Origin: Pseudomonadota bacterium | GTDB lineage: Bacteria > Pseudomonadota > Gammaproteobacteria > Burkholderiales > Rhodocyclaceae | Length of the DNA stretch: 64,000 nucleotides | Reading direction: 5' to 3' | NCBI GenBank assembly: GCA_008501585.1 | Contig: QQUN01000005.1 | Location: 1-64,000 of the forward strand | Part shown: in pieces, positions 1 through 64,000 of the stretch | Position numbering within the stretch: the first letter of the stretch is position 1 | Layout of the letters: every line of letters starts with the position of its first letter | The notes under the pieces: generated by a model | What the model saw: only the letters and a program-made list of their open reading frames with translations | Told to the model about the DNA's origin: nothing | The model's database searches: none | Translations under genes and position numbers: made by a program

Positions 1-789
1 GATCCCGCGCGGCTGGCCGAGGTCGAGGCGCGCATCGCTGCGGTGACCGACATGGCGCGCAAGCACCGGGTCAGCCCCGAGGCGCTGGCCGAGGTGCTGG
101 CCGAACGCCGGGCCCGGCTCGACGTATTGGTCGCCGAAGCCGACCCGGCCGCGCTGCAGGAAAAGGCTGCCGCTGCGCAGCGCGCCTATGCCGACGTGGC
201 CGCGCGGCTGAGCGCAGCCCGTGCGCCGGTCGCGGCCGACTTGTCCGGGCAGGTGACGGCAGCGATGCAGACGCTGGCCATGGCCGGCGGGCGCTTCGAC
301 ATTGTGCTCGAGGCCGAACCCGAGGGCAGCGCCCATGGCAACGAAACCGTGGTGTTCCAGGTGGCGGCCAATCCCAGCCAGCCGCTGCGGCCCTTGGCCA
401 AGGTGGCCTCGGGCGGCGAGTTGTCGCGTATCGGGCTGGCCATCCAGGTGATCACCAGCCGGGCCGCGGCGACGCCAACCATGATTTTCGACGAGGTGGA
501 TGTCGGCATCGGTGGCCGGGTGGCCGAGATCGTTGGCCGCATGCTGCGCGAGCTGGGCACGCAACGCCAGGTGATGTGCGTCACCCATCTGCCGCAAGTG
601 GCCGCCCAGGCCAACTGGCAGTGGTCCATCGCCAAGGCGCAGCGCAACGGCGACACCGTGAGCAGCGTGACGGTGCTCGACGACGCGGCGCGGATCGACG
701 AGATCGCGCGCATGCTCGGCGGTGTCAACATCACCGAGACCACACGCCAGCATGCGTCGGAAATTCTCGGGCTGACGCCGGCCGGCTGA
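1..789 (+). CDS. recN: DNA repair protein RecN, C-terminal part (5' truncated by window)
   Basis: SMC-like ATPase that acts in repair of DNA double-strand breaks. The reading frame is open from base 1 (DPARLAEVEARI...), so the ATG at 43 offered by the ORF track is internal and the N-terminal Walker A half lies outside the window. Visible parts are the end of the coiled coil, the ABC signature SGGELSRI, the Walker B segment MIFDEVDVGIGG and the H-loop region VTHLPQVAAQA. This order and ending match the RecN C-terminal ATPase lobe. The stop codon lies 2 bp before a palindromic repeat element that separates it from the convergent gene. Confidence 0.95.
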   Translation, partial: DPARLAEVEARIAAVTDMARKHRVSPEALAEVLAERRARLDVLVAEADPAALQEKAAAAQRAYADVAARLSAARAPVAADLSGQVTAAMQTLAMAGGRFDIVLEAEPEGSAHGNETVVFQVAANPSQPLRPLAKVASGGELSRIGLAIQVITSRAAATPTMIFDEVDVGIGGRVAEIVGRMLRELGTQRQVMCVTHLPQVAAQANWQWSIAKAQRNGDTVSSVTVLDDAARIDEIARMLGGVNITETTRQHASEILGLTPAG

Positions 790-791
790 GT

Positions 792-952
792 CAGAACTTG
801 TGAATAAATCGACTGCGCGTGTCGATTGCTGCGTTGCTCACTCGCTCACGCCTCGCCTATCCATTTGATATGTCTCGTCGTTCGCTCGCGTAGTTGCCAA
901 ATGCGGCCTTGCACTCGGCCCTGCTCGCTACGATTTCTTCACAAGTTCTCAG
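792..952. repeat. Palindromic dispersed element, long copy
   Basis: The ends form an inverted repeat: AGAACTTGTGAATAAATCG at 793-811 pairs with 931-949 with one mismatch. Between the arms is GC-rich sequence including CGATTGCTGCGTTGC. A shorter relative with the same ends and the same inner blocks lies at 17858-17942 and lacks about 76 internal bases. The element fills the whole gap between convergent recN and the Gdt1-family gene, and its right end supplies the TGA stop of the latter. It could serve as a bidirectional terminator. Family identity is not known to me. Confidence 0.7.
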
Positions 953-1512
953 TTGATGGCGGTGATCGCCGCGGTGAGGAGGAAACCGGCCGCGGCCACC
1001 CGCCGCATGATGTGACCCGGCAGGCGCTCGGCCAGTCGCTCGCCCACCATCACGGCCGGCACATTGGCGAGCATCATCCCTAGCGTGGTGCCGACCACGA
1101 CCCAGCTCAGCGACTCGAAGCGCGCGCCCAGCGCCACGGTGGCGAACTGTGTCTTGTCGCCGATCTCGGCCAGGAAAAAGGCCACCAGCGCGATCAGGAA
1201 GATCTGCCAGGCCGTCTGCGCGGACGGGGTGGCGCTATCGTCGTCGAGCGTGTCGGGGCGCAGCGCCCACAGGCCAAAGACAAGAAAGCTTGCCGCCAGG
1301 GTCCATTTGAGCCAGGGGCCGGGCAGCCACTGCGCCACCCACGCGCCGGCCGCCGCGGCCAGTGCATGGTTGAGCAGGGTGGCAATGAAGATGCCCCAGA
1401 TGATGGCCGCGCGATGTTTCAGCCGCGCGGCCAGCATGAAGGAGAGCAGTTGGGTCTTGTCGCCGATCTCGGCGACGGCGACCAGTGCGGTCGCCGTCAT
1501 GAAGGTTTCCAA
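949..1512 (-). CDS. TMEM165/Gdt1 family (UPF0016) membrane cation exporter
   Basis: Inner-membrane protein of 187 residues with about six hydrophobic segments. It carries the two family-defining E-x-G-D-K-T motifs, AEIGDKTQLL near residue 15 and AEIGDKTQFA near residue 115, one in each half of the internal repeat. Characterised bacterial members of this family export Mn2+, so manganese (or Ca2+/Mn2+) efflux is the likely role. It lies 8 bp downstream of fur on the same strand and could be co-transcribed with it. The TGA stop falls inside the repeat element at 792-952. Confidence 0.85.
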   Translation of the reverse strand: METFMTATALVAVAEIGDKTQLLSFMLAARLKHRAAIIWGIFIATLLNHALAAAAGAWVAQWLPGPWLKWTLAASFLVFGLWALRPDTLDDDSATPSAQTAWQIFLIALVAFFLAEIGDKTQFATVALGARFESLSWVVVGTTLGMMLANVPAVMVGERLAERLPGHIMRRVAAAGFLLTAAITAIN

Positions 1513-1520
1513 GGTGCGGG

Positions 1521-1970
1521 CTACTTGCTGTCGTCGTTGTTATTGTTGCGGTTGGCGCAGTCCTTGCGCTGGCATTCGACATACAGGTACAAGGCGTGCT
1601 CCTTGACCGCGAAGCCGCGTTCCTTGGCCACGGCGTTCTGCCGCTTTTCGATTTCGGGGTCGAAGAACTCTTCGACCGCCCCGCATTCGACGCATACGAG
1701 ATGGTCGTGGTGCGCCCCCTCGTTGAGTTCAAAAACGGCCTTGCCGGACTCGAAATGGTGGCGTTCGAGCAGGCCGGCCTGCTCGAATTGGGTCAGTACG
1801 CGATAGACGGTGGCGAGGCCAATGTCCATGTCGTCGTTCATCAGCAGGCGATAGACGTCTTCGGCCGTCAGGTGGCGCTGGTCGGTGTGCTGGAACAGTT
1901 CGAGGATCTTGAGCCGGGGGAGGGTGGCTTTGAGACCCATGCTCTTGAGGCTTTGTGAATTTGATGGCAT
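1521..1970 (-). CDS. fur: Ferric uptake regulator Fur
   Basis: Iron-responsive DNA-binding repressor of 149 residues. The ORF track begins 45 codons too early; the ATG at 1970 gives the normal Fur start ([23 protein letters not shown]). Visible are the winged-helix domain with [10 protein letters not shown] and [19 protein letters not shown], then the dimerisation/metal domain with [11 protein letters not shown], where the His residues and the CxxC are metal ligands in the family. The tail is Asn/Asp-rich and has a further C-x4-C. It is divergent from bamE, the arrangement usual in Beta- and Gammaproteobacteria. The AT-rich 118-bp gap must hold both promoters; I could not define a convincing Fur box. 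Confidence 0.96.
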
Positions 1971-2088
1971 GTCGGTGTCGGCCCGCTGGATGTTGGGGAA
2001 CACGGAAAGTTGGGCGAGACAGTATGATATATTTTTTGCCTTTTCCTGAGAATTCGGGCGTGCTTCCACGCCGTTCCTTGAGCAGACA

Positions 2089-2526
2089 ATGCACTCCAAA
2101 ACCAAACTGATGACCGCAATGGCGGCCGCGCTGTTGATCGCTGGCTGCAGCGTGACGGACTACCTCAGCCCTTATCGCATCGACGTGCGCCAGGGGAACT
2201 ACGTGACTCAGGAGATGGTGTCGAACCTGAAAAAGGGCATGAGCCGGGACCAGGTGCGTTTTGCGCTGGGCACACCGCTGCTGACCGATGCGTTTCACGC
2301 CGACCGCTGGGACTATGTGTATCGCTTTGCGCCGGGCAAGGGGGAGGCCGAGCAGCGTGTGCTGACGGTGTTCTTCGAGGGTGACCAGTTGGTGCGCGTC
2401 GAGGGCGATGTGGTAGCCGGCGATCCGGATGCCCAGCCGGCGGCCGCAGAGAACCGGATTCGCAGCATTGTCCTGAGCGGGCCGCAGGCTGCGACCGCCG
2501 ACGCCCCCGAAGGAGCGAAGCAGTGA
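2089..2526 (+). CDS. bamE: Outer membrane protein assembly factor BamE (SmpA/OmlA lipoprotein)
   Basis: Small outer-membrane lipoprotein of the BAM complex that inserts beta-barrel proteins. The N-terminus is a type II signal peptide with lipobox IAGC (Cys20). The mature part contains the SmpA/OmlA signature: [30 protein letters not shown], followed by DRWDYVYRF and a predicted beta-strand [19 protein letters not shown]. Its length of 145 residues is slightly above the E. coli protein because of an Ala/Pro-rich tail. The gene is divergent from fur and overlaps dapB by 4 bp. Confidence 0.93.
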
Positions 2527-3338
2527 GCGCGGACAACCTCATCAAGATTGCCGTGGCCGGCGGTAGCGGCCGCATGGGCCGGATGTTGATCGAAGCGGTT
2601 CAGCAGGCTGACGATCTGGTACTGGCGGCCGTGTTCGACCGGGCCGGCAGCCCGTTCATCGGGCGCGATGCCGGCGAACTGGTGGCCCAGCCCTGCGGTG
2701 TGCGGATCACCGACGATGCCAGCGCTGCCATTGCGGCCGCCGACTGCGTCATCGATTTCACCCTGCCCGAAGGCTCGCTCGCCCACCTCGAACTGGCGCG
2801 TCAGCATGGCAAGGCCATGGTGATCGGGACGACCGGCTTCAATGCCGAGCAGAAGCGGCAGATCCAGCAGGCGGCCGAGTCGATTCCGGTGGTGTTCGCG
2901 CCCAACATGGCGGTGGGTGTCAATGCCGTGTTCAAGCTGCTCGAAGTCGCCGCGCGGATCCTCGATCAGGGCTACGACATCGAGGTGATCGAAGCGCACC
3001 ACCGACTGAAGGTCGATGCGCCGTCGGGCACGGCGCTGCGCATGGGCGAGATCGTCGCCGACCAGCTGGGCCGCGACCTCGAGCAGTGCGCGATCTACGG
3101 TCGTGAAGGGGTGACCGGCAAGCGCAAGGACGAAACCATCGGCTTCTCGACGATCCGCGGCGGTGACGTGGTGGGCGACCACACCGTGCTGTTCGCCGGC
3201 ATCGGCGAGCGGATCGAGATCACCCACAAATCGGGCAGCCGCATGCCCTACGCGCTCGGTGCGCTGCGCGGTGCGCGCTTCCTGGCGGGGCGCGAGCGCG
3301 GCCTGTTCGACATGCAGGACGTCCTCGGCCTGCGCTGA
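2523..3338 (+). CDS. dapB: 4-hydroxy-tetrahydrodipicolinate reductase
   Basis: NAD(P)H-dependent reductase of the diaminopimelate/lysine pathway, cytoplasmic. The start is GTG, overlapping the bamE stop as GTGA, so translation is probably coupled. The N-terminal Rossmann motif is [11 protein letters not shown], the central [11 protein letters not shown] and GTTGF segments follow, and the substrate-binding/catalytic signature [15 protein letters not shown] is intact (about residues 157-171). Length of 271 residues is normal for the family. Confidence 0.97.
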
Positions 3339-3448
3339 CCGGTCGCGCGGCGGATCGCGTTCAAGATTCGCCGCCCTGCGCCGATAGCGCCTGTGATGGC
3401 CCGCGTTTCGGTCGGGCCGCAGCACCGCGATCTGGAATCTCCGCCCCC

Positions 3449-6037
<2,589 letters not shown>

Positions 6038-6093
6038 GGCGCCGTCGCCGCAGGCAAGCGGATGGGGTTTTCCCTGCTTTCGCGCTTGTCGCG

Positions 6094-6122
6094 TTGCCGG
6101 TCGAGCCGAATTTCGCTAGAAT
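6094..6122 (+). promoter_or_regulatory. Predicted sigma-70 promoter of carA
   Basis: TTGCCG (6094-6099) and TAGAAT (6117-6122) are separated by exactly 17 bp. Transcription would start near 6129, leaving a leader of about 115 nt before carA. Very similar boxes precede ftsH, the cytochrome c pair and the secreted protein gene at 41401. Confidence 0.55.
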
Positions 6123-6149
6123 TCGGCGAATTTTCTTGTTGATTGCTGA

Positions 6150-6182
6150 GCGGGATGGGTCGGCCAGGCTTGTCCCGTTTTT
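6150..6182 (+). terminator. Attenuator-like hairpin in the carA leader
   Basis: CGGGA at 6151-6155 pairs with TCCCG at 6173-6177 across a 17-nt loop region and is followed directly by five T residues (6178-6182). It sits between the predicted promoter and the start codon, where an intrinsic terminator could attenuate carAB. The stem is short, so this is tentative. Confidence 0.3.
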
Positions 6183-6245
6183 CACGTGTGGAGCAGCGCG
6201 GGGTCGCGCTGAGATCCCATCAACGGTTGAACCAGGAGTTTCGTC

Positions 6246-7385
6246 GTGACTCAATTTCCGCGCGCCATCCTCGTCCTTGCCGACGGGACGGTTTTCAGCG
6301 GCAAAGGTATCGGTGCGGTCGGCCAGACAACGGGCGAAGTCGTATTCAATACCGCCATGTCGGGCTATCAGGAAATCCTCACCGATCCGAGCTACTCACG
6401 GCAGATCGTGACGCTGACCTATCCGCACATCGGTAACACCGGTGTGAACACCGAAGACGTCGAGTCGGGCCGCGTGCATGCCGCCGGCCTGGTCATTCGT
6501 GACCTGCCGCTGCGCGCCTCGAACTGGCGCATGGGCAAGACGCTCGACGCCTATCTGCGCGACGAAGGCGTCGTGGCCATTGCCGACATCGACACCCGTC
6601 GCCTCACCCGCGTGCTGCGCGAGAAGGGCGCCCAGGCCGGTTGCATCGTTACCGCGGGTGACGATGGCGTGATCGATGTCGAGGCCGCGCTGGCCGCCGC
6701 ACGTGGCTTCCCCGGCCTTGCCGGCATGGACCTGGCCAAGGAAGTGACGGCCGCCACCACCCAGGAATGGACCGAGACCGAATGGGATCTGGCCGCGGGC
6801 TACGGTGCCCTCGAGGCGCCGAAGTTCCATGTGGTGGCCTACGATTTCGGCGTCAAGCGCAACATCCTGCGCATGCTCGCCGCGCGCGGCTGTCGCCTCA
6901 CCGTCGTGCCGGCGCAAACCCCGGCCGCCGACGTGCTGGCGATGAATCCGGACGGCGTGTTCCTCTCCAACGGACCGGGCGACCCCGAGCCGTGCGACTA
7001 CGCCATTTCGGCCATCAAGACCATCGTCGACAAGCGCGTGCCCACCTTCGGCATCTGCCTGGGCCACCAGTTGCTGGCCCTGGCCTCGGGTGGGCGGACC
7101 GCCAAGATGAAGTTCGGCCACCACGGTGCCAACCACCCGGTGAAGGACCTCGATTCCGGCCAGGTGATGATCACCAGCCAGAACCACGGCTTTGCGGTGG
7201 ATGCCGACAGCCTGCCGGCCAATCTGCGCGCCACCCATGTGTCGCTGTTCGACGGCAGCCTGCAGGGCATCGCGCGCACCGATGCGCCGGCCTTCAGCTT
7301 CCAGGGCCACCCGGAAGCCAGCCCCGGCCCGCACGACGTCGCCTATCTGTTCGACCGCTTCATCAAGCTGATGGAAGCGCGTTAG
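6246..7385 (+). CDS. carA: Carbamoyl-phosphate synthase small (glutaminase) subunit
   Basis: Hydrolyses glutamine and delivers ammonia to CarB for carbamoyl-phosphate synthesis, feeding arginine and pyrimidine pathways. The N-terminal half has the CPSase small-chain domain ([30 protein letters not shown]). The C-terminal class I glutamine amidotransferase has [12 protein letters not shown], the nucleophile Cys271 in FGICLGHQ and the His/Glu pair in GHPEASPG. The GTG start is supported by a well-spaced AGGAG. At 379 residues it is full length. It forms an operon with carB and greA. Confidence 0.97.
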
Positions 7386-7400
7386 TGATGTGACCGGCCC

Positions 7401-7421
7401 CGGCAGGCCCGGGGCCTGCCG
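7401..7421 (+). other. Stable hairpin between carA and carB
   Basis: CGGCAGGCCC (7401-7410) and GGGCCTGCCG (7412-7421) are perfect inverted copies, followed by TTTG. It resembles a terminator but has a poor T run and lies within an operon whose genes must be co-expressed. RNA processing, stabilisation or partial termination are more likely roles. Confidence 0.45.
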
Positions 7422-7464
7422 TTTGTTCCACACATCACCTTTACCGAGTTATCGAGGCAAGCAC

Positions 7465-10683
<3,219 letters not shown>

Positions 10684-10687
10684 GACA

Positions 10688-11164
10688 ATGAACAAGATTC
10701 CTCTGACCGTGACCGGAGCCGAACTGCTCCGGCAAGAGCTGCATACGCTGAAAACCGTGGAGCGCCCGAACGTGATCGCCGCGATCGCCGAGGCGCGCTC
10801 GCATGGCGACCTGTCGGAAAACGCCGAGTACGACGCCGCCAAGGAGCGTCAGGGCTTCATCGAGGGCCGCATCAAGGAAGTCGAAGGCAAGCTGTCGATG
10901 GCGCAGATCATCGACCCGGCCTTGCTGGACGCCGATGGCCGCTGCGTGTTCGGTGCCACCATCGAGCTTGAAGACCTGGAGTCGGAAAACACCGTGACCT
11001 ACCAGATCGTGGGTGACGACGAGGCCGACATCAAGCTGGGCAAGATCTCGATCAGTTCGCCGATCGCCCGCGCCCTGATCGGCAAGTACGCCGGCGACGT
11101 GGCCGAGGTTCAGGCCCCGGGTGGCGTGCGCGAATACGAAATCATCGATGTCCGTTACATCTGA
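10688..11164 (+). CDS. greA: Transcript cleavage factor GreA
   Basis: Binds RNA polymerase and stimulates cleavage of backtracked RNA. The N-terminal coiled coil contains the acidic tip [20 protein letters not shown], which positions the catalytic metal in the secondary channel. The C-terminal FKBP-like domain has [29 protein letters not shown]. At 158 residues it is standard length. It is the last gene of the carA-carB-greA operon, a common order in Betaproteobacteria. Confidence 0.97.
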
Positions 11165-11172
11165 GCCACGCC

Positions 11173-11664
11173 GTGACCGCCACCATCGCCCGCCTGCAAC
11201 GCCTGCTGCTGACCTTGTGGGTGGGGGCGATGTGGGCGGTGGGCTATCTGGTGGTGCCGGTGCTGTTCGGCGAGCTGGACGACCCCGTCCTCGCCGGCGC
11301 GCTGGCCGGCGCGCTGTTCCAGAACGTTGCCTGGCTGGGCCTGGTGTGTGGTGCCGGCCTGCTGTTCCTGCAGTTCGCCCGCGGCCATGCCTTGCCCTTG
11401 CCGCGGGTGGTCGTGATTTGTGTCGTCGCTATGCTGGTGCTGGTGTGCGTGGGTCAGTTCGTGATCGATCCGATCATTGCCGGCATCAAGGCCGAGGCCG
11501 GACCTGGCGGGGCAATGGCCAGCGAGCTGAAAGACCGCTTTGCCATGTGGCATGGCGTTGCCAGCGTGCTCTATCTGTGCCAGAGCCTGCTCGGTGTGCT
11601 GGCTGTCTGGCGTGCCGCGGTGCCGGCCGGCGGCGCGAACACGCCAGCACCGTCAGCCACGTGA
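11173..11664 (+). CDS. DUF4149 (TMEM205-like) membrane protein
   Basis: Predicted inner-membrane protein of 163 residues with four hydrophobic segments. The pattern LWVGAMWAVGYLVVPVLF in the first segment and ELKDRFAMWHGVASVLYL before the last are characteristic of DUF4149. The function is unknown. The GTG start follows greA by 8 bp, so co-transcription is likely. The 3' end overlaps the convergent yhbY by 12 bp. Confidence 0.75.
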   Translation: MTATIARLQRLLLTLWVGAMWAVGYLVVPVLFGELDDPVLAGALAGALFQNVAWLGLVCGAGLLFLQFARGHALPLPRVVVICVVAMLVLVCVGQFVIDPIIAGIKAEAGPGGAMASELKDRFAMWHGVASVLYLCQSLLGVLAVWRAAVPAGGANTPAPSAT

Positions 11665-12081
11665 TTGGCGGCGGGGCGCACCCGTGCGGGCAGCAGGCTT
11701 GGCTCGGCCGGTCGCAGCTTCACGGCCCTGGGGCGTTCGCGCCTTGGGTTTGTCGGTTGTGCTGCGCGGCGCCGGCTTCTTCTTGAGCTCGGCGGCGGGC
11801 TTTTCGTCGGCCGGCGCTTCGCGCCACAGCACGAGGATATTCCCGATATGCTGAACGTTGGCAGCACCGGTCTGCTCGCAGATCTCGGCCATCAGCTGTT
11901 GCCGGGCGTCGCGGTCTTCGCCATAGACGCGGACCTTGATCAGTTCGTGGGCGGTGAGGGCGAGCTTGATTTCAGCCAGCACCGAGGGGCTCAACCCGTT
12001 GCCCGCAACGCTGACCACCGGGTTCAGATGGTGGGCGCGGGCACGAAGGGCTCGTCGCTGGACGGGCGTGAGGTCAGTCAT
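11653..12081 (-). CDS. yhbY: YhbY-type CRM-domain RNA-binding protein
   Basis: Ribosome-assembly-associated RNA-binding protein. The CRM domain fills residues 1-95: LTPVQRRALRARAHHLNPVVSVAGNGLSPSVLAEI holds the GxxG-type loop, then HELIKVRVYGEDRDARQ and VQHIGNILVLWRE. The tail of about 45 residues is Lys/Arg/Pro/Ala-rich and is absent from E. coli YhbY; such basic tails are common in betaproteobacterial homologues. It is divergent from rlmE, as yhbY and rrmJ are in many proteobacteria. Confidence 0.9.
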   Translation of the reverse strand: MTDLTPVQRRALRARAHHLNPVVSVAGNGLSPSVLAEIKLALTAHELIKVRVYGEDRDARQQLMAEICEQTGAANVQHIGNILVLWREAPADEKPAAELKKKPAPRSTTDKPKARTPQGREAATGRAKPAARTGAPRRQSRG

Positions 12082-12122
12082 GTGGTTGATCCGTTTGGGG
12101 AAAAGGACGCGATTCTACTCCT

Positions 12123-12749
12123 ATGAAGCGTAGCAAGACCAGCAAGGCATGGATGCGCGAGCATCTGAATGACACCTATGTCCAGCAGGCGCGGGCTTCG
12201 GGCTATCGTGCCCGTGCCGCCTACAAGTTGCTCGAGATCGACGACAAGGACAAGCTCCTGCGCCCCGGCATGGTGGTGGTCGATCTCGGTGCCGCGCCGG
12301 GCTCGTGGAGCCAGGTGGCGTCGCAGAAGATTGGCGACGGTGGCCAGGTCATCGCGCTGGATCTGCTGGAGGTCCTCGGCCTGCCGCGGATGACCTTCAT
12401 CCAGGGCGATTTCCAGGACGCAGCGGTATTGCGTGAACTGGAAGCAACGCTCGACGGGCGACCTGTCGACCTTGTGTTATCGGATATGGCCCCCAATATA
12501 TCGGGCATTGCAGCGGCCGATCAGGCGCGTTCGATCGGCTTGTGCGAGCTGGCGCTGGATTTTGCCGTCGAGCATCTCAAGCCGGGTGGCAATTTCCTGG
12601 TCAAGGTGTTCCAGGGCGCGGGGTTTGATGAGTACCGGCGGGCCATGCAGGCGGCGTTCCGTTCGGTCGTGGTCCGCAAGCCGGCCGCCTCGCGGGACCG
12701 CAGCACCGAAGTGTATTTGCTGGGCCTTGGGGTCAAGCCGGTCGTATAG
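12123..12749 (+). CDS. rlmE: 23S rRNA (uridine-2'-O)-methyltransferase RlmE
   Basis: SAM-dependent enzyme that methylates U2552 of 23S rRNA in the late 50S particle. Visible are [13 protein letters not shown] with the catalytic Lys, the SAM-binding motif [26 protein letters not shown] with the catalytic Asp, and the Lys of [11 protein letters not shown], which together give the K-D-K-E tetrad. The length of 208 residues matches. It precedes ftsH, as rrmJ does in E. coli, but ftsH also has its own promoter and a terminator-like hairpin separates the two. Confidence 0.96.
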
Positions 12750-12755
12750 TGCGGG

Positions 12756-12785
12756 CTTATCGGGCCGATAAGTCTGGTTTGTTTT
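12756..12785 (+). terminator. Terminator-like hairpin after rlmE
   Basis: CTTATC (12756-12761) and GATAAG (12767-12772) form a stem with loop GGGCC. A T-rich stretch follows (TCTGGTTTGTTTT). The stem is short, so only partial termination may occur. Confidence 0.4.
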
Positions 12786-12812
12786 GCCTGCGGGAACGTT
12801 CACCCCTAGAAT
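12784..12812 (+). promoter_or_regulatory. Predicted sigma-70 promoter of ftsH
   Basis: TTGCCT (12784-12789) and TAGAAT (12807-12812) are separated by 17 bp, with the start of transcription expected near 12819, about 40 nt before the TTG start codon. I saw no clear heat-shock (sigma-32) boxes. Confidence 0.6.
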
Positions 12813-12858
12813 GGGTCTGCATCACTAGTGCCCCTGCCGGGCGTTCAAGGAAGTCGCG

Positions 12859-14751
<1,893 letters not shown>

Positions 14752-14770
14752 TCACCGCGCTGTGACACCA

Positions 14771-14801
14771 ATGGCCGGCTTTTGCCGGCCATTTCTTTTT
14801 C
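14771..14801 (+). terminator. Rho-independent terminator of ftsH
   Basis: A perfect 9-bp stem, ATGGCCGGC (14771-14779) with GCCGGCCAT (14784-14792), has a TTTT loop and is followed by TTTCTTTTT. This is a textbook intrinsic terminator. Confidence 0.92.
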
Positions 14802-14836
14802 TCCGCCGGCACCGCCGGCCGCCCAGGGATTGATGC

Positions 14837-16618
14837 ATGTTTTCCGCTCCGGTCCGTTACCGTATCCAGCCCCTTGACCTTGCCGGGCACCTTTTCACCG
14901 TTAGCTGCGAGATTCCCGCGCCCGCGCCAGACGGGCAGGTGCTCTCCCTGCCGGCCTGGATTCCCGGCAGCTACATGGTGCGAGATTTCGCCAAGAACAT
15001 CGTGACGATCTCGGCCAGCGCGGGCGGCAAGCCCGTCGCCCTCGAAAAGCGCGACAAGCACAGTTGGCGGGCAGCGCGTGTGCCGCCGGGGGTGGCGCTG
15101 ACCGTGGCCTATACCGTTTACGCCTGGGACTTGTCGGTGCGCACCGCGCATCTGGACCAGACCCATGGTTTCTTCAATGGCACCAGCGTGTTTCTCGCCG
15201 TCGAGGGGCAGACCGCGCAGCGCTGTCTGGTGGAGATCCTGCCGCCGCCGGTCGGCGCCATCGGCGACTGGCGGGTGGCCACGGCCATGCGTGAGGCCAC
15301 GGGCATCGACGGCGCGGCCCGTCGGCATGGCTTTGGCTGGTACGAGGCGGACGACTACGATGAGCTGATCGATCACCCGGTCGAGATGGGCGATTTCACC
15401 CTCGCCACGTTCACCGCTGGTGGCGTGCCGCACGAGGTGGTCGTGACCGGGCGCCACGATGGCGACATGGCCCGCCTGTGCGCTGACCTGACACGTATCT
15501 GCGACTGGCAGATCGCCCTGTTCGGTGCCCCTCCGCCGATGTCGCGCTACCTGTTCCTCACCATGGCGGTGGGCGACGGCTACGGTGGGCTGGAACATCG
15601 CGCCTCGACGGCCCTGCTGACCCGCCGGGATGATCTGCCGTTTCATGGCATGGTCGGGCAGACCGAGGGCTACCGGCGCTTTCTCGGCCTGTGCAGCCAT
15701 GAATATTTCCACAGCTGGAACGTCAAGCGCATCCGCCCCGCAGCCTTCATCCCCTACGACTTGTCGCAGGAGACCTACACGCCGCTACTGTGGCTGTTTG
15801 AAGGCTTTACTTCCTACTACGATGACCTCACTTTGGTGCGCTCGGGCGTGATCACCCCCGCCGATTATCTGGGGCTGCTCGGCAAGACCATCACCCAGGT
15901 GCACAAGGGCAGCGGACGGTTGAAGCAGAGCGTGGCCGAATCGTCCTTTGATGCGTGGACCAAGTACTACCGCCAGGACGAGAACGCGGCGAACGCGATC
16001 GTCAGTTACTACAGCAAGGGCGCACTGATTGCATTGGCGCTGGATCTGCAACTGCGCATCGGCAGCGATGGCAGATGCAGTCTCGACGATGTGATGCGCG
16101 CCTTGTGGCAGGCGCACGGGCAGGCCGGTATCGGGGTCACGGAGGCGGGCGTGTTCGACCTGGTGGCCAGCGTGGGTGGCGCCGCCGTGGCACGCTGGTT
16201 GCGTAAGGCCGTCAACGGTACCGACGACCTGCCGCTGGCGCGCTGGCTCAAGCCCATGGGTGTGCGGACGAGCCACCCGGCGCCGACAGCGCCGTCGCTC
16301 GGAGCGCGCCTGAGCGGGGCGGCGGGGGCGGCCACGCTGGGTGTCGTGCACGAGGGCGGGGCGGCCCACCGGGCGGGCCTGTCTGCGGGTGATACCTTGA
16401 TTGCGGTCGACGGGCTGAAAGTGGTCGCCGAGACACTGGAGCCGATGCTGGCCCGTCGTGCGCCGGGCGATACGCTGCGGGTGCACGCCTTTCGCCGTGA
16501 CGAACTGATGTGCTTCGATGTGGCACTCGATGCCGGGGCGTGTCCGGTGCAGCTCGAGATGGCGCCGCGTCCGCCGGCGGCGGCCCGCCGCTTGTGCAAA
16601 GGCTGGCTCGGCGCCTAA
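14837..16618 (+). CDS. M61 glycyl-aminopeptidase family protease with PDZ domain
   Basis: Zinc aminopeptidase of 593 residues. An N-terminal beta-sandwich domain (YRIQPLDLAGHLFTVSCEI, LPAWIPGSYMVRDFAKNI) precedes the catalytic domain with GGLEHRAST and the zinc motif SHEYFHSWNVKRIRP (HEXXH), then WLFEGFTSYYDD with the third-ligand Glu. Residues about 480-560 form a PDZ domain (LGVVHEGGAAHRAGLSAGDTLIAVDG). No signal peptide is evident, so it is probably cytoplasmic. It overlaps the convergent VWA gene by 4 bp. Confidence 0.9.
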   Translation: MFSAPVRYRIQPLDLAGHLFTVSCEIPAPAPDGQVLSLPAWIPGSYMVRDFAKNIVTISASAGGKPVALEKRDKHSWRAARVPPGVALTVAYTVYAWDLSVRTAHLDQTHGFFNGTSVFLAVEGQTAQRCLVEILPPPVGAIGDWRVATAMREATGIDGAARRHGFGWYEADDYDELIDHPVEMGDFTLATFTAGGVPHEVVVTGRHDGDMARLCADLTRICDWQIALFGAPPPMSRYLFLTMAVGDGYGGLEHRASTALLTRRDDLPFHGMVGQTEGYRRFLGLCSHEYFHSWNVKRIRPAAFIPYDLSQETYTPLLWLFEGFTSYYDDLTLVRSGVITPADYLGLLGKTITQVHKGSGRLKQSVAESSFDAWTKYYRQDENAANAIVSYYSKGALIALALDLQLRIGSDGRCSLDDVMRALWQAHGQAGIGVTEAGVFDLVASVGGAAVARWLRKAVNGTDDLPLARWLKPMGVRTSHPAPTAPSLGARLSGAAGAATLGVVHEGGAAHRAGLSAGDTLIAVDGLKVVAETLEPMLARRAPGDTLRVHAFRRDELMCFDVALDAGACPVQLEMAPRPPAAARRLCKGWLGA

Positions 16619-17796
16619 CGTTTCTTCGACAAGGCGCTGATGGCGCGGCCGAGACCGTCGAGTGTCAGCGGGTACATGCGTTCCTGGCCAAGGATGTCGC
16701 GGATGATGCGGATCGACTGGCGATACTCCCACAGGCGCTCCGGCTCCGGGTTGAGCCAGACGGCCGAGGGATAGGTGTCGAGCAGGCGGCGCAGCCAGTC
16801 GGCGCCGGGCTCGTCGTTCATGTATTCGATGGCGCCGCCGGGCTGGAGGATCTCGTAGGGGCTCATGGTGGCGTCGCCGACGAAGATCAGCTTGTAGTCC
16901 GGCCCGTAGGTGTGGATCACGTCCATCGTCGGTGTGCGTTCCGAGTGGCGGCGATAGGCGTCGCGCCAGACATGGTCGTACACACAGTTGTGGAAGTAGA
17001 AATACTCCAGGTGCTTGAATTCGGTGCGGCTGGCCGAGAACAGCTCCTCGCAGACCTTGATGTGGTCGTCCATCGAGCCGCCGATGTCGAAGAACATCAG
17101 CACCTTGACCGCATTGTGGCGCTCCGGCCGCATGTGCAGGTCAAGCCAGCCCGCGTTGCGGGCGGTGGCGGAGATGGTGCCTTCGAGGTCCAGCTCCTCG
17201 ACCGCGCCCTCGCGCGCAAAACGGCGCAGCCGGCGCAGGGCGACCTTGATGTTGCGGGTGCCGATCTCGACGCTGTCGTCCAGGTTGCGGAACTCGCGCT
17301 TCTCCCACACCTTGACTGCGGTGCGGTTGCCCGCCGACTCGCCGCCGACGCGGATGCCTTCCGGGTGATAGCCGCTGTTGCCGAAAGGCGATGTGCCACC
17401 GGTGCCGACCCACTTGCTGCCGCCCTGGTGGCGCCCCTTCTGCTCTTCGAGCCGTTTCTTGAATTCCTCCATCAGGCTGTCCCAGCCGAGCTTTTGCAGC
17501 GCGGCCTTTTCCTCGGCGCTCAGGTGCTTGGTGGCCAGGGCCTTGAGCCAGTCTTCGGGCAGGTCGACATCCAGGCCGGGGATCTCGGTGACGCCGGAGA
17601 AATAGCTGCCAAAGGCCTTGTCAAAGCGGTCGTAGTGGCTCTCGTCCTTGACCAGGCAGGTGCGCGAGAAGACGTAGAAATCGTCGATCGAGTGACCGCA
17701 CACCCGTTGTTGCAGTCCTTCGAGCAAGGTCAGGAATTCCTTGGTCGAGACGGGCAGCTTGTGCTGGCGAAGATGGAGGAAAAACGGGATCAGCAC
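16615..17796 (-). CDS. VWA-domain protein, CoxE-like partner of MoxR ATPase
   Basis: Cytoplasmic protein of about 393 residues with a C-terminal von Willebrand A domain. The MIDAS motif FFDIGGSMDDH (DxGxS type) is intact, and the rest of the domain includes FYFHNCVYDHVW and IFVGDATMSPYEI. The N-terminal region (LIPFFLHLRQHKLPVSTKEFLTLLEGL) is typical of VWA proteins paired with MoxR AAA+ ATPases. I start at the GTG at 17796, with GGAA 7 nt upstream; the longer ORF to 17856 begins almost at the repeat element. In related genomes this gene usually follows moxR directly; here a TIR gene and a small membrane gene lie between them. Confidence 0.82.
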   Translation of the reverse strand: MLIPFFLHLRQHKLPVSTKEFLTLLEGLQQRVCGHSIDDFYVFSRTCLVKDESHYDRFDKAFGSYFSGVTEIPGLDVDLPEDWLKALATKHLSAEEKAALQKLGWDSLMEEFKKRLEEQKGRHQGGSKWVGTGGTSPFGNSGYHPEGIRVGGESAGNRTAVKVWEKREFRNLDDSVEIGTRNIKVALRRLRRFAREGAVEELDLEGTISATARNAGWLDLHMRPERHNAVKVLMFFDIGGSMDDHIKVCEELFSASRTEFKHLEYFYFHNCVYDHVWRDAYRRHSERTPTMDVIHTYGPDYKLIFVGDATMSPYEILQPGGAIEYMNDEPGADWLRRLLDTYPSAVWLNPEPERLWEYRQSIRIIRDILGQERMYPLTLDGLGRAISALSKKR

Positions 17797-17857
17797 GACA
17801 CGGTTCCGAGGGCAGAAGCTGTCATGATGCCGCCCGCGCGGGTGGCTGTCGAGCACC

Positions 17858-17942
17858 CAGAACGTGTGAATAAGCCGGCTGCGCGAGCCGATTGCTGCGT
17901 TGCAATCGGCCCGGCTCGCGACGATTGCTTCACAAGTGCTCA
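17858..17942. repeat. Palindromic dispersed element, short copy
   Basis: Same ends and inner blocks as the element at 792-952 (CAGAACnTGTGAATAA...; CGATTGCTGCGTTGC; ...CTTCACAAGTnCTCAG), but about 76 bp shorter. The arms 17859-17877 and 17922-17940 pair at 13 of 19 positions. It lies between the TIR and VWA genes, and its end supplies the TGA stop of the TIR gene, exactly as the other copy does for the Gdt1-family gene. Confidence 0.7.
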
Positions 17943-19892
17943 GCGGGCGCGGATCTCGACCAGCTCGAAGATGTCCTTTTCGATCTCGGCATTGCTGGCG
18001 GCCTTGGTGGTGCGCACCATCTTGACATAGCGACGGGCCTCGGGCGCATACCAGATGTCGAAGTGCACGGTGGTGGGTTCGACATCGCGCATGGCGGAGC
18101 CGCCGGTGGCCCGCCGGGTGCTCCAGACCTCGATCCGCACGGCGTCAAAGCTGCCTGCCGGGACGCGAACACGGTCGCGGCCATCGACATTGGCGATGGT
18201 GCTCCAGTCGTCCCAGCGGCCTTCCAGCGTCGGCGTGCTGATGCCGCGCCAACGGCCGCCGTCGCCGGGCGGATCAAAGGCCGCCAGCCAGGGGCTGAAC
18301 TCCCAGCCGATGTCACCCCAGTCGATCAGCGTTGCCTGTGTGCCCGGTGAGCGGCGCAGGATGGCACGGCTGGCCTGGGGTGCGGTGATGCTCATCTTTT
18401 CGTACACGGTCGCGCCGTCGACACGATCGGTGGTGAAGTGCAGGGTGCGTGTCGGGCTGGTTGGCCACTTGCCGCGGCTGCGGTAGACCCAGGTTTCGCC
18501 GGGCCGGGGGTGGGGGCTGGCCACCGGTGCAGGCTCAGCTGCGGGTACGGCACGTACGCTCTGGCGGGCGCTGCCGCCGGGGCCGGTGGCACTCAGCGTG
18601 AGCGTCGCGGCGGCGGAGAGCGGCACCGTGATGCAGTTGCGCGCGGCATTGGGCAACTCACCAGGGCGCGGAGTGAGCGTCAAGCGGGTGGCGTTCTCGA
18701 CGCGGTAGCAGACCTTGGCACCGCCGGTTTCGGCGTGTGCGTCGAGGCTGAGGATGCGCGGCGCGGGGGGCGCCGGTGGCGGGGTGGGCTGTGGCCGTGG
18801 CGCCGGTGCCGGTTCGGGGCGCGGGCGTTCGGCGACTGGCGCCGGTGCCGGTTCGGCAGGCGCGGCGGTGTCGGCCTGCCCGGACAGCGGCCAGCCCACG
18901 GCCTCGCCGTTTGCCGGCGTGATGCTGAGCGTGGCGCGGTGGGCGCCCGCGGTGCTTGGGGCAAAGGCCACCGTGTAGCTGCAGCTGCTGTTGGCGCGCA
19001 CGGTGTCGCCGCAGGTGTCGACCAGCACCCGGAAGCTGCCCTGCGCGTTGTCGGTCAGGGCGGCGGTCAGCGCCGCGGCAGCGTCGCTGGTGTTGCGCAG
19101 GCGAAGCTCGCGGGTACGGGTTTCGCCGACGGTGGTGGTGTCGAAGGCTGCGGCCGGTGTTTCTGCGACGAGCCGGGGCGGCGGCGGGGCGGCGGGTGGC
19201 GCGACGGCAGGTGTCGGTGCGGGTGCCGGCTCAGGTGTTGGTATCGTCGGCGGTGGACGGTCTTGGTTGAGTGCAAACCACCCGCCGGCCATGGCGATGA
19301 GGAGTGCGGCAATACCGGCCCAGCGCCCCCATGCGCCCGCCGGGGGTGTCGGTGTGGTCGTCGGTGTGACGGGCCGGGCGGGCGGGGGTGCGGGCGGCGG
19401 CGGTGCGGCGGTGTGCTCCGGGGTGTCGGCCGCGCCGAGAATTTTCTCCAGCGTGCGGATCAGTTCGCCCGAGGTGGCGTCCCACTGCTTGTGGTTCAAC
19501 TCGACCGCCTGGCGACGGACCAGCGCTTGCAGGTCTTCGGGCAGATCGTCGATGGTCGGCATCGGCGCCCGGTCGAGCAGGACCGGCACGACACGGATGT
19601 CGCGGGCGAGGGCTGCACGGGTTTCGAGGCGGATGAAGTCGTGCGGGTCGTCGAGGCGGCGGCGACCGCTGGCGTCGGTGGCGGTGAGCCATTCGTCCCC
19701 GATCAGGACGATGAGGACGCGGCATGAGGCGACCGCGCCTTCGATGGCATCGACAAAGTCGGTGCCGGGCTCGATACCCTCGACATCCATGAATACCCGG
19801 CCTGCGCCAAAGTGCGCGGCGAGGCGGTCATACAGTCGGCCGGCGTAACCGGCCGAATCGTCCCGACGATAGCTGATGAAGATGCCATTCAC
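17940..19892 (-). CDS. TIR-domain transmembrane protein with Ig-like (ASH/HYDIN-type) and C-terminal extracytoplasmic domains
   Basis: Multi-domain protein of about 650 residues. Residues 1-130 are a TIR_2 domain (NGIFISYRRDDSAGYAGRL; RVFMDVEGIEPGTDF; LIVLIGDEWL), with a Glu in IRLETRAAL at the place of the catalytic Glu of NAD-cleaving TIRs. A Pro/Thr-rich linker, one membrane helix (about 195-215, AGIAALLIAMAGGWFAL) and a second Pro-rich linker follow. Then comes an Ig-like domain with a Cys pair (VDTCGDTVRANSSCSYTVAFAP) and a beta-rich C-terminal domain starting GETWVYRSRG. TIR would face the cytoplasm. I prefer the GTG at 19892, with GAGG 9 nt upstream; an ATG at 19907 is possible. Its placement between moxR and VWA genes suggests a regulated effector or signalling protein. 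Confidence 0.75.
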   Translation of the reverse strand: MNGIFISYRRDDSAGYAGRLYDRLAAHFGAGRVFMDVEGIEPGTDFVDAIEGAVASCRVLIVLIGDEWLTATDASGRRRLDDPHDFIRLETRAALARDIRVVPVLLDRAPMPTIDDLPEDLQALVRRQAVELNHKQWDATSGELIRTLEKILGAADTPEHTAAPPPPAPPPARPVTPTTTPTPPAGAWGRWAGIAALLIAMAGGWFALNQDRPPPTIPTPEPAPAPTPAVAPPAAPPPPRLVAETPAAAFDTTTVGETRTRELRLRNTSDAAAALTAALTDNAQGSFRVLVDTCGDTVRANSSCSYTVAFAPSTAGAHRATLSITPANGEAVGWPLSGQADTAAPAEPAPAPVAERPRPEPAPAPRPQPTPPPAPPAPRILSLDAHAETGGAKVCYRVENATRLTLTPRPGELPNAARNCITVPLSAAATLTLSATGPGGSARQSVRAVPAAEPAPVASPHPRPGETWVYRSRGKWPTSPTRTLHFTTDRVDGATVYEKMSITAPQASRAILRRSPGTQATLIDWGDIGWEFSPWLAAFDPPGDGGRWRGISTPTLEGRWDDWSTIANVDGRDRVRVPAGSFDAVRIEVWSTRRATGGSAMRDVEPTTVHFDIWYAPEARRYVKMVRTTKAASNAEIEKDIFELVEIRAR

Positions 19893-19956
19893 CCTTGCGG
19901 CCCTCATGCCTTCGTAATGCAAGCATAGCAGCGGGGCGCGGCAGGTGTGGTGCGGT

Positions 19957-20190
19957 TTAGTCCTCGGCGGGTTCCAGGCGGGCGCGCTGGCGCGCCATGT
20001 AGGCGCGGTGCAGGCCAACGATGCAGGCCAGGAAACCGGCCAGGGCGACGACGCCCAGCGTCATGCCGGCGGCGCCGGACATGAGCAGCGGCGGCGGTGC
20101 CGGCTGGTTGGCGGCGATGTAGATGCCAAAGCCGAAGACCATGAGGATGGGCATGACGGCGGTGCCGACGGCGAAGAACAGGACTTTCAT
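19957..20190 (-). CDS. Small two-helix membrane protein
   Basis: Predicted 77-residue protein starting at the ATG at 20190 (MKVLFFAVGTAVMPILMVFG); the ORF track start is 28 codons upstream. It has two hydrophobic segments (about 2-25 and 36-60) and a basic tail (RAYMARQRARLEP). It lies 34 bp downstream of moxR and 64 bp upstream of the TIR gene on the same strand, so it is probably in one transcription unit. I do not recognise a family; a membrane partner of the TIR protein is conceivable but unproven. Confidence 0.55.
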   Translation of the reverse strand: MKVLFFAVGTAVMPILMVFGFGIYIAANQPAPPPLLMSGAAGMTLGVVALAGFLACIVGLHRAYMARQRARLEPAED

Positions 20191-20224
20191 ACGGTGGCTC
20201 GGAGTGTGTGTGTGACAGGCGCGG

Positions 20225-21067
20225 TTAGCGGTTGCGTTTGGCCATGTAGGCGAGGCGTTCGAACAGATGGACATCCTGCTCGTTCTTGAGCAGGGCGCCG
20301 TGCATTGGCGGCAAGGCGGTATCGCCGTCGCGTGCGTGCAGCGCCTCGGGCGGGAGGTCTTCGGCCATCAGCAGCTTGAGCCAGTCGATCAGTTCGGAGG
20401 TGGAGGGCTTTTTCTTGAGACCGGGAATGCTGCGCAGGCCGAAGAAGACCTCCAGCGCTTCCTTGACCAGGGCCGGCTTGATGCCCGGGTAATGGACGTC
20501 AACGATCTGCTGCATGGTGTCGGCGTCGGGGAACTGGATGTAGTGGAAGAAGCAGCGGCGCAGGAACGCGTCGGGCAGCTCCTTTTCGTTGTTGGAGGTG
20601 ATGACGACGATCGGACGCTGGCGCGCGGCGATGGTCTGGCGCGTTTCATACACATGGAACTCCATGCGGTCGAGCTCGCGCAGCAGGTCGTTGGGGAACT
20701 CGATGTCGGCCTTGTCGATCTCGTCGATCAGCACCACGCAGGGCGTGTCCTGCTCGAAAGCCTGCCACAGCACGCCCTTGACGATGTAGTTGGCGATGTC
20801 CTTGACCTTGTCGTCGCCCAGTTGCGAGTCGCGCAGGCGCGAGACTGCATCGTATTCGTACAGACCGTGCTGCGCCTTGGTGGTGGACTTGATGTGCCAT
20901 TGCAGCAAGGGCAGCCCGAGCGCGGCGGCCACTTCTTCGGCCAGCATGGTCTTGCCGGTGCCGGGTTCGCCCTTGATCAGCAAGGGGCGCTGCAATGTGA
21001 TGGCTGCGTTCACCGCCAGTTTCAGGTCGTCTGTGGCGACATAGCTGTCGCTGCCTTCGAATCGCAT
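20225..21067 (-). CDS. MoxR-family AAA+ ATPase
   Basis: Chaperone-type ATPase of 280 residues. Walker A is KGEPGTGKT (about 32-40), Walker B VVLIDEIDKAD, sensor 1 ITSNNEKELPDAFLRRC with the arginine finger, and a C-terminal lid. MoxR proteins act with VWA-domain partners to remodel or activate target proteins, often with metal insertion. The VWA partner here is the gene ending at 16615, separated by the small membrane and TIR genes. It is divergent from the GDSL esterase gene. Confidence 0.92.
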   Translation of the reverse strand: MRFEGSDSYVATDDLKLAVNAAITLQRPLLIKGEPGTGKTMLAEEVAAALGLPLLQWHIKSTTKAQHGLYEYDAVSRLRDSQLGDDKVKDIANYIVKGVLWQAFEQDTPCVVLIDEIDKADIEFPNDLLRELDRMEFHVYETRQTIAARQRPIVVITSNNEKELPDAFLRRCFFHYIQFPDADTMQQIVDVHYPGIKPALVKEALEVFFGLRSIPGLKKKPSTSELIDWLKLLMAEDLPPEALHARDGDTALPPMHGALLKNEQDVHLFERLAYMAKRNR

Positions 21068-21242
21068 GGAGAGTCCTGTCGCTTCGGGGGTCGTCGAAGC
21101 GCTGATTATATGCGCCGCAGCAGGGCTTGTCAGAATCGAACGAGTGTTTGATTTATGGTCATCGGCGGGCTAAGTTGCTGCTGTACGGGTGTGGCAGGGG
21201 CGCCGGTGCGAAGGACCCAAAACAATGACAAGGAGACGTTTC

Positions 21243-22175
21243 ATGAGAGCTATTCGTCACATTGGCGCCGCGCTGGTGCTGTCGGCGACCTGCGCCATGG
21301 CGCATGCAGGCTTCTCGTCGCTGGTGGTGATCGGCGACAGCCTGTCGGACAACGGAAATGTGTCGGCGCTCACCGGCGGGTCGATACCGCCGGCGCCGTA
21401 TGTGGGGGGGCGCTTCAGCAACGGGCCGGTGGCCGCCGAGGCGATGGCCGGCGCGCTCGGCATCGGCTTGCAGGACTTTGCCTTCGGCGGGGCGAAAACC
21501 GGGACCGATCTGGCGGGCAACGACAGCTACCTGTGGAACCTCGGTCTCAACAACACGGGCATGGGCGCGCAAGTCGGCATGTTTGCCGCCAGCCTCGGCG
21601 GTGCGTCGGCGGACCCCGGCGCCTTGTACATGGTGTGGGGCGGGCCAAACGATTTCTTCGAGCCGACCATGACGCCAGCGATGTCGGCGGGCCATATCGG
21701 GTCGATCATCTCCAGCCTGTACGGCCTGGGCGCGCGCAGCTTCTTCGTTCCGAACATGCCGGACCTGGGCAGTACGCCCGAGTTCCTCGGCACGGCCCTG
21801 GCGCCGACGATGACCGGGGCGACGCTGGCCTTCAACGCGCTGCTCGATGCCGAGATCCTGGGCCTCGGGCTGGTCTTGCCGGATGCGAGCTTCATCCGCT
21901 TCGACACCTTCAACTACTTCGCGCAGGTGCTGTCGCGGCCGGATGACTTCGGCTTCGTCAATGTCGCCTCGGCCTGTATTTCCGATCTTGCATGCGTGCT
22001 CAATCCGGCCGTTCAGGCACAGACCTTGTTCTGGGATGGCGTGCATCCGACCACGGCGGGGCATGCCGCACTCGGGCTGGCGTTCGTGCGCGCGATCCCG
22101 GAGCCGTCGACCGCGCTGCTGCTCTTCGGTGCGTTGGCGGCGGTGGGCGTCACGGGGGGGCGTCGCCGGGCCTGA
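21243..22175 (+). CDS. GDSL/SGNH-family esterase with PEP-CTERM sorting signal
   Basis: Secreted hydrolase of 310 residues. The start at 21243 is set by AAGGAG 8 nt upstream and gives a proper signal peptide (MRAIRHIGAALVLSATCAMAHA). The SGNH block I motif VVIGDSLSDNGN follows directly, block III is WGGPNDFF and block V WDGVHPTTAGH with the Asp-His pair. The C-terminus IPEPSTALLLFGALAAVGVTGGRRRA is a complete PEP-CTERM tail: PEP motif, membrane helix, basic end. The protein is therefore expected to be processed by an exosortase, which is not in this window. Confidence 0.88.
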   Translation: MRAIRHIGAALVLSATCAMAHAGFSSLVVIGDSLSDNGNVSALTGGSIPPAPYVGGRFSNGPVAAEAMAGALGIGLQDFAFGGAKTGTDLAGNDSYLWNLGLNNTGMGAQVGMFAASLGGASADPGALYMVWGGPNDFFEPTMTPAMSAGHIGSIISSLYGLGARSFFVPNMPDLGSTPEFLGTALAPTMTGATLAFNALLDAEILGLGLVLPDASFIRFDTFNYFAQVLSRPDDFGFVNVASACISDLACVLNPAVQAQTLFWDGVHPTTAGHAALGLAFVRAIPEPSTALLLFGALAAVGVTGGRRRA

Positions 22176-22203
22176 GATCTGCGGCGGCATCGCAGATCGT
22201 TTG
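22176..22203 (+). terminator. Terminator-like hairpin after the GDSL gene
   Basis: GATCTGCG (22176-22183) pairs with CGCAGATC (22191-22198) with a 7-nt loop, just after the stop codon. Only GTTTG follows, so the T run is weak. Confidence 0.5.
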
Positions 22204-22286
22204 CGATGACGCCGGGGCAAGGGGGCGGAAACGGAAGCTCATGATTTTGTGTGGGTTTTTGTGCGCCGCAGCGAAACGAGAACGGT

Positions 22287-22316
22287 TTGCATCGGGCGGA
22301 AACCTGCCCGTAGAAT
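22287..22316 (+). promoter_or_regulatory. Predicted sigma-70 promoter of the cytochrome c pair
   Basis: TTGCAT (22287-22292) and TAGAAT (22311-22316) with an 18-bp spacer lie 43 bp before the first cytochrome gene. Confidence 0.55.
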
Positions 22317-22358
22317 CAGGTCGTCGTTTCCGCACCCCAACCCAACAGAGGAGTCTCC

Positions 22359-22679
22359 ATGAAGGGACGACGTCTTATCACTGCGGCCCTTGTGGCCGCG
22401 GCCTGTGCCCCCGCATGGGCCGTTGAAGGTAACGCCGACGCCGCTAAAGACAAAATATCCATGTGCGTCGGCTGTCACGGTATCCCCGGATACCGCACGG
22501 CATTTCCCGTCGTGTACCACGTGCCCAAGCTGGGCGGCCAGCATCCGGCCTACATTGTTCAGGCGCTTCAGGCCTATCAGCGCGGCGACCGGGACCACCC
22601 CTCGATGCAGGCCATCGCGGCCAGCCTGAGCGAACAGGACATGGCCGACCTGGCCGCCTACTACGGAGGGGCACAATGA
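22359..22679 (+). CDS. Periplasmic class I cytochrome c (c553-like)
   Basis: Small electron carrier of 106 residues. Signal peptide MKGRRLITAALVAAACAPAWA, then a single haem-attachment site CVGCH (CxxCH) and a distal Met in HPSMQAIAASLSEQDMADLAAYY, the expected sixth ligand. The fold with PKLGGQHPAYIVQALQAYQRGDR is that of short c-type cytochromes of the c4/c553 group. AGAGGAG precedes the ATG. It overlaps the next cytochrome gene by 4 bp (ATGA), so the two are co-expressed. Confidence 0.9.
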   Translation: MKGRRLITAALVAAACAPAWAVEGNADAAKDKISMCVGCHGIPGYRTAFPVVYHVPKLGGQHPAYIVQALQAYQRGDRDHPSMQAIAASLSEQDMADLAAYYGGAQ

Positions 22680-22999
22680 AGACGCAACGATGGTTGTGGA
22701 TCACCGTGCTGACCGTCGGTATGCCGATGTCGGCCATGGCCGGCAACGTGGCGGATGGCAAGGAAAAAGCCGCCGTGTGCGCGGCCTGTCATGGGCAGAC
22801 GGGGCAGAGTGTGTCGCCCGATTTCCCGAATCTGGGCGGGCAACATGAGGACTATCTGTACCGCGCGCTGCTCGACTACAAGGCCGGGCACCGCAAGAAC
22901 CCGATCATGGCGGCCCAGGTCGAGAACCTGAGCAAGGCCGACATGGCTGATCTGGCGGCGTACTTTGCCGCCCAGTCGGGGCTGTTCGTCAAACGCTGA
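22676..22999 (+). CDS. Periplasmic class I cytochrome c (c553-like), second of pair
   Basis: Paralogue of the preceding gene, 107 residues. The ORF track start at 22463 is wrong; the ATG at 22676 overlaps the upstream stop and has GGAGGGG in front. Signal peptide MKTQRWLWITVLTVGMPMSAMAG, haem site CAACH, distal Met in KNPIMAAQVENLSKADMADLAAYFA. Tandem monohaem cytochromes of this type can act as a functional dihaem-like relay resembling cytochrome c4, but the partner oxidase or reductase is not visible. Confidence 0.9.
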   Translation: MKTQRWLWITVLTVGMPMSAMAGNVADGKEKAAVCAACHGQTGQSVSPDFPNLGGQHEDYLYRALLDYKAGHRKNPIMAAQVENLSKADMADLAAYFAAQSGLFVKR

Positions 23000-23032
23000 G
23001 CGCTTGGCCGTGGGCCGTGCCGGTCGCCGCCG

Positions 23033-23464
23033 TCAGGCGAGGCCGGCACGCTTGCGCACGGCCTCGACATAGGCCGCGCCGTCGGGCGGCTGGCGGTCGC
23101 GCTGGGCGCGCCAGATCACCTCGCCGAGGCATTCGAGCACGTCGTGCAAGGCGTCGTGCCGGTTGCCCCTGCGCAGTTGCAGCTGCGCAAAGGCGGGCTT
23201 GAGCCCGTGCGGCTGGTTGATCGACAGCTGTTCTTCGATGGCCAGATGCAGTGACAGGTGCAGGAAGGGGTTGACCTGGCCGTCTTCCGGCGCGAAGTCA
23301 TGGTCGATCGCCTCCGGGTCTTCCAGCAAGGGCTGGTATTCCGGGTGCAGCTGGACGATATCCACCACCATGGTTTCGAGCGGCGTGAGGATGCTGCCGT
23401 CGCGGTGCTTACGCCAGGCGTCGATGAAGAACTGGCGGGCCTGGTCGCGTGAAGGATCAAACAT
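23033..23464 (-). CDS. DUF1841 family protein
   Basis: Cytoplasmic protein of 143 residues, mostly helical. The proper start is the ATG at 23464 (MFDPSRDQARQFFIDAWRKHRDG), which overlaps the 3' end of nth by 8 bp; the longer ORF is a read-in. Conserved features are LETMVVDIVQLHPEYQPLL, the acidic central segment and HLSLHLAIEEQLSINQPHG. The function is unknown. nth followed by DUF1841 behind the rnf genes is a recurrent order in Betaproteobacteria. Confidence 0.85.
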   Translation of the reverse strand: MFDPSRDQARQFFIDAWRKHRDGSILTPLETMVVDIVQLHPEYQPLLEDPEAIDHDFAPEDGQVNPFLHLSLHLAIEEQLSINQPHGLKPAFAQLQLRRGNRHDALHDVLECLGEVIWRAQRDRQPPDGAAYVEAVRKRAGLA

Positions 23465-24131
23465 GGTCGGGGTGTCCGGGCGGTGGGAGATCGGTCTTGT
23501 CGCGGAAGTTGCACAGGTCGCGTACCAGGCAGCGCCCGCAGGCGGGTTTGCGTGCCGTGCACACATAGCGCCCATGCAGGATCAGCCAGTGGTGGGCGTC
23601 GAGCAGGTAGGGCTTGGGCACGCGCCGCAGTAAGGCGGCTTCGACCGCGTCCACATCCTTGCCGGCGGCCAGCCCGGTGCGGTTGGCGAGGCGGAAAATA
23701 TGGGTGTCCACGGCCATCGCCGGCTGGCGGAAGATGGTGTTGAGCACGACGTTGGCGGTCTTGCGGCCGACGCCGGGCAGCGCGGTGAGCGCATCGCGAT
23801 CGGCCGGCACCTCGCCGCCGTGGCGCTCGAGCAGCAGGTAGGACAGCGCCACCACGTTCTTCGCCTTGTTGCGGAACAGGCCGATGGTCTTGATGTGCTC
23901 GGTCACGCCTGCCTCGCCGAGGGTGATCATGGCTTCTGGCGTGGGTGCGGCGGCGAACAGCTTGCGGGTGGCGATGTTCACGCCCTTGTCGGTGGCCTGC
24001 GCCGACAGCACCACGGCCACCAGCAACTGGTAGGGCGAGGCGTATTCGAGCTCGGTCTGCGGATGCGGGTTGGCGGCCTGGAATCGCGCGAACATGTCGG
24101 CGATGGCCGCCTTGCTCATCGGGCGGGGCAT
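23457..24131 (-). CDS. nth: Endonuclease III (DNA glycosylase/AP lyase)
   Basis: Removes oxidised pyrimidines and nicks AP sites. The helix-hairpin-helix is LPGVGRKTANVVL with the catalytic Lys in GRKTAN, the catalytic Asp is in VDTHIFRLANR, and the [4Fe-4S] cluster ligands form C-x6-C-x2-C-x5-C in CTARKPACGRCLVRDLC. The length of 224 residues is normal. It lies 7 bp after rsxE and is probably part of the rnf transcript, as in E. coli. Confidence 0.97.
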   Translation of the reverse strand: MPRPMSKAAIADMFARFQAANPHPQTELEYASPYQLLVAVVLSAQATDKGVNIATRKLFAAAPTPEAMITLGEAGVTEHIKTIGLFRNKAKNVVALSYLLLERHGGEVPADRDALTALPGVGRKTANVVLNTIFRQPAMAVDTHIFRLANRTGLAAGKDVDAVEAALLRRVPKPYLLDAHHWLILHGRYVCTARKPACGRCLVRDLCNFRDKTDLPPPGHPDHV

Positions 24132-24138
24132 GCCGGCG

Positions 24139-24825
24139 TCAATGCTCCGGTACGGCGTCGGCGGGCGGCGTGACCGGTGCGGCGTGCTTGCGGGCGGCGG
24201 CGCGACTGTTGATCCAGTTGAACACCGCGATCAGGCAGCCGAGGGCGAAGAAGGCGCCGGGCGGCAGGATAGCGATCAGGAAGCCGGGGTAGCCCTCGCC
24301 GAGCACCTTGATGGCGCTGGCGCCGTCGATGATCAGGTCGATGCCGCCAAACAGCGTGCCGGCGCCGATCAGCTCGCGCATGGTGCCGAGCACGGCCAGC
24401 ACCAGCAGCAGGCCGACGCCCTGGGCGATGCCGTCGAAGGTGGACACCAGCGGATCGTTCTTGGCGGCGAAGGCTTCGATGCGCGCCAGCACGATGCAGT
24501 TGGTGACGATCAGCGGAATGAAGATGCCGAGCACCAGGTACAGCTCGTGCAGATAGGCATTGAAGAGCAGGTCGACCACCGTCACCAGCGAGGCGATGAT
24601 CAGGATGAATACGGGGATGCGGATCTCGTAGGGGATGAAGTTGCGCAGCGTGGCCACCGACAGGTTGGCCAGGGCCATTACCACGATGGTGGCAATGCCG
24701 AGGCTGACCGCATTGACCATGGTGGTGCTGACCGCGAGGATGGGGCACAGGCCGAGCAGTTGAACCAGGCCGGGGTTCTGCTTCCACAGGCCATTGATCC
24801 AGGTGTCTTTGCTGAAGGCGCTCAT
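24139..24825 (-). CDS. rsxE: Electron transport complex subunit RsxE/RnfE
   Basis: Integral membrane subunit of the Rnf ion-translocating ferredoxin:NAD+ oxidoreductase, 228 residues with about six membrane helices. Diagnostic segments are GLCPILAVSTTMVNAVSLGIAT, NFIPYEIRIPVFILIIASLVT and FIPLIVTNCIVLARIEAFAAKN; the Cys residues near the membrane centre bind an Fe-S cluster shared with RsxA in characterised Rnf complexes. It overlaps rsxG by 4 bp. Confidence 0.96.
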   Translation of the reverse strand: MSAFSKDTWINGLWKQNPGLVQLLGLCPILAVSTTMVNAVSLGIATIVVMALANLSVATLRNFIPYEIRIPVFILIIASLVTVVDLLFNAYLHELYLVLGIFIPLIVTNCIVLARIEAFAAKNDPLVSTFDGIAQGVGLLLVLAVLGTMRELIGAGTLFGGIDLIIDGASAIKVLGEGYPGFLIAILPPGAFFALGCLIAVFNWINSRAAARKHAAPVTPPADAVPEH

Positions 24826-25508
24826 GGCTTGGTCTCTCCCGTGGCGGCGAGGTGTTCGCCGGTCCTGGCGTCGAACAGGCGGTGCTGGTTGGCCTCGGCG
24901 TAGGCCAGCGCGCGTGCGGTGGCAGCGACCACGGCGCGGGCGCTGATGGTGGCGCCGGCGCGGGCATCGAAATCGCCGCCGTCCTTGCGGACCTGCCAGG
25001 TGGCCGCCGCGGCGCTGTCGAGGCCGCGGCCGATGAACTGGCCGATCCAGGGCTGGGTCTTGTTCGGGTCCTTGCGCGGGTCGATATAGTCGCCCAGGCC
25101 CGGGGTTTCCTTGTGGGCGGTGGCGCGCACGCCGCTCAGGCGGCCGTCGGCGCCGACGGCGACGACCAGGTCGATGCCGCCGCCGTAGCCATCCGGCGCG
25201 CGGGCCTCGACGATCAGCGCGACCGGCTCGCCGTTCTTGCGGGCGCGATACACCACGCTGCCTTCGTCGACACCCAGCGCGGCCGGTGCGGTGACCACCA
25301 CGGTGTCGGTGAGCAAGGTGTTGTCATAGCTGTCCGGCGCCAGCACTTCGGCGATCAGCTTGCGCTTGACCTCGGCCACGGCGGCGTCGATGTCCGGCTT
25401 GGTGTAGCGGTAGGTCAGCGCCATGGCGGCGGTAAACAGCGAGGCGAACAGGGTGAGGATCAAGGCCGTGCGGATCGAGGTCCGCGTGGCGGTGTATTCG
25501 GTGCTCAC
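24822..25508 (-). CDS. rsxG: Electron transport complex subunit RsxG/RnfG
   Basis: Flavoprotein subunit with one N-terminal membrane helix (TALILTLFASLFTAAMALTY) and a periplasmic FMN-binding domain. The covalent FMN site is the Thr of AGATISARAVV, slightly changed from the usual SGAT. Other family features are KETPGLGDYIDP and TQPWIGQF. GTG start. It sits between rsxD and rsxE with 4-bp spacing or overlap, so it is in the operon. Confidence 0.94.
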   Translation of the reverse strand: MSTEYTATRTSIRTALILTLFASLFTAAMALTYRYTKPDIDAAVAEVKRKLIAEVLAPDSYDNTLLTDTVVVTAPAALGVDEGSVVYRARKNGEPVALIVEARAPDGYGGGIDLVVAVGADGRLSGVRATAHKETPGLGDYIDPRKDPNKTQPWIGQFIGRGLDSAAAATWQVRKDGGDFDARAGATISARAVVAATARALAYAEANQHRLFDARTGEHLAATGETKP

Positions 25509-25512
25509 GCGC

Positions 25513-26505
25513 TCAGTCTCCCTTGTGGCCGAACACGCGCGGCTGGGTCTTCATGTCGATCAGCGGCACGCACAGGTTCATCAGCAGCACGGCGAAGGCG
25601 ATGCCGTCCGGGTAGGCGCCGAAGTTGCGGATCAGCCAGGTGATGAGCGCCACGCTGGCGGCGAAGATCAGCTTGCCGCGCGGGGTGGTGGCGCCCGAGA
25701 CCGGGTCGGTCACGATGAAGAAGGCCGCCAGCAGGCTGCCGCCGCTGAGCAGGTGGAACAGCGGCGAGGCGAAGTGTGCCGGGCTGGCGAGCCAGAACAG
25801 GCCGGATACGACCACCAGGCCGGCGATGAAGGCGGTCGGCAGGTGCCAGGTGATGACGCGACGCTGGATCAGGAAGAGGCCGCCGATCAGATAGCCCAGG
25901 CCGATCCATTCCCAACCGCGGCCGCCGGCGAGGCCGAAGGCGCTGCCGGACAGGATGTCGCCCACCGCCGTGCCGGCGCGCAGGCCGGTGCGCAGCGCGT
26001 CGAGCGGGGTGGCGCCGGTGACGGCGTCGAGGCTCGCGCCGCCGATCAATTGCAGGTGAGTACCCAGATCCAGCCAGCCGGCCGCCGGCCACTGCGACAT
26101 GGCCGAGGGGTAGGCGACGATCATCAGGCAGTAGGCCGCCATGGCCGGGTTGAAGGGGTTCTGCCCCAGGCCGCCGTAGAGGTGCTTGACGGCGCCGATG
26201 GACAGCACGGTGGCGAGGATGAGGATCCACGCCGGCACGATGGTCGGGAAGGTCAGCGCGATCAGCCAGGCGGTCACCACGGCCGACAGGTCGGAGACAT
26301 ACAGGCCCACCGGCTTCTTGCGTAGGCGCAACACGGCGGCTTCGGCGGAGACGGCGCTGAGCGTGGCGATGGCGATATTGACCACGATGCCGGGCCCGAA
26401 CTGCCAGACATACAGGCCAATGGCCGGCAACAGCGCCACCAGCACGGTGAACATCACCTGCTGCACGCTGGTGGGTTGGCGAACGAAGGGGGAGGTCAGC
26501 ATCAA
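25513..26505 (-). CDS. rsxD: Electron transport complex subunit RsxD/RnfD
   Basis: Polytopic membrane subunit of 330 residues. The covalent FMN attachment Thr lies in ASLDAVTGATPLDA (about residue 180). Other signatures are LYGGLGQNPFNPAMAAYCLMI and the C-terminal GGDGIAF-like loop YPDGIAFAVLLMNLCVPLID. It forms the membrane channel region of the complex together with RsxA, RsxE and RsxG. It begins 2 bp after rsxC. Confidence 0.95.
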   Translation of the reverse strand: MMLTSPFVRQPTSVQQVMFTVLVALLPAIGLYVWQFGPGIVVNIAIATLSAVSAEAAVLRLRKKPVGLYVSDLSAVVTAWLIALTFPTIVPAWILILATVLSIGAVKHLYGGLGQNPFNPAMAAYCLMIVAYPSAMSQWPAAGWLDLGTHLQLIGGASLDAVTGATPLDALRTGLRAGTAVGDILSGSAFGLAGGRGWEWIGLGYLIGGLFLIQRRVITWHLPTAFIAGLVVVSGLFWLASPAHFASPLFHLLSGGSLLAAFFIVTDPVSGATTPRGKLIFAASVALITWLIRNFGAYPDGIAFAVLLMNLCVPLIDMKTQPRVFGHKGD

Positions 26506-26507
26506 TG

Positions 26508-28172
26508 CTATTCCGGCGCGTCGGTGGCGGCGTTCTGCTCGGCCTTGGCGGCGCGGCGGGCGTCGGCCTCGGCCACCTGGGCGGCCTGGTCGGGCGTCAG
26601 GTTGTCAGTGTTTTTTGGCGCGACCTCGGCTTTCTGGGCGCGGGCGCGCTCGAGGGCGGCGGCGATCAGGGCGCGCTTGGCATCGTCGGGGGAGGCCGTG
26701 GCGTCGGCCGCAGCCGGGGCGTCGCCCTGGGCGGCCAGCTTGGCCTTGGTGGCCGCGGCCTTGGCTGCGAGCTTTTCGGCCTTTTCGCGCTTTTCGCGGG
26801 CCTGGCGTTCGTTGCGGAATTCGAAGCGCTCACGGGCGGCATCGGCGGCGCTCTTTTCGCGCTCGCGTGCCCAGATCTCGCCCTTGGCGAAGCGGAAGTA
26901 GTCGACCAACCGGATCTGCGACGGGCACACGTAGGAGCAGCAGCCGCACTCGATGCAGTCGAACAGGTGGTATTCCTGCGTCTTGCCGAAGTTCCTGGCG
27001 CGTGAGAACCAGTACAGCTCGAAGGGTTGCAACTCGGCTGGGCAGGCGCGTGCGCAGGCGCCGCAGCGGATGCAGTTCATCTCCGGCGGCGGTGGCGGGA
27101 ACAGGGCCGGCGAAGTGGCGATCAGGCAGTTGGTGGCCTTGACGGCGGGGACGTCGAGGCGCGGCAGCTCGAAGCCCATCATCGGCCCGCCCATCAGGAT
27201 GCGGTCGGTGTCGCCCTTGGGCTTGGCCAGCGCGAGCAGATGCTCGACCGGCGTGCCGATGAGCACCTCGAAGTTGCCCGGCTGCTCGACGTTGCCGGTG
27301 ACGGTCATCACCCGCGAGACCAGCGGTTCGCCATGGGCGATGGCACGGTTGACGGCGTAGGCGGTGCCGACGTTGAAGCATTGCACGCCGAAATCGCCGC
27401 CGAGCTTGCCGTGCGGAATCTCGATGCCGGTGAGCACGCGGATCAGCTGCTTTTCGCCACCGGCGGGGTAGAGCGAGGGCACCGGCACCACGGTGATGTC
27501 ACCGGGCAGGTCGTGCACCGCGGCGCGCAGGGCTTCGATGGCCTGCGGCTTGTTGTCCTCGACGCCGAAGACGATCTCGCGCGCGCCGGTCAGCCGCTTG
27601 AGGATCAGCGCGCCGGCGACGATGCCGTCGGCGCGTTCGCGCATCAGGCGGTCGTCACAGGTGATCCACGGCTCGCATTCGGCGCCGTTGAGGATCAGGG
27701 TTTCGATCCCGCCGCCAGCGCCGGCCTTGATGTGGCTGGGGAAGGTGGCGCCGCCCAGGCCGACGATGCCGTGGTCGCGCAGCCAGTTGAGCGCGTCCCT
27801 GGGGTTGGCCGTGTCGAGATCGAGCGTGGGGCGGTCGGTCCAGCGGTCTTCGCCGTCGGGCTCGATGATCACGCAGCGGGTGGTCAGGCCCGAGGGGTGG
27901 GCCATGGCGTGCGGGGTGATGTCGACGACGGTGCCCGAGGTCGGGGCATGCACCGCGGTGCTCAAGGGGCCGTCGGGCAGGCCGATGCGCTCGCCCTTGA
28001 GCACTTTCTGGCCGGGGACGACGATGCACAGCGCGGTGGCGCGCGGGCTCTGGCGCAGTGGCACCACCAGTTGCGGCGGCATCGGCGCGGGCCGGATCGG
28101 GGCGCCGGCGGAGGCGTTCTTGTGGGTCTCGGGCTTGACGCCGCCCTTGAAGCGGAACAGGCCGGCGATCAT
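26508..28172 (-). CDS. rsxC: Electron transport complex subunit RsxC/RnfC
   Basis: Peripheral subunit of 554 residues that carries the NADH/FMN site and two [4Fe-4S] clusters. The ORF track start is 65 codons upstream and reads through rsxB; the ATG at 28172 ([18 protein letters not shown]) overlaps the rsxB stop. The [14 protein letters not shown] segment and [16 protein letters not shown] mark the Complex I 51-kDa-like domain, and the cluster motifs are [12 protein letters not shown] and [12 protein letters not shown]. The Ala/Lys-rich C-terminal coiled tail is typical and varies in length between species. Confidence 0.96.
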
Positions 28173-28720
28173 GCAGCGTCCTTGATCTGGATGACCGGGT
28201 ATTTCCACTTCCAGGTCCGGACGGTTTCTTTCAGCGGTTCCATGGTGATGCAGTCGACCGGGCAGGGGGCGATGCACAGTTCGCAGCCGGTGCAGTCGGC
28301 CTCGACCACGGTGTGCATCTGCTTGGCGGCGCCGACGATGGCGTCGACCGGGCAGGCCTGGATGCACAGCGTGCAGCCGATGCAGGTCTGCTCGTCGATG
28401 ACGGCGACGGATTTGGGTTTTTCGACACCGTGCTCTTCATCCAGCGGCTTGAACTCGCGGCCGAGCAGATCGGCCAGGTGGCGGATGCCTTCTTCGCCGC
28501 CCGGCGGGCACTGGTTGATGTCGGCCTCGCCGTTGGCGATGGCTTCGGCGTAGGGCCGGCAGCCGGGGAAGCCGCACTGGCCGCATTGGGTCTGCGGCAG
28601 GATGGCGTCGATGTTGTCGACCAGCGGGTCGCCCTCGACCTTGAAGAAGATGGCGGCAAAGCCAAGCGCGGCACCGAGCAGCACGGCAATGCCGGCCATG
28701 ACGAGGATGGCGGTCAGCAT
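28169..28720 (-). CDS. rsxB: Electron transport complex subunit RsxB/RnfB
   Basis: Ferredoxin-like entry subunit of 183 residues. An N-terminal membrane anchor ([22 protein letters not shown]) is followed by the four-Cys motif [16 protein letters not shown]...NQCPPGG for one cluster, then two ferredoxin motifs [12 protein letters not shown] and [12 protein letters not shown]. Overlap with rsxC is 4 bp. Confidence 0.96.
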
Positions 28721-28760
28721 GGCAGGGCGTCTGTGCGCACGGGCGAGTAGGTGGTGTGGG

Positions 28761-29345
28761 TCACTGGTAGCGATCCAGTCCGGCGAAGCCCATGAAAGCG
28801 AGGCTCATGAGGCCGGCGGTGATCATGGCGATGGCGGTGCCCTTGAACGGGCCGGGCACGTCGGCGCCGTCGAGCCGTTCGCGGATGCCGGCGAACAGCA
28901 CCAGTGCCAGGGTGAAGCCAACCGAACTGCCGAAGCCGAAGAGCAGCGACTCGAACAGGTCGTGGCGCAGACCGACGTTGAGCAGCGGCACGCCAAGCAC
29001 CGCACAGTTGGTGGTGATCAGCGGCAGGTAGATGCCCAGCACCTGGTGCAGCAGCGGGCTGGTCTTGTGGATGACCAGTTCGGTGAGCTGGACGATGGCC
29101 GCAATGACGACGATGAAGGACAGCGTGCGCAGGTAGACCAGATCGTTGGGCACCAGCAGGTAGTGGTCGATCAGCCAGCTGGTGCCGCTACCGAGGGTGA
29201 GCACGAAGGTGGTGGCCGCGCCCATGCCGATGGCGGTCTCGAGCTTCTTGGATACGCCCATGAACGGGCACAGGCCAAGGATGCGCACCAGTACCACGTT
29301 GTTGACCAGGACGGCGCCAAGAATCACGAATAAATAGCTGCTCAT
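28761..29345 (-). CDS. rsxA: Electron transport complex subunit RsxA/RnfA
   Basis: First gene of the rsx operon, 194 residues, six membrane helices. It is homologous to RsxE; signature segments are [22 protein letters not shown] and [16 protein letters not shown] with the membrane Cys residues. A small upstream palindrome, GGGGATAATCCCC on the minus strand, sits about 30 bp before the ATG. In E. coli the same complex keeps SoxR reduced; in nitrogen-fixing Rhodocyclales Rnf supplies reduced ferredoxin. Which applies here cannot be told. Confidence 0.96.
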
Positions 29346-29438
29346 GCCAAGCTGCTCTTGTTGAAGCCGGGGATTATCCCCTGAGGGGCCGTGCTGCTCA
29401 ACCCCGCTACGGTTATAGGTATATGCCTTTGGTCCGCG

Positions 29439-30452
29439 TCAGTAGTGGCGGTCGGTGGCCGCGACGCAGTCGCGGATCAGGCGTGGGCCGTGGTAGATGA
29501 GGCCGCTGTAGATCTGCACCAGCGCGGCGCCGGCGTCGATCTTCTCGCGCGCGTCCTCGCCGCTGAGGATGCCGCCGACGCCGATGATCGGCACCTCGCC
29601 GCCGAGCTTGCCGGCCAGGGTGCGGATCACGCGGGTGCTGGTCTCGCGCACCGGGCCGCCCGACAGGCCGCCGGTCTCGTCGCCATGGCGCAGCCCCTGG
29701 ACCGCCTCGCGGGCAATGGTGGTGTTGGTGGCAATGATGGCTTCGAAGCGGTGCCGGCGCACGGCGTCGGCGATCTGGGTGATCTGGTCGTCGTCGAGGT
29801 CCGGGGCGATCTTGAGCGCCAGCGGCACCTGCTTGCCATGCTGGTCGGCCAGGCGTTGCTGTGCCGTCTTGAGCGGGCCGAGCAGGGCGTCCAGTTCCGA
29901 GGCGCCTTGCAGGGCGCGCAGGTTCTTGGTGTTCGGCGACGAGATGTTGACCGTCACATAGCTGGCCAGCGCATAGACTTTTTCGAGGCAGGCGAGGTAG
30001 TCGTCCACCGCGCGCTCGATGGGGGTGTCGAAGTTCTTGCCGATGTTGATGCCCAGCACGCCGCGGTACTTGGCGCCGCGCACATTGGCGATCAGGGCAT
30101 CCACGCCATGGTTGTTGAAACCCATGCGGTTGATGATGCCCTCGACCTCCGGCAGGCGGAACAGGCGGGGCTTGGGGTTGCCCGGCTGCGGACGTGGGGT
30201 GATGGTGCCGATCTCGAGAAAGCCGAAACCGATGCGCGCCAGCCCGTCGATGGCCTCGCCGTTCTTGTCCAGCCCGGCGGCCAGGCCGACCCGGTTGGGG
30301 AAGGTGATGCCCATCACCTCGGTGGGGACGGCGGGCAGCGCCTGCGCGGGCGGGAGCAGATGGCCGCCGAGTCGCAGCGCGTTCATGCCAAGGCCGTGGG
30401 CCTTCTCGGCGTCCATCGAGAAGAAAACAGATCGGATCAGGTCGTAGAGCAT
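29439..30452 (-). CDS. pyrD: Dihydroorotate dehydrogenase (quinone), class 2
   Basis: Membrane-associated flavoenzyme that oxidises dihydroorotate to orotate with quinone. The correct start is the ATG at 30452 ([27 protein letters not shown]), giving 337 residues; the track start is 70 codons too early. The N-terminal helices form the quinone tunnel. Motifs: [57 protein letters not shown] with the catalytic Ser, and [15 protein letters not shown] for FMN phosphate. Confidence 0.97.
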
Positions 30453-30555
30453 GGGACGGGATTCTACTCCACCGGCGCGGCGATGGTGCGCCGCGTCAGC
30501 GTCCGGGTGGCCCCGCGCCCGCGTGGCGCCTGGGGGCCGGTGGCTGCAGCGATGC

Positions 30556-30579
30556 CTTCTGTAGCAATTGGTACAGAAG
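30556..30579. promoter_or_regulatory. 24-bp near-perfect palindrome, candidate operator
   Basis: CTTCTGTA (30556-30563) and TACAGAAG (30572-30579) flank GCAATTGG; only one pair of the whole 24 bp is mismatched. It lies 74 bp upstream of the DUF4142 gene and 104 bp upstream of pyrD on the other strand. There is no T run, so it looks like a dimeric regulator site and not a terminator. The regulator is unknown. Confidence 0.5.
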
Positions 30580-30652
30580 CCGGTGCCGCCGACGGGCATC
30601 GTGGTGCTGTTGCCAAACCGGCGACCAAACCACGGAATGGAGAGCAAACCCC

Positions 30653-31186
30653 ATGAACACATTGAAAACCCTCGCTTGTGCCCTGCTGGTGGCTGCCGGT
30701 CTGGCAGCCGGGACGGCCAACGCGGAGACGCGCCTCGACGATGCCACCATCCTGGCGATTTTCGATCAGGCCAACTGGGCCGACATATCCACCGCGCGCC
30801 TGGGGATCAAACGGGCGAACAGCAAGACGGTGAAGGATCTGGCGATAATGGTGGCGACCGACCATGAAGCGGTGCAGGCGATGGGCCGGGCGCTGGCCAA
30901 GAAGCTGGCGCTGATTCCGTCGCCGCCAGACGATGACACCAGTGCCGCGGCGCATGCGGAGGCTGTCGGGAAGCTGCAGGCGCAGTCGGGGGCGGCCTTT
31001 GACGCGGCCTACCTGACGCACGAGATTGCGTTCCACCGTGCGGTCATTGCCGCAATCCGGACCACACTGCTGCCCCAGGCCACTCACCCGGAACTCAAGG
31101 CGCTGATCACGCAAGTCCTGCCCGGCTTCGAACACCACCTGTCATCGACCGAGTCGGCGGCGCGCTCGCTGGGTGTGGCATTCTGA
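30653..31186 (+). CDS. DUF4142 secreted/periplasmic protein
   Basis: Exported four-helix protein of 177 residues. Signal peptide [24 protein letters not shown]. The mature part fits DUF4142 (ferritin-like helical bundle): [46 protein letters not shown], then [13 protein letters not shown] and [19 protein letters not shown]. His and Glu residues are present but a metal site is not proven. GGAG lies 11 nt before the ATG. A strong palindrome lies upstream and a hairpin separates it from the Crp-like gene. Confidence 0.8.
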
Positions 31187-31202
31187 GCCCGGACGGCCAC
31201 CC

Positions 31203-31227
31203 GTGCGGCGGGACACCCCCGCCGCAC
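31203..31227. other. GC-rich hairpin between the DUF4142 and Crp-like genes
   Basis: GTGCGGCGGG (31203-31212) pairs perfectly with CCCGCCGCAC (31218-31227) around a 5-nt loop. No T run follows. It lies just before the ribosome site of the regulator gene and may be a weak terminator or a translation-control stem. Confidence 0.45.
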
Positions 31228-31240
31228 GCCGACGGAGCGA

Positions 31241-31909
31241 ATGATGCCGACACGGATTCTCGGGGCCATTGCCCGCTATGCAGAATTGTCCGATGCCAGC
31301 CAGCACACCCTGCGCCAGGGCATGCGCTTCAGCCAGCATGCGGCTGGTGAGGTTTTGCTGCACAAGGGGCAGAAGGTGTCCGGTGCGTATTTTGTGGCGC
31401 AAGGGCGGCTGCGCGTCTTTGCCGTTGGCGAGCGCGGTGTGGAGGCGACGCTGTATGCGATCGAGCCGGGCGAGACCTGTGTCTTCGCGCTCAACAGCCT
31501 GTTCAACGACTTGCGCTATCCGGCCTGGGTGCAGGCCGAGGAGGACACCGTGGTCGGCCTGATCCCGGGGCCGGTGTTCCGGCGCCTGTTCGACCACGAG
31601 CGTGCCATGCGCGACCTGGCCGTGCGTGGGTTGTCGACGCTGGTGTTCAAATTGATGGAGGGCGTCGAGGCCGCCCACACGCAGCGCCTGGACCAGCGAC
31701 TGGCCGGCCTGTTGCTGACGCGCGCCAGCGGCGCCGGCGAGGTGCGGATGACGCAGCAGCAGATGGCACAGCATCTGGGAACAACGCGTGAAGTCGTCGC
31801 GCGCTTGCTGCGCGCCTTTGTCCGCCAGGGGTGGATCCAGACCGGCCGGGGCCGGATTGGCCTGAACCAGCCCCGGGCCCTGGCCGATATCGCAGGGGGC
31901 GTTGCATGA
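31241..31909 (+). CDS. Crp/Fnr-family transcriptional regulator
   Basis: Regulator of 222 residues with an N-terminal cyclic-nucleotide-binding-like beta-barrel (GEVLLHKGQKVSGAYFVAQGRLRVF) and a C-terminal winged helix (MTQQQMAQHLGTTREVVARLLRAF). It lacks the N-terminal Cys cluster of Fnr, so oxygen sensing by Fe-S is unlikely; a single Cys lies in GETCVFAL. GGAG precedes the ATG. The ligand is unknown. It may control the adjacent DUF4142 gene. Confidence 0.85.
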   Translation: MMPTRILGAIARYAELSDASQHTLRQGMRFSQHAAGEVLLHKGQKVSGAYFVAQGRLRVFAVGERGVEATLYAIEPGETCVFALNSLFNDLRYPAWVQAEEDTVVGLIPGPVFRRLFDHERAMRDLAVRGLSTLVFKLMEGVEAAHTQRLDQRLAGLLLTRASGAGEVRMTQQQMAQHLGTTREVVARLLRAFVRQGWIQTGRGRIGLNQPRALADIAGGVA

Positions 31910-31930
31910 GCCGGGCCGCCGGCGGCGCGG

Positions 31931-32662
31931 TCAAATCAGCTGTTCGTCGAGCAAGGTCTGCCACTGGCCGCCGATCCGCCCTTCGAGCGGCTTGAAGCGC
32001 GCCTTGTAGGCCATCTTGCGGCTGTCGCGGATCCAGTAGCCCAGGTAGAGGTAGGGCAGGTTCAGCGCCCGGCAGACGTCGATCTGCCACAGGACGCCCC
32101 AGGTGCCGAAGCTGGCGGTGGGCAGGTCGGGGTCATAGAAGGTGTAGACGCTCGACAGTCCGTCGGTGAGGCGGTCGATGATGCACACCATGCGCAGCAC
32201 GCCCGCCTCGCGGAACTCGATCAGGCGGGTGTCGACATGGCTCTGGAGCAGGAAATGGGCGTACTGCTCGCGGCTGTCCTGGTCCATGCCGCCGCCGGCA
32301 TGGCGTTGCTCCTGGTAGCGCTGGTAGAGCGCGTAGTGCTCGTCGTCGAAGCCGAGCGGCCGTTCGGTGACCTGCAGGTGCCCGTGCCGCGCGGCGCTGC
32401 GGCGCTGGCTGCGGCTGGCCGTGAAGCGCTCGACCGGGATGCGCACCGGAACGCAGGCCTGACATTGGTCGCAGTAGGGGCGGTAGGTGAACACGCCGCT
32501 GCGGCGGAAGCCGTTGCGCACCAGCTCCGAGTAGATCGGGGTGTCGATGACATGGTTGGGGGTGGCGACCTGCGAGCGCGCGCGCTGCGCGGGGAGGTAG
32601 GAGCAGTCGTAGGGCCCGGTGACGTAGAACTGGATCAGCGCGTAGGGGTAGTCCTTCTGCAT
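31931..32662 (-). CDS. bpt: Aspartate/glutamate leucyltransferase (Bpt)
   Basis: Transfers Leu from Leu-tRNA to N-terminal Asp/Glu, creating a degradation signal read by ClpS. The N-terminal ATE domain has [16 protein letters not shown] and the Cys-rich [15 protein letters not shown]; the C-terminal acyltransferase-like domain has [22 protein letters not shown] and [23 protein letters not shown]. The length of 243 residues is standard. It is 3 bp downstream of aat, so both N-degron enzymes share a transcript. Confidence 0.95.
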
Positions 32663-32665
32663 CGC

Positions 32666-33382
32666 TTACTCCGTTGTGCGGCTCCAGTCACACCCGGGGT
32701 CGGGGCGCTGCGGCCAGCGTTGCGGTGTCGGCGTGGGGCCGATGAGTTGTTCCAGCGCCTGGCTGAAGGCTGCGCGCGGCACTTCGATGCCGCCCATGCG
32801 GCTCAGGTGGGCGGTGGTCATCTGGCAGTCGATCAGCCCGAAGCCGTGGTCGTCGAGCAGGCGCGCAAGGTGCGCCAGGGCCACCTTGGAGGCGTCGCTC
32901 ACCCGCGAAAACATCGACTCCCCGAAGAACGCCTTGTCCAGCGCGATGCCGTACAGCCCGCCGACCAGCTCGCCGTCCTTGAAGCATTCGACACTGTGAG
33001 CGTAGCCCAGTTCATGCAGCCGGGCATAGGCGGCCTGCATGTGTGAGGTAATCCACGTGCCGTGGGCGTCGCGGCGCGGCCCGGCGCAGCCGGCCATGAC
33101 CTGCGCAAAGGCGGTGTCGAAACGCACCTCGAAGCGATCACTGCGCAGGGTCTTGGCCAGCGAACGGGTGATGCGCAGGCGCGATGGCAGCAGCACCATG
33201 CGCGGGTCGGGGCTCCACCACATGATCGGCTCGCCCTCGCTGAACCACGGAAAAATGCCGCGCCGGTAGGCCGCCAGCAACCACGGCGGGCTGAGCTCGC
33301 CGCCGGCAGCGAGCAGGCCGTTGGGCTCGACCAGCGCCTGTGTGAGGGGCGGGAAGTCGGGCTCGGTCAGCCACGGGATCAT
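32666..33382 (-). CDS. aat: Leucyl/phenylalanyl-tRNA--protein transferase
   Basis: Adds Leu or Phe to N-terminal Lys/Arg of proteins. Family segments are PNGLLAAGGELSPPWLLAAYRRGIFPWFSEGEPIMWWSPDPRMVL, THMQ-like SHMQAAYARLHELGYAHSVE and GGLYGIALDKAFFGESMFS. At 238 residues it is full length. The ATG overlaps the stop of the upstream ABC ATPase gene by 4 bp, so translation may be coupled to it. Confidence 0.97.
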   Translation of the reverse strand: MIPWLTEPDFPPLTQALVEPNGLLAAGGELSPPWLLAAYRRGIFPWFSEGEPIMWWSPDPRMVLLPSRLRITRSLAKTLRSDRFEVRFDTAFAQVMAGCAGPRRDAHGTWITSHMQAAYARLHELGYAHSVECFKDGELVGGLYGIALDKAFFGESMFSRVSDASKVALAHLARLLDDHGFGLIDCQMTTAHLSRMGGIEVPRAAFSQALEQLIGPTPTPQRWPQRPDPGCDWSRTTE

Positions 33383-34470
33383 GGCTGGCGGGCGGGGCGG
33401 GGCGGCGGGACGGGGTCGTAGAAGGTCACCACATGATCGACATCCAGACGGATGCCGATGCGCTCGCCGATGGCGTGGTTGTGGTGGCTGGGGACCAGCG
33501 ACAGCAGCTTGACGCCGTTGTCGAGCCTGAGCGTGTAGAGAATGTCGGCGCCGCGAAAGGCCTTCATCAGCACGGTGGCGGTGTCGGGGCTGCGGTCATC
33601 GTGCACGATGTCGTCCGGCCGCAGCAGGACGTCGACCGTCGCGCCGACCGGGCAGATGCCCATCGGGCCGCAGTCGAGCGGGGTGTCGCTGCGCAGCGTG
33701 CCGAGTGCGATCTCGACCCGGTCATCGCCCACCACCCGGCCGGGGACCAGCACGCCCTGGCCGACAAAGTCGGCGACAAAACGGTTGGCCGGGCGGTGAT
33801 AGAGGTCATAGGGGGTGGCGCGCTGCTGGATGCGCCCGCCATGCATCAGCGCGACGACGTCGGCCACGGCAAAGGCTTCGTTCTGGTCGTGCGTCACCAG
33901 AATGGCGGTGGTGCCGGTTTCCTTGAGGATGCGGCGGACTTCCAGCGACAGGCGTTCGCGCAGCTCGACATCGAGATTGGAGAATGGCTCGTCCATCAAC
34001 AGCAGACTTGGCGCCGGGGCCAGCGCACGGGCCAGCGCCACGCGCTGCTGCTGGCCGCCTGACAGCTCGTGCGGATAGCGCCGGGCCTGCTGGTCAAGGC
34101 CGACCAGATCGAGCAGGGCGTCAACCCGCGCCTGCTGTGCCTCGGTGCTTTGCTTGCCCAGACCGAAGGCGATGTTCTGGCGGACGTCGAGGTGCGGAAA
34201 CAGCGCGTAGTCCTGAAACACCATGCCGATCCGCCGGCGCTCCGGCGGCAGGTGCAGCGCGGTACTGCTGACACACTGGCCGTCGATCCGGATTTCGCCA
34301 CCGCGCACCCGCTCGAAGCCGGCGATCGCGCGCAGTACGGTGGTCTTGCCGCAGCCCGATGGCCCCAGCAGGCAACCGATCTCGCCCTCGGCAAGGGCGA
34401 AGTCCAGCCGGTCGACGACCGGTTGCGTGCCGTAGGCAAGCGTCAGTTGATGCACGTCGAGAAGCGTCAT
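33379..34470 (-). CDS. ABC transporter ATP-binding protein, Fe3+-type (FbpC-like)
   Basis: ATPase of 363 residues starting at the ATG at 34470; the 834-residue track ORF is a read-through of a non-coding strand upstream. Walker A GPSGCGKTT, signature LSGGQQQRVALARAL, Walker B LLLMDEPFSNLD and switch His VTHDQ are intact. The C-terminal TOBE-like region (from about 240) fits the Fe3+/polyamine/sulfate group. The two-domain permease is encoded divergently 102 bp away. No periplasmic binding protein gene is present in the window. Confidence 0.85.
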   Translation of the reverse strand: MTLLDVHQLTLAYGTQPVVDRLDFALAEGEIGCLLGPSGCGKTTVLRAIAGFERVRGGEIRIDGQCVSSTALHLPPERRRIGMVFQDYALFPHLDVRQNIAFGLGKQSTEAQQARVDALLDLVGLDQQARRYPHELSGGQQQRVALARALAPAPSLLLMDEPFSNLDVELRERLSLEVRRILKETGTTAILVTHDQNEAFAVADVVALMHGGRIQQRATPYDLYHRPANRFVADFVGQGVLVPGRVVGDDRVEIALGTLRSDTPLDCGPMGICPVGATVDVLLRPDDIVHDDRSPDTATVLMKAFRGADILYTLRLDNGVKLLSLVPSHHNHAIGERIGIRLDVDHVVTFYDPVPPPRPARQP

Positions 34471-34572
34471 GGCAGAAAGTTGACCGGTGTGGCGGGGTGA
34501 GTGAATGCGATCCATTATAATTTCGTTCCCGCCCGGGGCGCGCCGCGCGTCGGGCCTTTTTTCGGGAACAGG

Positions 34573-36231
34573 ATGCATCGCCGTCTGACTTTGCTTGGCC
34601 AGTACCGCTGGCTCACCCTTGCCGCGCTGGCCGTTGCCGCCCTGGCGGCGGTGCCGATCCTGTCGGTCTTTGCCAGCCTGGCCGATTTCAGCACGCAGGC
34701 CACCTGGGCGCACCTGGCGTCCACCGTGTTGCCCGAGTACATGCTCAACACCCTCATCCTGTGCGTTGGTGTGGGCATCGGTGTGTCGAGCATCGGCGTG
34801 ACCACGGCGTGGCTGACCGTGATGCACGATTTTCCCGGCCGTCGCATCTTCGAGTGGGCGCTGATCCTCCCGCTGGCGGTCCCGGCCTATGTCATGGCCT
34901 ATGTGTACACCGATTTCCTCCAGTTCGTCGGCCCCTTGCAGAGCCAGTTGCGCGACTGGTTCGGATGGCAGTACGGCGACTACTGGTTTCCGGATGTGCG
35001 GACCGTCGGCGGCGCGGTCGGCATGTTTGCCTTCGTGTTCTACCCCTATGTGTACATGCTGGCGCGCACGGCCTTCCTCGAGCGGGCCACCGGCGCCATG
35101 GAGGCCGGGCGCTCGCTCGGCCTGGGGCCGTGGGCCTGCTTCTTCCGGGTCTCGCTGCCGATGGCGCGTCCGGCAATTGTTGCGGGCACTGCGCTGGCCT
35201 TGATGGAGACCCTGGCCGACTTCGGCACCGTGTCCTACTTCGGCGTGCAGACCTTTACCACCGGCATCTATCGCGCCTGGTTCTCGCTCGGCGATCGTGC
35301 CGCGGCCGCGCAGTTGTCGGCGGCCCTGCTGTCGGTCGTGGTGCTGGTGCTGGTGCTCGAGCATGTCAGCCGGGGGCGGGCGCGCTTCAACGATACCTCC
35401 CGCCAGCAACGCCCGCCGCTCGGGCGCAAGCTGTCGCCGTTGGCCGGAGGCATTGCGTCGCTGGCCTGCTTCCTGCCGCTGCTGTTCGGCTTTTTGCTGC
35501 CGGCAGGCCTGTTGCTGGAGATGGCGGTGACCGAGGGCGATGCACACTTCGGGCCCCGCTTCTTTAGCCTGGCCGGCAACAGCTTCACGCTGGCCACGGT
35601 GGCTGCCGTGCTGGGCGTGGCGCTGGCCTTGCTGCTCGGCTACGCCAACCGCCTGTCGCGCGGCCCGCTGACCCGCGGGCTCAACCGGCTGGTGGGTCTG
35701 GGCTATGCAGTGCCGGGCACGGTCATCGCCGTCGGCGTGCTGATCCCGGTGACCCAGCTCGACAACTGGCTGGCAGGGCTGTTCAAGACCCATTTCGGGC
35801 TCAGCATCGGGCTGGTGTTGACCGGGGGCATGGTGGCGCTGGTGTATGCCTATCTCACGCGCTTTTTGAGCGTGGCGCTGCATGCGGTCGATACCGGACT
35901 GGGCAAGATCACCCCGTCAATGGACGAAGCGGCGCGCAGCCTCGGTGCCGGCGCCTGGGCCAGCCTGCGCCGGGTGCATATGCCGATGCTCAAGGGCAGC
36001 CTGCTGACCGCGGGGCTGATGGTGTTCGTGGATGTGATGAAGGAGCTGCCGGCCACGCTGGTGATGCGGCCGTTCAACCTCGATACGCTGGCAACGCAGG
36101 CGTTCAACCTGGCCTCGGACGAGCGACTGGCCGAGGCCTCGACCGCGGCGCTGACCATCGTGGCGGTTGGCCTGGTGCCGGTGATCGTACTGTCGGGGCA
36201 GATCGCGCGGCAACGCCGGCGGCGGGCCTGA
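34573..36231 (+). CDS. ABC transporter permease, Fe3+-type (FbpB-like fused permease)
   Basis: Inner-membrane permease of 552 residues with two tandem BPD_transp_1 halves and about 12 helices. The start is the ATG at 34573 behind GGGAACAGG; the track start is 24 codons early. Each half carries an EAA-type loop: MEAGRSLGLGPWACFFRVSLPMARPA and MDEAARSLGAGAWASLRRVHMPMLKG. The fused architecture is typical of FbpB/SfuB iron permeases. TATAAT occurs at 34516-34521 upstream, but I could not assign a -35 box. A bidirectional terminator follows. Confidence 0.88.
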   Translation: MHRRLTLLGQYRWLTLAALAVAALAAVPILSVFASLADFSTQATWAHLASTVLPEYMLNTLILCVGVGIGVSSIGVTTAWLTVMHDFPGRRIFEWALILPLAVPAYVMAYVYTDFLQFVGPLQSQLRDWFGWQYGDYWFPDVRTVGGAVGMFAFVFYPYVYMLARTAFLERATGAMEAGRSLGLGPWACFFRVSLPMARPAIVAGTALALMETLADFGTVSYFGVQTFTTGIYRAWFSLGDRAAAAQLSAALLSVVVLVLVLEHVSRGRARFNDTSRQQRPPLGRKLSPLAGGIASLACFLPLLFGFLLPAGLLLEMAVTEGDAHFGPRFFSLAGNSFTLATVAAVLGVALALLLGYANRLSRGPLTRGLNRLVGLGYAVPGTVIAVGVLIPVTQLDNWLAGLFKTHFGLSIGLVLTGGMVALVYAYLTRFLSVALHAVDTGLGKITPSMDEAARSLGAGAWASLRRVHMPMLKGSLLTAGLMVFVDVMKELPATLVMRPFNLDTLATQAFNLASDERLAEASTAALTIVAVGLVPVIVLSGQIARQRRRRA

Positions 36232-36240
36232 GAAGATTAA

Positions 36241-36268
36241 AAAAAGGGAGCCGGTCGGCTCCCTTTTT
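36241..36268. terminator. Bidirectional Rho-independent terminator
   Basis: AAAAAGGGAGCCG (36241-36253) and CGGCTCCCTTTTT (36256-36268) form a perfect 13-bp stem with a T run on both strands. It serves the permease gene from the left and the parvulin operon from the right. Confidence 0.95.
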
Positions 36269-36284
36269 CATGGTGCGCGACGCC

Positions 36285-37070
36285 TTATTTGACGTCGGCG
36301 GCAGTGCGCAGCTGCAGGATGTGCTGCTCCAGGCTCTGGGCCTGCAGGCGCTGCTTGAGCTGCGGCGAGACCTGGTCGAAGTCCGGCGCGGCCATCTTGC
36401 GAGTGTCGTCCAGCTTGATGATGTGGTAGCCGAACTGGGTCTTGATCGGCGCCGGGGTCATCTTGCCCTTTTCGAGCTTGACCATGGCGTCGGAGAACGG
36501 CTGCACGAAGGTGCTGGGCGCGTTCCAGCCCAGGTCGCCGCCCTTGTCCTTGGAGCCGGGGTCTTTCGAATGGGCCTTGGCGAGGTCGTCGAACTTCTCG
36601 CCCTTGTTGAGCTTGGCGACGATGGCGAGTGCTTCGGCTTCGTCATCGACCAGGATGTGGCGGGCGTGGTACTCGGTGTCGCCGAGGCGGCCCTTGATTT
36701 CGTCGTAGGCCTTGCGCACGTCGGCGTCGGTGACCGGGTTCTTGGCCACGAAGTTCTGCAGGTAGGCGCGGATCACCACGGCCTTGCGGGCCAGCTCGAT
36801 CTGGGTGGCGACGTCCGGGGTCTTGTCGAGGCCTTCTTTCTGGGCCGCCTGGAAGAGGATCTCGCGACGCACCAGTTCTTCACGGACGGCGCCGCGCAGC
36901 TGGTCGTTGTCGGGCGTGCCCTTGGCGGTCTGCTCGGTGATCAGCGCGTCGGCGTGGCCTTGCGGAATGGCCGTGCCATTGACCGTGGCGACCGGGCCGG
37001 CAGCGAGGGCGACTTGGGCGGCGGCGCCGGCAATCAGCACGACGAGCAGCTTCTTGGAAAACAGGTTCAT
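36285..37070 (-). CDS. Parvulin-type peptidyl-prolyl cis-trans isomerase (PrsA/SurA-like)
   Basis: Periplasmic folding factor of 261 residues. Signal peptide MNLFSKKLLVVLIAGAAAQVALA, an N-terminal SurA-like helical region (VNGTAIPQGHADALI, REELVRREILFQAA), a rotamase domain at about 130-225 (YHARHILVDDEAEA, FDDLAKAHSKDPGSKDKGGDLGW, TQFGYHIIKLDD) and a short helical tail. It lies downstream of bolA on the same strand; this order is frequent in Betaproteobacteria. Confidence 0.92.
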   Translation of the reverse strand: MNLFSKKLLVVLIAGAAAQVALAAGPVATVNGTAIPQGHADALITEQTAKGTPDNDQLRGAVREELVRREILFQAAQKEGLDKTPDVATQIELARKAVVIRAYLQNFVAKNPVTDADVRKAYDEIKGRLGDTEYHARHILVDDEAEALAIVAKLNKGEKFDDLAKAHSKDPGSKDKGGDLGWNAPSTFVQPFSDAMVKLEKGKMTPAPIKTQFGYHIIKLDDTRKMAAPDFDQVSPQLKQRLQAQSLEQHILQLRTAADVK

Positions 37071-37095
37071 TCAGCAATTTCCTTGTTGGCGGGGG

Positions 37096-37365
37096 TCAGA
37101 GTTCGTCCGGCGCACTGGCGCGGATGGCCAGGGCGTGGATGGCGCGCGGCATCAGGTCGCCCAGCGCGGCGTAGATCAGGCGGTGACGGGCCACCGTATT
37201 CTTGCCGGCAAAGGCTGCCGACACAATATCCACACGGTAGTGGCCGCCGCCGTCACGGGCGCCGGCGTGGCCGGCATGGAGGGCGGATTCGTCGTCGATA
37301 TGCAGCGAGAGTGGCGCGAGCGCTTCGGTCAGGCGGGTTTCGATGGCGGCGACGGTGGTGCTCAC
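37096..37365 (-). CDS. BolA family protein
   Basis: Small stress/Fe-S-related protein of 89 residues. The GTG at 37365 overlaps the YciI stop (GTGA); the 207-residue track ORF is a read-in from another frame. Recognisable are HAGHAGARDGGGHYRVDIVSAAFAGKNTVARHRLIYAALGDLM and the final IHALAI, the BolA helix-turn-helix-like core. BolA proteins work with monothiol glutaredoxins in Fe-S trafficking; no glutaredoxin gene is adjacent. Confidence 0.9.
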   Translation of the reverse strand: MSTTVAAIETRLTEALAPLSLHIDDESALHAGHAGARDGGGHYRVDIVSAAFAGKNTVARHRLIYAALGDLMPRAIHALAIRASAPDEL

Positions 37366-37664
37366 GGCAGAACCTTCTTGAACGGCTTGACGGTGGTGCG
37401 GGCGAAGACGCCTTCGGTCACGTAGGGGTCGGCGGCGATCCAGGCTTCGGCCTCGGCGAGCGAGGCGAACTCGGCGACGATGAGGCTGCCCGAGAAGCCG
37501 GCGGGGCCGGGGTCCGGGGAGTCGATGGCCGGGCAGGGGCCGGCCAGCAGGAGGCGGCCTTCGTCCTTGAGGGCGTTGAGCCGGTCGAGGTGGGCCGCAC
37601 GCACGGCCATGCGGGTGTCCAGCGTGCCGGGCGCGTCTTCGCCGATCAGGGCGTAAAACATCAT
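37362..37664 (-). CDS. YciI-like (YCII-domain) protein
   Basis: Protein of 100 residues with an alpha-beta ferredoxin-like fold. The true start is the ATG at 37664 ([29 protein letters not shown]), overlapping the yciB stop. The conserved His in AHLDRLNAL and Asp in [10 protein letters not shown] match the putative catalytic pair of the YciI family, whose reaction is unknown. It lies between yciB and bolA in one operon with overlapping stop/start codons. Confidence 0.9.
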
Positions 37665-38272
37665 TGTTGGGGTTCCTCTTCCACGTAACGGGACAGGTAC
37701 ATGCCCTGTCCGATGACAAACAGCAGCATCAGACCCATGCCGCCGAACAGCTTGAAATTGACCCAGGTCTCTTCCGAGAAGCTGAAGGCGACATACAGGT
37801 TGAGCACGCCCATGAGGGCAAAGAAGCCGGCCCAGGCGCCGTTGAGGCGGCGCCAGATCGGGTCGGGCAGGCGGATCTGGGCTTCGAGCACCGCGCGGAT
37901 CAGGTTCTTGCGGAAGACCGTGGCCGAGACCAGCAGTGCCGCGCCAAACAGCCAGTACACCGCAGTCGGCTTCCACTTGATGAACACCGGGTCGTGGAAG
38001 ACCAGCGTGGCGCCGCCGAGCAGCGTGACCAGCACCAGCGTGACCCACAGCATGGTGTCGACCTTGCGATGACGCAGCCACACCCAGCCGATCTGGGCAA
38101 AGGTGGCGGCAATGGTGACGGCGGTGGCGAGCAGGATCGGGGCCTGCTTGATGCCGATCTCGGCGCCGAGCAGGCTGCTGGCCATGTCGGCGGCGGCCAC
38201 GTCGTACACCCCTGCAATCTTGTAGGCGGCGAAGAACAGGATGACGGGCAGCAGATCGAAGAGAACTTTCAT
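37661..38272 (-). CDS. yciB: Inner membrane-spanning protein YciB (septation protein A)
   Basis: Polytopic membrane protein of 203 residues linked to cell envelope and septum formation. Signature segments are [51 protein letters not shown] and [46 protein letters not shown], all typical of IspZ/YciB. First gene of the yciB-yciI-bolA-parvulin operon. Confidence 0.95.
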
Positions 38273-38335
38273 GGGCGGTGAGTATATCGGTTTTGGGGCG
38301 GCTGCCGGTGGCGCACCGAACGCGGCCGTGGTGTG

Positions 38336-39052
38336 TCAGACGCCTTGCAGGTCGATCAGTTCCGGGCCGCGCCCGCAGGCTTCATTGGCCGGCAGGGCGG
38401 TGTCGATCTGTTTGGGCGGCGGCAGCTTGAGATTGGCCATGGTATCGATGAATGCCTCGCGCGTGGTGTTGGCCAGGCGCGGGTTGGTCTGGCGTTCCTG
38501 GCCAATGCAGGTGACGCGCTGGCCTTTGTAGTCGTGGGCCGGATAGACCAGGGTTTCGGGCGGCAGCGTGAACAGGCGCTGGGTGACGCTGTCGTAGAGC
38601 GTGCCGGCGTCGCCGCCCTGGAAGTCGGTGCGCCCGCAGCCGCCGATGAGTAGCGCATCGCCGGTGAACAGGCGGTCGCGCCAGCGGTAGGAGACGCAGC
38701 CGGGGGTGTGGCCGGGCGTGGGGATGACCCGCAGCAGTTCGTTGCCGAAGGGGATGAGGGTGTCTTCGGTGGCGCGCAGGTCGGCGCATTCGGCGCCGCC
38801 GATGGCGCTGGTCACGGTGCGGGCGCCGGTGTGCTCCTTGAGTGCGGCGGCGCCGGTGATGTGATCGGCGTGAACATGGGTTTCGAGTACCCAGCGCAGT
38901 TGCAGGCCCTGCTCCTGCAGCAGTGACAGGTAGCCGCCGACATGGCCGAGGACGGTGTCGATCAGTACGGCGTCAGCGGTGAGGGCGTCGGCCAGCAGAT
39001 AGGTGTAGGTGCAGCTGTCTTCGTCGAACAGCTGGCGGAAAACGATGCTCAT
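38336..39052 (-). CDS. MBL-fold persulfide dioxygenase-like (ETHE1 family) enzyme
   Basis: Metallo-beta-lactamase-fold protein of 238 residues. The motif THVHADH, then TPGHTPGC with the metal-binding His, CGRTDFQGG with the metal-binding Asp, and VYPAHDYKG match the ETHE1 type. These proteins use one Fe2+ to oxidise glutathione persulfide to sulfite. Start at the ATG 39052 (MSIVFRQLFDEDSCTYTYLLAD) is standard. It is a single gene between yciB and the two-component pair. Confidence 0.88.
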   Translation of the reverse strand: MSIVFRQLFDEDSCTYTYLLADALTADAVLIDTVLGHVGGYLSLLQEQGLQLRWVLETHVHADHITGAAALKEHTGARTVTSAIGGAECADLRATEDTLIPFGNELLRVIPTPGHTPGCVSYRWRDRLFTGDALLIGGCGRTDFQGGDAGTLYDSVTQRLFTLPPETLVYPAHDYKGQRVTCIGQERQTNPRLANTTREAFIDTMANLKLPPPKQIDTALPANEACGRGPELIDLQGV

Positions 39053-39084
39053 GGACGTGCCCCCGGATAGCGCATGGCCTGATT

Positions 39085-40464
39085 CTAGCCCGAACTCATG
39101 ACAGCGGCGTGGATGCCGGGCAGCGTGAGGGTGGCGATCAGGCCGCCGTCGGGGTGGTTGGCCAGGTCAAAGCGGCCGTCGTGGGCCTTGGCAAAGCGGT
39201 CGACGATGGCCAGCCCGAGCCCCGCGCCTTGCGGATTGCTGCGTGCCTCGTCGAGCCGGACGAAGGGGCGCTTGAGTTGCTCGATGGCCGCTTCGGGCAC
39301 GCCGGGGCCCTGGTCGATGACCGCGATCTGCCAGCGATCGCCGAGGGCCGTGGTGCGCAGGGTGATGGTCTGGTCCGTGCCGCCGTAGCGTTCGGCGTTG
39401 TCGATGAGGTTGCGCAGGGCGCGCCGCAGGGCGACGGGGCGGGCGCGGATGATGGCCGCCTCGTCGAGCTCCAGGCGCAGCTTCAGGCCGCGCAGGCCGT
39501 AGGGTTCGGCCACGTCGGCGATGAGTTGGGCGAGCTTGACCGGTTCGGGCGGTTGCGGTTCGCTGCGGCCGTAGTCGACGAACTGGCCGATCACGCGGTC
39601 CATTTCCTCGATGTCGCTGACCATGGCGCGCACGTCGTCATTGGGCGCGCCGCTCATCTCCACCCCGAGCCGAAGCCGCGCCAGCGGGGTGCGCAGATCG
39701 TGCGAGACGCCGGCGAGGATGATTGCCCGGTCGCTCTCCAGCCGCGCCAGATCGCCCGACATCTGGTTGAAGGCGTCGGCCACCTCGGCGATTTCGCCGG
39801 GGCCACCCGAGTCGAGCGGGGGCGGGTATTGCCCCTGGCCGACGATGCGCGCCGCCTGGGCGATCCGGCGCAGCGGGCGGCCGATACGGAAAACGATCAG
39901 GTAGGCGCCGAGCAAGGCCATGCCCATGATGACGCCGCCCCAGCCCAGCCATTCGAGCGCGCGCGGGCGCTGGATGCGTTCGCGCGGGAGCATCACCCAG
40001 TATTCGTCGGCGTCGAGCGGGTCGAGCCGGAAACTCAGCCAGAAACCCTGAAGCCCTTCCCAGCTGCCGGCAAAGCGCGTGTTTGGCCCCAACTGGCGGC
40101 GCACTTCGCTGGTCAGCAATTCGATGGGGCGTGTCTGCGGCAAGGGGGTGAGGGTGTCGTCGTCTTCGGCCGGATAGACCCGGATGCCTTCGAGGGCGGT
40201 GAGGTCGATCAGCAGTTCGAGCCGCCGTGCCGAGTCGGCATTGACCAGCGCGGTGCGGGTCAGGTTGACGATGCTGACCACCATCTGCGCCAGGTCGCGG
40301 GCGCGCGGTTCCTGCTCGAAATGGCGCACGATCTGCGACCACGCCGCGAAGGCCAGCAGCAGCATCAGCGCCAGCAGGGCGAAGGTCTGCCAAAGCAGCG
40401 AGCGCGGCAGCAGGGCGCTCAGGCCCGATGCGGCGCGTGGCGCAGCGTTGGGGGGGGCGGGCAT
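39085..40464 (-). CDS. EnvZ-like sensor histidine kinase
   Basis: Membrane kinase of 459 residues. First membrane helix about 20-45 (LLWQTFALLALMLLLAFAAW), periplasmic sensor about 46-180, second helix about 190-210, HAMP (RPLRRIAQAARIVGQGQYPP), HisKA with the phospho-acceptor in AGVSHDLRTPLARLRLG, and HATPase_c with NLIDNAERYG, DQGPGVPE and GAGLGLAI. It is 12 bp after the OmpR-type gene, so they form one operon. Confidence 0.92.
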   Translation of the reverse strand: MPAPPNAAPRAASGLSALLPRSLLWQTFALLALMLLLAFAAWSQIVRHFEQEPRARDLAQMVVSIVNLTRTALVNADSARRLELLIDLTALEGIRVYPAEDDDTLTPLPQTRPIELLTSEVRRQLGPNTRFAGSWEGLQGFWLSFRLDPLDADEYWVMLPRERIQRPRALEWLGWGGVIMGMALLGAYLIVFRIGRPLRRIAQAARIVGQGQYPPPLDSGGPGEIAEVADAFNQMSGDLARLESDRAIILAGVSHDLRTPLARLRLGVEMSGAPNDDVRAMVSDIEEMDRVIGQFVDYGRSEPQPPEPVKLAQLIADVAEPYGLRGLKLRLELDEAAIIRARPVALRRALRNLIDNAERYGGTDQTITLRTTALGDRWQIAVIDQGPGVPEAAIEQLKRPFVRLDEARSNPQGAGLGLAIVDRFAKAHDGRFDLANHPDGGLIATLTLPGIHAAVMSSG

Positions 40465-40476
40465 TCCGGTGAGCGC

Positions 40477-41217
40477 TTAGGCCGACTTGCTGCCGTCCGG
40501 CACGAACACGTAGCCGAAGCCCCAGACGGTCTGGATGTAGCGCGGCTTGCCGGCGTCGTCTTCGACGAGCTTGCGCAGGCGCGAGATCTGCACGTCGATG
40601 GCGCGATCAAAGACGCCGTACTCGCGCCCGCGCGCCAGCTCCATGAGCTTGTCGCGCGACAGTGGCTGGCGCGGGTGTTGCACCAGCACCTTGAGCAGCG
40701 AGAATTCGCCGGTGGTGAGCGAGATCTCCTCGCCGTCGCGGGTCAGAGTGCGGGTGGCCAGGTCGACCGTGACCGAGCCGAAGCTGACGGCTTCGTCGTC
40801 GAGCGCCGGGGCACCGGGCAGTTGCTGCGGCTGGCGGCGCATCACGGCCTGGATGCGGGCAACCAGTTCGCGCGGGTTGAAGGGCTTGGGCAGGTAGTCG
40901 TCGGCGCCCATCTCGAGTCCGAGAATGCGATCGACATCGTCGCCCTTGGCCGTGAGCATGATGATCGGCGTGTTGTCGTCGGCGGCGCGCAGCCGGCGGC
41001 AGATCGACAGGCCGTCTTCGCCCGGCAGCATCAGGTCCAGCACGATCAGGTCGTAGTGCTCGCGGTGCAGCGCCCGGTCGAGGCCGGCGCTATCGACGAC
41101 GGCCTTGACGACATAGCCTTGTTCGGACAAATAACGGGAGAGCAGGTCGCGCAAGCGGGCGTCGTCATCGACGACCAGCACCCGGCAGCGCTGTTTGGGG
41201 GAGTTGTGCGTTGTCAT
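40477..41217 (-). CDS. OmpR-family response regulator
   Basis: DNA-binding regulator of 246 residues. I start at the ATG at 41217 (MTTHNSPKQRCRVLVVDDDARL), which gives the normal OmpR N-terminus. The receiver has the acidic pair VVDDD, phospho-acceptor Asp in LIVLDLMLPGEDG and Lys in YLPKPFNP. The C-terminal winged helix contains SLLKVLVQHPRQPLSRDKLMELARGREYGVFDRAIDVQISRLRKLVEDD. It is the partner of the kinase at 39085-40464; tandem CGTAA half-sites lie upstream. Confidence 0.93.
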   Translation of the reverse strand: MTTHNSPKQRCRVLVVDDDARLRDLLSRYLSEQGYVVKAVVDSAGLDRALHREHYDLIVLDLMLPGEDGLSICRRLRAADDNTPIIMLTAKGDDVDRILGLEMGADDYLPKPFNPRELVARIQAVMRRQPQQLPGAPALDDEAVSFGSVTVDLATRTLTRDGEEISLTTGEFSLLKVLVQHPRQPLSRDKLMELARGREYGVFDRAIDVQISRLRKLVEDDAGKPRYIQTVWGFGYVFVPDGSKSA

Positions 41218-41283
41218 GGCGTGAATCGTATCGACACCCGCGTTCCGAAACCAGCGACAGGGTGACACTTGGCGGGTATCAAG

Positions 41284-41299
41284 CGTAACCGTTCGTAAG
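41284..41299. promoter_or_regulatory. Tandem CGTAA half-sites, candidate OmpR-type binding site
   Basis: CGTAAC (41284-41289) and CGTAAG (41294-41299) are direct repeats offset by 10 bp, the geometry used by OmpR-family dimers. They lie between the divergent response regulator gene and the predicted promoter of the secreted protein gene. Confidence 0.35.
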
Positions 41300-41324
41300 T
41301 TCCGCCATTGTGCGCAATATTGCC

Positions 41325-41353
41325 TTACATGTCGCTTGGTGGCTGGATAGAAT
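41325..41353 (+). promoter_or_regulatory. Predicted sigma-70 promoter of the secreted protein gene
   Basis: TTACAT (41325-41330) and TAGAAT (41348-41353) with a 17-bp spacer, about 48 bp before the ATG at 41401. Confidence 0.5.
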
Positions 41354-41400
41354 CGCGCTATCTACACAGTGTGATTCATTGCGTGCATCAGACTGCTCTC

Positions 41401-41712
41401 ATGCCTACACCGCTGCGCTTGCTGACCTGCCGTCGTGCCCTTGTGCTGGCCCTGCTTTGCGCGGTCGGGAGCGCTCACGCGTCAGATGATACCCGCAGGG
41501 ATCGCTTCCAGGACCGCCAGTTGCTCGACGAGCAGGACCGCGCCTGGCGGGCCGACATCCGCGCTTCGGTGAGCCAGTTTGCCCATATTTCGGCCGACGA
41601 CAACCGGCCGCAGCGCCAGCCGATGAGCGATGCCGAGCGCAGCGAAATGCGTCGCGACATCGACGAGGCCATCCGCAAGGCCTACGGCAAGCGCCAGCGC
41701 CCGCGTCACTGA
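41401..41712 (+). CDS. Small secreted protein of unknown function
   Basis: I take the ATG at 41401 as the start, giving 103 residues; the track start at 41308 lies upstream of the predicted -10 box and cannot be used from that promoter. Residues 1-25 form a signal peptide ending AHA. The mature part is short, highly charged and helical (DDTRRDRFQDRQLLDEQDRAWRADIRASV, then SDAERSEMRRDIDEAIRKAYG). No family recognised. Its divergent position next to an OmpR-type pair suggests it may be a target of that system. Confidence 0.6.
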   Translation: MPTPLRLLTCRRALVLALLCAVGSAHASDDTRRDRFQDRQLLDEQDRAWRADIRASVSQFAHISADDNRPQRQPMSDAERSEMRRDIDEAIRKAYGKRQRPRH

Positions 41713-41845
41713 CGCACCGCTCGCGGCGCCGCCGATGCGGCCGCTGCACACCGCCGCCGTACCCCGTTCATCCTGAAGTCGCTTGCCCATCCCGATGGCC
41801 ATGGATACTGCCCTCGGGCAGCGGCACGGGTACAATCCGCTCTCG

Positions 41846-42535
41846 ATGAAACTCCTTGGCATTGAATCTTCCTGCGAACGCGTCAGCGTCGCCGTCCTGT
41901 GCGACGGCCAGATCCACCAGCAATGGGTTGAAGGGGGCAACACGCCGTCAGCACGGCTGATCCCCACCGCCCTCGAACTGCTCGCGGTCCATGGCCTGTC
42001 GATGGGCGCGCTCGATGCGATTGCGCTCGGCGTCGGCCCGGGCGCCTTTACCGGCTTGCGCCTCGGTTGCAGCGTGGCCCAGGGGTTTGCCCTGGCGGCC
42101 GGGCTTGGCATTGTGCCGGTGTGCAGCCTGGCGACCATCGCCGCCGCGCAATCGGCGCCGCGGGTGCTGGTCGCCACGGACGCCCGCATGGGCGAGGCCT
42201 ATGTGGCGGCCTTTGAGCGTGGTCCGGAGGGCTATACCGCACTGGGCGCGCCGGTCTGCCTGCCGCCGGAGTCCGTCGTGCTGCCGCCGGAAGGCGTGTG
42301 GCTCGGGGTCGGCACCGCGTTCGGCAGCTATGCCGGCCGCCTGCTGGCCGGCGAGGCACGGCTCACGCCTGGCGATGCCACCGCCGTGCCCGGCGCGGGC
42401 GAGCTTGTGCATCTGGCAGCGGCATCGCTGGCGAACACACCGGCCTGCGACCCCGCCACCGTCGGCCCGACCTATGTGCGCGACAAGGTGGCCCAGACGG
42501 TGGCCGAACGCCTGGCGCAAGGCGGCAAGGCGTGA
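41846..42535 (+). CDS. tsaB: tRNA threonylcarbamoyladenosine biosynthesis protein TsaB
   Basis: Non-catalytic partner of TsaD in formation of t6A37 in tRNA. The start at 41846 (MKLLGIESSCERVSVAVL) replaces the track start 21 codons upstream. The actin-like ASKHA fold is seen in LGIESS, LGVGPGAFTGLRLG and ATDARMGEAYVAAF. At 229 residues it is normal. It heads the operon tsaB-rimI-udg-lemA-TPM-TPM; TACAAT at 41831-41836 is a possible -10 box. Confidence 0.94.
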   Translation: MKLLGIESSCERVSVAVLCDGQIHQQWVEGGNTPSARLIPTALELLAVHGLSMGALDAIALGVGPGAFTGLRLGCSVAQGFALAAGLGIVPVCSLATIAAAQSAPRVLVATDARMGEAYVAAFERGPEGYTALGAPVCLPPESVVLPPEGVWLGVGTAFGSYAGRLLAGEARLTPGDATAVPGAGELVHLAAASLANTPACDPATVGPTYVRDKVAQTVAERLAQGGKA

Positions 42536-42984
42536 CGGTGCCGGCGTTTTCCTTTCGCCCCATGCACGAGGCCGATCTCGACTGGGTGCTGCGCCATGAA
42601 CCCGAGCTCTACCCGTTTCCGTGGACCCGGGGCAACTTCGAAGACTCGCTCGGCGCCGGATACAGCTGCTGGATCATGTCAGAGGGCGAGACGCCGATTG
42701 GCTACGCGGTGGTGATGCAAGTCTTCGACGAAGCGCATTTGCTCAATTTCAGTGTCGTGCGCGCGGCGCAGGGGCGCGGTGTGGGGGCGGCCTTGCTGGC
42801 GTTTCTGCGCGAGGCGGTGCGCAGCCGCGGCGTGACCCAATTCTTCCTTGAAGTGCGTCCCTCCAACATCGCGGCGCGTGCGGTTTACGAAAAAGCGGGC
42901 TTTACCAGCATTGGCCGTCGCAAGGGGTATTACCCGGCCGACGGCGGGCGCGAAGATGCGCTGGTGATGCGGGTGGCGCCATGA
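42532..42984 (+). CDS. rimI: Ribosomal protein S18-alanine N-acetyltransferase RimI
   Basis: GNAT acetyltransferase of 150 residues. The GTG at 42532 overlaps the tsaB stop (GTGA) and sets the start. The acetyl-CoA loop is [17 protein letters not shown], followed by [32 protein letters not shown] and the final DALVMR, all standard for RimI. tsaB-rimI adjacency is widely conserved. Confidence 0.95.
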
Positions 42985-43817
42985 CGCGGCGTGACTCGAT
43001 CCTGCGCGAGATGGGCCTGGGCCCGATCTGGCGGCTGCGCGATGCGCCGGATGTGGCGCCGGCAGACGACGGGGTCGAACCGGCCGCGGTACAGGTCGAC
43101 CCGCCGCCCGCGCCGCCGCCTCCGCCACGGCAGGCCGCATCGCCGCTCAAGTCGCTGGCATCGTTCAATAGTGCACCGGCTGAGCCGGCCGTCGCGCGCA
43201 CCGCACCCGCCGACGCGGGCGAGCGCAGCGCGCGCCTGGCAGGACTCGACTGGGCGGCGCTGACCGAGACCATTCTCGCCTGCCGTGACTGCACGCTGTG
43301 CGAGCAGCGCACCCAGGCCGTCCCCGGCGTGGGCGACCCGCAGGCCGACTGGCTGTTCGTTGGCGAAGGGCCGGGGGCCGAGGAGGATGCGCGCGGCGAG
43401 CCGTTTGTGGGCAAGGCCGGCAAGCTGCTCGATGCCATGCTGGCGGCCATCGACCTGAAGCGGGGCGACAATGTGTACATTGCCAACGCGGTCAAATGCC
43501 GGCCACCACTGAACCGCACGCCGGAGGCGGAGGAGCTGGCGGCGTGCTTCCCCTACCTGGCGCGCCAGATCGAACTGATCCGCCCGAAGCTGATCGTCGC
43601 CCTCGGCCGCCCGGCAGCGCAGGCTTTGTTAAATACCGACATTCGTATTGCATCGGCCCGAGGCCGGTGTTTTGATTACCACGGCACGCCGGTCATCGTG
43701 ACGTATCACCCGGCGTATTTGCTGCGCAACCCGCTCGATAAGGCCAAGGCGTGGGAAGACCTGTGCTTTGCCCGTCGCCAGATGCGGGATCGCGCGTCCG
43801 GACAGGGAGAGGTTTGA
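42981..43817 (+). CDS. Uracil-DNA glycosylase, family 4/5 Fe-S type
   Basis: Removes uracil from DNA. 278 residues: the first about 95 are a Pro/Ala-rich extension with no clear fold, the rest is the catalytic domain. Fe-S ligands begin with [12 protein letters not shown]; motif 1 is [21 protein letters not shown]; later [15 protein letters not shown] carries another cluster Cys and motif 2 is [10 protein letters not shown]. Start overlaps rimI by 4 bp. The long low-complexity N-terminus is common in proteobacterial members. Confidence 0.9.
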
Positions 43818-44419
43818 TGAGATTGTTTCGCGTGCTGGCCGTGTGCCTGCTTTCCGTCAGTTTGTTGTCGGGCTGCGGCTACAACCAGATCCAGATCAAC
43901 GATGAAAAGGTCACCGCCGCCTGGGCCGAGGTGCTGAACCAGTACAAGCGCCGTGCCGACCTGGTGCCCAACCTGGTCAACGTGGTGAAGGGCTATGCCG
44001 ACCATGAGCGCGAGGTGCTCACCCAGGTGACCGAGGCGCGCGCCAATGTGGCCGGCGTGAAGGTGACGCCCGAACTGCTCAACGACCCGGCGGCGATGGC
44101 CCAGTTCCAGCAGGCGCAGGCCAACCTCAGTGGCGCACTGTCGCGCCTGCTGGTCACCGTCGAGCGCTATCCGGACCTCAAGGCCGACGCGAGCTTCCGC
44201 GACCTGCAGGCGCAGCTCGAAGGCACCGAGAACCGGGTCACGGTGGCGCGCAACCGCTTCATCGAGGCGGTGCAGACTTACAACATCTCGGTGCGCACCT
44301 TCCCGAACAACCTCACCGCCATGGTCATGGGCTACTCGCCCAAGGCCAGCTTCACGGTGGAAAACCCCGAGGCCATCAGCCAGCCGCCGGCCGTGCAGTT
44401 CGGTAGCGGCAAGTCCTGA
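43817..44419 (+). CDS. lemA: LemA family lipoprotein
   Basis: Envelope protein of 200 residues starting at the ATG at 43817, which overlaps the udg stop by one base. A lipoprotein signal with lipobox LSGC (Cys20) is followed by the LemA helical domain: VTAAWAEVLNQYKRRADLVPNLVNVVKGYADHE and the C-terminal NRFIEAVQTYNISVRTFPNNL. LemA is usually encoded with one or two TPM-domain membrane proteins, as here; the complex has no agreed function. Confidence 0.93.
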   Translation: MRLFRVLAVCLLSVSLLSGCGYNQIQINDEKVTAAWAEVLNQYKRRADLVPNLVNVVKGYADHEREVLTQVTEARANVAGVKVTPELLNDPAAMAQFQQAQANLSGALSRLLVTVERYPDLKADASFRDLQAQLEGTENRVTVARNRFIEAVQTYNISVRTFPNNLTAMVMGYSPKASFTVENPEAISQPPAVQFGSGKS

Positions 44420-45315
44420 TGCATCGTCGGGCTGGCGCTCGCGCGGCGCTTGCGCTGTGGCTGTGCCTGGCGTGGCTGGCGGTGTTGCCGCGCCTTGCGC
44501 TGGCCGCGCCGCTGCAGGCGGTGCCGGCGCTCGAAGCGCGGGTTACCGACCTGACCGGCACGCTCAGCCCTGACGAGCAGGCCGCCATCGCGCAGCGCCT
44601 GGCGGCGGTCGAGCAACGCAAGGGCAGCCAGATTGCGCTGCTGATCGTGCCAACCACCGAGCCCGAGGCCATTGAGCAATACAGCATTCGCGTGGTCGAC
44701 GCCTGGCAACTGGGCCGCAAGGGCGTCGACGACGGCGTGTTGCTGCTGGTGGCCAAGGCCGATCGCGCCCTGCGCATCGAGGTCGGGCGCGGGCTCGAAG
44801 GGGCGATCCCCGACGCCATCGCCAAGCGCATCATCGCCGAACAGATCACCCCGCATTTCCGCGATGGGCGCTTTGCCGCCGGGCTCAATGCCGGCATCGA
44901 CGCGATCACCGCGCGTATCGACGGGGAACCGCTGCCTGCGCCGGTGCGTCGTGCGCCGCAGGCCTCGGCCGACTCGGTGTTCGACCTGCTGGTCCAGACT
45001 GTCTTCATCGCCTTTTTCGCCGCCCCCTTCCTGCGCGCCATCTTCGGCCGGCTGCTGGCCTCCGGGGTGGGCGCGGTTGCGGGCGGACTGTGGTGGTTTC
45101 TGAGCACAAGCGCGCTGAGCCTGGCCGGTATCGGTGCGGTGGTTGCGGCGGTGGCGGTCATGGTGGTCGGCAGCGGGCGCGGCGGCGGGCCGTGGACCAC
45201 CGGCAGCGGCCACGGCGGCGGCTTCGGCAGCCGTGGCGGCGGCTGGTCGTCTGGTGGCGGTTTCAGTGGCGGTGGCGGCGGTTTCAGCGGCGGCGGCGCC
45301 TCGGGGCGGTGGTAA
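44419..45315 (+). CDS. TPM-domain membrane protein (YgcG family)
   Basis: 298 residues: signal peptide to about residue 30, a periplasmic TPM/Psb32 domain (VTDLTGTLSPDEQAAIAQRLAAVEQ, QIALLIVPTTEPEAIEQYSIRV, LRIEVGRGLEGAIPDAIAKRII), two membrane segments around 205-255, and a Gly/Ser-rich tail (GGGFSGGGGGFSGGG) ending RW. The Gly-rich end is a hallmark of the family. Start overlaps lemA by 1 bp. Confidence 0.9.
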   Translation: MHRRAGARAALALWLCLAWLAVLPRLALAAPLQAVPALEARVTDLTGTLSPDEQAAIAQRLAAVEQRKGSQIALLIVPTTEPEAIEQYSIRVVDAWQLGRKGVDDGVLLLVAKADRALRIEVGRGLEGAIPDAIAKRIIAEQITPHFRDGRFAAGLNAGIDAITARIDGEPLPAPVRRAPQASADSVFDLLVQTVFIAFFAAPFLRAIFGRLLASGVGAVAGGLWWFLSTSALSLAGIGAVVAAVAVMVVGSGRGGGPWTTGSGHGGGFGSRGGGWSSGGGFSGGGGGFSGGGASGRW

Positions 45316-45812
45316 TGGACGTCACACGCATCCTGCGCCATCTGCTGATTCCCGCCTGGCGGGTGAAGCGGCGCTTTCCCGAAGCGATGCTGGCCGAGAT
45401 CGAAGCGGCAATCCGCGACTCGGAATCCGCGCATCGCGGCGAGATCGGGCTGGCGATCGAGTGTGGGCTCGGCCTGGCCGCCTTGTGGCGTGGCGTCACG
45501 CCGCGTCAGCGGGCGCTCGACGCCTTTGCGTCGCTCGGCATCTGGGATACCGAAGAGAACACCGGCGTGCTGCTGTACATCCAGTACGCCGACCATGCGG
45601 TGGAGATCGTGGCTGACCGGGGCATCGCCCGGCATGTGCCGGCCGAGCGCTGGCAGGCGATCTGCCGTGCGCTGGAGGCACGCTTTCGCGCCGGGGACTA
45701 TGCCGGCGGTTGCGCGGCGGCGGTCGCCGAGATCGGAACGCTGATCGCCACGCACTACCCGAAGACTGACGACAACCCCAACGAGCTGCCGAACCGGCCG
45801 GTGATCATGTAG
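45315..45812 (+). CDS. TPM-domain protein, second copy
   Basis: 165 residues, start at the ATG overlapping the upstream stop (TAATG). No signal peptide. The TPM domain is recognisable in EAAIRDSESAHRGEIGLAIECGL, ENTGVLLYIQYADHAVEIVADRGIARHVPAERW and AGGCAAAVAEIGTLIATHYP. It forms the third member of the lemA-TPM-TPM unit, a common trio in Betaproteobacteria. It ends 12 bp before convergent lplT. Confidence 0.88.
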   Translation: MDVTRILRHLLIPAWRVKRRFPEAMLAEIEAAIRDSESAHRGEIGLAIECGLGLAALWRGVTPRQRALDAFASLGIWDTEENTGVLLYIQYADHAVEIVADRGIARHVPAERWQAICRALEARFRAGDYAGGCAAAVAEIGTLIATHYPKTDDNPNELPNRPVIM

Positions 45813-45824
45813 CGCCGCGCGCCG

Positions 45825-47078
45825 TCAGTGCATCGGCGAATCGTCGAGGTGCGCCACGTCGTCCGACACGCGCTGGTTGGCGTGGTGGGCTTTCTGCACC
45901 AGGTACATGGTGCCGGCCACGAACAGGCCGAAGAGGATGATCACCGTGTTGATCGACACCCCCCACATGATCAGCAGCGCGTAGATGCCGGTCATGACCA
46001 GGATCGACAGGTTCTCGTTGAAGTTCTGTACCGCGATCGAGTGGCCGGCACCCATCAGGATGTGGCCGCGATGCTGGAGCAGGGCGTTCATCGGCACCAC
46101 GAAGAAGCCGGCCAGCGCCCCCACCAGGATGAGCAGGAAGATGGCGATGGTCTCGTTGGTCACCAGCGTCATCACCAGCACCATCAAGCCCATGCCGATG
46201 CCCATCGGGATCACCCGCACCGACTTGCGCAGCGTCACATAGCGCGCGGCAAGCACCGCACCGACGGCCACGCCGATGGCCACCACGCCCTGCAGCATGG
46301 TGGCGCTGGACAGGTCCATGCCCAGCGCGTGCTCGGCCCACTTGTAAACAATGAACTGCAGCGTGGCGCCGGCGCCCCAGAACAGCGTCGTCACCGCCAG
46401 CGAGATCTGGCCGAGCTTGTCGCGCCAGAGCAGCTTGAGACAGTGGTTGAAGTCGTGCACCAGGTAGAGCGGATTCTTCTTGAGCACCTTGTGGTCGACG
46501 CCGGTGTCCGGGACGAACATGTTGAAGACGGCCGCGATCACGTACAGCACGCCGATGATCAGCAAGGCCATCTGGTAGGGCTCGTTGCCGAAGGGCAGCG
46601 GCAGGCTCTGCAGGAAGTGGCTCACGTCATCGCGGATCAGCGCGCCGCCGATCACGGTGCCGAGGATGATGGCGCCCACGGTGAGTCCTTCGATCCAGCC
46701 GTTGGCCACGACCAGCAGCCGGTGCGGGAGGTACTCGGTGAGGATGCCGTACTTGGCCGGCGAGTAGGCCGCCGCGCCCAGGCCGACGATGGCGTAGGCA
46801 AACAAGGGGTGGGCGCCAAACACCATCATGGCGCAGCCGGCGATCTTGATGGTGTTGCTGATGAGCATCACCCGCCACTTGGGCATCGAGTCGGCAAACG
46901 CGCCCACAAAGGCGGCCAGCGCCACGTAGGAGACGGTGAAGAACAGCTTGAGCAGCGGCTCGTATTCCTGCGGCGCCTGCATGTCGCGCAGCAGGGCAAT
47001 GGAGGCAATGAGCAGCGCATTGTCGGCCAGCGCCGAAAAAAACTGTGCCGCCATGATGATGTAGAAGCCGCGGTTCAT
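45825..47078 (-). CDS. lplT: Lysophospholipid transporter LplT
   Basis: Major facilitator of 417 residues with about 12 helices, flipping lysophospholipids across the inner membrane for reacylation. The start MNRGFYIIMAAQFFSALADNALLIASIALL and segments FGAHPLFAYAIVGLGAAAYSPAKYGILTEYLP and LVVANGWIEGLTVGAIILGTVIGG are characteristic of LplT. The acyltransferase (aas) that often follows is not in the window. Confidence 0.93.
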   Translation of the reverse strand: MNRGFYIIMAAQFFSALADNALLIASIALLRDMQAPQEYEPLLKLFFTVSYVALAAFVGAFADSMPKWRVMLISNTIKIAGCAMMVFGAHPLFAYAIVGLGAAAYSPAKYGILTEYLPHRLLVVANGWIEGLTVGAIILGTVIGGALIRDDVSHFLQSLPLPFGNEPYQMALLIIGVLYVIAAVFNMFVPDTGVDHKVLKKNPLYLVHDFNHCLKLLWRDKLGQISLAVTTLFWGAGATLQFIVYKWAEHALGMDLSSATMLQGVVAIGVAVGAVLAARYVTLRKSVRVIPMGIGMGLMVLVMTLVTNETIAIFLLILVGALAGFFVVPMNALLQHRGHILMGAGHSIAVQNFNENLSILVMTGIYALLIMWGVSINTVIILFGLFVAGTMYLVQKAHHANQRVSDDVAHLDDSPMH

Positions 47079-47243
47079 CGTTGGTAGTGGCGGGGCGCAG
47101 GATGGACGAAGGCCGGTTTATACCACGAAGGGCGTGACGAAGTGTCTGGGTCAGATCAAGGCCGTGGCGATTGACACATGCCAGCGCGTCCGCTGGCGAT
47201 CTGTGGTGAAATGCACATCGGAATAAATCTTCTTTATCGAGCC

Positions 47244-48149
47244 ATGGCCGACCGTCGTCTTCAAGTCTTCAATGCCGTTGTGAAATACGGCTCCTTCACC
47301 CGCGCCGCCGAGCGACTGTTCATGACCCAGCCCGCGGTGACCTTCCAGATCAAGCAGCTGGAGGAGCACTTCAACACCCGTCTGCTCGAACGCGGCCATG
47401 GTTACGCCACGCTCACGCCGGCCGGCGAGATCGTGCACAACTACGCGGAGCGGATCCTGGCCCTCAACGAGGAGATGGAGGCCCGTGTGTCGGAGCTGAC
47501 CGACGAGTTGGCCGGCACGCTCAACATCGGCACCAGCACCACCATCGCCGCCTACTGGCTGCCGAAGATCCTCGAAGGCTTCAAGCGGCAGTATCCGCGC
47601 GTGATCCCGCGGGTCAGCGTGGGCAACTCCAGCCTGGTGGCCGGCCGCGTGGCCAACCGCGACCTCGATCTCGGCCTGATCGAGATCGTCACCGACGACC
47701 CCTCGCTCGAGCGCTGCGGCGCGGCGCAGGACGAGTTGATGGTGATCTGCAGCCCGCGCCATCCGCTGGCCCGGGCCGAGACGCTGAGCGCTGCCGAGTT
47801 GCTGCCGCATCCGTTCATCACCCGCGAGCCGGGCAACGCCATCCGCGATCTGGCCGATCAGTATTTCGCCGCCGCCGGCATCGGCATGGACGAGGTGACG
47901 ATTGCCGCCGAACTGGGCTCGCTGGCGGCCGTCAAGCAACTGGCCAGCGAGGGCTTCGGCTTCGGCATTGCCTCGCATGCCGCCATCCAGCGCGATATCG
48001 GCGAGGGGCGAATCGCCGCCGTACCGTTGCAGCCCAAGCTCTACACGCCGCTGGAGGTGATCTTCCCGAAAGACAAGTTCCGCTCGCGGCTGATCACCAC
48101 CTTTGCCGAATTTGCCGTCGAACAACTCGCCGCTGGCGCCCAACGCTGA
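47244..48149 (+). CDS. LysR-family transcriptional regulator
   Basis: 301 residues, start at the ATG at 47244 (MADRRLQVFNAVVKYGSFTRAAERL). N-terminal winged helix with AAERLFMTQPAVTFQIKQLEEHFNTRLLER and a C-terminal effector domain starting about residue 90 (GTLNIGTSTTIAAYWLPKIL). The effector-domain sequence is of the CysL/CbbR group, but the ligand cannot be assigned. It lies 2 bp upstream of radA and reads into it. Confidence 0.88.
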   Translation: MADRRLQVFNAVVKYGSFTRAAERLFMTQPAVTFQIKQLEEHFNTRLLERGHGYATLTPAGEIVHNYAERILALNEEMEARVSELTDELAGTLNIGTSTTIAAYWLPKILEGFKRQYPRVIPRVSVGNSSLVAGRVANRDLDLGLIEIVTDDPSLERCGAAQDELMVICSPRHPLARAETLSAAELLPHPFITREPGNAIRDLADQYFAAAGIGMDEVTIAAELGSLAAVKQLASEGFGFGIASHAAIQRDIGEGRIAAVPLQPKLYTPLEVIFPKDKFRSRLITTFAEFAVEQLAAGAQR

Positions 48150-48151
48150 CC

Positions 48152-49528
48152 ATGGCCACCAAAGCCAAACAACGCAGTACCTTCGTCTGCAACGAATGCG
48201 GCGGCCACACGCCGCGCTGGCAGGGCCAGTGCCCGCATTGCCAGCAATGGAACACCATCGTCGAGACCGTGGCCGAGCCGAGCAGCGGCCCCAACCGCTT
48301 TGCCGCGCTGGCCGGCACCACCAGCGGCCTGCGTGCGCTGTCCGAGATCGAGCCGCGCGAAGAGCCGCGCATCCCCACCGGCATCGGCGAGTTCGACCGC
48401 GTGCTCGGCGGCGGGCTGGTGGCCGGCGGCGTGGTACTGATCGGCGGCGACCCCGGCATTGGCAAATCGACCTTGCTGCTGCAGGCCTTGGCCGTGCTCG
48501 CACCGCATCACAAGGTGGTGTACGTGAGCGGCGAAGAATCGGCCGACCAGGTGGCCCTGCGCGCCCAGCGCCTGCAACTGCCCACCGAAGGCCTGCAACT
48601 GCTGCCCGAGATCGGCCTGGAGGCCATCCTTGGCACGCTCGGCACCGCCCGGCCGCGCATCGCCGTCATTGACTCGATCCAGACGCTGTACTCCGACGCC
48701 TATAGCTCCGCCCCCGGCTCGGTCACCCAGGTGCGCGAATGCGCCGCGCAGCTCACGCGCTTCGCCAAGCAAAGCGGCACCAGCCTGATCCTCGTGGGCC
48801 ATGTGACCAAGGACGGCAGCCTGGCCGGCCCGCGCGTGCTCGAACACATGGTCGACACCGTCCTCTATTTCGAGGGCGACACCCACTCCAGCTTCCGCCT
48901 GGTGCGCGCCTTCAAGAACCGCTTTGGCGCGGTGAATGAGCTGGGCGTGTTCGCCATGACCGACCGCGGCCTGCGCCCGGTCTCCAACCCCTCGGCCATC
49001 TTCCTCTCCCAGCACAGCCAGCCCGTCCCCGGCGCCTGCGTGCTGGTCACGCAGGAAGGCACCCGCCCGCTGCTGGTCGAGGTGCAGGCCCTGGTCGACA
49101 ACAGCCACGCCCCCAGCCCGCGCCGCCTCAGCGTCGGCCTGGAGCAAAACCGCCTCGCCATGCTGCTCGCCGTCGCCCACCGCCATGCCGGCATCCAGTG
49201 CGCCGATCAAGATGTGTTTGTGAACGCCGTCGGGGGCGTCAAGATCAGCGAGCCCGCCGCCGACCTCGCGGTGCTGCTGGCGATCGTCTCCTCGCTCAAG
49301 AACAAGCCGCTGCCGGCACAACTTGCGGTCTTCGGCGAAGTCGGCCTCGCCGGCGAAATCCGCCCCGCACCGCGCGGGCAGGAGCGTCTCAAGGAAGCCG
49401 CCAAACTCGGCTTCACCCACGCCATCGTGCCCAAGGCCAATGCGCCGAAAGGCGGGGTGAAGGGGATCGAGGTGATTGCGGTGGATCGGGTGGAGGAGGC
49501 GATTTCACGGGTGTCGGGGTTGGGGTGA
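48152..49528 (+). CDS. radA: DNA repair protein RadA
   Basis: RecA-like helicase that assists branch migration in recombination. 458 residues. N-terminal zinc finger CNECGGHTPRWQGQCPHC, Walker A GGDPGIGKST, Walker B IAVIDSIQTLY, the RadA-specific KNRFG motif in FKNRFGAVNELGVF, and a C-terminal Lon-like domain (VNAVGGVKISEPAADLAVLLAI, FGEVGLAGEIRP). Complete. Confidence 0.97.
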   Translation: MATKAKQRSTFVCNECGGHTPRWQGQCPHCQQWNTIVETVAEPSSGPNRFAALAGTTSGLRALSEIEPREEPRIPTGIGEFDRVLGGGLVAGGVVLIGGDPGIGKSTLLLQALAVLAPHHKVVYVSGEESADQVALRAQRLQLPTEGLQLLPEIGLEAILGTLGTARPRIAVIDSIQTLYSDAYSSAPGSVTQVRECAAQLTRFAKQSGTSLILVGHVTKDGSLAGPRVLEHMVDTVLYFEGDTHSSFRLVRAFKNRFGAVNELGVFAMTDRGLRPVSNPSAIFLSQHSQPVPGACVLVTQEGTRPLLVEVQALVDNSHAPSPRRLSVGLEQNRLAMLLAVAHRHAGIQCADQDVFVNAVGGVKISEPAADLAVLLAIVSSLKNKPLPAQLAVFGEVGLAGEIRPAPRGQERLKEAAKLGFTHAIVPKANAPKGGVKGIEVIAVDRVEEAISRVSGLG

Positions 49529-49639
49529 ACGTGCACCTCGCCCCGATTGGGGGCTGTTTGAGCTGCTGAAGGTGGTTTCGGACGGCCATCATTCACTGAA
49601 GCGTCGTATGCTTACTGGACTGATAACAGGAGCGATGCG

Positions 49640-49930
49640 GTGAACCGGCAAAGTGCAATCGACCAACTGACCCGTAGCAAGGCTGAGCTGCAGCGCCGGT
49701 TCGGGGTGACGCGGTTGTCTTTGTTTGGCTCGACGGCGCGGGATGCGGCCACCGATAAGAGCGACGTCGACATCCTCGTTGCCTTCGATGGCCCGGCAAC
49801 CTCCAAACGTTACTTCGGCGTCCAGTTCTATCTTGAGGATTTGCTGGGTTGCCCGGTCGACCTGGTCACCGAAAAGGCCTTGCGGCCCGAGCTGCGGCCC
49901 TTTGTGGAGCAGGAGCGGGTGGATGTCTGA
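49640..49930 (+). CDS. mntA: MntA-type nucleotidyltransferase antitoxin
   Basis: Minimal nucleotidyltransferase of 96 residues. The GSTAR motif (30-34) and the metal-binding Asp42 and Asp44 in SDVDILVAF are intact, so it should be an active AMP-transferase. In characterised MntA-HepT pairs the antitoxin adds AMP to a Tyr of the toxin. GTG start with AGGAG 8 nt upstream. It overlaps the toxin gene by 8 bp. Confidence 0.88.
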   Translation: MNRQSAIDQLTRSKAELQRRFGVTRLSLFGSTARDAATDKSDVDILVAFDGPATSKRYFGVQFYLEDLLGCPVDLVTEKALRPELRPFVEQERVDV

Positions 49931-50270
49931 ATCGCCGGTGCGCGAATGGCGCTTCTATCTGAATGACATGACGGGCTTTGCCGAGAAGGTGCTGGCCTAT
50001 ACGGACGGCTTTGATCAGGCGACGTTTGTCGCGAGTTCTCTGGCCTACGATGCCACTTTGCGTAATCTCGAACTGATCGGCGAGGCAGCAACGCATATTC
50101 CCGATGCAGTTCGTGCTGCGCATCCGGAGATTCCGTGGCGCATGATCATCGCTACCCGCAATCGATTGATCCACGGCTATCTGGGCATCGATGAGGACAC
50201 GCTGTGGAGCATCATTCAGGACGAAGTGCCGACGCTGTTGCAGCAATTGAAGAAAATCGTGGCGGCCTGA
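49923..50270 (+). CDS. hepT: HepT-type HEPN ribonuclease toxin
   Basis: 115-residue helical HEPN protein. The catalytic RX4H motif is Arg79-His84 (RNRLIH) followed by GY, so Tyr86 is the residue AMPylated in studied HepT proteins. Other conserved stretches are LRNLELIGEAATHIPDAVR and PWRMIIATRN. Start at the ATG at 49923; the longer track ORF is a read-in. All key residues of toxin and antitoxin are present, so the module looks functional. Confidence 0.9.
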   Translation: MSESPVREWRFYLNDMTGFAEKVLAYTDGFDQATFVASSLAYDATLRNLELIGEAATHIPDAVRAAHPEIPWRMIIATRNRLIHGYLGIDEDTLWSIIQDEVPTLLQQLKKIVAA

Positions 50271-50280
50271 GATAGCAGAG

Positions 50281-50372
50281 GTAGCCCGGATGCAGGCCTG
50301 CAAGGCCGAAATCCGGGGGTGACGGTTGATGAGGCACCGCTCCCGGATTCCGCTTTGCTGCATCCGGGCTAC
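50281..50372. repeat. Nested-palindrome repeat of the GTAGCCCGG type
   Basis: Outer arms GTAGCCCGGATGCAG (50281-50295) and its perfect complement (50358-50372), and inner arms AATCCGGG/CCCGGATT, give a nested dyad of 92 bp between hepT and fpr. The same outer motif and nesting occur in each unit of the array at 56688-57328. Repeats with this core are widespread between genes in proteobacteria. Confidence 0.7.
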
Positions 50373-50399
50373 GAATCGGCGCCACGCGGCCGCGTCGGT

Positions 50400-51176
50400 T
50401 TACTTCTCCACAAACGCCCGTTCAATCACGTAGTCGCCGGTCTCGCCGGTGCGCGGCGAGATTTCGAAGCCCATGTCGTCGAGCATCTTGCTGCAGTCGT
50501 CCAGCATGGCGGGGCTGCCGCAGATCATGGCGCGGTCGAGCGCGGGGTCGATGACCGGCAGGCCGGTGTCGGCGAAGAGCTTGCCGGAGGGGATCACCTC
50601 GGTGATGCGGCCGTTGTTGCGGAAGGCTTCGCGGGTCACGGTGGGGTAGTACACCAGTTGCTCGCGCACCGCCTCGCCGATGAACTCGTTGGTCGGCAGG
50701 GTCTTTTCGATGAATTCGCTGTAGGCCAGTTCCGAGGTCCAGCGCACGCCGTGCAGCAGCACCACCTTGTCGAAGCGCTCGTAGGTTTCCGGGTCCTGGA
50801 TCACACTCATGAAGGGCGCAAGACCGGTGCCGGTGGACAGCAGGTACAGGTTGCGCCCCGGGCGCAGGTCGCGCAGCACCAGCGTGCCGGTGGGCTTGCG
50901 GCTGACCACGATGGGGTCGCCGGGCTGCAGGTGCTGCAGGCGCGAGGTGAGGGGGCCGTCGGGCACCTTGATGCTGAAGAACTCGAGGTGCTCTTCGTAG
51001 TTGGGGCTGGCGATGCTGTAGGCGCGGATCAGCGGGCGCGACTCGGTTTCCAGCCCGATCATGACGAACTGGCCGTTCTCGAAGCGCAGGCCGCGGTCGC
51101 GGGTGGTGCGGAAGCTGAACAGGTTCTCGTTCCAGTGGTGGACGCTGAGGACGCGTTCGGTGGCCAGGTTGCTCAT
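50400..51176 (-). CDS. fpr: Ferredoxin--NADP+ reductase (bacterial FPR type)
   Basis: Flavoenzyme exchanging electrons between NADPH and ferredoxin/flavodoxin. Start at the ATG at 51176, with GGAG upstream, giving 258 residues. FAD-binding RAYSIASPNYEEHLEFFSI, pyrophosphate loop GPLTSRL, NADP site LLSTGTGLAPFMSVI and ICGSPAMLDDC. The C-terminus AFVEK is that of Azotobacter-type FPR. It is divergent from a LysR gene, an arrangement known from Pseudomonas fpr-finR. Confidence 0.93.
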   Translation of the reverse strand: MSNLATERVLSVHHWNENLFSFRTTRDRGLRFENGQFVMIGLETESRPLIRAYSIASPNYEEHLEFFSIKVPDGPLTSRLQHLQPGDPIVVSRKPTGTLVLRDLRPGRNLYLLSTGTGLAPFMSVIQDPETYERFDKVVLLHGVRWTSELAYSEFIEKTLPTNEFIGEAVREQLVYYPTVTREAFRNNGRITEVIPSGKLFADTGLPVIDPALDRAMICGSPAMLDDCSKMLDDMGFEISPRTGETGDYVIERAFVEK

Positions 51177-51225
51177 GCTTTTTACTCCAGACACGTTGGG
51201 TTGATGTGACTTTACGGTGGTGTTT

Positions 51226-51265
51226 ATGTTCGATAAAGCGAATAATTTGGATAGATATGTTCGAT
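51226..51265. promoter_or_regulatory. Direct repeats in the fpr-LysR intergenic region, candidate LysR sites
   Basis: ATGTTCGAT occurs at 51226-51234 and again at 51257-51265, 31 bp apart, about three helical turns. The first copy is part of the small dyad TTCG-N6-CGAA. This gap is AT-rich and must contain both divergent promoters. Confidence 0.4.
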
Positions 51266-51274
51266 TGAGTCGAT

Positions 51275-52201
51275 ATGAAGATCACGCTTCGTCAATTGCA
51301 GGTGTTTCTCGAGGTGGCCCGGGCCGACAGCGTGTCGCGCGCGGCCGAGCGCTTGTCGATGTCACAGTCGGCGGTCAGTTCGGCGCTCGGTGAGCTGGAG
51401 CGGCAGTTCGATACCTTGCTGTTCGATCGCGTCGGCCGGGTGCTGCGGCTCAATACGCTGGGCGAGCAGGTGTTGCCGCAGGTGGCCGATCTGCTCGATC
51501 GCAGCCAGGCCATTGAAGACGCACTGGCCGGGCGGGCCGGCTACGGACGCCTGCGTATCGGCGCGACGCTGACCATCGGCAATTATCTGGCGACCTTGCT
51601 GGTGGCGCGTTTTCTGCAGCACCACCCCGACAGCCGGGTGGACCTGAAGGTGCACAACACGGCGTCGATCATCGAACGGTTGGCCGATTTCGAGCTGGAC
51701 CTGGGGCTGATCGAGGGCACATGCAGCCATCCCGACCTGGCCGTGGAGACCTGGGTGGCCGACGAGCTGGCGGTGTTCTGCGCGCCGACGCATCCGCTGG
51801 CGAGCCGTCCGGCGCTGTCGCTGGATGACTTGCACGATGTCGACTGGATCGTGCGTGAGGCGGGCAGCGGCACGCGGGCGACCTTCGAGCAGGCTTTTCG
51901 CCACGTGCCCTATTCGCCCCGGGTGCGGCTGTCGCTGGAGCACACCGAGGCGATCAAGCGGGCGGTGGAGTTCGGGCTCGGTGTGGGCTGCTTGTCGCGT
52001 CTGGCGCTGCGCGATGCCTTCCGGCGCGGCAGCCTGGTGCCGCTGGCCGTGCCGGGGCTGGACCTGCAGCGCAGCTTCCAGTTCGTGTGGCACCGGCAAA
52101 AGTTCCAGAGTGCCGGCATGCGCGAGTTTCTCGCCCTGTGCCGGGCCATGACGGCCGGCGCCCGGCGTAGCGACGAGATCGATATCCCCTTCGTGCCATG
52201 A
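51275..52201 (+). CDS. LysR-family transcriptional regulator, divergent from fpr
   Basis: 308 residues. Winged helix: MKITLRQLQVFLEVARADSVSRAAERLSMSQSAVSSALGELERQF; effector domain from about residue 92 (GRLRIGATLTIGNYLATLLVARFLQHHP), with a CysL/YeiE-like sequence. By analogy with Pseudomonas FinR, which controls fpr from the divergent position, this gene may activate fpr under oxidative or sulfur stress; that is inference from location only. Confidence 0.86.
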   Translation: MKITLRQLQVFLEVARADSVSRAAERLSMSQSAVSSALGELERQFDTLLFDRVGRVLRLNTLGEQVLPQVADLLDRSQAIEDALAGRAGYGRLRIGATLTIGNYLATLLVARFLQHHPDSRVDLKVHNTASIIERLADFELDLGLIEGTCSHPDLAVETWVADELAVFCAPTHPLASRPALSLDDLHDVDWIVREAGSGTRATFEQAFRHVPYSPRVRLSLEHTEAIKRAVEFGLGVGCLSRLALRDAFRRGSLVPLAVPGLDLQRSFQFVWHRQKFQSAGMREFLALCRAMTAGARRSDEIDIPFVP

Positions 52202-52290
52202 GGCGGGGGCCGGCTGGCCGATGATGCACTGCGGATGTGCCGCGTTTTGGTTATAGAATCGATCCGGGAGCGCACTGTCGGGGAGGGTCA

Positions 52291-55200
52291 GTGATCGAGT
52301 CTCAATGGGTTCGACAGCCAGTGTTGGCCATGGTCTATGCGTTGGCCGGGGTCGTGGCGAGCCTGCTGCCCGGCCCGGTGCCGGGTGAGCTGGCCATCGC
52401 CCTGCCGGCGGCGGTCGCGCTGCTTGCCTGGCTGGCATGCGGTGGATGGGCCGTGATCGGTATCAGCATCGGGGCCGTGGTGTTCGGCATGATCAGCGAC
52501 CCGCTGTTGCTGTCCATGCCCCGTTCGCAGGCGTTTGCCGGGGCGGTGGTGATGGCCGCAGCGGCGGTGGTGCAGGCTGGTGTCGGTGCCACGCTGACAC
52601 GGCGCTATGTGCCGGGCTGGCGGGCGCTGACGCATGTGCTCGACGCGCTGCGGCTGTTTGCCTTGGCCGGCGCGCTGGCGGCCGTGCCATGGGCGCTGGT
52701 GCGACTTGCGGTGCGGTTTTTCGGGCCCCTCGAGACCGTCGGGCATCCCGCCGGGGTGTTCCTGGCCGGCTGGCTGTCACAGCTTGTGGCGGTGGTCGCG
52801 GTGCTGCCGATCATGTTGACGCTGTGGTGGTGGCGTGTGCCGTTGTGGCGCGCCCGCCTGAGCACGCTGGCGGTGCCGGCCGGAGCGGTGCTGCTCGCGG
52901 TGCTTGGCCTGTTCCGGATCGCGGCGGATGTCGAGCAGGAGCGACACGCGACCCGCTTCGAGGCGCTGGCCGCGGCCATCAGCCACCGCTTTGAAGACCG
53001 GGTGGGCGCGATGATGGCGGCGGTCGATGCGGCCGACCGCTTTCTGGAGAGCACCCCGGCGCCGTCTCGCCGCGCATTTCGCCACCAGACCGAGATCCTG
53101 CTGCCCCGCGCGCCGGGGCTGGTGGCCGTGCAGTGGGTGCCCCAGGTGCGGGCGCAGGAGCGCGATACCTACGAAGCCCGGGCGCGCGACGACGGCATCG
53201 ACGGCTTTGTCTTTCGTGAATTCGACGCCGGCGGACGGCTGATTCCGGCGCGTTGGCGCGAGGTGCATTACCCGGTGTTCTTTTCGGTGCCCAGGCAAGC
53301 CAGCCCGTTCCGGCTGGGGGTGGACATGGCCGCCAGCGAGGCCTGGATGCGGACCGTCGAGCGTGTCATGGATACCGGCCGGCGTTCAGTCAGCACCCTG
53401 CCGGCTCGCGCGGCAGCGCCTGGCTCGCCGCCACCCGATGCCGTGGTGCTGGTGGTCTCGCCCATCCATCGCGGCCGGCCGGGTGCCCCCGAGGCGGCGG
53501 AGTTGGGCGGGCTGACGGTGGGGGTGGTCCGCATCGCCTCGATGATGGCCTCGGTGATTGCCGAATTCGATCTCACCGGCCTTCAGCTCTCGCTGACCGA
53601 CATCACGGACGGTGCCGAGCGGCTCTACCCCGCGCACGAGGCGCCGGTCGGCGAAGGCATGGCGATGTCCGAGACGGTGCCGGTCGGTGACCGGCAGTGG
53701 CAATTGCGCCTGGTGGCCGATCCGCGTTTTGCCACGGCGGAGGGCGTGCCGCTGCTGTGGATTGCCGTGGTCGGCAGTGCGGTGTTCTTTGCGTTGCTGC
53801 ATGGTTTTCTGCTCACCGTGAGTGGCCAGCGGGTCGAGGTGGCGCGGCAGATCGGTGATGGCACGGCGCAACTGCGGCGCGAGGTGGACGAGCGGCGCCG
53901 TGTCGAGGCCACCCTGCGGCAGAGCGAAGCGCGGATGAGCGGGGTGTTCCGCGCGGTGCTCGACGGCATCGTGATCATCGACGAGTACGGCACCATCGAT
54001 TCCGTCAATCCGGCCGTCGCCAGCATTTTTGGCTGGTCGCCGGAGTCGCTGGTGGGGCAGAACGTCAGCCTGTTGATGCCTGAACCCTTCCGCAGCCATC
54101 ACGACGGCTATCTGGCCGATTTCCGCCGTACCGGCCACAAGCACACCATCGGCTTTCATCGCACGGTGGAGGGGTTGCGCAAGGACGGTAGCCGCTTCCC
54201 GGTCGAGCTGACCGTCTCCGAGTTGCCACTGACGCAGCGCACCTTGTTTGTCGGGGTGATGCGCGACATTTCCGAGCGGGTCGCCTCGGCCGAGCAGGGC
54301 CGGCTGGTCAATGCGCAATTGCAGGACATGGTGTCGGCGCTCGAGCGCCGTGATGCCGAGCTGACCGAGCTGAACCGTATCAACGAGCAGCTGATGGCCT
54401 GCAAGGACCGCGCCGAAGCGGCCGAGGTCGTCCGCATGGCCATGCAGCGTATGTTCCCGGGCTCGGCGGGGCGGATCCTGGCCTACGCGCCCGGCGTGCG
54501 CGACGGGCAGCTGAGCGAGTGGGTCCGCTGGGGCGAGGACTCGGGCATTGCCGTGCACGCCCAGGCGGGTGATTGCTGGGCGGTGCGCCAGGGGCGCAGC
54601 TACGAGGTGGTCGCCTCCGAGGCCCTGGTGCGCTGCTCGCACGTGGCGCCCGATGTCGGCCCCTACATCTGCCTGCCGCTGATGGTGCAAGGGCAAACAC
54701 AGGCGGTGCTCACGCTGGCCTACGGCAACATCACCGAGCGGCAGCGTCGCAACCTGGGCCACCTGCTGACCGCCGTCTCCGAGAGCATCAATCTGGCCCT
54801 GTCGAACCTGAACCTGCGCGAGATTCTGCACGACCAGGTGCTGCGCGACCCGCTAACCCAGCTCTACAACCGCCGCTATATGGAGATGACGCTCGACAGC
54901 GAGGTGAAGCGGGCGCGGCGCAATGGCAGCCGGCTGGGCTGTGCGGTGATCGATCTCGACCACTTCAAGGCGATCAACGACGCCTATGGTCACGACGTGG
55001 GCGATGACGTCCTGCGGCGCATCGCCGAACTGCTCCAGCGCTGGTTCCGCAGCAGCGATACCGTCTGCCGCTACGGTGGCGAAGAATTCGTGGTGATCCT
55101 GCCCGACCAGGCGGCCGATGCCATCGCCGAGCGGCTGGTCGCGCTGCAGGCGCATTTTGCCGACGAAATATTCCACGCCGGCTCGCGGCGGTTTGCCCGC

Positions 55201-55335
55201 TGCACCTTTTCGGCGGGCGTGGCGGTCGAGGCGGGGGACGACATCGACGCCGCAAGCTTGCTCAAGCAGGCCGACAACGCGCTCTATGCCGCCAAGGCCG
55301 CCGGGCGCAACCGTGTCATCCTGGCAGAGCACTGA
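52291..55335 (+). CDS. Membrane diguanylate cyclase: MASE1 - CHASE - PAS - GAF - GGDEF
   Basis: c-di-GMP synthase of 1014 residues. I start at the GTG at 52291 behind GGGAGGG; the track start lies upstream of the -10-like TAGAAT at 52254. An N-terminal MASE1-like block of about eight helices (1-200), an extracytoplasmic CHASE domain (about 215-410), a further helix near 490, a PAS domain (about 540-665, AVLDGIVIIDEYGTIDSVNPA), a GAF-like domain (about 690-840) and GGDEF. The active site is GGEEF (929-933), with the inhibitory RxxD site RSSD five residues before it, so the enzyme should be active and product-inhibited. No EAL domain. Confidence 0.9.
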   Translation: MIESQWVRQPVLAMVYALAGVVASLLPGPVPGELAIALPAAVALLAWLACGGWAVIGISIGAVVFGMISDPLLLSMPRSQAFAGAVVMAAAAVVQAGVGATLTRRYVPGWRALTHVLDALRLFALAGALAAVPWALVRLAVRFFGPLETVGHPAGVFLAGWLSQLVAVVAVLPIMLTLWWWRVPLWRARLSTLAVPAGAVLLAVLGLFRIAADVEQERHATRFEALAAAISHRFEDRVGAMMAAVDAADRFLESTPAPSRRAFRHQTEILLPRAPGLVAVQWVPQVRAQERDTYEARARDDGIDGFVFREFDAGGRLIPARWREVHYPVFFSVPRQASPFRLGVDMAASEAWMRTVERVMDTGRRSVSTLPARAAAPGSPPPDAVVLVVSPIHRGRPGAPEAAELGGLTVGVVRIASMMASVIAEFDLTGLQLSLTDITDGAERLYPAHEAPVGEGMAMSETVPVGDRQWQLRLVADPRFATAEGVPLLWIAVVGSAVFFALLHGFLLTVSGQRVEVARQIGDGTAQLRREVDERRRVEATLRQSEARMSGVFRAVLDGIVIIDEYGTIDSVNPAVASIFGWSPESLVGQNVSLLMPEPFRSHHDGYLADFRRTGHKHTIGFHRTVEGLRKDGSRFPVELTVSELPLTQRTLFVGVMRDISERVASAEQGRLVNAQLQDMVSALERRDAELTELNRINEQLMACKDRAEAAEVVRMAMQRMFPGSAGRILAYAPGVRDGQLSEWVRWGEDSGIAVHAQAGDCWAVRQGRSYEVVASEALVRCSHVAPDVGPYICLPLMVQGQTQAVLTLAYGNITERQRRNLGHLLTAVSESINLALSNLNLREILHDQVLRDPLTQLYNRRYMEMTLDSEVKRARRNGSRLGCAVIDLDHFKAINDAYGHDVGDDVLRRIAELLQRWFRSSDTVCRYGGEEFVVILPDQAADAIAERLVALQAHFADEIFHAGSRRFARCTFSAGVAVEAGDDIDAASLLKQADNALYAAKAAGRNRVILAEH

Positions 55336-55349
55336 CCCGGCACGGGCCC

Positions 55350-56393
<1,044 letters not shown>

Positions 56394-56423
56394 CTAAATT
56401 GAAAGTGAACCGAGAAAATGCCC

Positions 56424-56441
56424 GGGGCGTTCGTTCGCCCC
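56424..56441 (+). other. Hairpin in the leader of the Cys-rich mini-protein gene
   Basis: GGGGCG (56424-56429) pairs with CGCCCC (56436-56441) over a TTCGTT loop, ending 4 nt before the AAGGAG ribosome site. It could influence translation initiation. Confidence 0.35.
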
Positions 56442-56457
56442 AAGGAAGGAGACCGCC

Positions 56458-56658
56458 ATGAGCTTCATCGACTCCCCCATCGGCCGCTGCGAGAAGGTGC
56501 GCGAGATGGTCCTGCTCGACGAGACGCAGGCCGAGTGCGCCCACGAGCACGACTGTCCGCCCGGAAGGGATTGCCCGCTCGAAGGCTGTTTTGCGCAGGT
56601 TAGCGGTGTGTCAGACGCCCACGCCGACGCGGTGGCAGGAAAGAAGGTTGGTAAGTAA
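56458..56658 (+). CDS. Cys-rich 66-residue protein, probable metal-binding
   Basis: Small soluble protein with a very strong ribosome site (AAGGAG, 7 nt spacing), so translation is likely. It has five Cys (11, 27, 33, 39, 44) and an HEH triplet, in a pattern C-x5-C-x5-C-x4-C after AEC; this looks like a zinc or Fe-S site. The C-terminal 18 residues are low complexity. No family recognised with certainty. It stands alone between pip and the repeat array. Confidence 0.7.
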   Translation: MSFIDSPIGRCEKVREMVLLDETQAECAHEHDCPPGRDCPLEGCFAQVSGVSDAHADAVAGKKVGK

Positions 56659-56687
56659 GAGCGCCCGGTGCGTGGCGGTTGGCGCGC

Positions 56688-57328
56688 AGCCCGGCCGAGG
56701 GCCACAGGCCCGACGCCGGGGCCGTGTGCCCGATAGGCAATGCTGATCCCGGCGTCGCTGCGCTCGGCCGGGCTACGGTGTTTGCCTGTGCCCCGGATGG
56801 CGGTAGGGCGGACAAGCGCAGCGCATCCGCCGTGTTCATGGCTGCCCTGGTGGCGGATGCGCCTACGGCTTTGCCGGCACGGCGATGTCGTGTACGCGTA
56901 GCCCGGCCGAGGGCCGCAGGCCCGACGCCGGGGTCGTGTGCCCGATAGGCACTGTTGCTCCCGGCGTCGCTGCGCTCGGCCGGGCTACGGTGTGTGCCTG
57001 TGCCCCGGACGCGGTAGGGCGGACAAGCGCAGCGTATCCGCCGTGCCGATGGCTGCCCTGGTGGCGGATGCGCTTACGGCTTTGCCGGTACGTCGATGCC
57101 GTGTACGCGTAGCCCGGCCGAGGGCCACAGGCCCGACGCCGGGGCCATGTGCCCGATAGGCAATGTCGATCCCGGCGTCGCTGCGCTCGGCCGGGCTACG
57201 GTGTGTGCCTGTGCCGCGGACGGCGGTAGGGCGGACAAGCGCAGCGCCTCCGCCGTGCCGATTGCCGCACTGGTGGCGGATGCGCCTGCGGCTTCTTCGC
57301 CCTACGGTTTTGCCGGCACGTCGATGCC
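56688..57328. repeat. Tandem array of three ~211-bp units
   Basis: Units begin at 56688, 56900 and 57111 (periods 212 and 211) with AGCCCGGCCGAG. Each unit has two parts: a nested dyad (AGCCCGGCCGAG...CTCGGCCGGGCT, inner CGACGCCGGG...CCCGGCGTCG) and a second motif (GTAGGGCGGACAAGCGCAGCG followed by TCCGCC). Each ends with a copy of the last nine codons and stop of the adjacent minus-strand gene; the third copy is the gene's real 3' end. This accounts for nearly all of the 643 bp without a gene (56659-57301). The plus-strand ORFs in the track here are repeat translations. Confidence 0.85.
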
Positions 57329-57739
57329 ATGGGCGCCGAGCCAGTGGCGGTCGATTTCCCAGGTGACGGTCTTGATGCCAGCTTGGCGGGCCACGATGTC
57401 GCGGGCTTCAAACTGCAGGCCGGCGAGTTCCTTTTGCGCGGCGATGAAGGCCGGGTCGTTGGTGTCGAGCACGTTGATGTCGGGGTAGAGCACCTTGATG
57501 ATGCGGGTCACCGATACGTCGCGGCTGCGTGGCGTGCCCATGACGGCCTTGTCGCCCTCCACGCGCAGCACGCGGAAGGGGTAGGGATAGGCCTTGAGTT
57601 CAGCGCTGCCCTCGGCCGCAATCGTGGCGTTGAGGGCGCGGGTCTGGCCGTCGGGGCGCTGGATGAACCAGTCCGTCACCCATGCCACGACAAGGGCGAG
57701 GACGATCCAGTGCCAGGTGCGGAGTTTGAGCGCTTTCAT
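57302..57739 (-). CDS. Single-pass membrane protein of unknown function
   Basis: 145 residues with an N-terminal membrane anchor (WHWIVLALVVAWVTDWFI) and a periplasmic domain of about 115 residues: TRALNATIAAEGSAELKAYPYPFRVLRVEGDKAVMGTPRSRDVSV, then VLYPDINVLDTNDPAFIAAQKELAGLQFEARDIV. I do not recognise the family. Its last nine codons (HGIDVPAKP and stop) are duplicated twice downstream inside the repeat array. No operon partner. Confidence 0.7.
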   Translation of the reverse strand: MKALKLRTWHWIVLALVVAWVTDWFIQRPDGQTRALNATIAAEGSAELKAYPYPFRVLRVEGDKAVMGTPRSRDVSVTRIIKVLYPDINVLDTNDPAFIAAQKELAGLQFEARDIVARQAGIKTVTWEIDRHWLGAHGIDVPAKP

Positions 57740-57832
57740 TACGTTGGCTGTCGGTGGGGTGTGGGCCCGATTCTAGGTGCATGGCCTGATGACGGATTGA
57801 CCTGACGCAGTGTCGGCCGTTCCGCAAGGCGC

Positions 57833-58564
57833 TCACCAGGGCTCCACGCCGGGGCGGACATCCAGCTCAAAGGTCCACGCGCTTGGCGGCTGGCGGTGCA
57901 GCTGCCAGTAGACCTCTGCCAGATCGGCCGGGCGGATGATGCCGTCCGGCCCCTTGCTGGCGTAAAGCTCGGGCATCAGTCGGGCCGTGTTTTCGTTCTC
58001 GATCAGGCCGTCCACCACCACATGCGCCACATGGATGCCCTGCGAGCCCAGCTCGCGCGCCATGCTCTGGGCCAGCGCCCGCAGCGCATGCTTGCCGCCG
58101 GCAAAGGCCGCAAAGCCGTTGCCGCCGCGCAGGCTGGCCGACGCACCGGTGAACAGGATCGTGCCCGCCTTGCGCGCCAGCATCCGCTTGGCCACCTCGC
58201 GGCCCACCAGGAAACCGGCAAAGGCGCACATCTCCCACACCTTGCGGTAGACCTGCGCGGTGGTGTCGGTGATGCCGAAGCGCACATTGCCGCCCACGTT
58301 GAACACCGTCACCGCGATCGGACCGAGGGTGGTTTCCACCTGCTCGACGAGGTCGATCACCTGCTGCTCGTCGCGCGCGTCGGAATGGATCGCCGTGGCG
58401 CTGGCGCCCTGTGCCTCCACCGCCTGCACCAGCGCGGCGAGGTCGCCCCGGCGGCGGGTGACCACAAGGTGATAGCCCTCGCGGGCAAAGCGCTGGGCAA
58501 TGGCCGCGCCGAGGTGGTCGCCGGCGCCCACCACCAGCGCGATGGGTTTGTGGGTGGCTGTCAT
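57833..58564 (-). CDS. Short-chain dehydrogenase/reductase family protein with altered active site
   Basis: 243 residues. Nucleotide-binding loop VVGAGDHLGAAIAQRF (GxxxGxG-like), then a central FNVGGNVRFGI in place of NNAG. The Ser position is present (FTGASASLRGG), but the catalytic YxxxK reads FAGGK, so Tyr is replaced by Phe while Lys is kept. The family has non-catalytic or atypical members; substrate unknown. It is on the same strand as the cation exporter gene but 60 bp downstream. Confidence 0.8.
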   Translation of the reverse strand: MTATHKPIALVVGAGDHLGAAIAQRFAREGYHLVVTRRRGDLAALVQAVEAQGASATAIHSDARDEQQVIDLVEQVETTLGPIAVTVFNVGGNVRFGITDTTAQVYRKVWEMCAFAGFLVGREVAKRMLARKAGTILFTGASASLRGGNGFAAFAGGKHALRALAQSMARELGSQGIHVAHVVVDGLIENENTARLMPELYASKGPDGIIRPADLAEVYWQLHRQPPSAWTFELDVRPGVEPW

Positions 58565-58624
58565 GGCTGCGCTCCTTCTGGTCGGGCAGCGTTGCGCCGC
58601 CCCATGCGGCAGACCTTACCGCAT

Positions 58625-59266
58625 TCAGGCCGCGCTGCGCGCCGCCAGCAACTCGCGGTCGATCTCGCCGCGTGCCTGGCGCACCACGCTCACCGCCGCG
58701 CTCAATGCTAGGGCCGACACAATGGCCGCCACCAGCAGATCCGGCCAGGCCGCGCCGGTGCCGAACACACCCACCGCCGCCAGCACGATGGCCACGTTCA
58801 CAATCGCGTCGTTGCGGCTGCACAGCCACACCGAACGCATGTTCGCGTCCCCGTCGCGGTAGGCGTAGAGCATCACCGCCACCGACACGTTGGCCGCCAG
58901 TGCCACCAGCCCGATCGCGCCCATGGTGATCGCCTCGGGCGGCACACCCGCCAGCGCCGCCCACAGCGTCTTGCCCAGCACGAACAACCCGTAGGCGCCC
59001 ATGCTCAGCCCCTTCACCAGCGCCGCCCGTGCCCGCCACAGCAAGCCCATGGACAGCACCGCCAGCGACAGCCCGTAGTTGGCCGCATCGCCGGCAAAGT
59101 CCACCGCATCAGCCAGCAGCGACACCGAGCCCGCGCGCAGGCCGCCGACAATCTCCACCACGAACATCAGCGCATTGATCACCAGCGCCACCCACAGCAC
59201 CCGCCGGTAACGCGGGCTCACCTGCGGCGCGCTGGCACTGCAGCCACCATTGCAACAAGCCGACAT
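58625..59266 (-). CDS. CDF-type cation efflux protein, short form
   Basis: Inner-membrane transporter of 213 residues with about six helices. The N-terminus is Cys-rich (MSACCNGGCSAS). The metal-site motifs are LLADAVDFAGDAANY in helix II and SRNDAIVNVAIVLAA in helix V. The C-terminal cytoplasmic domain of full-length CDF proteins is missing, as in other MerR-linked short forms. Its promoter carries a MerR-type operator shared with the divergent regulator gene, so export of a heavy metal (Cd/Pb/Zn/Co) is expected. Confidence 0.85.
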   Translation of the reverse strand: MSACCNGGCSASAPQVSPRYRRVLWVALVINALMFVVEIVGGLRAGSVSLLADAVDFAGDAANYGLSLAVLSMGLLWRARAALVKGLSMGAYGLFVLGKTLWAALAGVPPEAITMGAIGLVALAANVSVAVMLYAYRDGDANMRSVWLCSRNDAIVNVAIVLAAVGVFGTGAAWPDLLVAAIVSALALSAAVSVVRQARGEIDRELLAARSAA

Positions 59267-59295
59267 GGCACCTGTTCCCTTAATTTGATGGCAGC

Positions 59296-59326
59296 ATTTG
59301 AAACCCTGGAGTCACTCCAGGGTCAA
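59296..59326 (-). promoter_or_regulatory. MerR-type promoter/operator of the cation exporter
   Basis: On the minus strand TTGACC (59326-59321) and TCAAAT (59301-59296) are 19 bp apart, the long spacer required for MerR-type control. The spacer contains a perfect 21-bp palindrome, ACCCTGGAGT-C-ACTCCAGGGT (59303-59323). The exporter start codon lies 30 bp further on. Confidence 0.85.
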
Positions 59327-59357
59327 CAAGCGCATCACAAGCAAGAAGGAGCCCCCC

Positions 59358-59774
59358 ATGCGAATCGGCGAACTCGCCCACGCCTGCGGCGTGGAGGTGG
59401 ACACCATCCGCTACTACGAAAAGGAAGGCCTGCTCCCCGCAGCCACTCGTGCACCCAACGGCTACCGCCTGTTCGGCCCCCTACACGCCGAACGCCTCGC
59501 CTTCATCCGCCACTGCCGCGCCCTCGACATGCCCCTGGCCGAGATCCGCCAATTGATCGAAGTCGCCGATCACCCGCAGGCCGACTGCGGCGACGTGAAC
59601 GCCCTCATCGACGCCCAGCTCGACACCGTGCGCAAGCGCATCGCCGCCATGCAGGCGTTGGAAGCGCAGCTGATGGCGCTACGCGCCCGTTGCGGTGAGC
59701 AACGGGCGGTGGAGGCGTGCGGGATATTGAAGGAGTTGATGGCGGTGGGGCGGGATGAAGGGGGTAAAGGTTGA
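59358..59774 (+). CDS. MerR-family heavy-metal regulator (CadR/PbrR-like)
   Basis: 138 residues, start at the ATG at 59358 behind AAGGAG; the upstream in-frame ATG lies inside the operator. N-terminal MerR winged helix MRIGELAHACGVEVDTIRYYEKEGLLP, then a dimerisation helix. Cys77 and Cys112 match ligand positions of CadR; a third Cys is at 121, two residues later than in CadR. Divergent from the CDF exporter and expected to activate it on metal binding. Confidence 0.88.
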   Translation: MRIGELAHACGVEVDTIRYYEKEGLLPAATRAPNGYRLFGPLHAERLAFIRHCRALDMPLAEIRQLIEVADHPQADCGDVNALIDAQLDTVRKRIAAMQALEAQLMALRARCGEQRAVEACGILKELMAVGRDEGGKG

Positions 59775-59876
59775 TAGCAGGGATTGAAAATGTTGTATTC
59801 AATATTGATCTGTGTGTTGGCACGAGCTCACGAATAAAGTATTAAAAAACATCGCACCTTTCGCTATCGTTTGGTC

Positions 59877-59904
59877 AAAAATATCAGGTTGTTATTCTGA
59901 TATT
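59877..59904 (-). terminator. Rho-independent terminator of the island gene
   Basis: AATATCAG and CTGATATT (plus-strand 59880-59887 and 59897-59904) form an 8-bp stem with a 9-nt loop; on the minus strand it runs into TTTTT. It overlaps the last codons of the gene ending at 59884. Confidence 0.75.
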
Positions 59905-61061
59905 GGGATACATAGAGGTAATCGGGTTGGCTTGCACGGAACCGCCACCGAGCGACATACGAGCTTGACTGGAAATTTCCGCTTTATACGTTTCAAGTTT
60001 TGGAACTAAAGCATAGATTGAAGAGCAATCAACTACAACAGTTCTAAACTGGCTGATGTCAAACGGAATTGGGTCTCCTTTTCTTATGATCTGAACTACT
60101 GGCAAGCTCATCATATGCCGCAGAGCGAGTTCGTAGAAAACGTTTGGGTTGGTAAACGATAAATCTGCTACGACCAACTTCGATTTCATTACATATTCGA
60201 TAACCTGATTTGTGATCATTCCGGGGTGTTCTATTTGGTCTGCCCGGACGACCTTTAGACCCACAGACTCAATTGCTGGCTCAATGATAGAGCCTAGAAA
60301 TAGGTCGGAGTGTTGTCTGTGTTCTGAGCCATCAGCGCCAATCGGAGTGACGTAGAAGCACACTTTTTCAAAATCTACGCCTGTGTGTGTATTTTTCCCC
60401 AACTCTGAGATGATTGCCGGTGTGATTTTTTCTAGCTGCAAAGCAGTTTCTACAGGGGCAGAAGTCAATCCTTCCAGAGCGTGTTCAACATCGATAATTC
60501 TCTGGGCTCCTGAAAGAGTTTTAAGGAGGCCAACTTGTTCCGAATTAACTATGAAATTATCGACTAGAGTCTCTATGTCGTCTTCCGCGTAACCTGCGTC
60601 TTTCAGAGAGTCCGCGAGAACGGTGTGTATAGGAAGCTTGTTTCCCTTGAAAGTTTCATATAGCAGATTGAATGGTTCTACGGAAAGTATTGCCGTGGAA
60701 ATACGCGCATTCGCCCGAGCTCGTTCGGGGACATCTTCCGATGTGGCGCGGTTCCCGTTCTCTGTTAGCTGTAGATGCTCTGTTCCTGGCCCACCGTCAA
60801 TTAGACCGTACTTTGCTGCGTTAGAAACAAGTGTCCGAGAGGGGCCACTCTCTGGCGCTTTTTGGATAGCATCAAAGAGAGTCAGCCGGCGAATTTGTTG
60901 GCTTCCGGCATTCTTTTGTATTGATTTTGCGAAGTCTAGGGCTTCGGTGTAGGCACATAGTGGATATGGCCGTACGCGCCGAGTCCTTTTTTTGCTTTCG
61001 CCGTATCCTCCTTAGTATCACCGTTGTCGGCGTCTGAATAGTTTTCGTTCATGTCTTTCAT
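59884..61061 (-). pseudogene. Frameshifted gene: winged-helix-like N-terminus plus nucleoside 2-deoxyribosyltransferase-like (DRHyd) C-terminus
   Basis: The track lists only 59884-60468 (TTG start). Hand translation shows the same frame open without a stop up to 61012, but lacking a good start. The preceding frame has an ATG at 61061 with GAGG 5 nt upstream and runs MKDMNENYSDADN... to a stop at 60936. A single -1 shift joins the two into about 392 codons. The N-terminal part includes RRLTLFDAIQKAPESGPSR and KYGLIDGG...LQLTENG, winged-helix-like. The C-terminal domain has FYVTPIGADGSEHRQHSD, HPGMITNQVIEYVMKSKLVVADLS and NPNVFYELALRH, where the Glu fits the catalytic Glu of deoxyribosyltransferases. 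The shift could be mutation, sequencing error, or slippage at A7 (60987-60993). Confidence 0.7.
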
Positions 61062-61244
61062 TCGTTCCTCAAATGCCGTGGGTTGAGATATTGGAATGCA
61101 AGCCTTCGCCTGACGGCGAGGTCCATCACGGTACGTAATGGTGCGTGTACTAAATGCTGCTTTCTCTTTGTGAGTACGGCATAAGCATACTGCAAATGGG
61201 TATCTGCCTTCGAACGATGTAAGTCCTAACTCATCCAAAGCCGC

Positions 61245-61622
61245 TCAAAACCCACCCCTCAACACCCCCACCACCCACCGCTCCCGCGCCGACAACCCCC
61301 ATTCCGCCCGATGGATCAACCACAAGGTATCCATCACCGCCGGGGCGCCCTCGACCACCTGTATCGCATCCTGCCGCGCGAAGGCTTGCCGGGCGTAGCG
61401 GGGGAGCACCGTAAAGCCGAGGCCGCGGGCGACGGGTTCGAGGATGAGGGTGATCTGCTTGGTGAAACCGGTGCTGCGCTGGGCGCGGATGCCGGGGGAG
61501 CGGCAGGTGAGCAGGCGGTTGGCCATGGCGTGGCCGATGGGGTGGTTGATGAAGCCGAGGGCGTCGAGGTCGGTCCGGGCGTGTCGGTGGGCGTAGAGGT
61601 TAGGGGCGGTGGCGGTGACGCT
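61245..61622 (-). pseudogene. 3' remnant of a LysR-family regulator gene
   Basis: About 125 codons encode the second half of a LysR effector domain: ALGFINHPIGHAMANRLLTC, LILEPVARGLGFTVLPRYARQAF, VMDTLWLIHRAEWGLSARERWVVG. The winged helix and first half are absent: upstream of about 61622 the frame runs through the MerR gene as a Ser/Pro/Ala-rich shadow. So the gene lost its 5' part, probably when the MerR cluster or the AT-rich island arrived. It ends exactly where the island begins. Confidence 0.75.
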
Positions 61623-62058
61623 ACGCGCGGGGGCGCCGCGGGGCTTTGCGGGTTGGCGCGGCTTGTGTGTTGAAGATGCCGAGCGCGGCGGCCTTAAGGA
61701 GTTTCTGGAAGCTGGGGCAGGCGGCGTGGCTGGGGGCGGGGCAGGCGGCGGCGTGGCGCAGGCCGTCGCTGACGGCGCGCAGGCGTTTAATGAGGGTGTC
61801 GATCTCGTCCGCCTTGGCCGACAGCAATTGTCGGTCGATGTTGGGCTCGCCATTGGGCGAGAGCATGGTGTGGACTTCGTCGAGCGACAGGCCGGCGGCC
61901 TGGCCGAGGGCGATGAGGGCGAGCTGGTCGAGCACGCCGGGCGCAAAGCGGCGGCGCAGGCCGTCGCGGCCGACCGAATGGATGAGCCCGCGCTTTTCGT
62001 AGTAACGCAGCGTCGAGGCGGGCACGCCGGTGCGTTTGGCGACCTCTGAAATATCCAT
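61621..62058 (-). CDS. MerR-family regulator of the DUF2938 operon
   Basis: 145 residues with AAGGAG before the ATG. Winged helix MDISEVAKRTGVPASTLRYYEKRGLIHSVGRDGLRRRFA, then a dimerisation helix (SAKADEIDTLIKRLRAVSDGLRHAA) and a Cys pair in CPAPSHAACPSFQKLL, which may sense metal or redox signals. Divergent from the DUF2938-flavodoxin-DUF2798 operon, whose promoter has MerR geometry. Confidence 0.87.
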   Translation of the reverse strand: MDISEVAKRTGVPASTLRYYEKRGLIHSVGRDGLRRRFAPGVLDQLALIALGQAAGLSLDEVHTMLSPNGEPNIDRQLLSAKADEIDTLIKRLRAVSDGLRHAAACPAPSHAACPSFQKLLKAAALGIFNTQAAPTRKAPRRPRA

Positions 62059-62068
62059 TCAAGACTCC

Positions 62069-62099
62069 TTGACTTGAAGTTGACTTCAACTTTTAGAGT
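62069..62099 (+). promoter_or_regulatory. MerR-type promoter/operator of the DUF2938 operon
   Basis: TTGACT (62069-62074) and TAGAGT (62094-62099) with a 19-bp spacer. A dyad TTGAAGT (62074-62080) and ACTTCAA (62083-62089) lies between them. This matches the distorted-spacer promoters activated by MerR proteins. Confidence 0.82.
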
Positions 62100-62140
62100 G
62101 CGCTCTACAAGCCTGTCAGTCAACGATCAAGGAGGGTCTC

Positions 62141-62635
62141 ATGGCACTGCTTCAAGACATATTCAGGGTGATCTTCATCGGTGTTGGCGCGACCGTGGTG
62201 ATGGACCTGTGGCTCGCGCTGCTGCGCCGTTTTGGCATCCAGGGGCTGAACTTTGCCCTGTTGGGCCGCTGGGCGGGGCATCTGGGCCGCGGCACGCTGG
62301 TGCATCCGGCCATTGCCAGGGCGGCGCCCATTGCGGGCGAGCGTGCGCTGGGCTGGGCGGTGCATTACGCCGTGGGCGTGGTGTTTGCCGCGCTGCTGGT
62401 GGCGGCCTTCGGCATGGCGTGGCTGCTGCGCCCAAGCCTGTGGCCGGCGCTGCTGTTTGGCGTGGCGACGGTGGTGGCGCCGCTTTTTGTGATGCAGCCG
62501 GCCATGGGGGCGGGGTTTGCCGCGTCGAAAACCCCCACGCCGCTGAAGAACTGCGCGCGTAGCGTGCTGAACCATGCGGTGTTTGGCCTGGGCTTGTACC
62601 TGTCCGCCGTGCTCGTGGGCGCGCTTGTGCGCTGA
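62141..62635 (+). CDS. DUF2938 membrane protein
   Basis: 164 residues with about four hydrophobic segments. Family features: GVGATVVMDLWLALLRRFGIQGLNFALLGRWAGHL, HPAIARAAPIAGERALGWAVHYAVGVVFAALLV and VATVVAPLFVMQPAMGAGFAASKTPTPLKN. Function unknown. First gene of an operon with a flavodoxin-like protein and a DUF2798 protein, controlled by the divergent MerR. Confidence 0.86.
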   Translation: MALLQDIFRVIFIGVGATVVMDLWLALLRRFGIQGLNFALLGRWAGHLGRGTLVHPAIARAAPIAGERALGWAVHYAVGVVFAALLVAAFGMAWLLRPSLWPALLFGVATVVAPLFVMQPAMGAGFAASKTPTPLKNCARSVLNHAVFGLGLYLSAVLVGALVR

Positions 62636-62670
62636 GCCGGTGTTCTTCTGACGTTCTGGGAGTTTCCAAC

Positions 62671-63270
62671 ATGCATACGATTGCCATTGTTTATCACAGT
62701 GCCCACGGCCATACCGAGCATATTGCCCGGCACATTGCCGACGGCGCCCGCACGCTGGCGTCCGTCCGGGCCGATCTGCTCCAGGCGGAGGCGCTGACCG
62801 CCGCGCCGGATGTGCTGACTGGCTACGACGGTTTGATCCTCGGTTCGCCCACCTATCTGGGCGGCGTGTCGGGGCCGTTCAAGTCGTTCATGGACGCCAC
62901 CGGCCGCCTGTGGCGCACGCAGCGCCTGCGTGGCAAGCTCGCCGCCGGCTTTACGTTGTCGTCGCTGCCGGCGGGCGACAAGCAGTCGACGCTGATGTCG
63001 ATGTTTGTGTTCTGCATGCAGCACGGCATGCTGTGGGCCGGCAACCCGGTGCTGCCGGAGCAGCGCGACGGGGTGCCGTATGACGAGGCGGCGAACCGGC
63101 TGGGCTCGTGGTCGGGCTTGATGGCGCAGGCCGGGCATGGGGACGCAGCCGATGCCTTCGTGCCCGGCGACATCAAGTCGGCACGGCTGTTCGGGATGCA
63201 TTTTGCGCAGGCGCTACAGCGCCTGGGGGGTGCGGCTGACGTGCATTCGGAACAGGAGGTGTGCGCATGA
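62671..63270 (+). CDS. Flavodoxin-family NAD(P)H-dependent oxidoreductase (WrbA-like)
   Basis: 199 residues, flavodoxin fold. FMN phosphate loop IVYHSAHGHTEHIARHI, then DGLILGSPTYLGGVSGPFKSFMDATGRLW and the LRGKLAAGFTLSSLPAGDKQSTLMS segment, typical of quinone reductase/WrbA relatives. A role in quinone or nitro-compound detoxification is plausible. Overlaps the DUF2798 gene by 4 bp. Confidence 0.86.
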   Translation: MHTIAIVYHSAHGHTEHIARHIADGARTLASVRADLLQAEALTAAPDVLTGYDGLILGSPTYLGGVSGPFKSFMDATGRLWRTQRLRGKLAAGFTLSSLPAGDKQSTLMSMFVFCMQHGMLWAGNPVLPEQRDGVPYDEAANRLGSWSGLMAQAGHGDAADAFVPGDIKSARLFGMHFAQALQRLGGAADVHSEQEVCA

Positions 63271-63494
63271 TTCCCGCCCGATTTGCGCCGGCTCTGTTCA
63301 GTTTGATTCTGTCGGGCTTGATGTCTCTCTTGGTCTCGGGCATTGCGACCTTCCGTGCCACGGGCTTTTCGCCGGACTTTGCCGGCCTGTGGGCGAGTGC
63401 CTGGCTCACGGCGTGGTTGTTTGCCTTTCCGGCGGTGATGCTGGTGTCGCCTGTGGCGCGGCGGATGGTGGGGGCGCTGGTGGCGAAGCCCTGA
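63267..63494 (+). CDS. DUF2798 small membrane protein
   Basis: 75 residues, two membrane helices (FSLILSGLMSLLVSGIATF and WASAWLTAWLFAFPAVMLVSPVARRMV), the usual DUF2798 layout. I use the ATG at 63267, which has GGAGG 8 nt upstream and overlaps the flavodoxin stop; the GTG at 63261 is too close to the ribosome site. Function unknown. Confidence 0.83.
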   Translation: MIPARFAPALFSLILSGLMSLLVSGIATFRATGFSPDFAGLWASAWLTAWLFAFPAVMLVSPVARRMVGALVAKP

Positions 63495-63511
63495 AACGCG
63501 GAGCCGACATG

Positions 63512-63546
63512 AAAAACCCCACGCGCCCGTGACGGGCGGCGTGGGG
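63512..63546 (-). terminator. Rho-independent terminator of katG
   Basis: CCCCACGC (63517-63524) pairs with GCGTGGGG (63539-63546), with an inner CCCGT/ACGGG stem; on the minus strand it ends in TTTTT (63516-63512). It also closes the DUF2938 operon from the left, though without a T run. Confidence 0.85.
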
Positions 63547-63565
63547 TCGTTGCTTCAGGGGTGGC

Positions 63566-64000
<435 letters not shown>

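Follow-up and report, generated by a model that had tools for sequence, protein, structure and literature searches.

A tandem array of GTAG-type REPIN elements carrying copies of a gene's 3' end, with a tail-tagged copy of its module at another locus, in a Denitromonas-group genome

In Pseudomonas fluorescens SBW25, REPINs form tandem clusters that take in adjoining DNA and have a non-repeated stretch from one unit to the next (Bertels & Rainey 2011, PMC3116915). Nunvar et al. (2010, PMC2817692) reported four cases in which the 3' ends of rayt genes had been captured in BIMEs, and proposed a rolling-circle model for RAYT. According to Di Nocera et al. (2013, PMC3733652), GTAG REP families lie downstream of genes or between convergent genes and form clusters that are reiterated with flanking DNA of variable length, and the TAG of GTAG can serve as a stop codon. 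Both phenomena, tandem REPIN arrays with flanking DNA and captured rayt 3' ends, are in the literature. How tandem arrays form, and how REPINs and BIMEs spread, is still debated, with recombination on one side and RAYT catalysis on the other.

The window analysed here, a stretch of 64,000 nucleotides on contig C38, comes from a genome (G000) of the Denitromonas group (Zoogloeaceae). It contains a tandem array in which two GTAG-headed palindromes of the REP/REPIN type, REPIN A (GTAGGGCGG) and REPIN B (GTAGCCCGG), are both present in each unit. The best explanation, to which we assign a probability of roughly 85%, is a composite REPIN A and REPIN B tandem array between convergent genes, in which a gene tail was captured once and then amplified, and a module of which later came to lie at mutL. 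As in the BIMEs of Nunvar et al., the 3' terminus of a gene and its spacer to the REP make up the inter-REP segment of a tandem array; the genes captured there were the transposase genes themselves, whereas here they are ordinary chromosomal genes. The array differs from the SBW25 clusters in that its flanks are coding 3' ends, that single-unit and multi-unit relatives can be compared, and that one module bearing the tail also occurs elsewhere in the chromosome. The GTAG tag, the siting between convergent genes, the GTAG stop and the clusters with flanking DNA are shared with the families of Di Nocera et al.; gene-tail passengers and their move to another locus are not described in the accessible portion of that paper. 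Relative to the cited REP/REPIN papers, as far as their accessible text goes, what is new is the presence of ordinary genes' tails in several arrays, the opposite captures in one gap of sister species, and the tail-tagged module at a second locus.

The tandem repeat of about 211 bp claimed in the original prediction is real. TRF placed it at 56683-57294 (score 1038, with 92% matches and 2.9 copies at period 211); none of the seven other TRF rows of the window comes near it in strength. Self-BLAST aligned the array with itself at offsets of 212 (92% over 401 bp) and 423 (92% over 189 bp). An Rfam search of the window returned no family. On the minus strand, each unit runs from the gene tail through REPIN A, a linker of ~25 bp and REPIN B to the junction (Table 1). 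The data support the predicted inclusion of the minus-strand gene's 3' end in the tandem duplication. Three copies of the tail had been claimed; the tail readings in units 1 and 2 hold, but the "copy" in unit 3 is the native gene end, so that two tails were captured. It is scarcely credible that the array is an artefact of assembly: while the genome is a draft in 79 contigs, the units are 7-9% apart and have distinct indels, comparable arrays occur in independent assemblies of relatives, and a close copy, in unique surroundings, is found on a different contig.

Table 1. Positions in the window of the array's features and of the two convergent genes beside it.
Feature	Position	Strand	Basis or remark
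Donor gene, 145 aa	57302..57739	-	3' terminal codons copied; stop TAG within REP-A GTAG head
Native tail, HGIDVPAKP-stop	57302..57331	-	sequence
REPIN A, unit 3, full-length left arm (GTAGGGCGAAGAAGCCGCAGGCGCATCCGCC ... TCCGCCCTAC)	57226..57305	-	architecture matches REPIN A beside mutL in G001
REPIN B, unit 3 (GTAGCCCGGCCGAGCGCAGCGACGCCGGG ... GGGCTAC)	57109..57199	-	DNA hairpin -41 kcal/mol, z -7.4
Duplication junction 1, CTACGCG/TACACG	57101..57108	-	unit alignment
Captured tail, unit 2, HGIDVPAKP-stop (TAA)	57074..57103	-	4/30 nt from native
REPIN A, unit 2, 16-bp left-arm deletion	57014..57077	-	pattern search and unit alignment
REPIN B, unit 2	56898..56988	-	DNA hairpin -42.7 kcal/mol, z -7.1
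Duplication junction 2, sequence as junction 1	56890..56897	-	unit alignment
Captured tail, unit 1, HDIAVPAKP-stop (TAG)	56863..56892	-	4/30 nt from native
REPIN A, unit 1, 16-bp deletion as in unit 2	56803..56866	-	pattern search and unit alignment
REPIN B, unit 1	56686..56776	-	DNA hairpin -36.4 kcal/mol, z -4.1
Convergent small Cys-containing gene, 66 aa	56458..56658	+	its 3' end copied in independent D. iodatirespirans array

Searches of the window's genome (4.29 Mb) that allowed at most two mismatches found 21 matches to REP-A and 20 to REP-B, and the reversed patterns, used as a control, gave 0 matches. At one stem pair that had been left free in the pattern, the REP-B matches covary (C-G in 10, G-C in 8, A-T in 1 and a mismatch in 1; n=20). 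REPIN B folds as a DNA hairpin in all three units, at -36 to -43 kcal/mol with z of -4.1 to -7.4, while the hairpin of the REPIN A inverted pair is less clear (z -2.0, for unit 3 alone, folded without its GTAG head). The elements share with GTAG REPs and REPINs a short extragenic palindrome with a GTAG head, an inverted REP pair and copies dispersed in the genome, and with BIMEs regular spacing, alternating orientation and head-to-tail modules; they are present in fewer copies than the published families. They are GTAG-type REPs like those of Nunvar et al. (2010, PMC2817692) and of Di Nocera et al. (2013, PMC3733652). The original prediction treated these repeats as cargo, and the roles are in fact reversed: the GTAG repeats are REPINs, a type of mobile element, and the gene tail is the hitch-hiker.

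It had also been proposed that unit 1, furthest from the gene, is the most diverged, and that duplication proceeded successively outward from the gene. The units are nearly equally diverged as wholes (16/211 differences between units 1 and 2, 20/212 between units 1 and 3, and 18/211 between units 2 and 3), and the two copied tails are equally far from the native one, so unit 1 does not clearly stand apart. The two internal junctions have the same sequence. Units 1 and 2 also have in common a 16-bp deletion in the left arm of REP-A, an arm that unit 3 retains in full, like other REPIN A copies. Together with the equal divergence of the tails, these observations point to a single capture, after which the unit that contained the tail was amplified, and on the same grounds outward successive capture was rejected. 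Nor is outward growth supported by the near-equal divergence of the units and their conflicting informative sites (2:1:1). Aligning the units, which had been suggested as a way to infer the order of duplication, did reveal the shared deletion; it resolves the order within the array no further than that.

The donor gene has no Pfam or NCBIfam match, and is conserved in Denitromonas, being present in nine of the ten genomes of the genus searched (the window's own counted). Its stop is the TAG of the REP-A GTAG head both in the window and in D. iodatirespirans, and in G001, G004 and G006 it ends PAN* with TGA. The junction bases match the gene sequence of relatives (GCGCGCACGGC in G001 and GCGCACACGGT in D. 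iodatirespirans); the identical junctions and the relatives show that the duplication left the donor gene intact. In G001, the gap between the orthologous pair of genes holds a single REPIN B and no REPIN A. The original prediction would have been undermined by single-unit relatives with unrelated sequence at the junctions, and what the relatives have is both genes, one element or none, and related junction sequence. In D. iodatirespirans (L002/L014/L053), the orthologous gap contains REP-A remnants and an array of 204 bp x 4 of the REPIN B type (L053 4358-5163, G003:C148), in which the copied coding part is the last ~30 codons of the opposite, convergent gene. Since this tail belongs to the opposite gene, the two arrays are of independent origin, and the arrays of the sister species present before and after states of one gap. 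No dispersed copies of the D. iodatirespirans tail were found beyond its own array.

These data suggest the following sequence of events. The composite module consists of non-autonomous GTAG-headed REP elements, with REP-A at the stop codon of the 145-aa gene and its GTAG supplying the stop. One duplication, with its outer breakpoint about ten codons inside the gene, brought the REPIN B end and the gene tail together, and the duplicated unit would then have lost 16 bp and been amplified again, through unequal recombination or slippage between units or through transposase-made circles. A competing explanation for the array, which we rate a little below an even chance, is that hairpin-prone G+C-rich DNA simply underwent replication slippage or unequal crossing-over, the REPs acting only as fragile palindromes and no transposase taking part in making the array. 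The identical junctions fit one illegitimate duplication at a homology of a few bases, for which GGCGCGCAC in the G001 gene and GCTGCGCGCC at the array end are candidates, followed by homologous expansion, and the array DNA has strong hairpins. Ordinary slippage or recombination accounts for the tandem array without any transposase. However, array slippage alone does not produce a dispersed module bounded by REP-A heads, and the RAYT gene itself has flanking tandem REP arrays in three genomes.

The dispersed module came from a search with the tail pattern, which, at no more than three mismatches, matched exactly four places in nine genomes: the gene, the two array copies and a site on contig C56 of the window's genome (G000:C56:167934-167965, 0 mismatches). 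The whole module at this site (G000:C56:167798-168025; L050 3798-4025) matches the array with 94% identity along 137 bp and with 93% along 229 bp, and carries both the array-specific junction and the 16-bp deletion. It sits between two genes that, from their sequence, we take to be mutL and a TraB/GumN-like gene, with the REP head supplying the mutL stop TAG. In the orientation of mutL it extends from GTAGGGCGGACAAGCG to the next GTAGGGCGGA, a span of one module with a REP-A head at either end. In G001, a plain REPIN A lies immediately after the mutL CAG codon, and the first bases after mutL in G007, G008 and G002 contain no such REPIN. The tail is that of the C38 gene, which gives the movement a known direction, from the C38 array to C56. 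A captured gene tail is a unique tag of known birthplace and can show which way a module moved, which plain REPs cannot. Under the preferred reading, a module reaching from a REP-A head as far as the following one, and containing the tail, would later have been placed at the REP-A site beside mutL. A circle cut by RAYT, or recombination at the heads of the REPs, could have brought it there, two routes between which the sequence cannot tell.

A RAYT gene of 168 codons that ends at a GTAG stop is present in the window's genome (G000:C40:21203-21706), with 122-bp tandem REPIN B arrays on either side, and G001 and G003 likewise have a RAYT with REPIN B arrays on both sides. The C40 gene is thus cognate to REP-B, the REP that flanks it; for REP-A of the window type, no RAYT with clear flanking copies was found in G000. 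Two further REPIN B arrays of 120 bp, ~1.6 kb apart, lie on contig C25 of this genome (L047 3544-3904 and 5140-5400), and their inter-REP segment resembles that of the C40 arrays. This resemblance, the arrays on both sides of the resident RAYT, and the single-module insertion beside mutL with GTAGGGCGGA heads as its bounds are consistent with a second alternative, in which RAYT-catalysed circles and rolling-circle amplification of a basic REP module, as modelled by Nunvar et al., would have led to reinsertion in tandem and at other REPs. We hold this to be possible but somewhat doubtful, given that homologous recombination at REPs would yield the same end product, that part of the REPIN was also lost at the mutL site, and that no circle or insertion intermediate was seen. 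The C40 RAYT is a candidate mobiliser of these REPs; what was observed is a sequence outcome, and no transposition product or circle was seen. A further reading, which seems unlikely, is that in Denitromonas a RAYT moves REP modules as circles reaching from REP head to REP head, and that these regularly bring 3' ends of ordinary genes to other REP sites, in effect 3' transduction in bacteria. The first RAYT candidate, on contig C61 of G000, is not cognate, being flanked by a different repeat (GGGGTCAGGTCTTGAATT); repeats of this sequence, which is not of the GTAG type, precede a Y1 transposase gene there (L051 6002-6211). A RAYT at G003:C69 was not taken as cognate either, as its flanking REP is related but different (GTAGCCCGGATGCAGG...).

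Other arrays also hold gene ends. At G000:C43, an array of 283 bp x 1.9, with an unrepeated spacer of ~40 bp between units, includes the 30 terminal codons of a gene read as a GNAT acetyltransferase; G001 has one unit there, and no copy of this tail other than the neighbouring one was found in G000. At G003:C122, a REPIN B array of 208 bp x 3.5 is followed by a copy of ~40 terminal codons of the preceding unnamed gene (88% over 132 bp). The weakest case of the set, read by eye, is an array of 228 bp x 3.5 at L097 9459-10254 (G000:C38), which contains a GTAGCCCGG REP along with a portion of an EamA-like gene's 3' end. A 460-kb genome sample that was not chosen for REPs, window included, served as control, and held two long-period tandem arrays that were not CRISPR, tRNA or in-gene, namely the window array and L097. 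The other loci had been picked for holding REP-B and so cannot serve as an unbiased estimate of frequency. Since a gene stays whole when a tandem duplication begins within its tail, capture would need no selection where gaps are short. That selection acts on the copied tails themselves, which might serve for instance as decoy 3' ends, as alternative ends bearing a stop or as a regulatory transcript, is very improbable. Both copies keep the reading frame and a stop, but the rest of the gene is absent from them, the other arrays took unrelated genes at other lengths (10 to ~40 codons), and a promoter and terminator scan inside the window array found neither a sigma-70-like promoter nor a terminator-like site. 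The copied tails probably ride along as passengers and have no coding role. REPs are known to act at mRNA 3' ends, and by analogy the hairpins of the array may act on the mRNA 3' ends of the convergent pair.

Three further repeats were noted. A 591-bp x 2.5 tandem repeat in G008 (C1, L060 3515-4988) has REP-B-like heads, and a long CRISPR array with the repeat GTGTTCCCCACGCCCGTGGGGATGAACCG occupies ~103.8-108.2 kb of G000:C43 (L110-L111). At L067 3315-3583 (G002:C1:515314-515582), the beginning of a biotin-carboxylase-like gene (MFEKILIANRG) has been copied, along with a different palindrome, into a 118-bp x 2.3 tandem array adjoining a REPIN B, a case of 5'-end capture.
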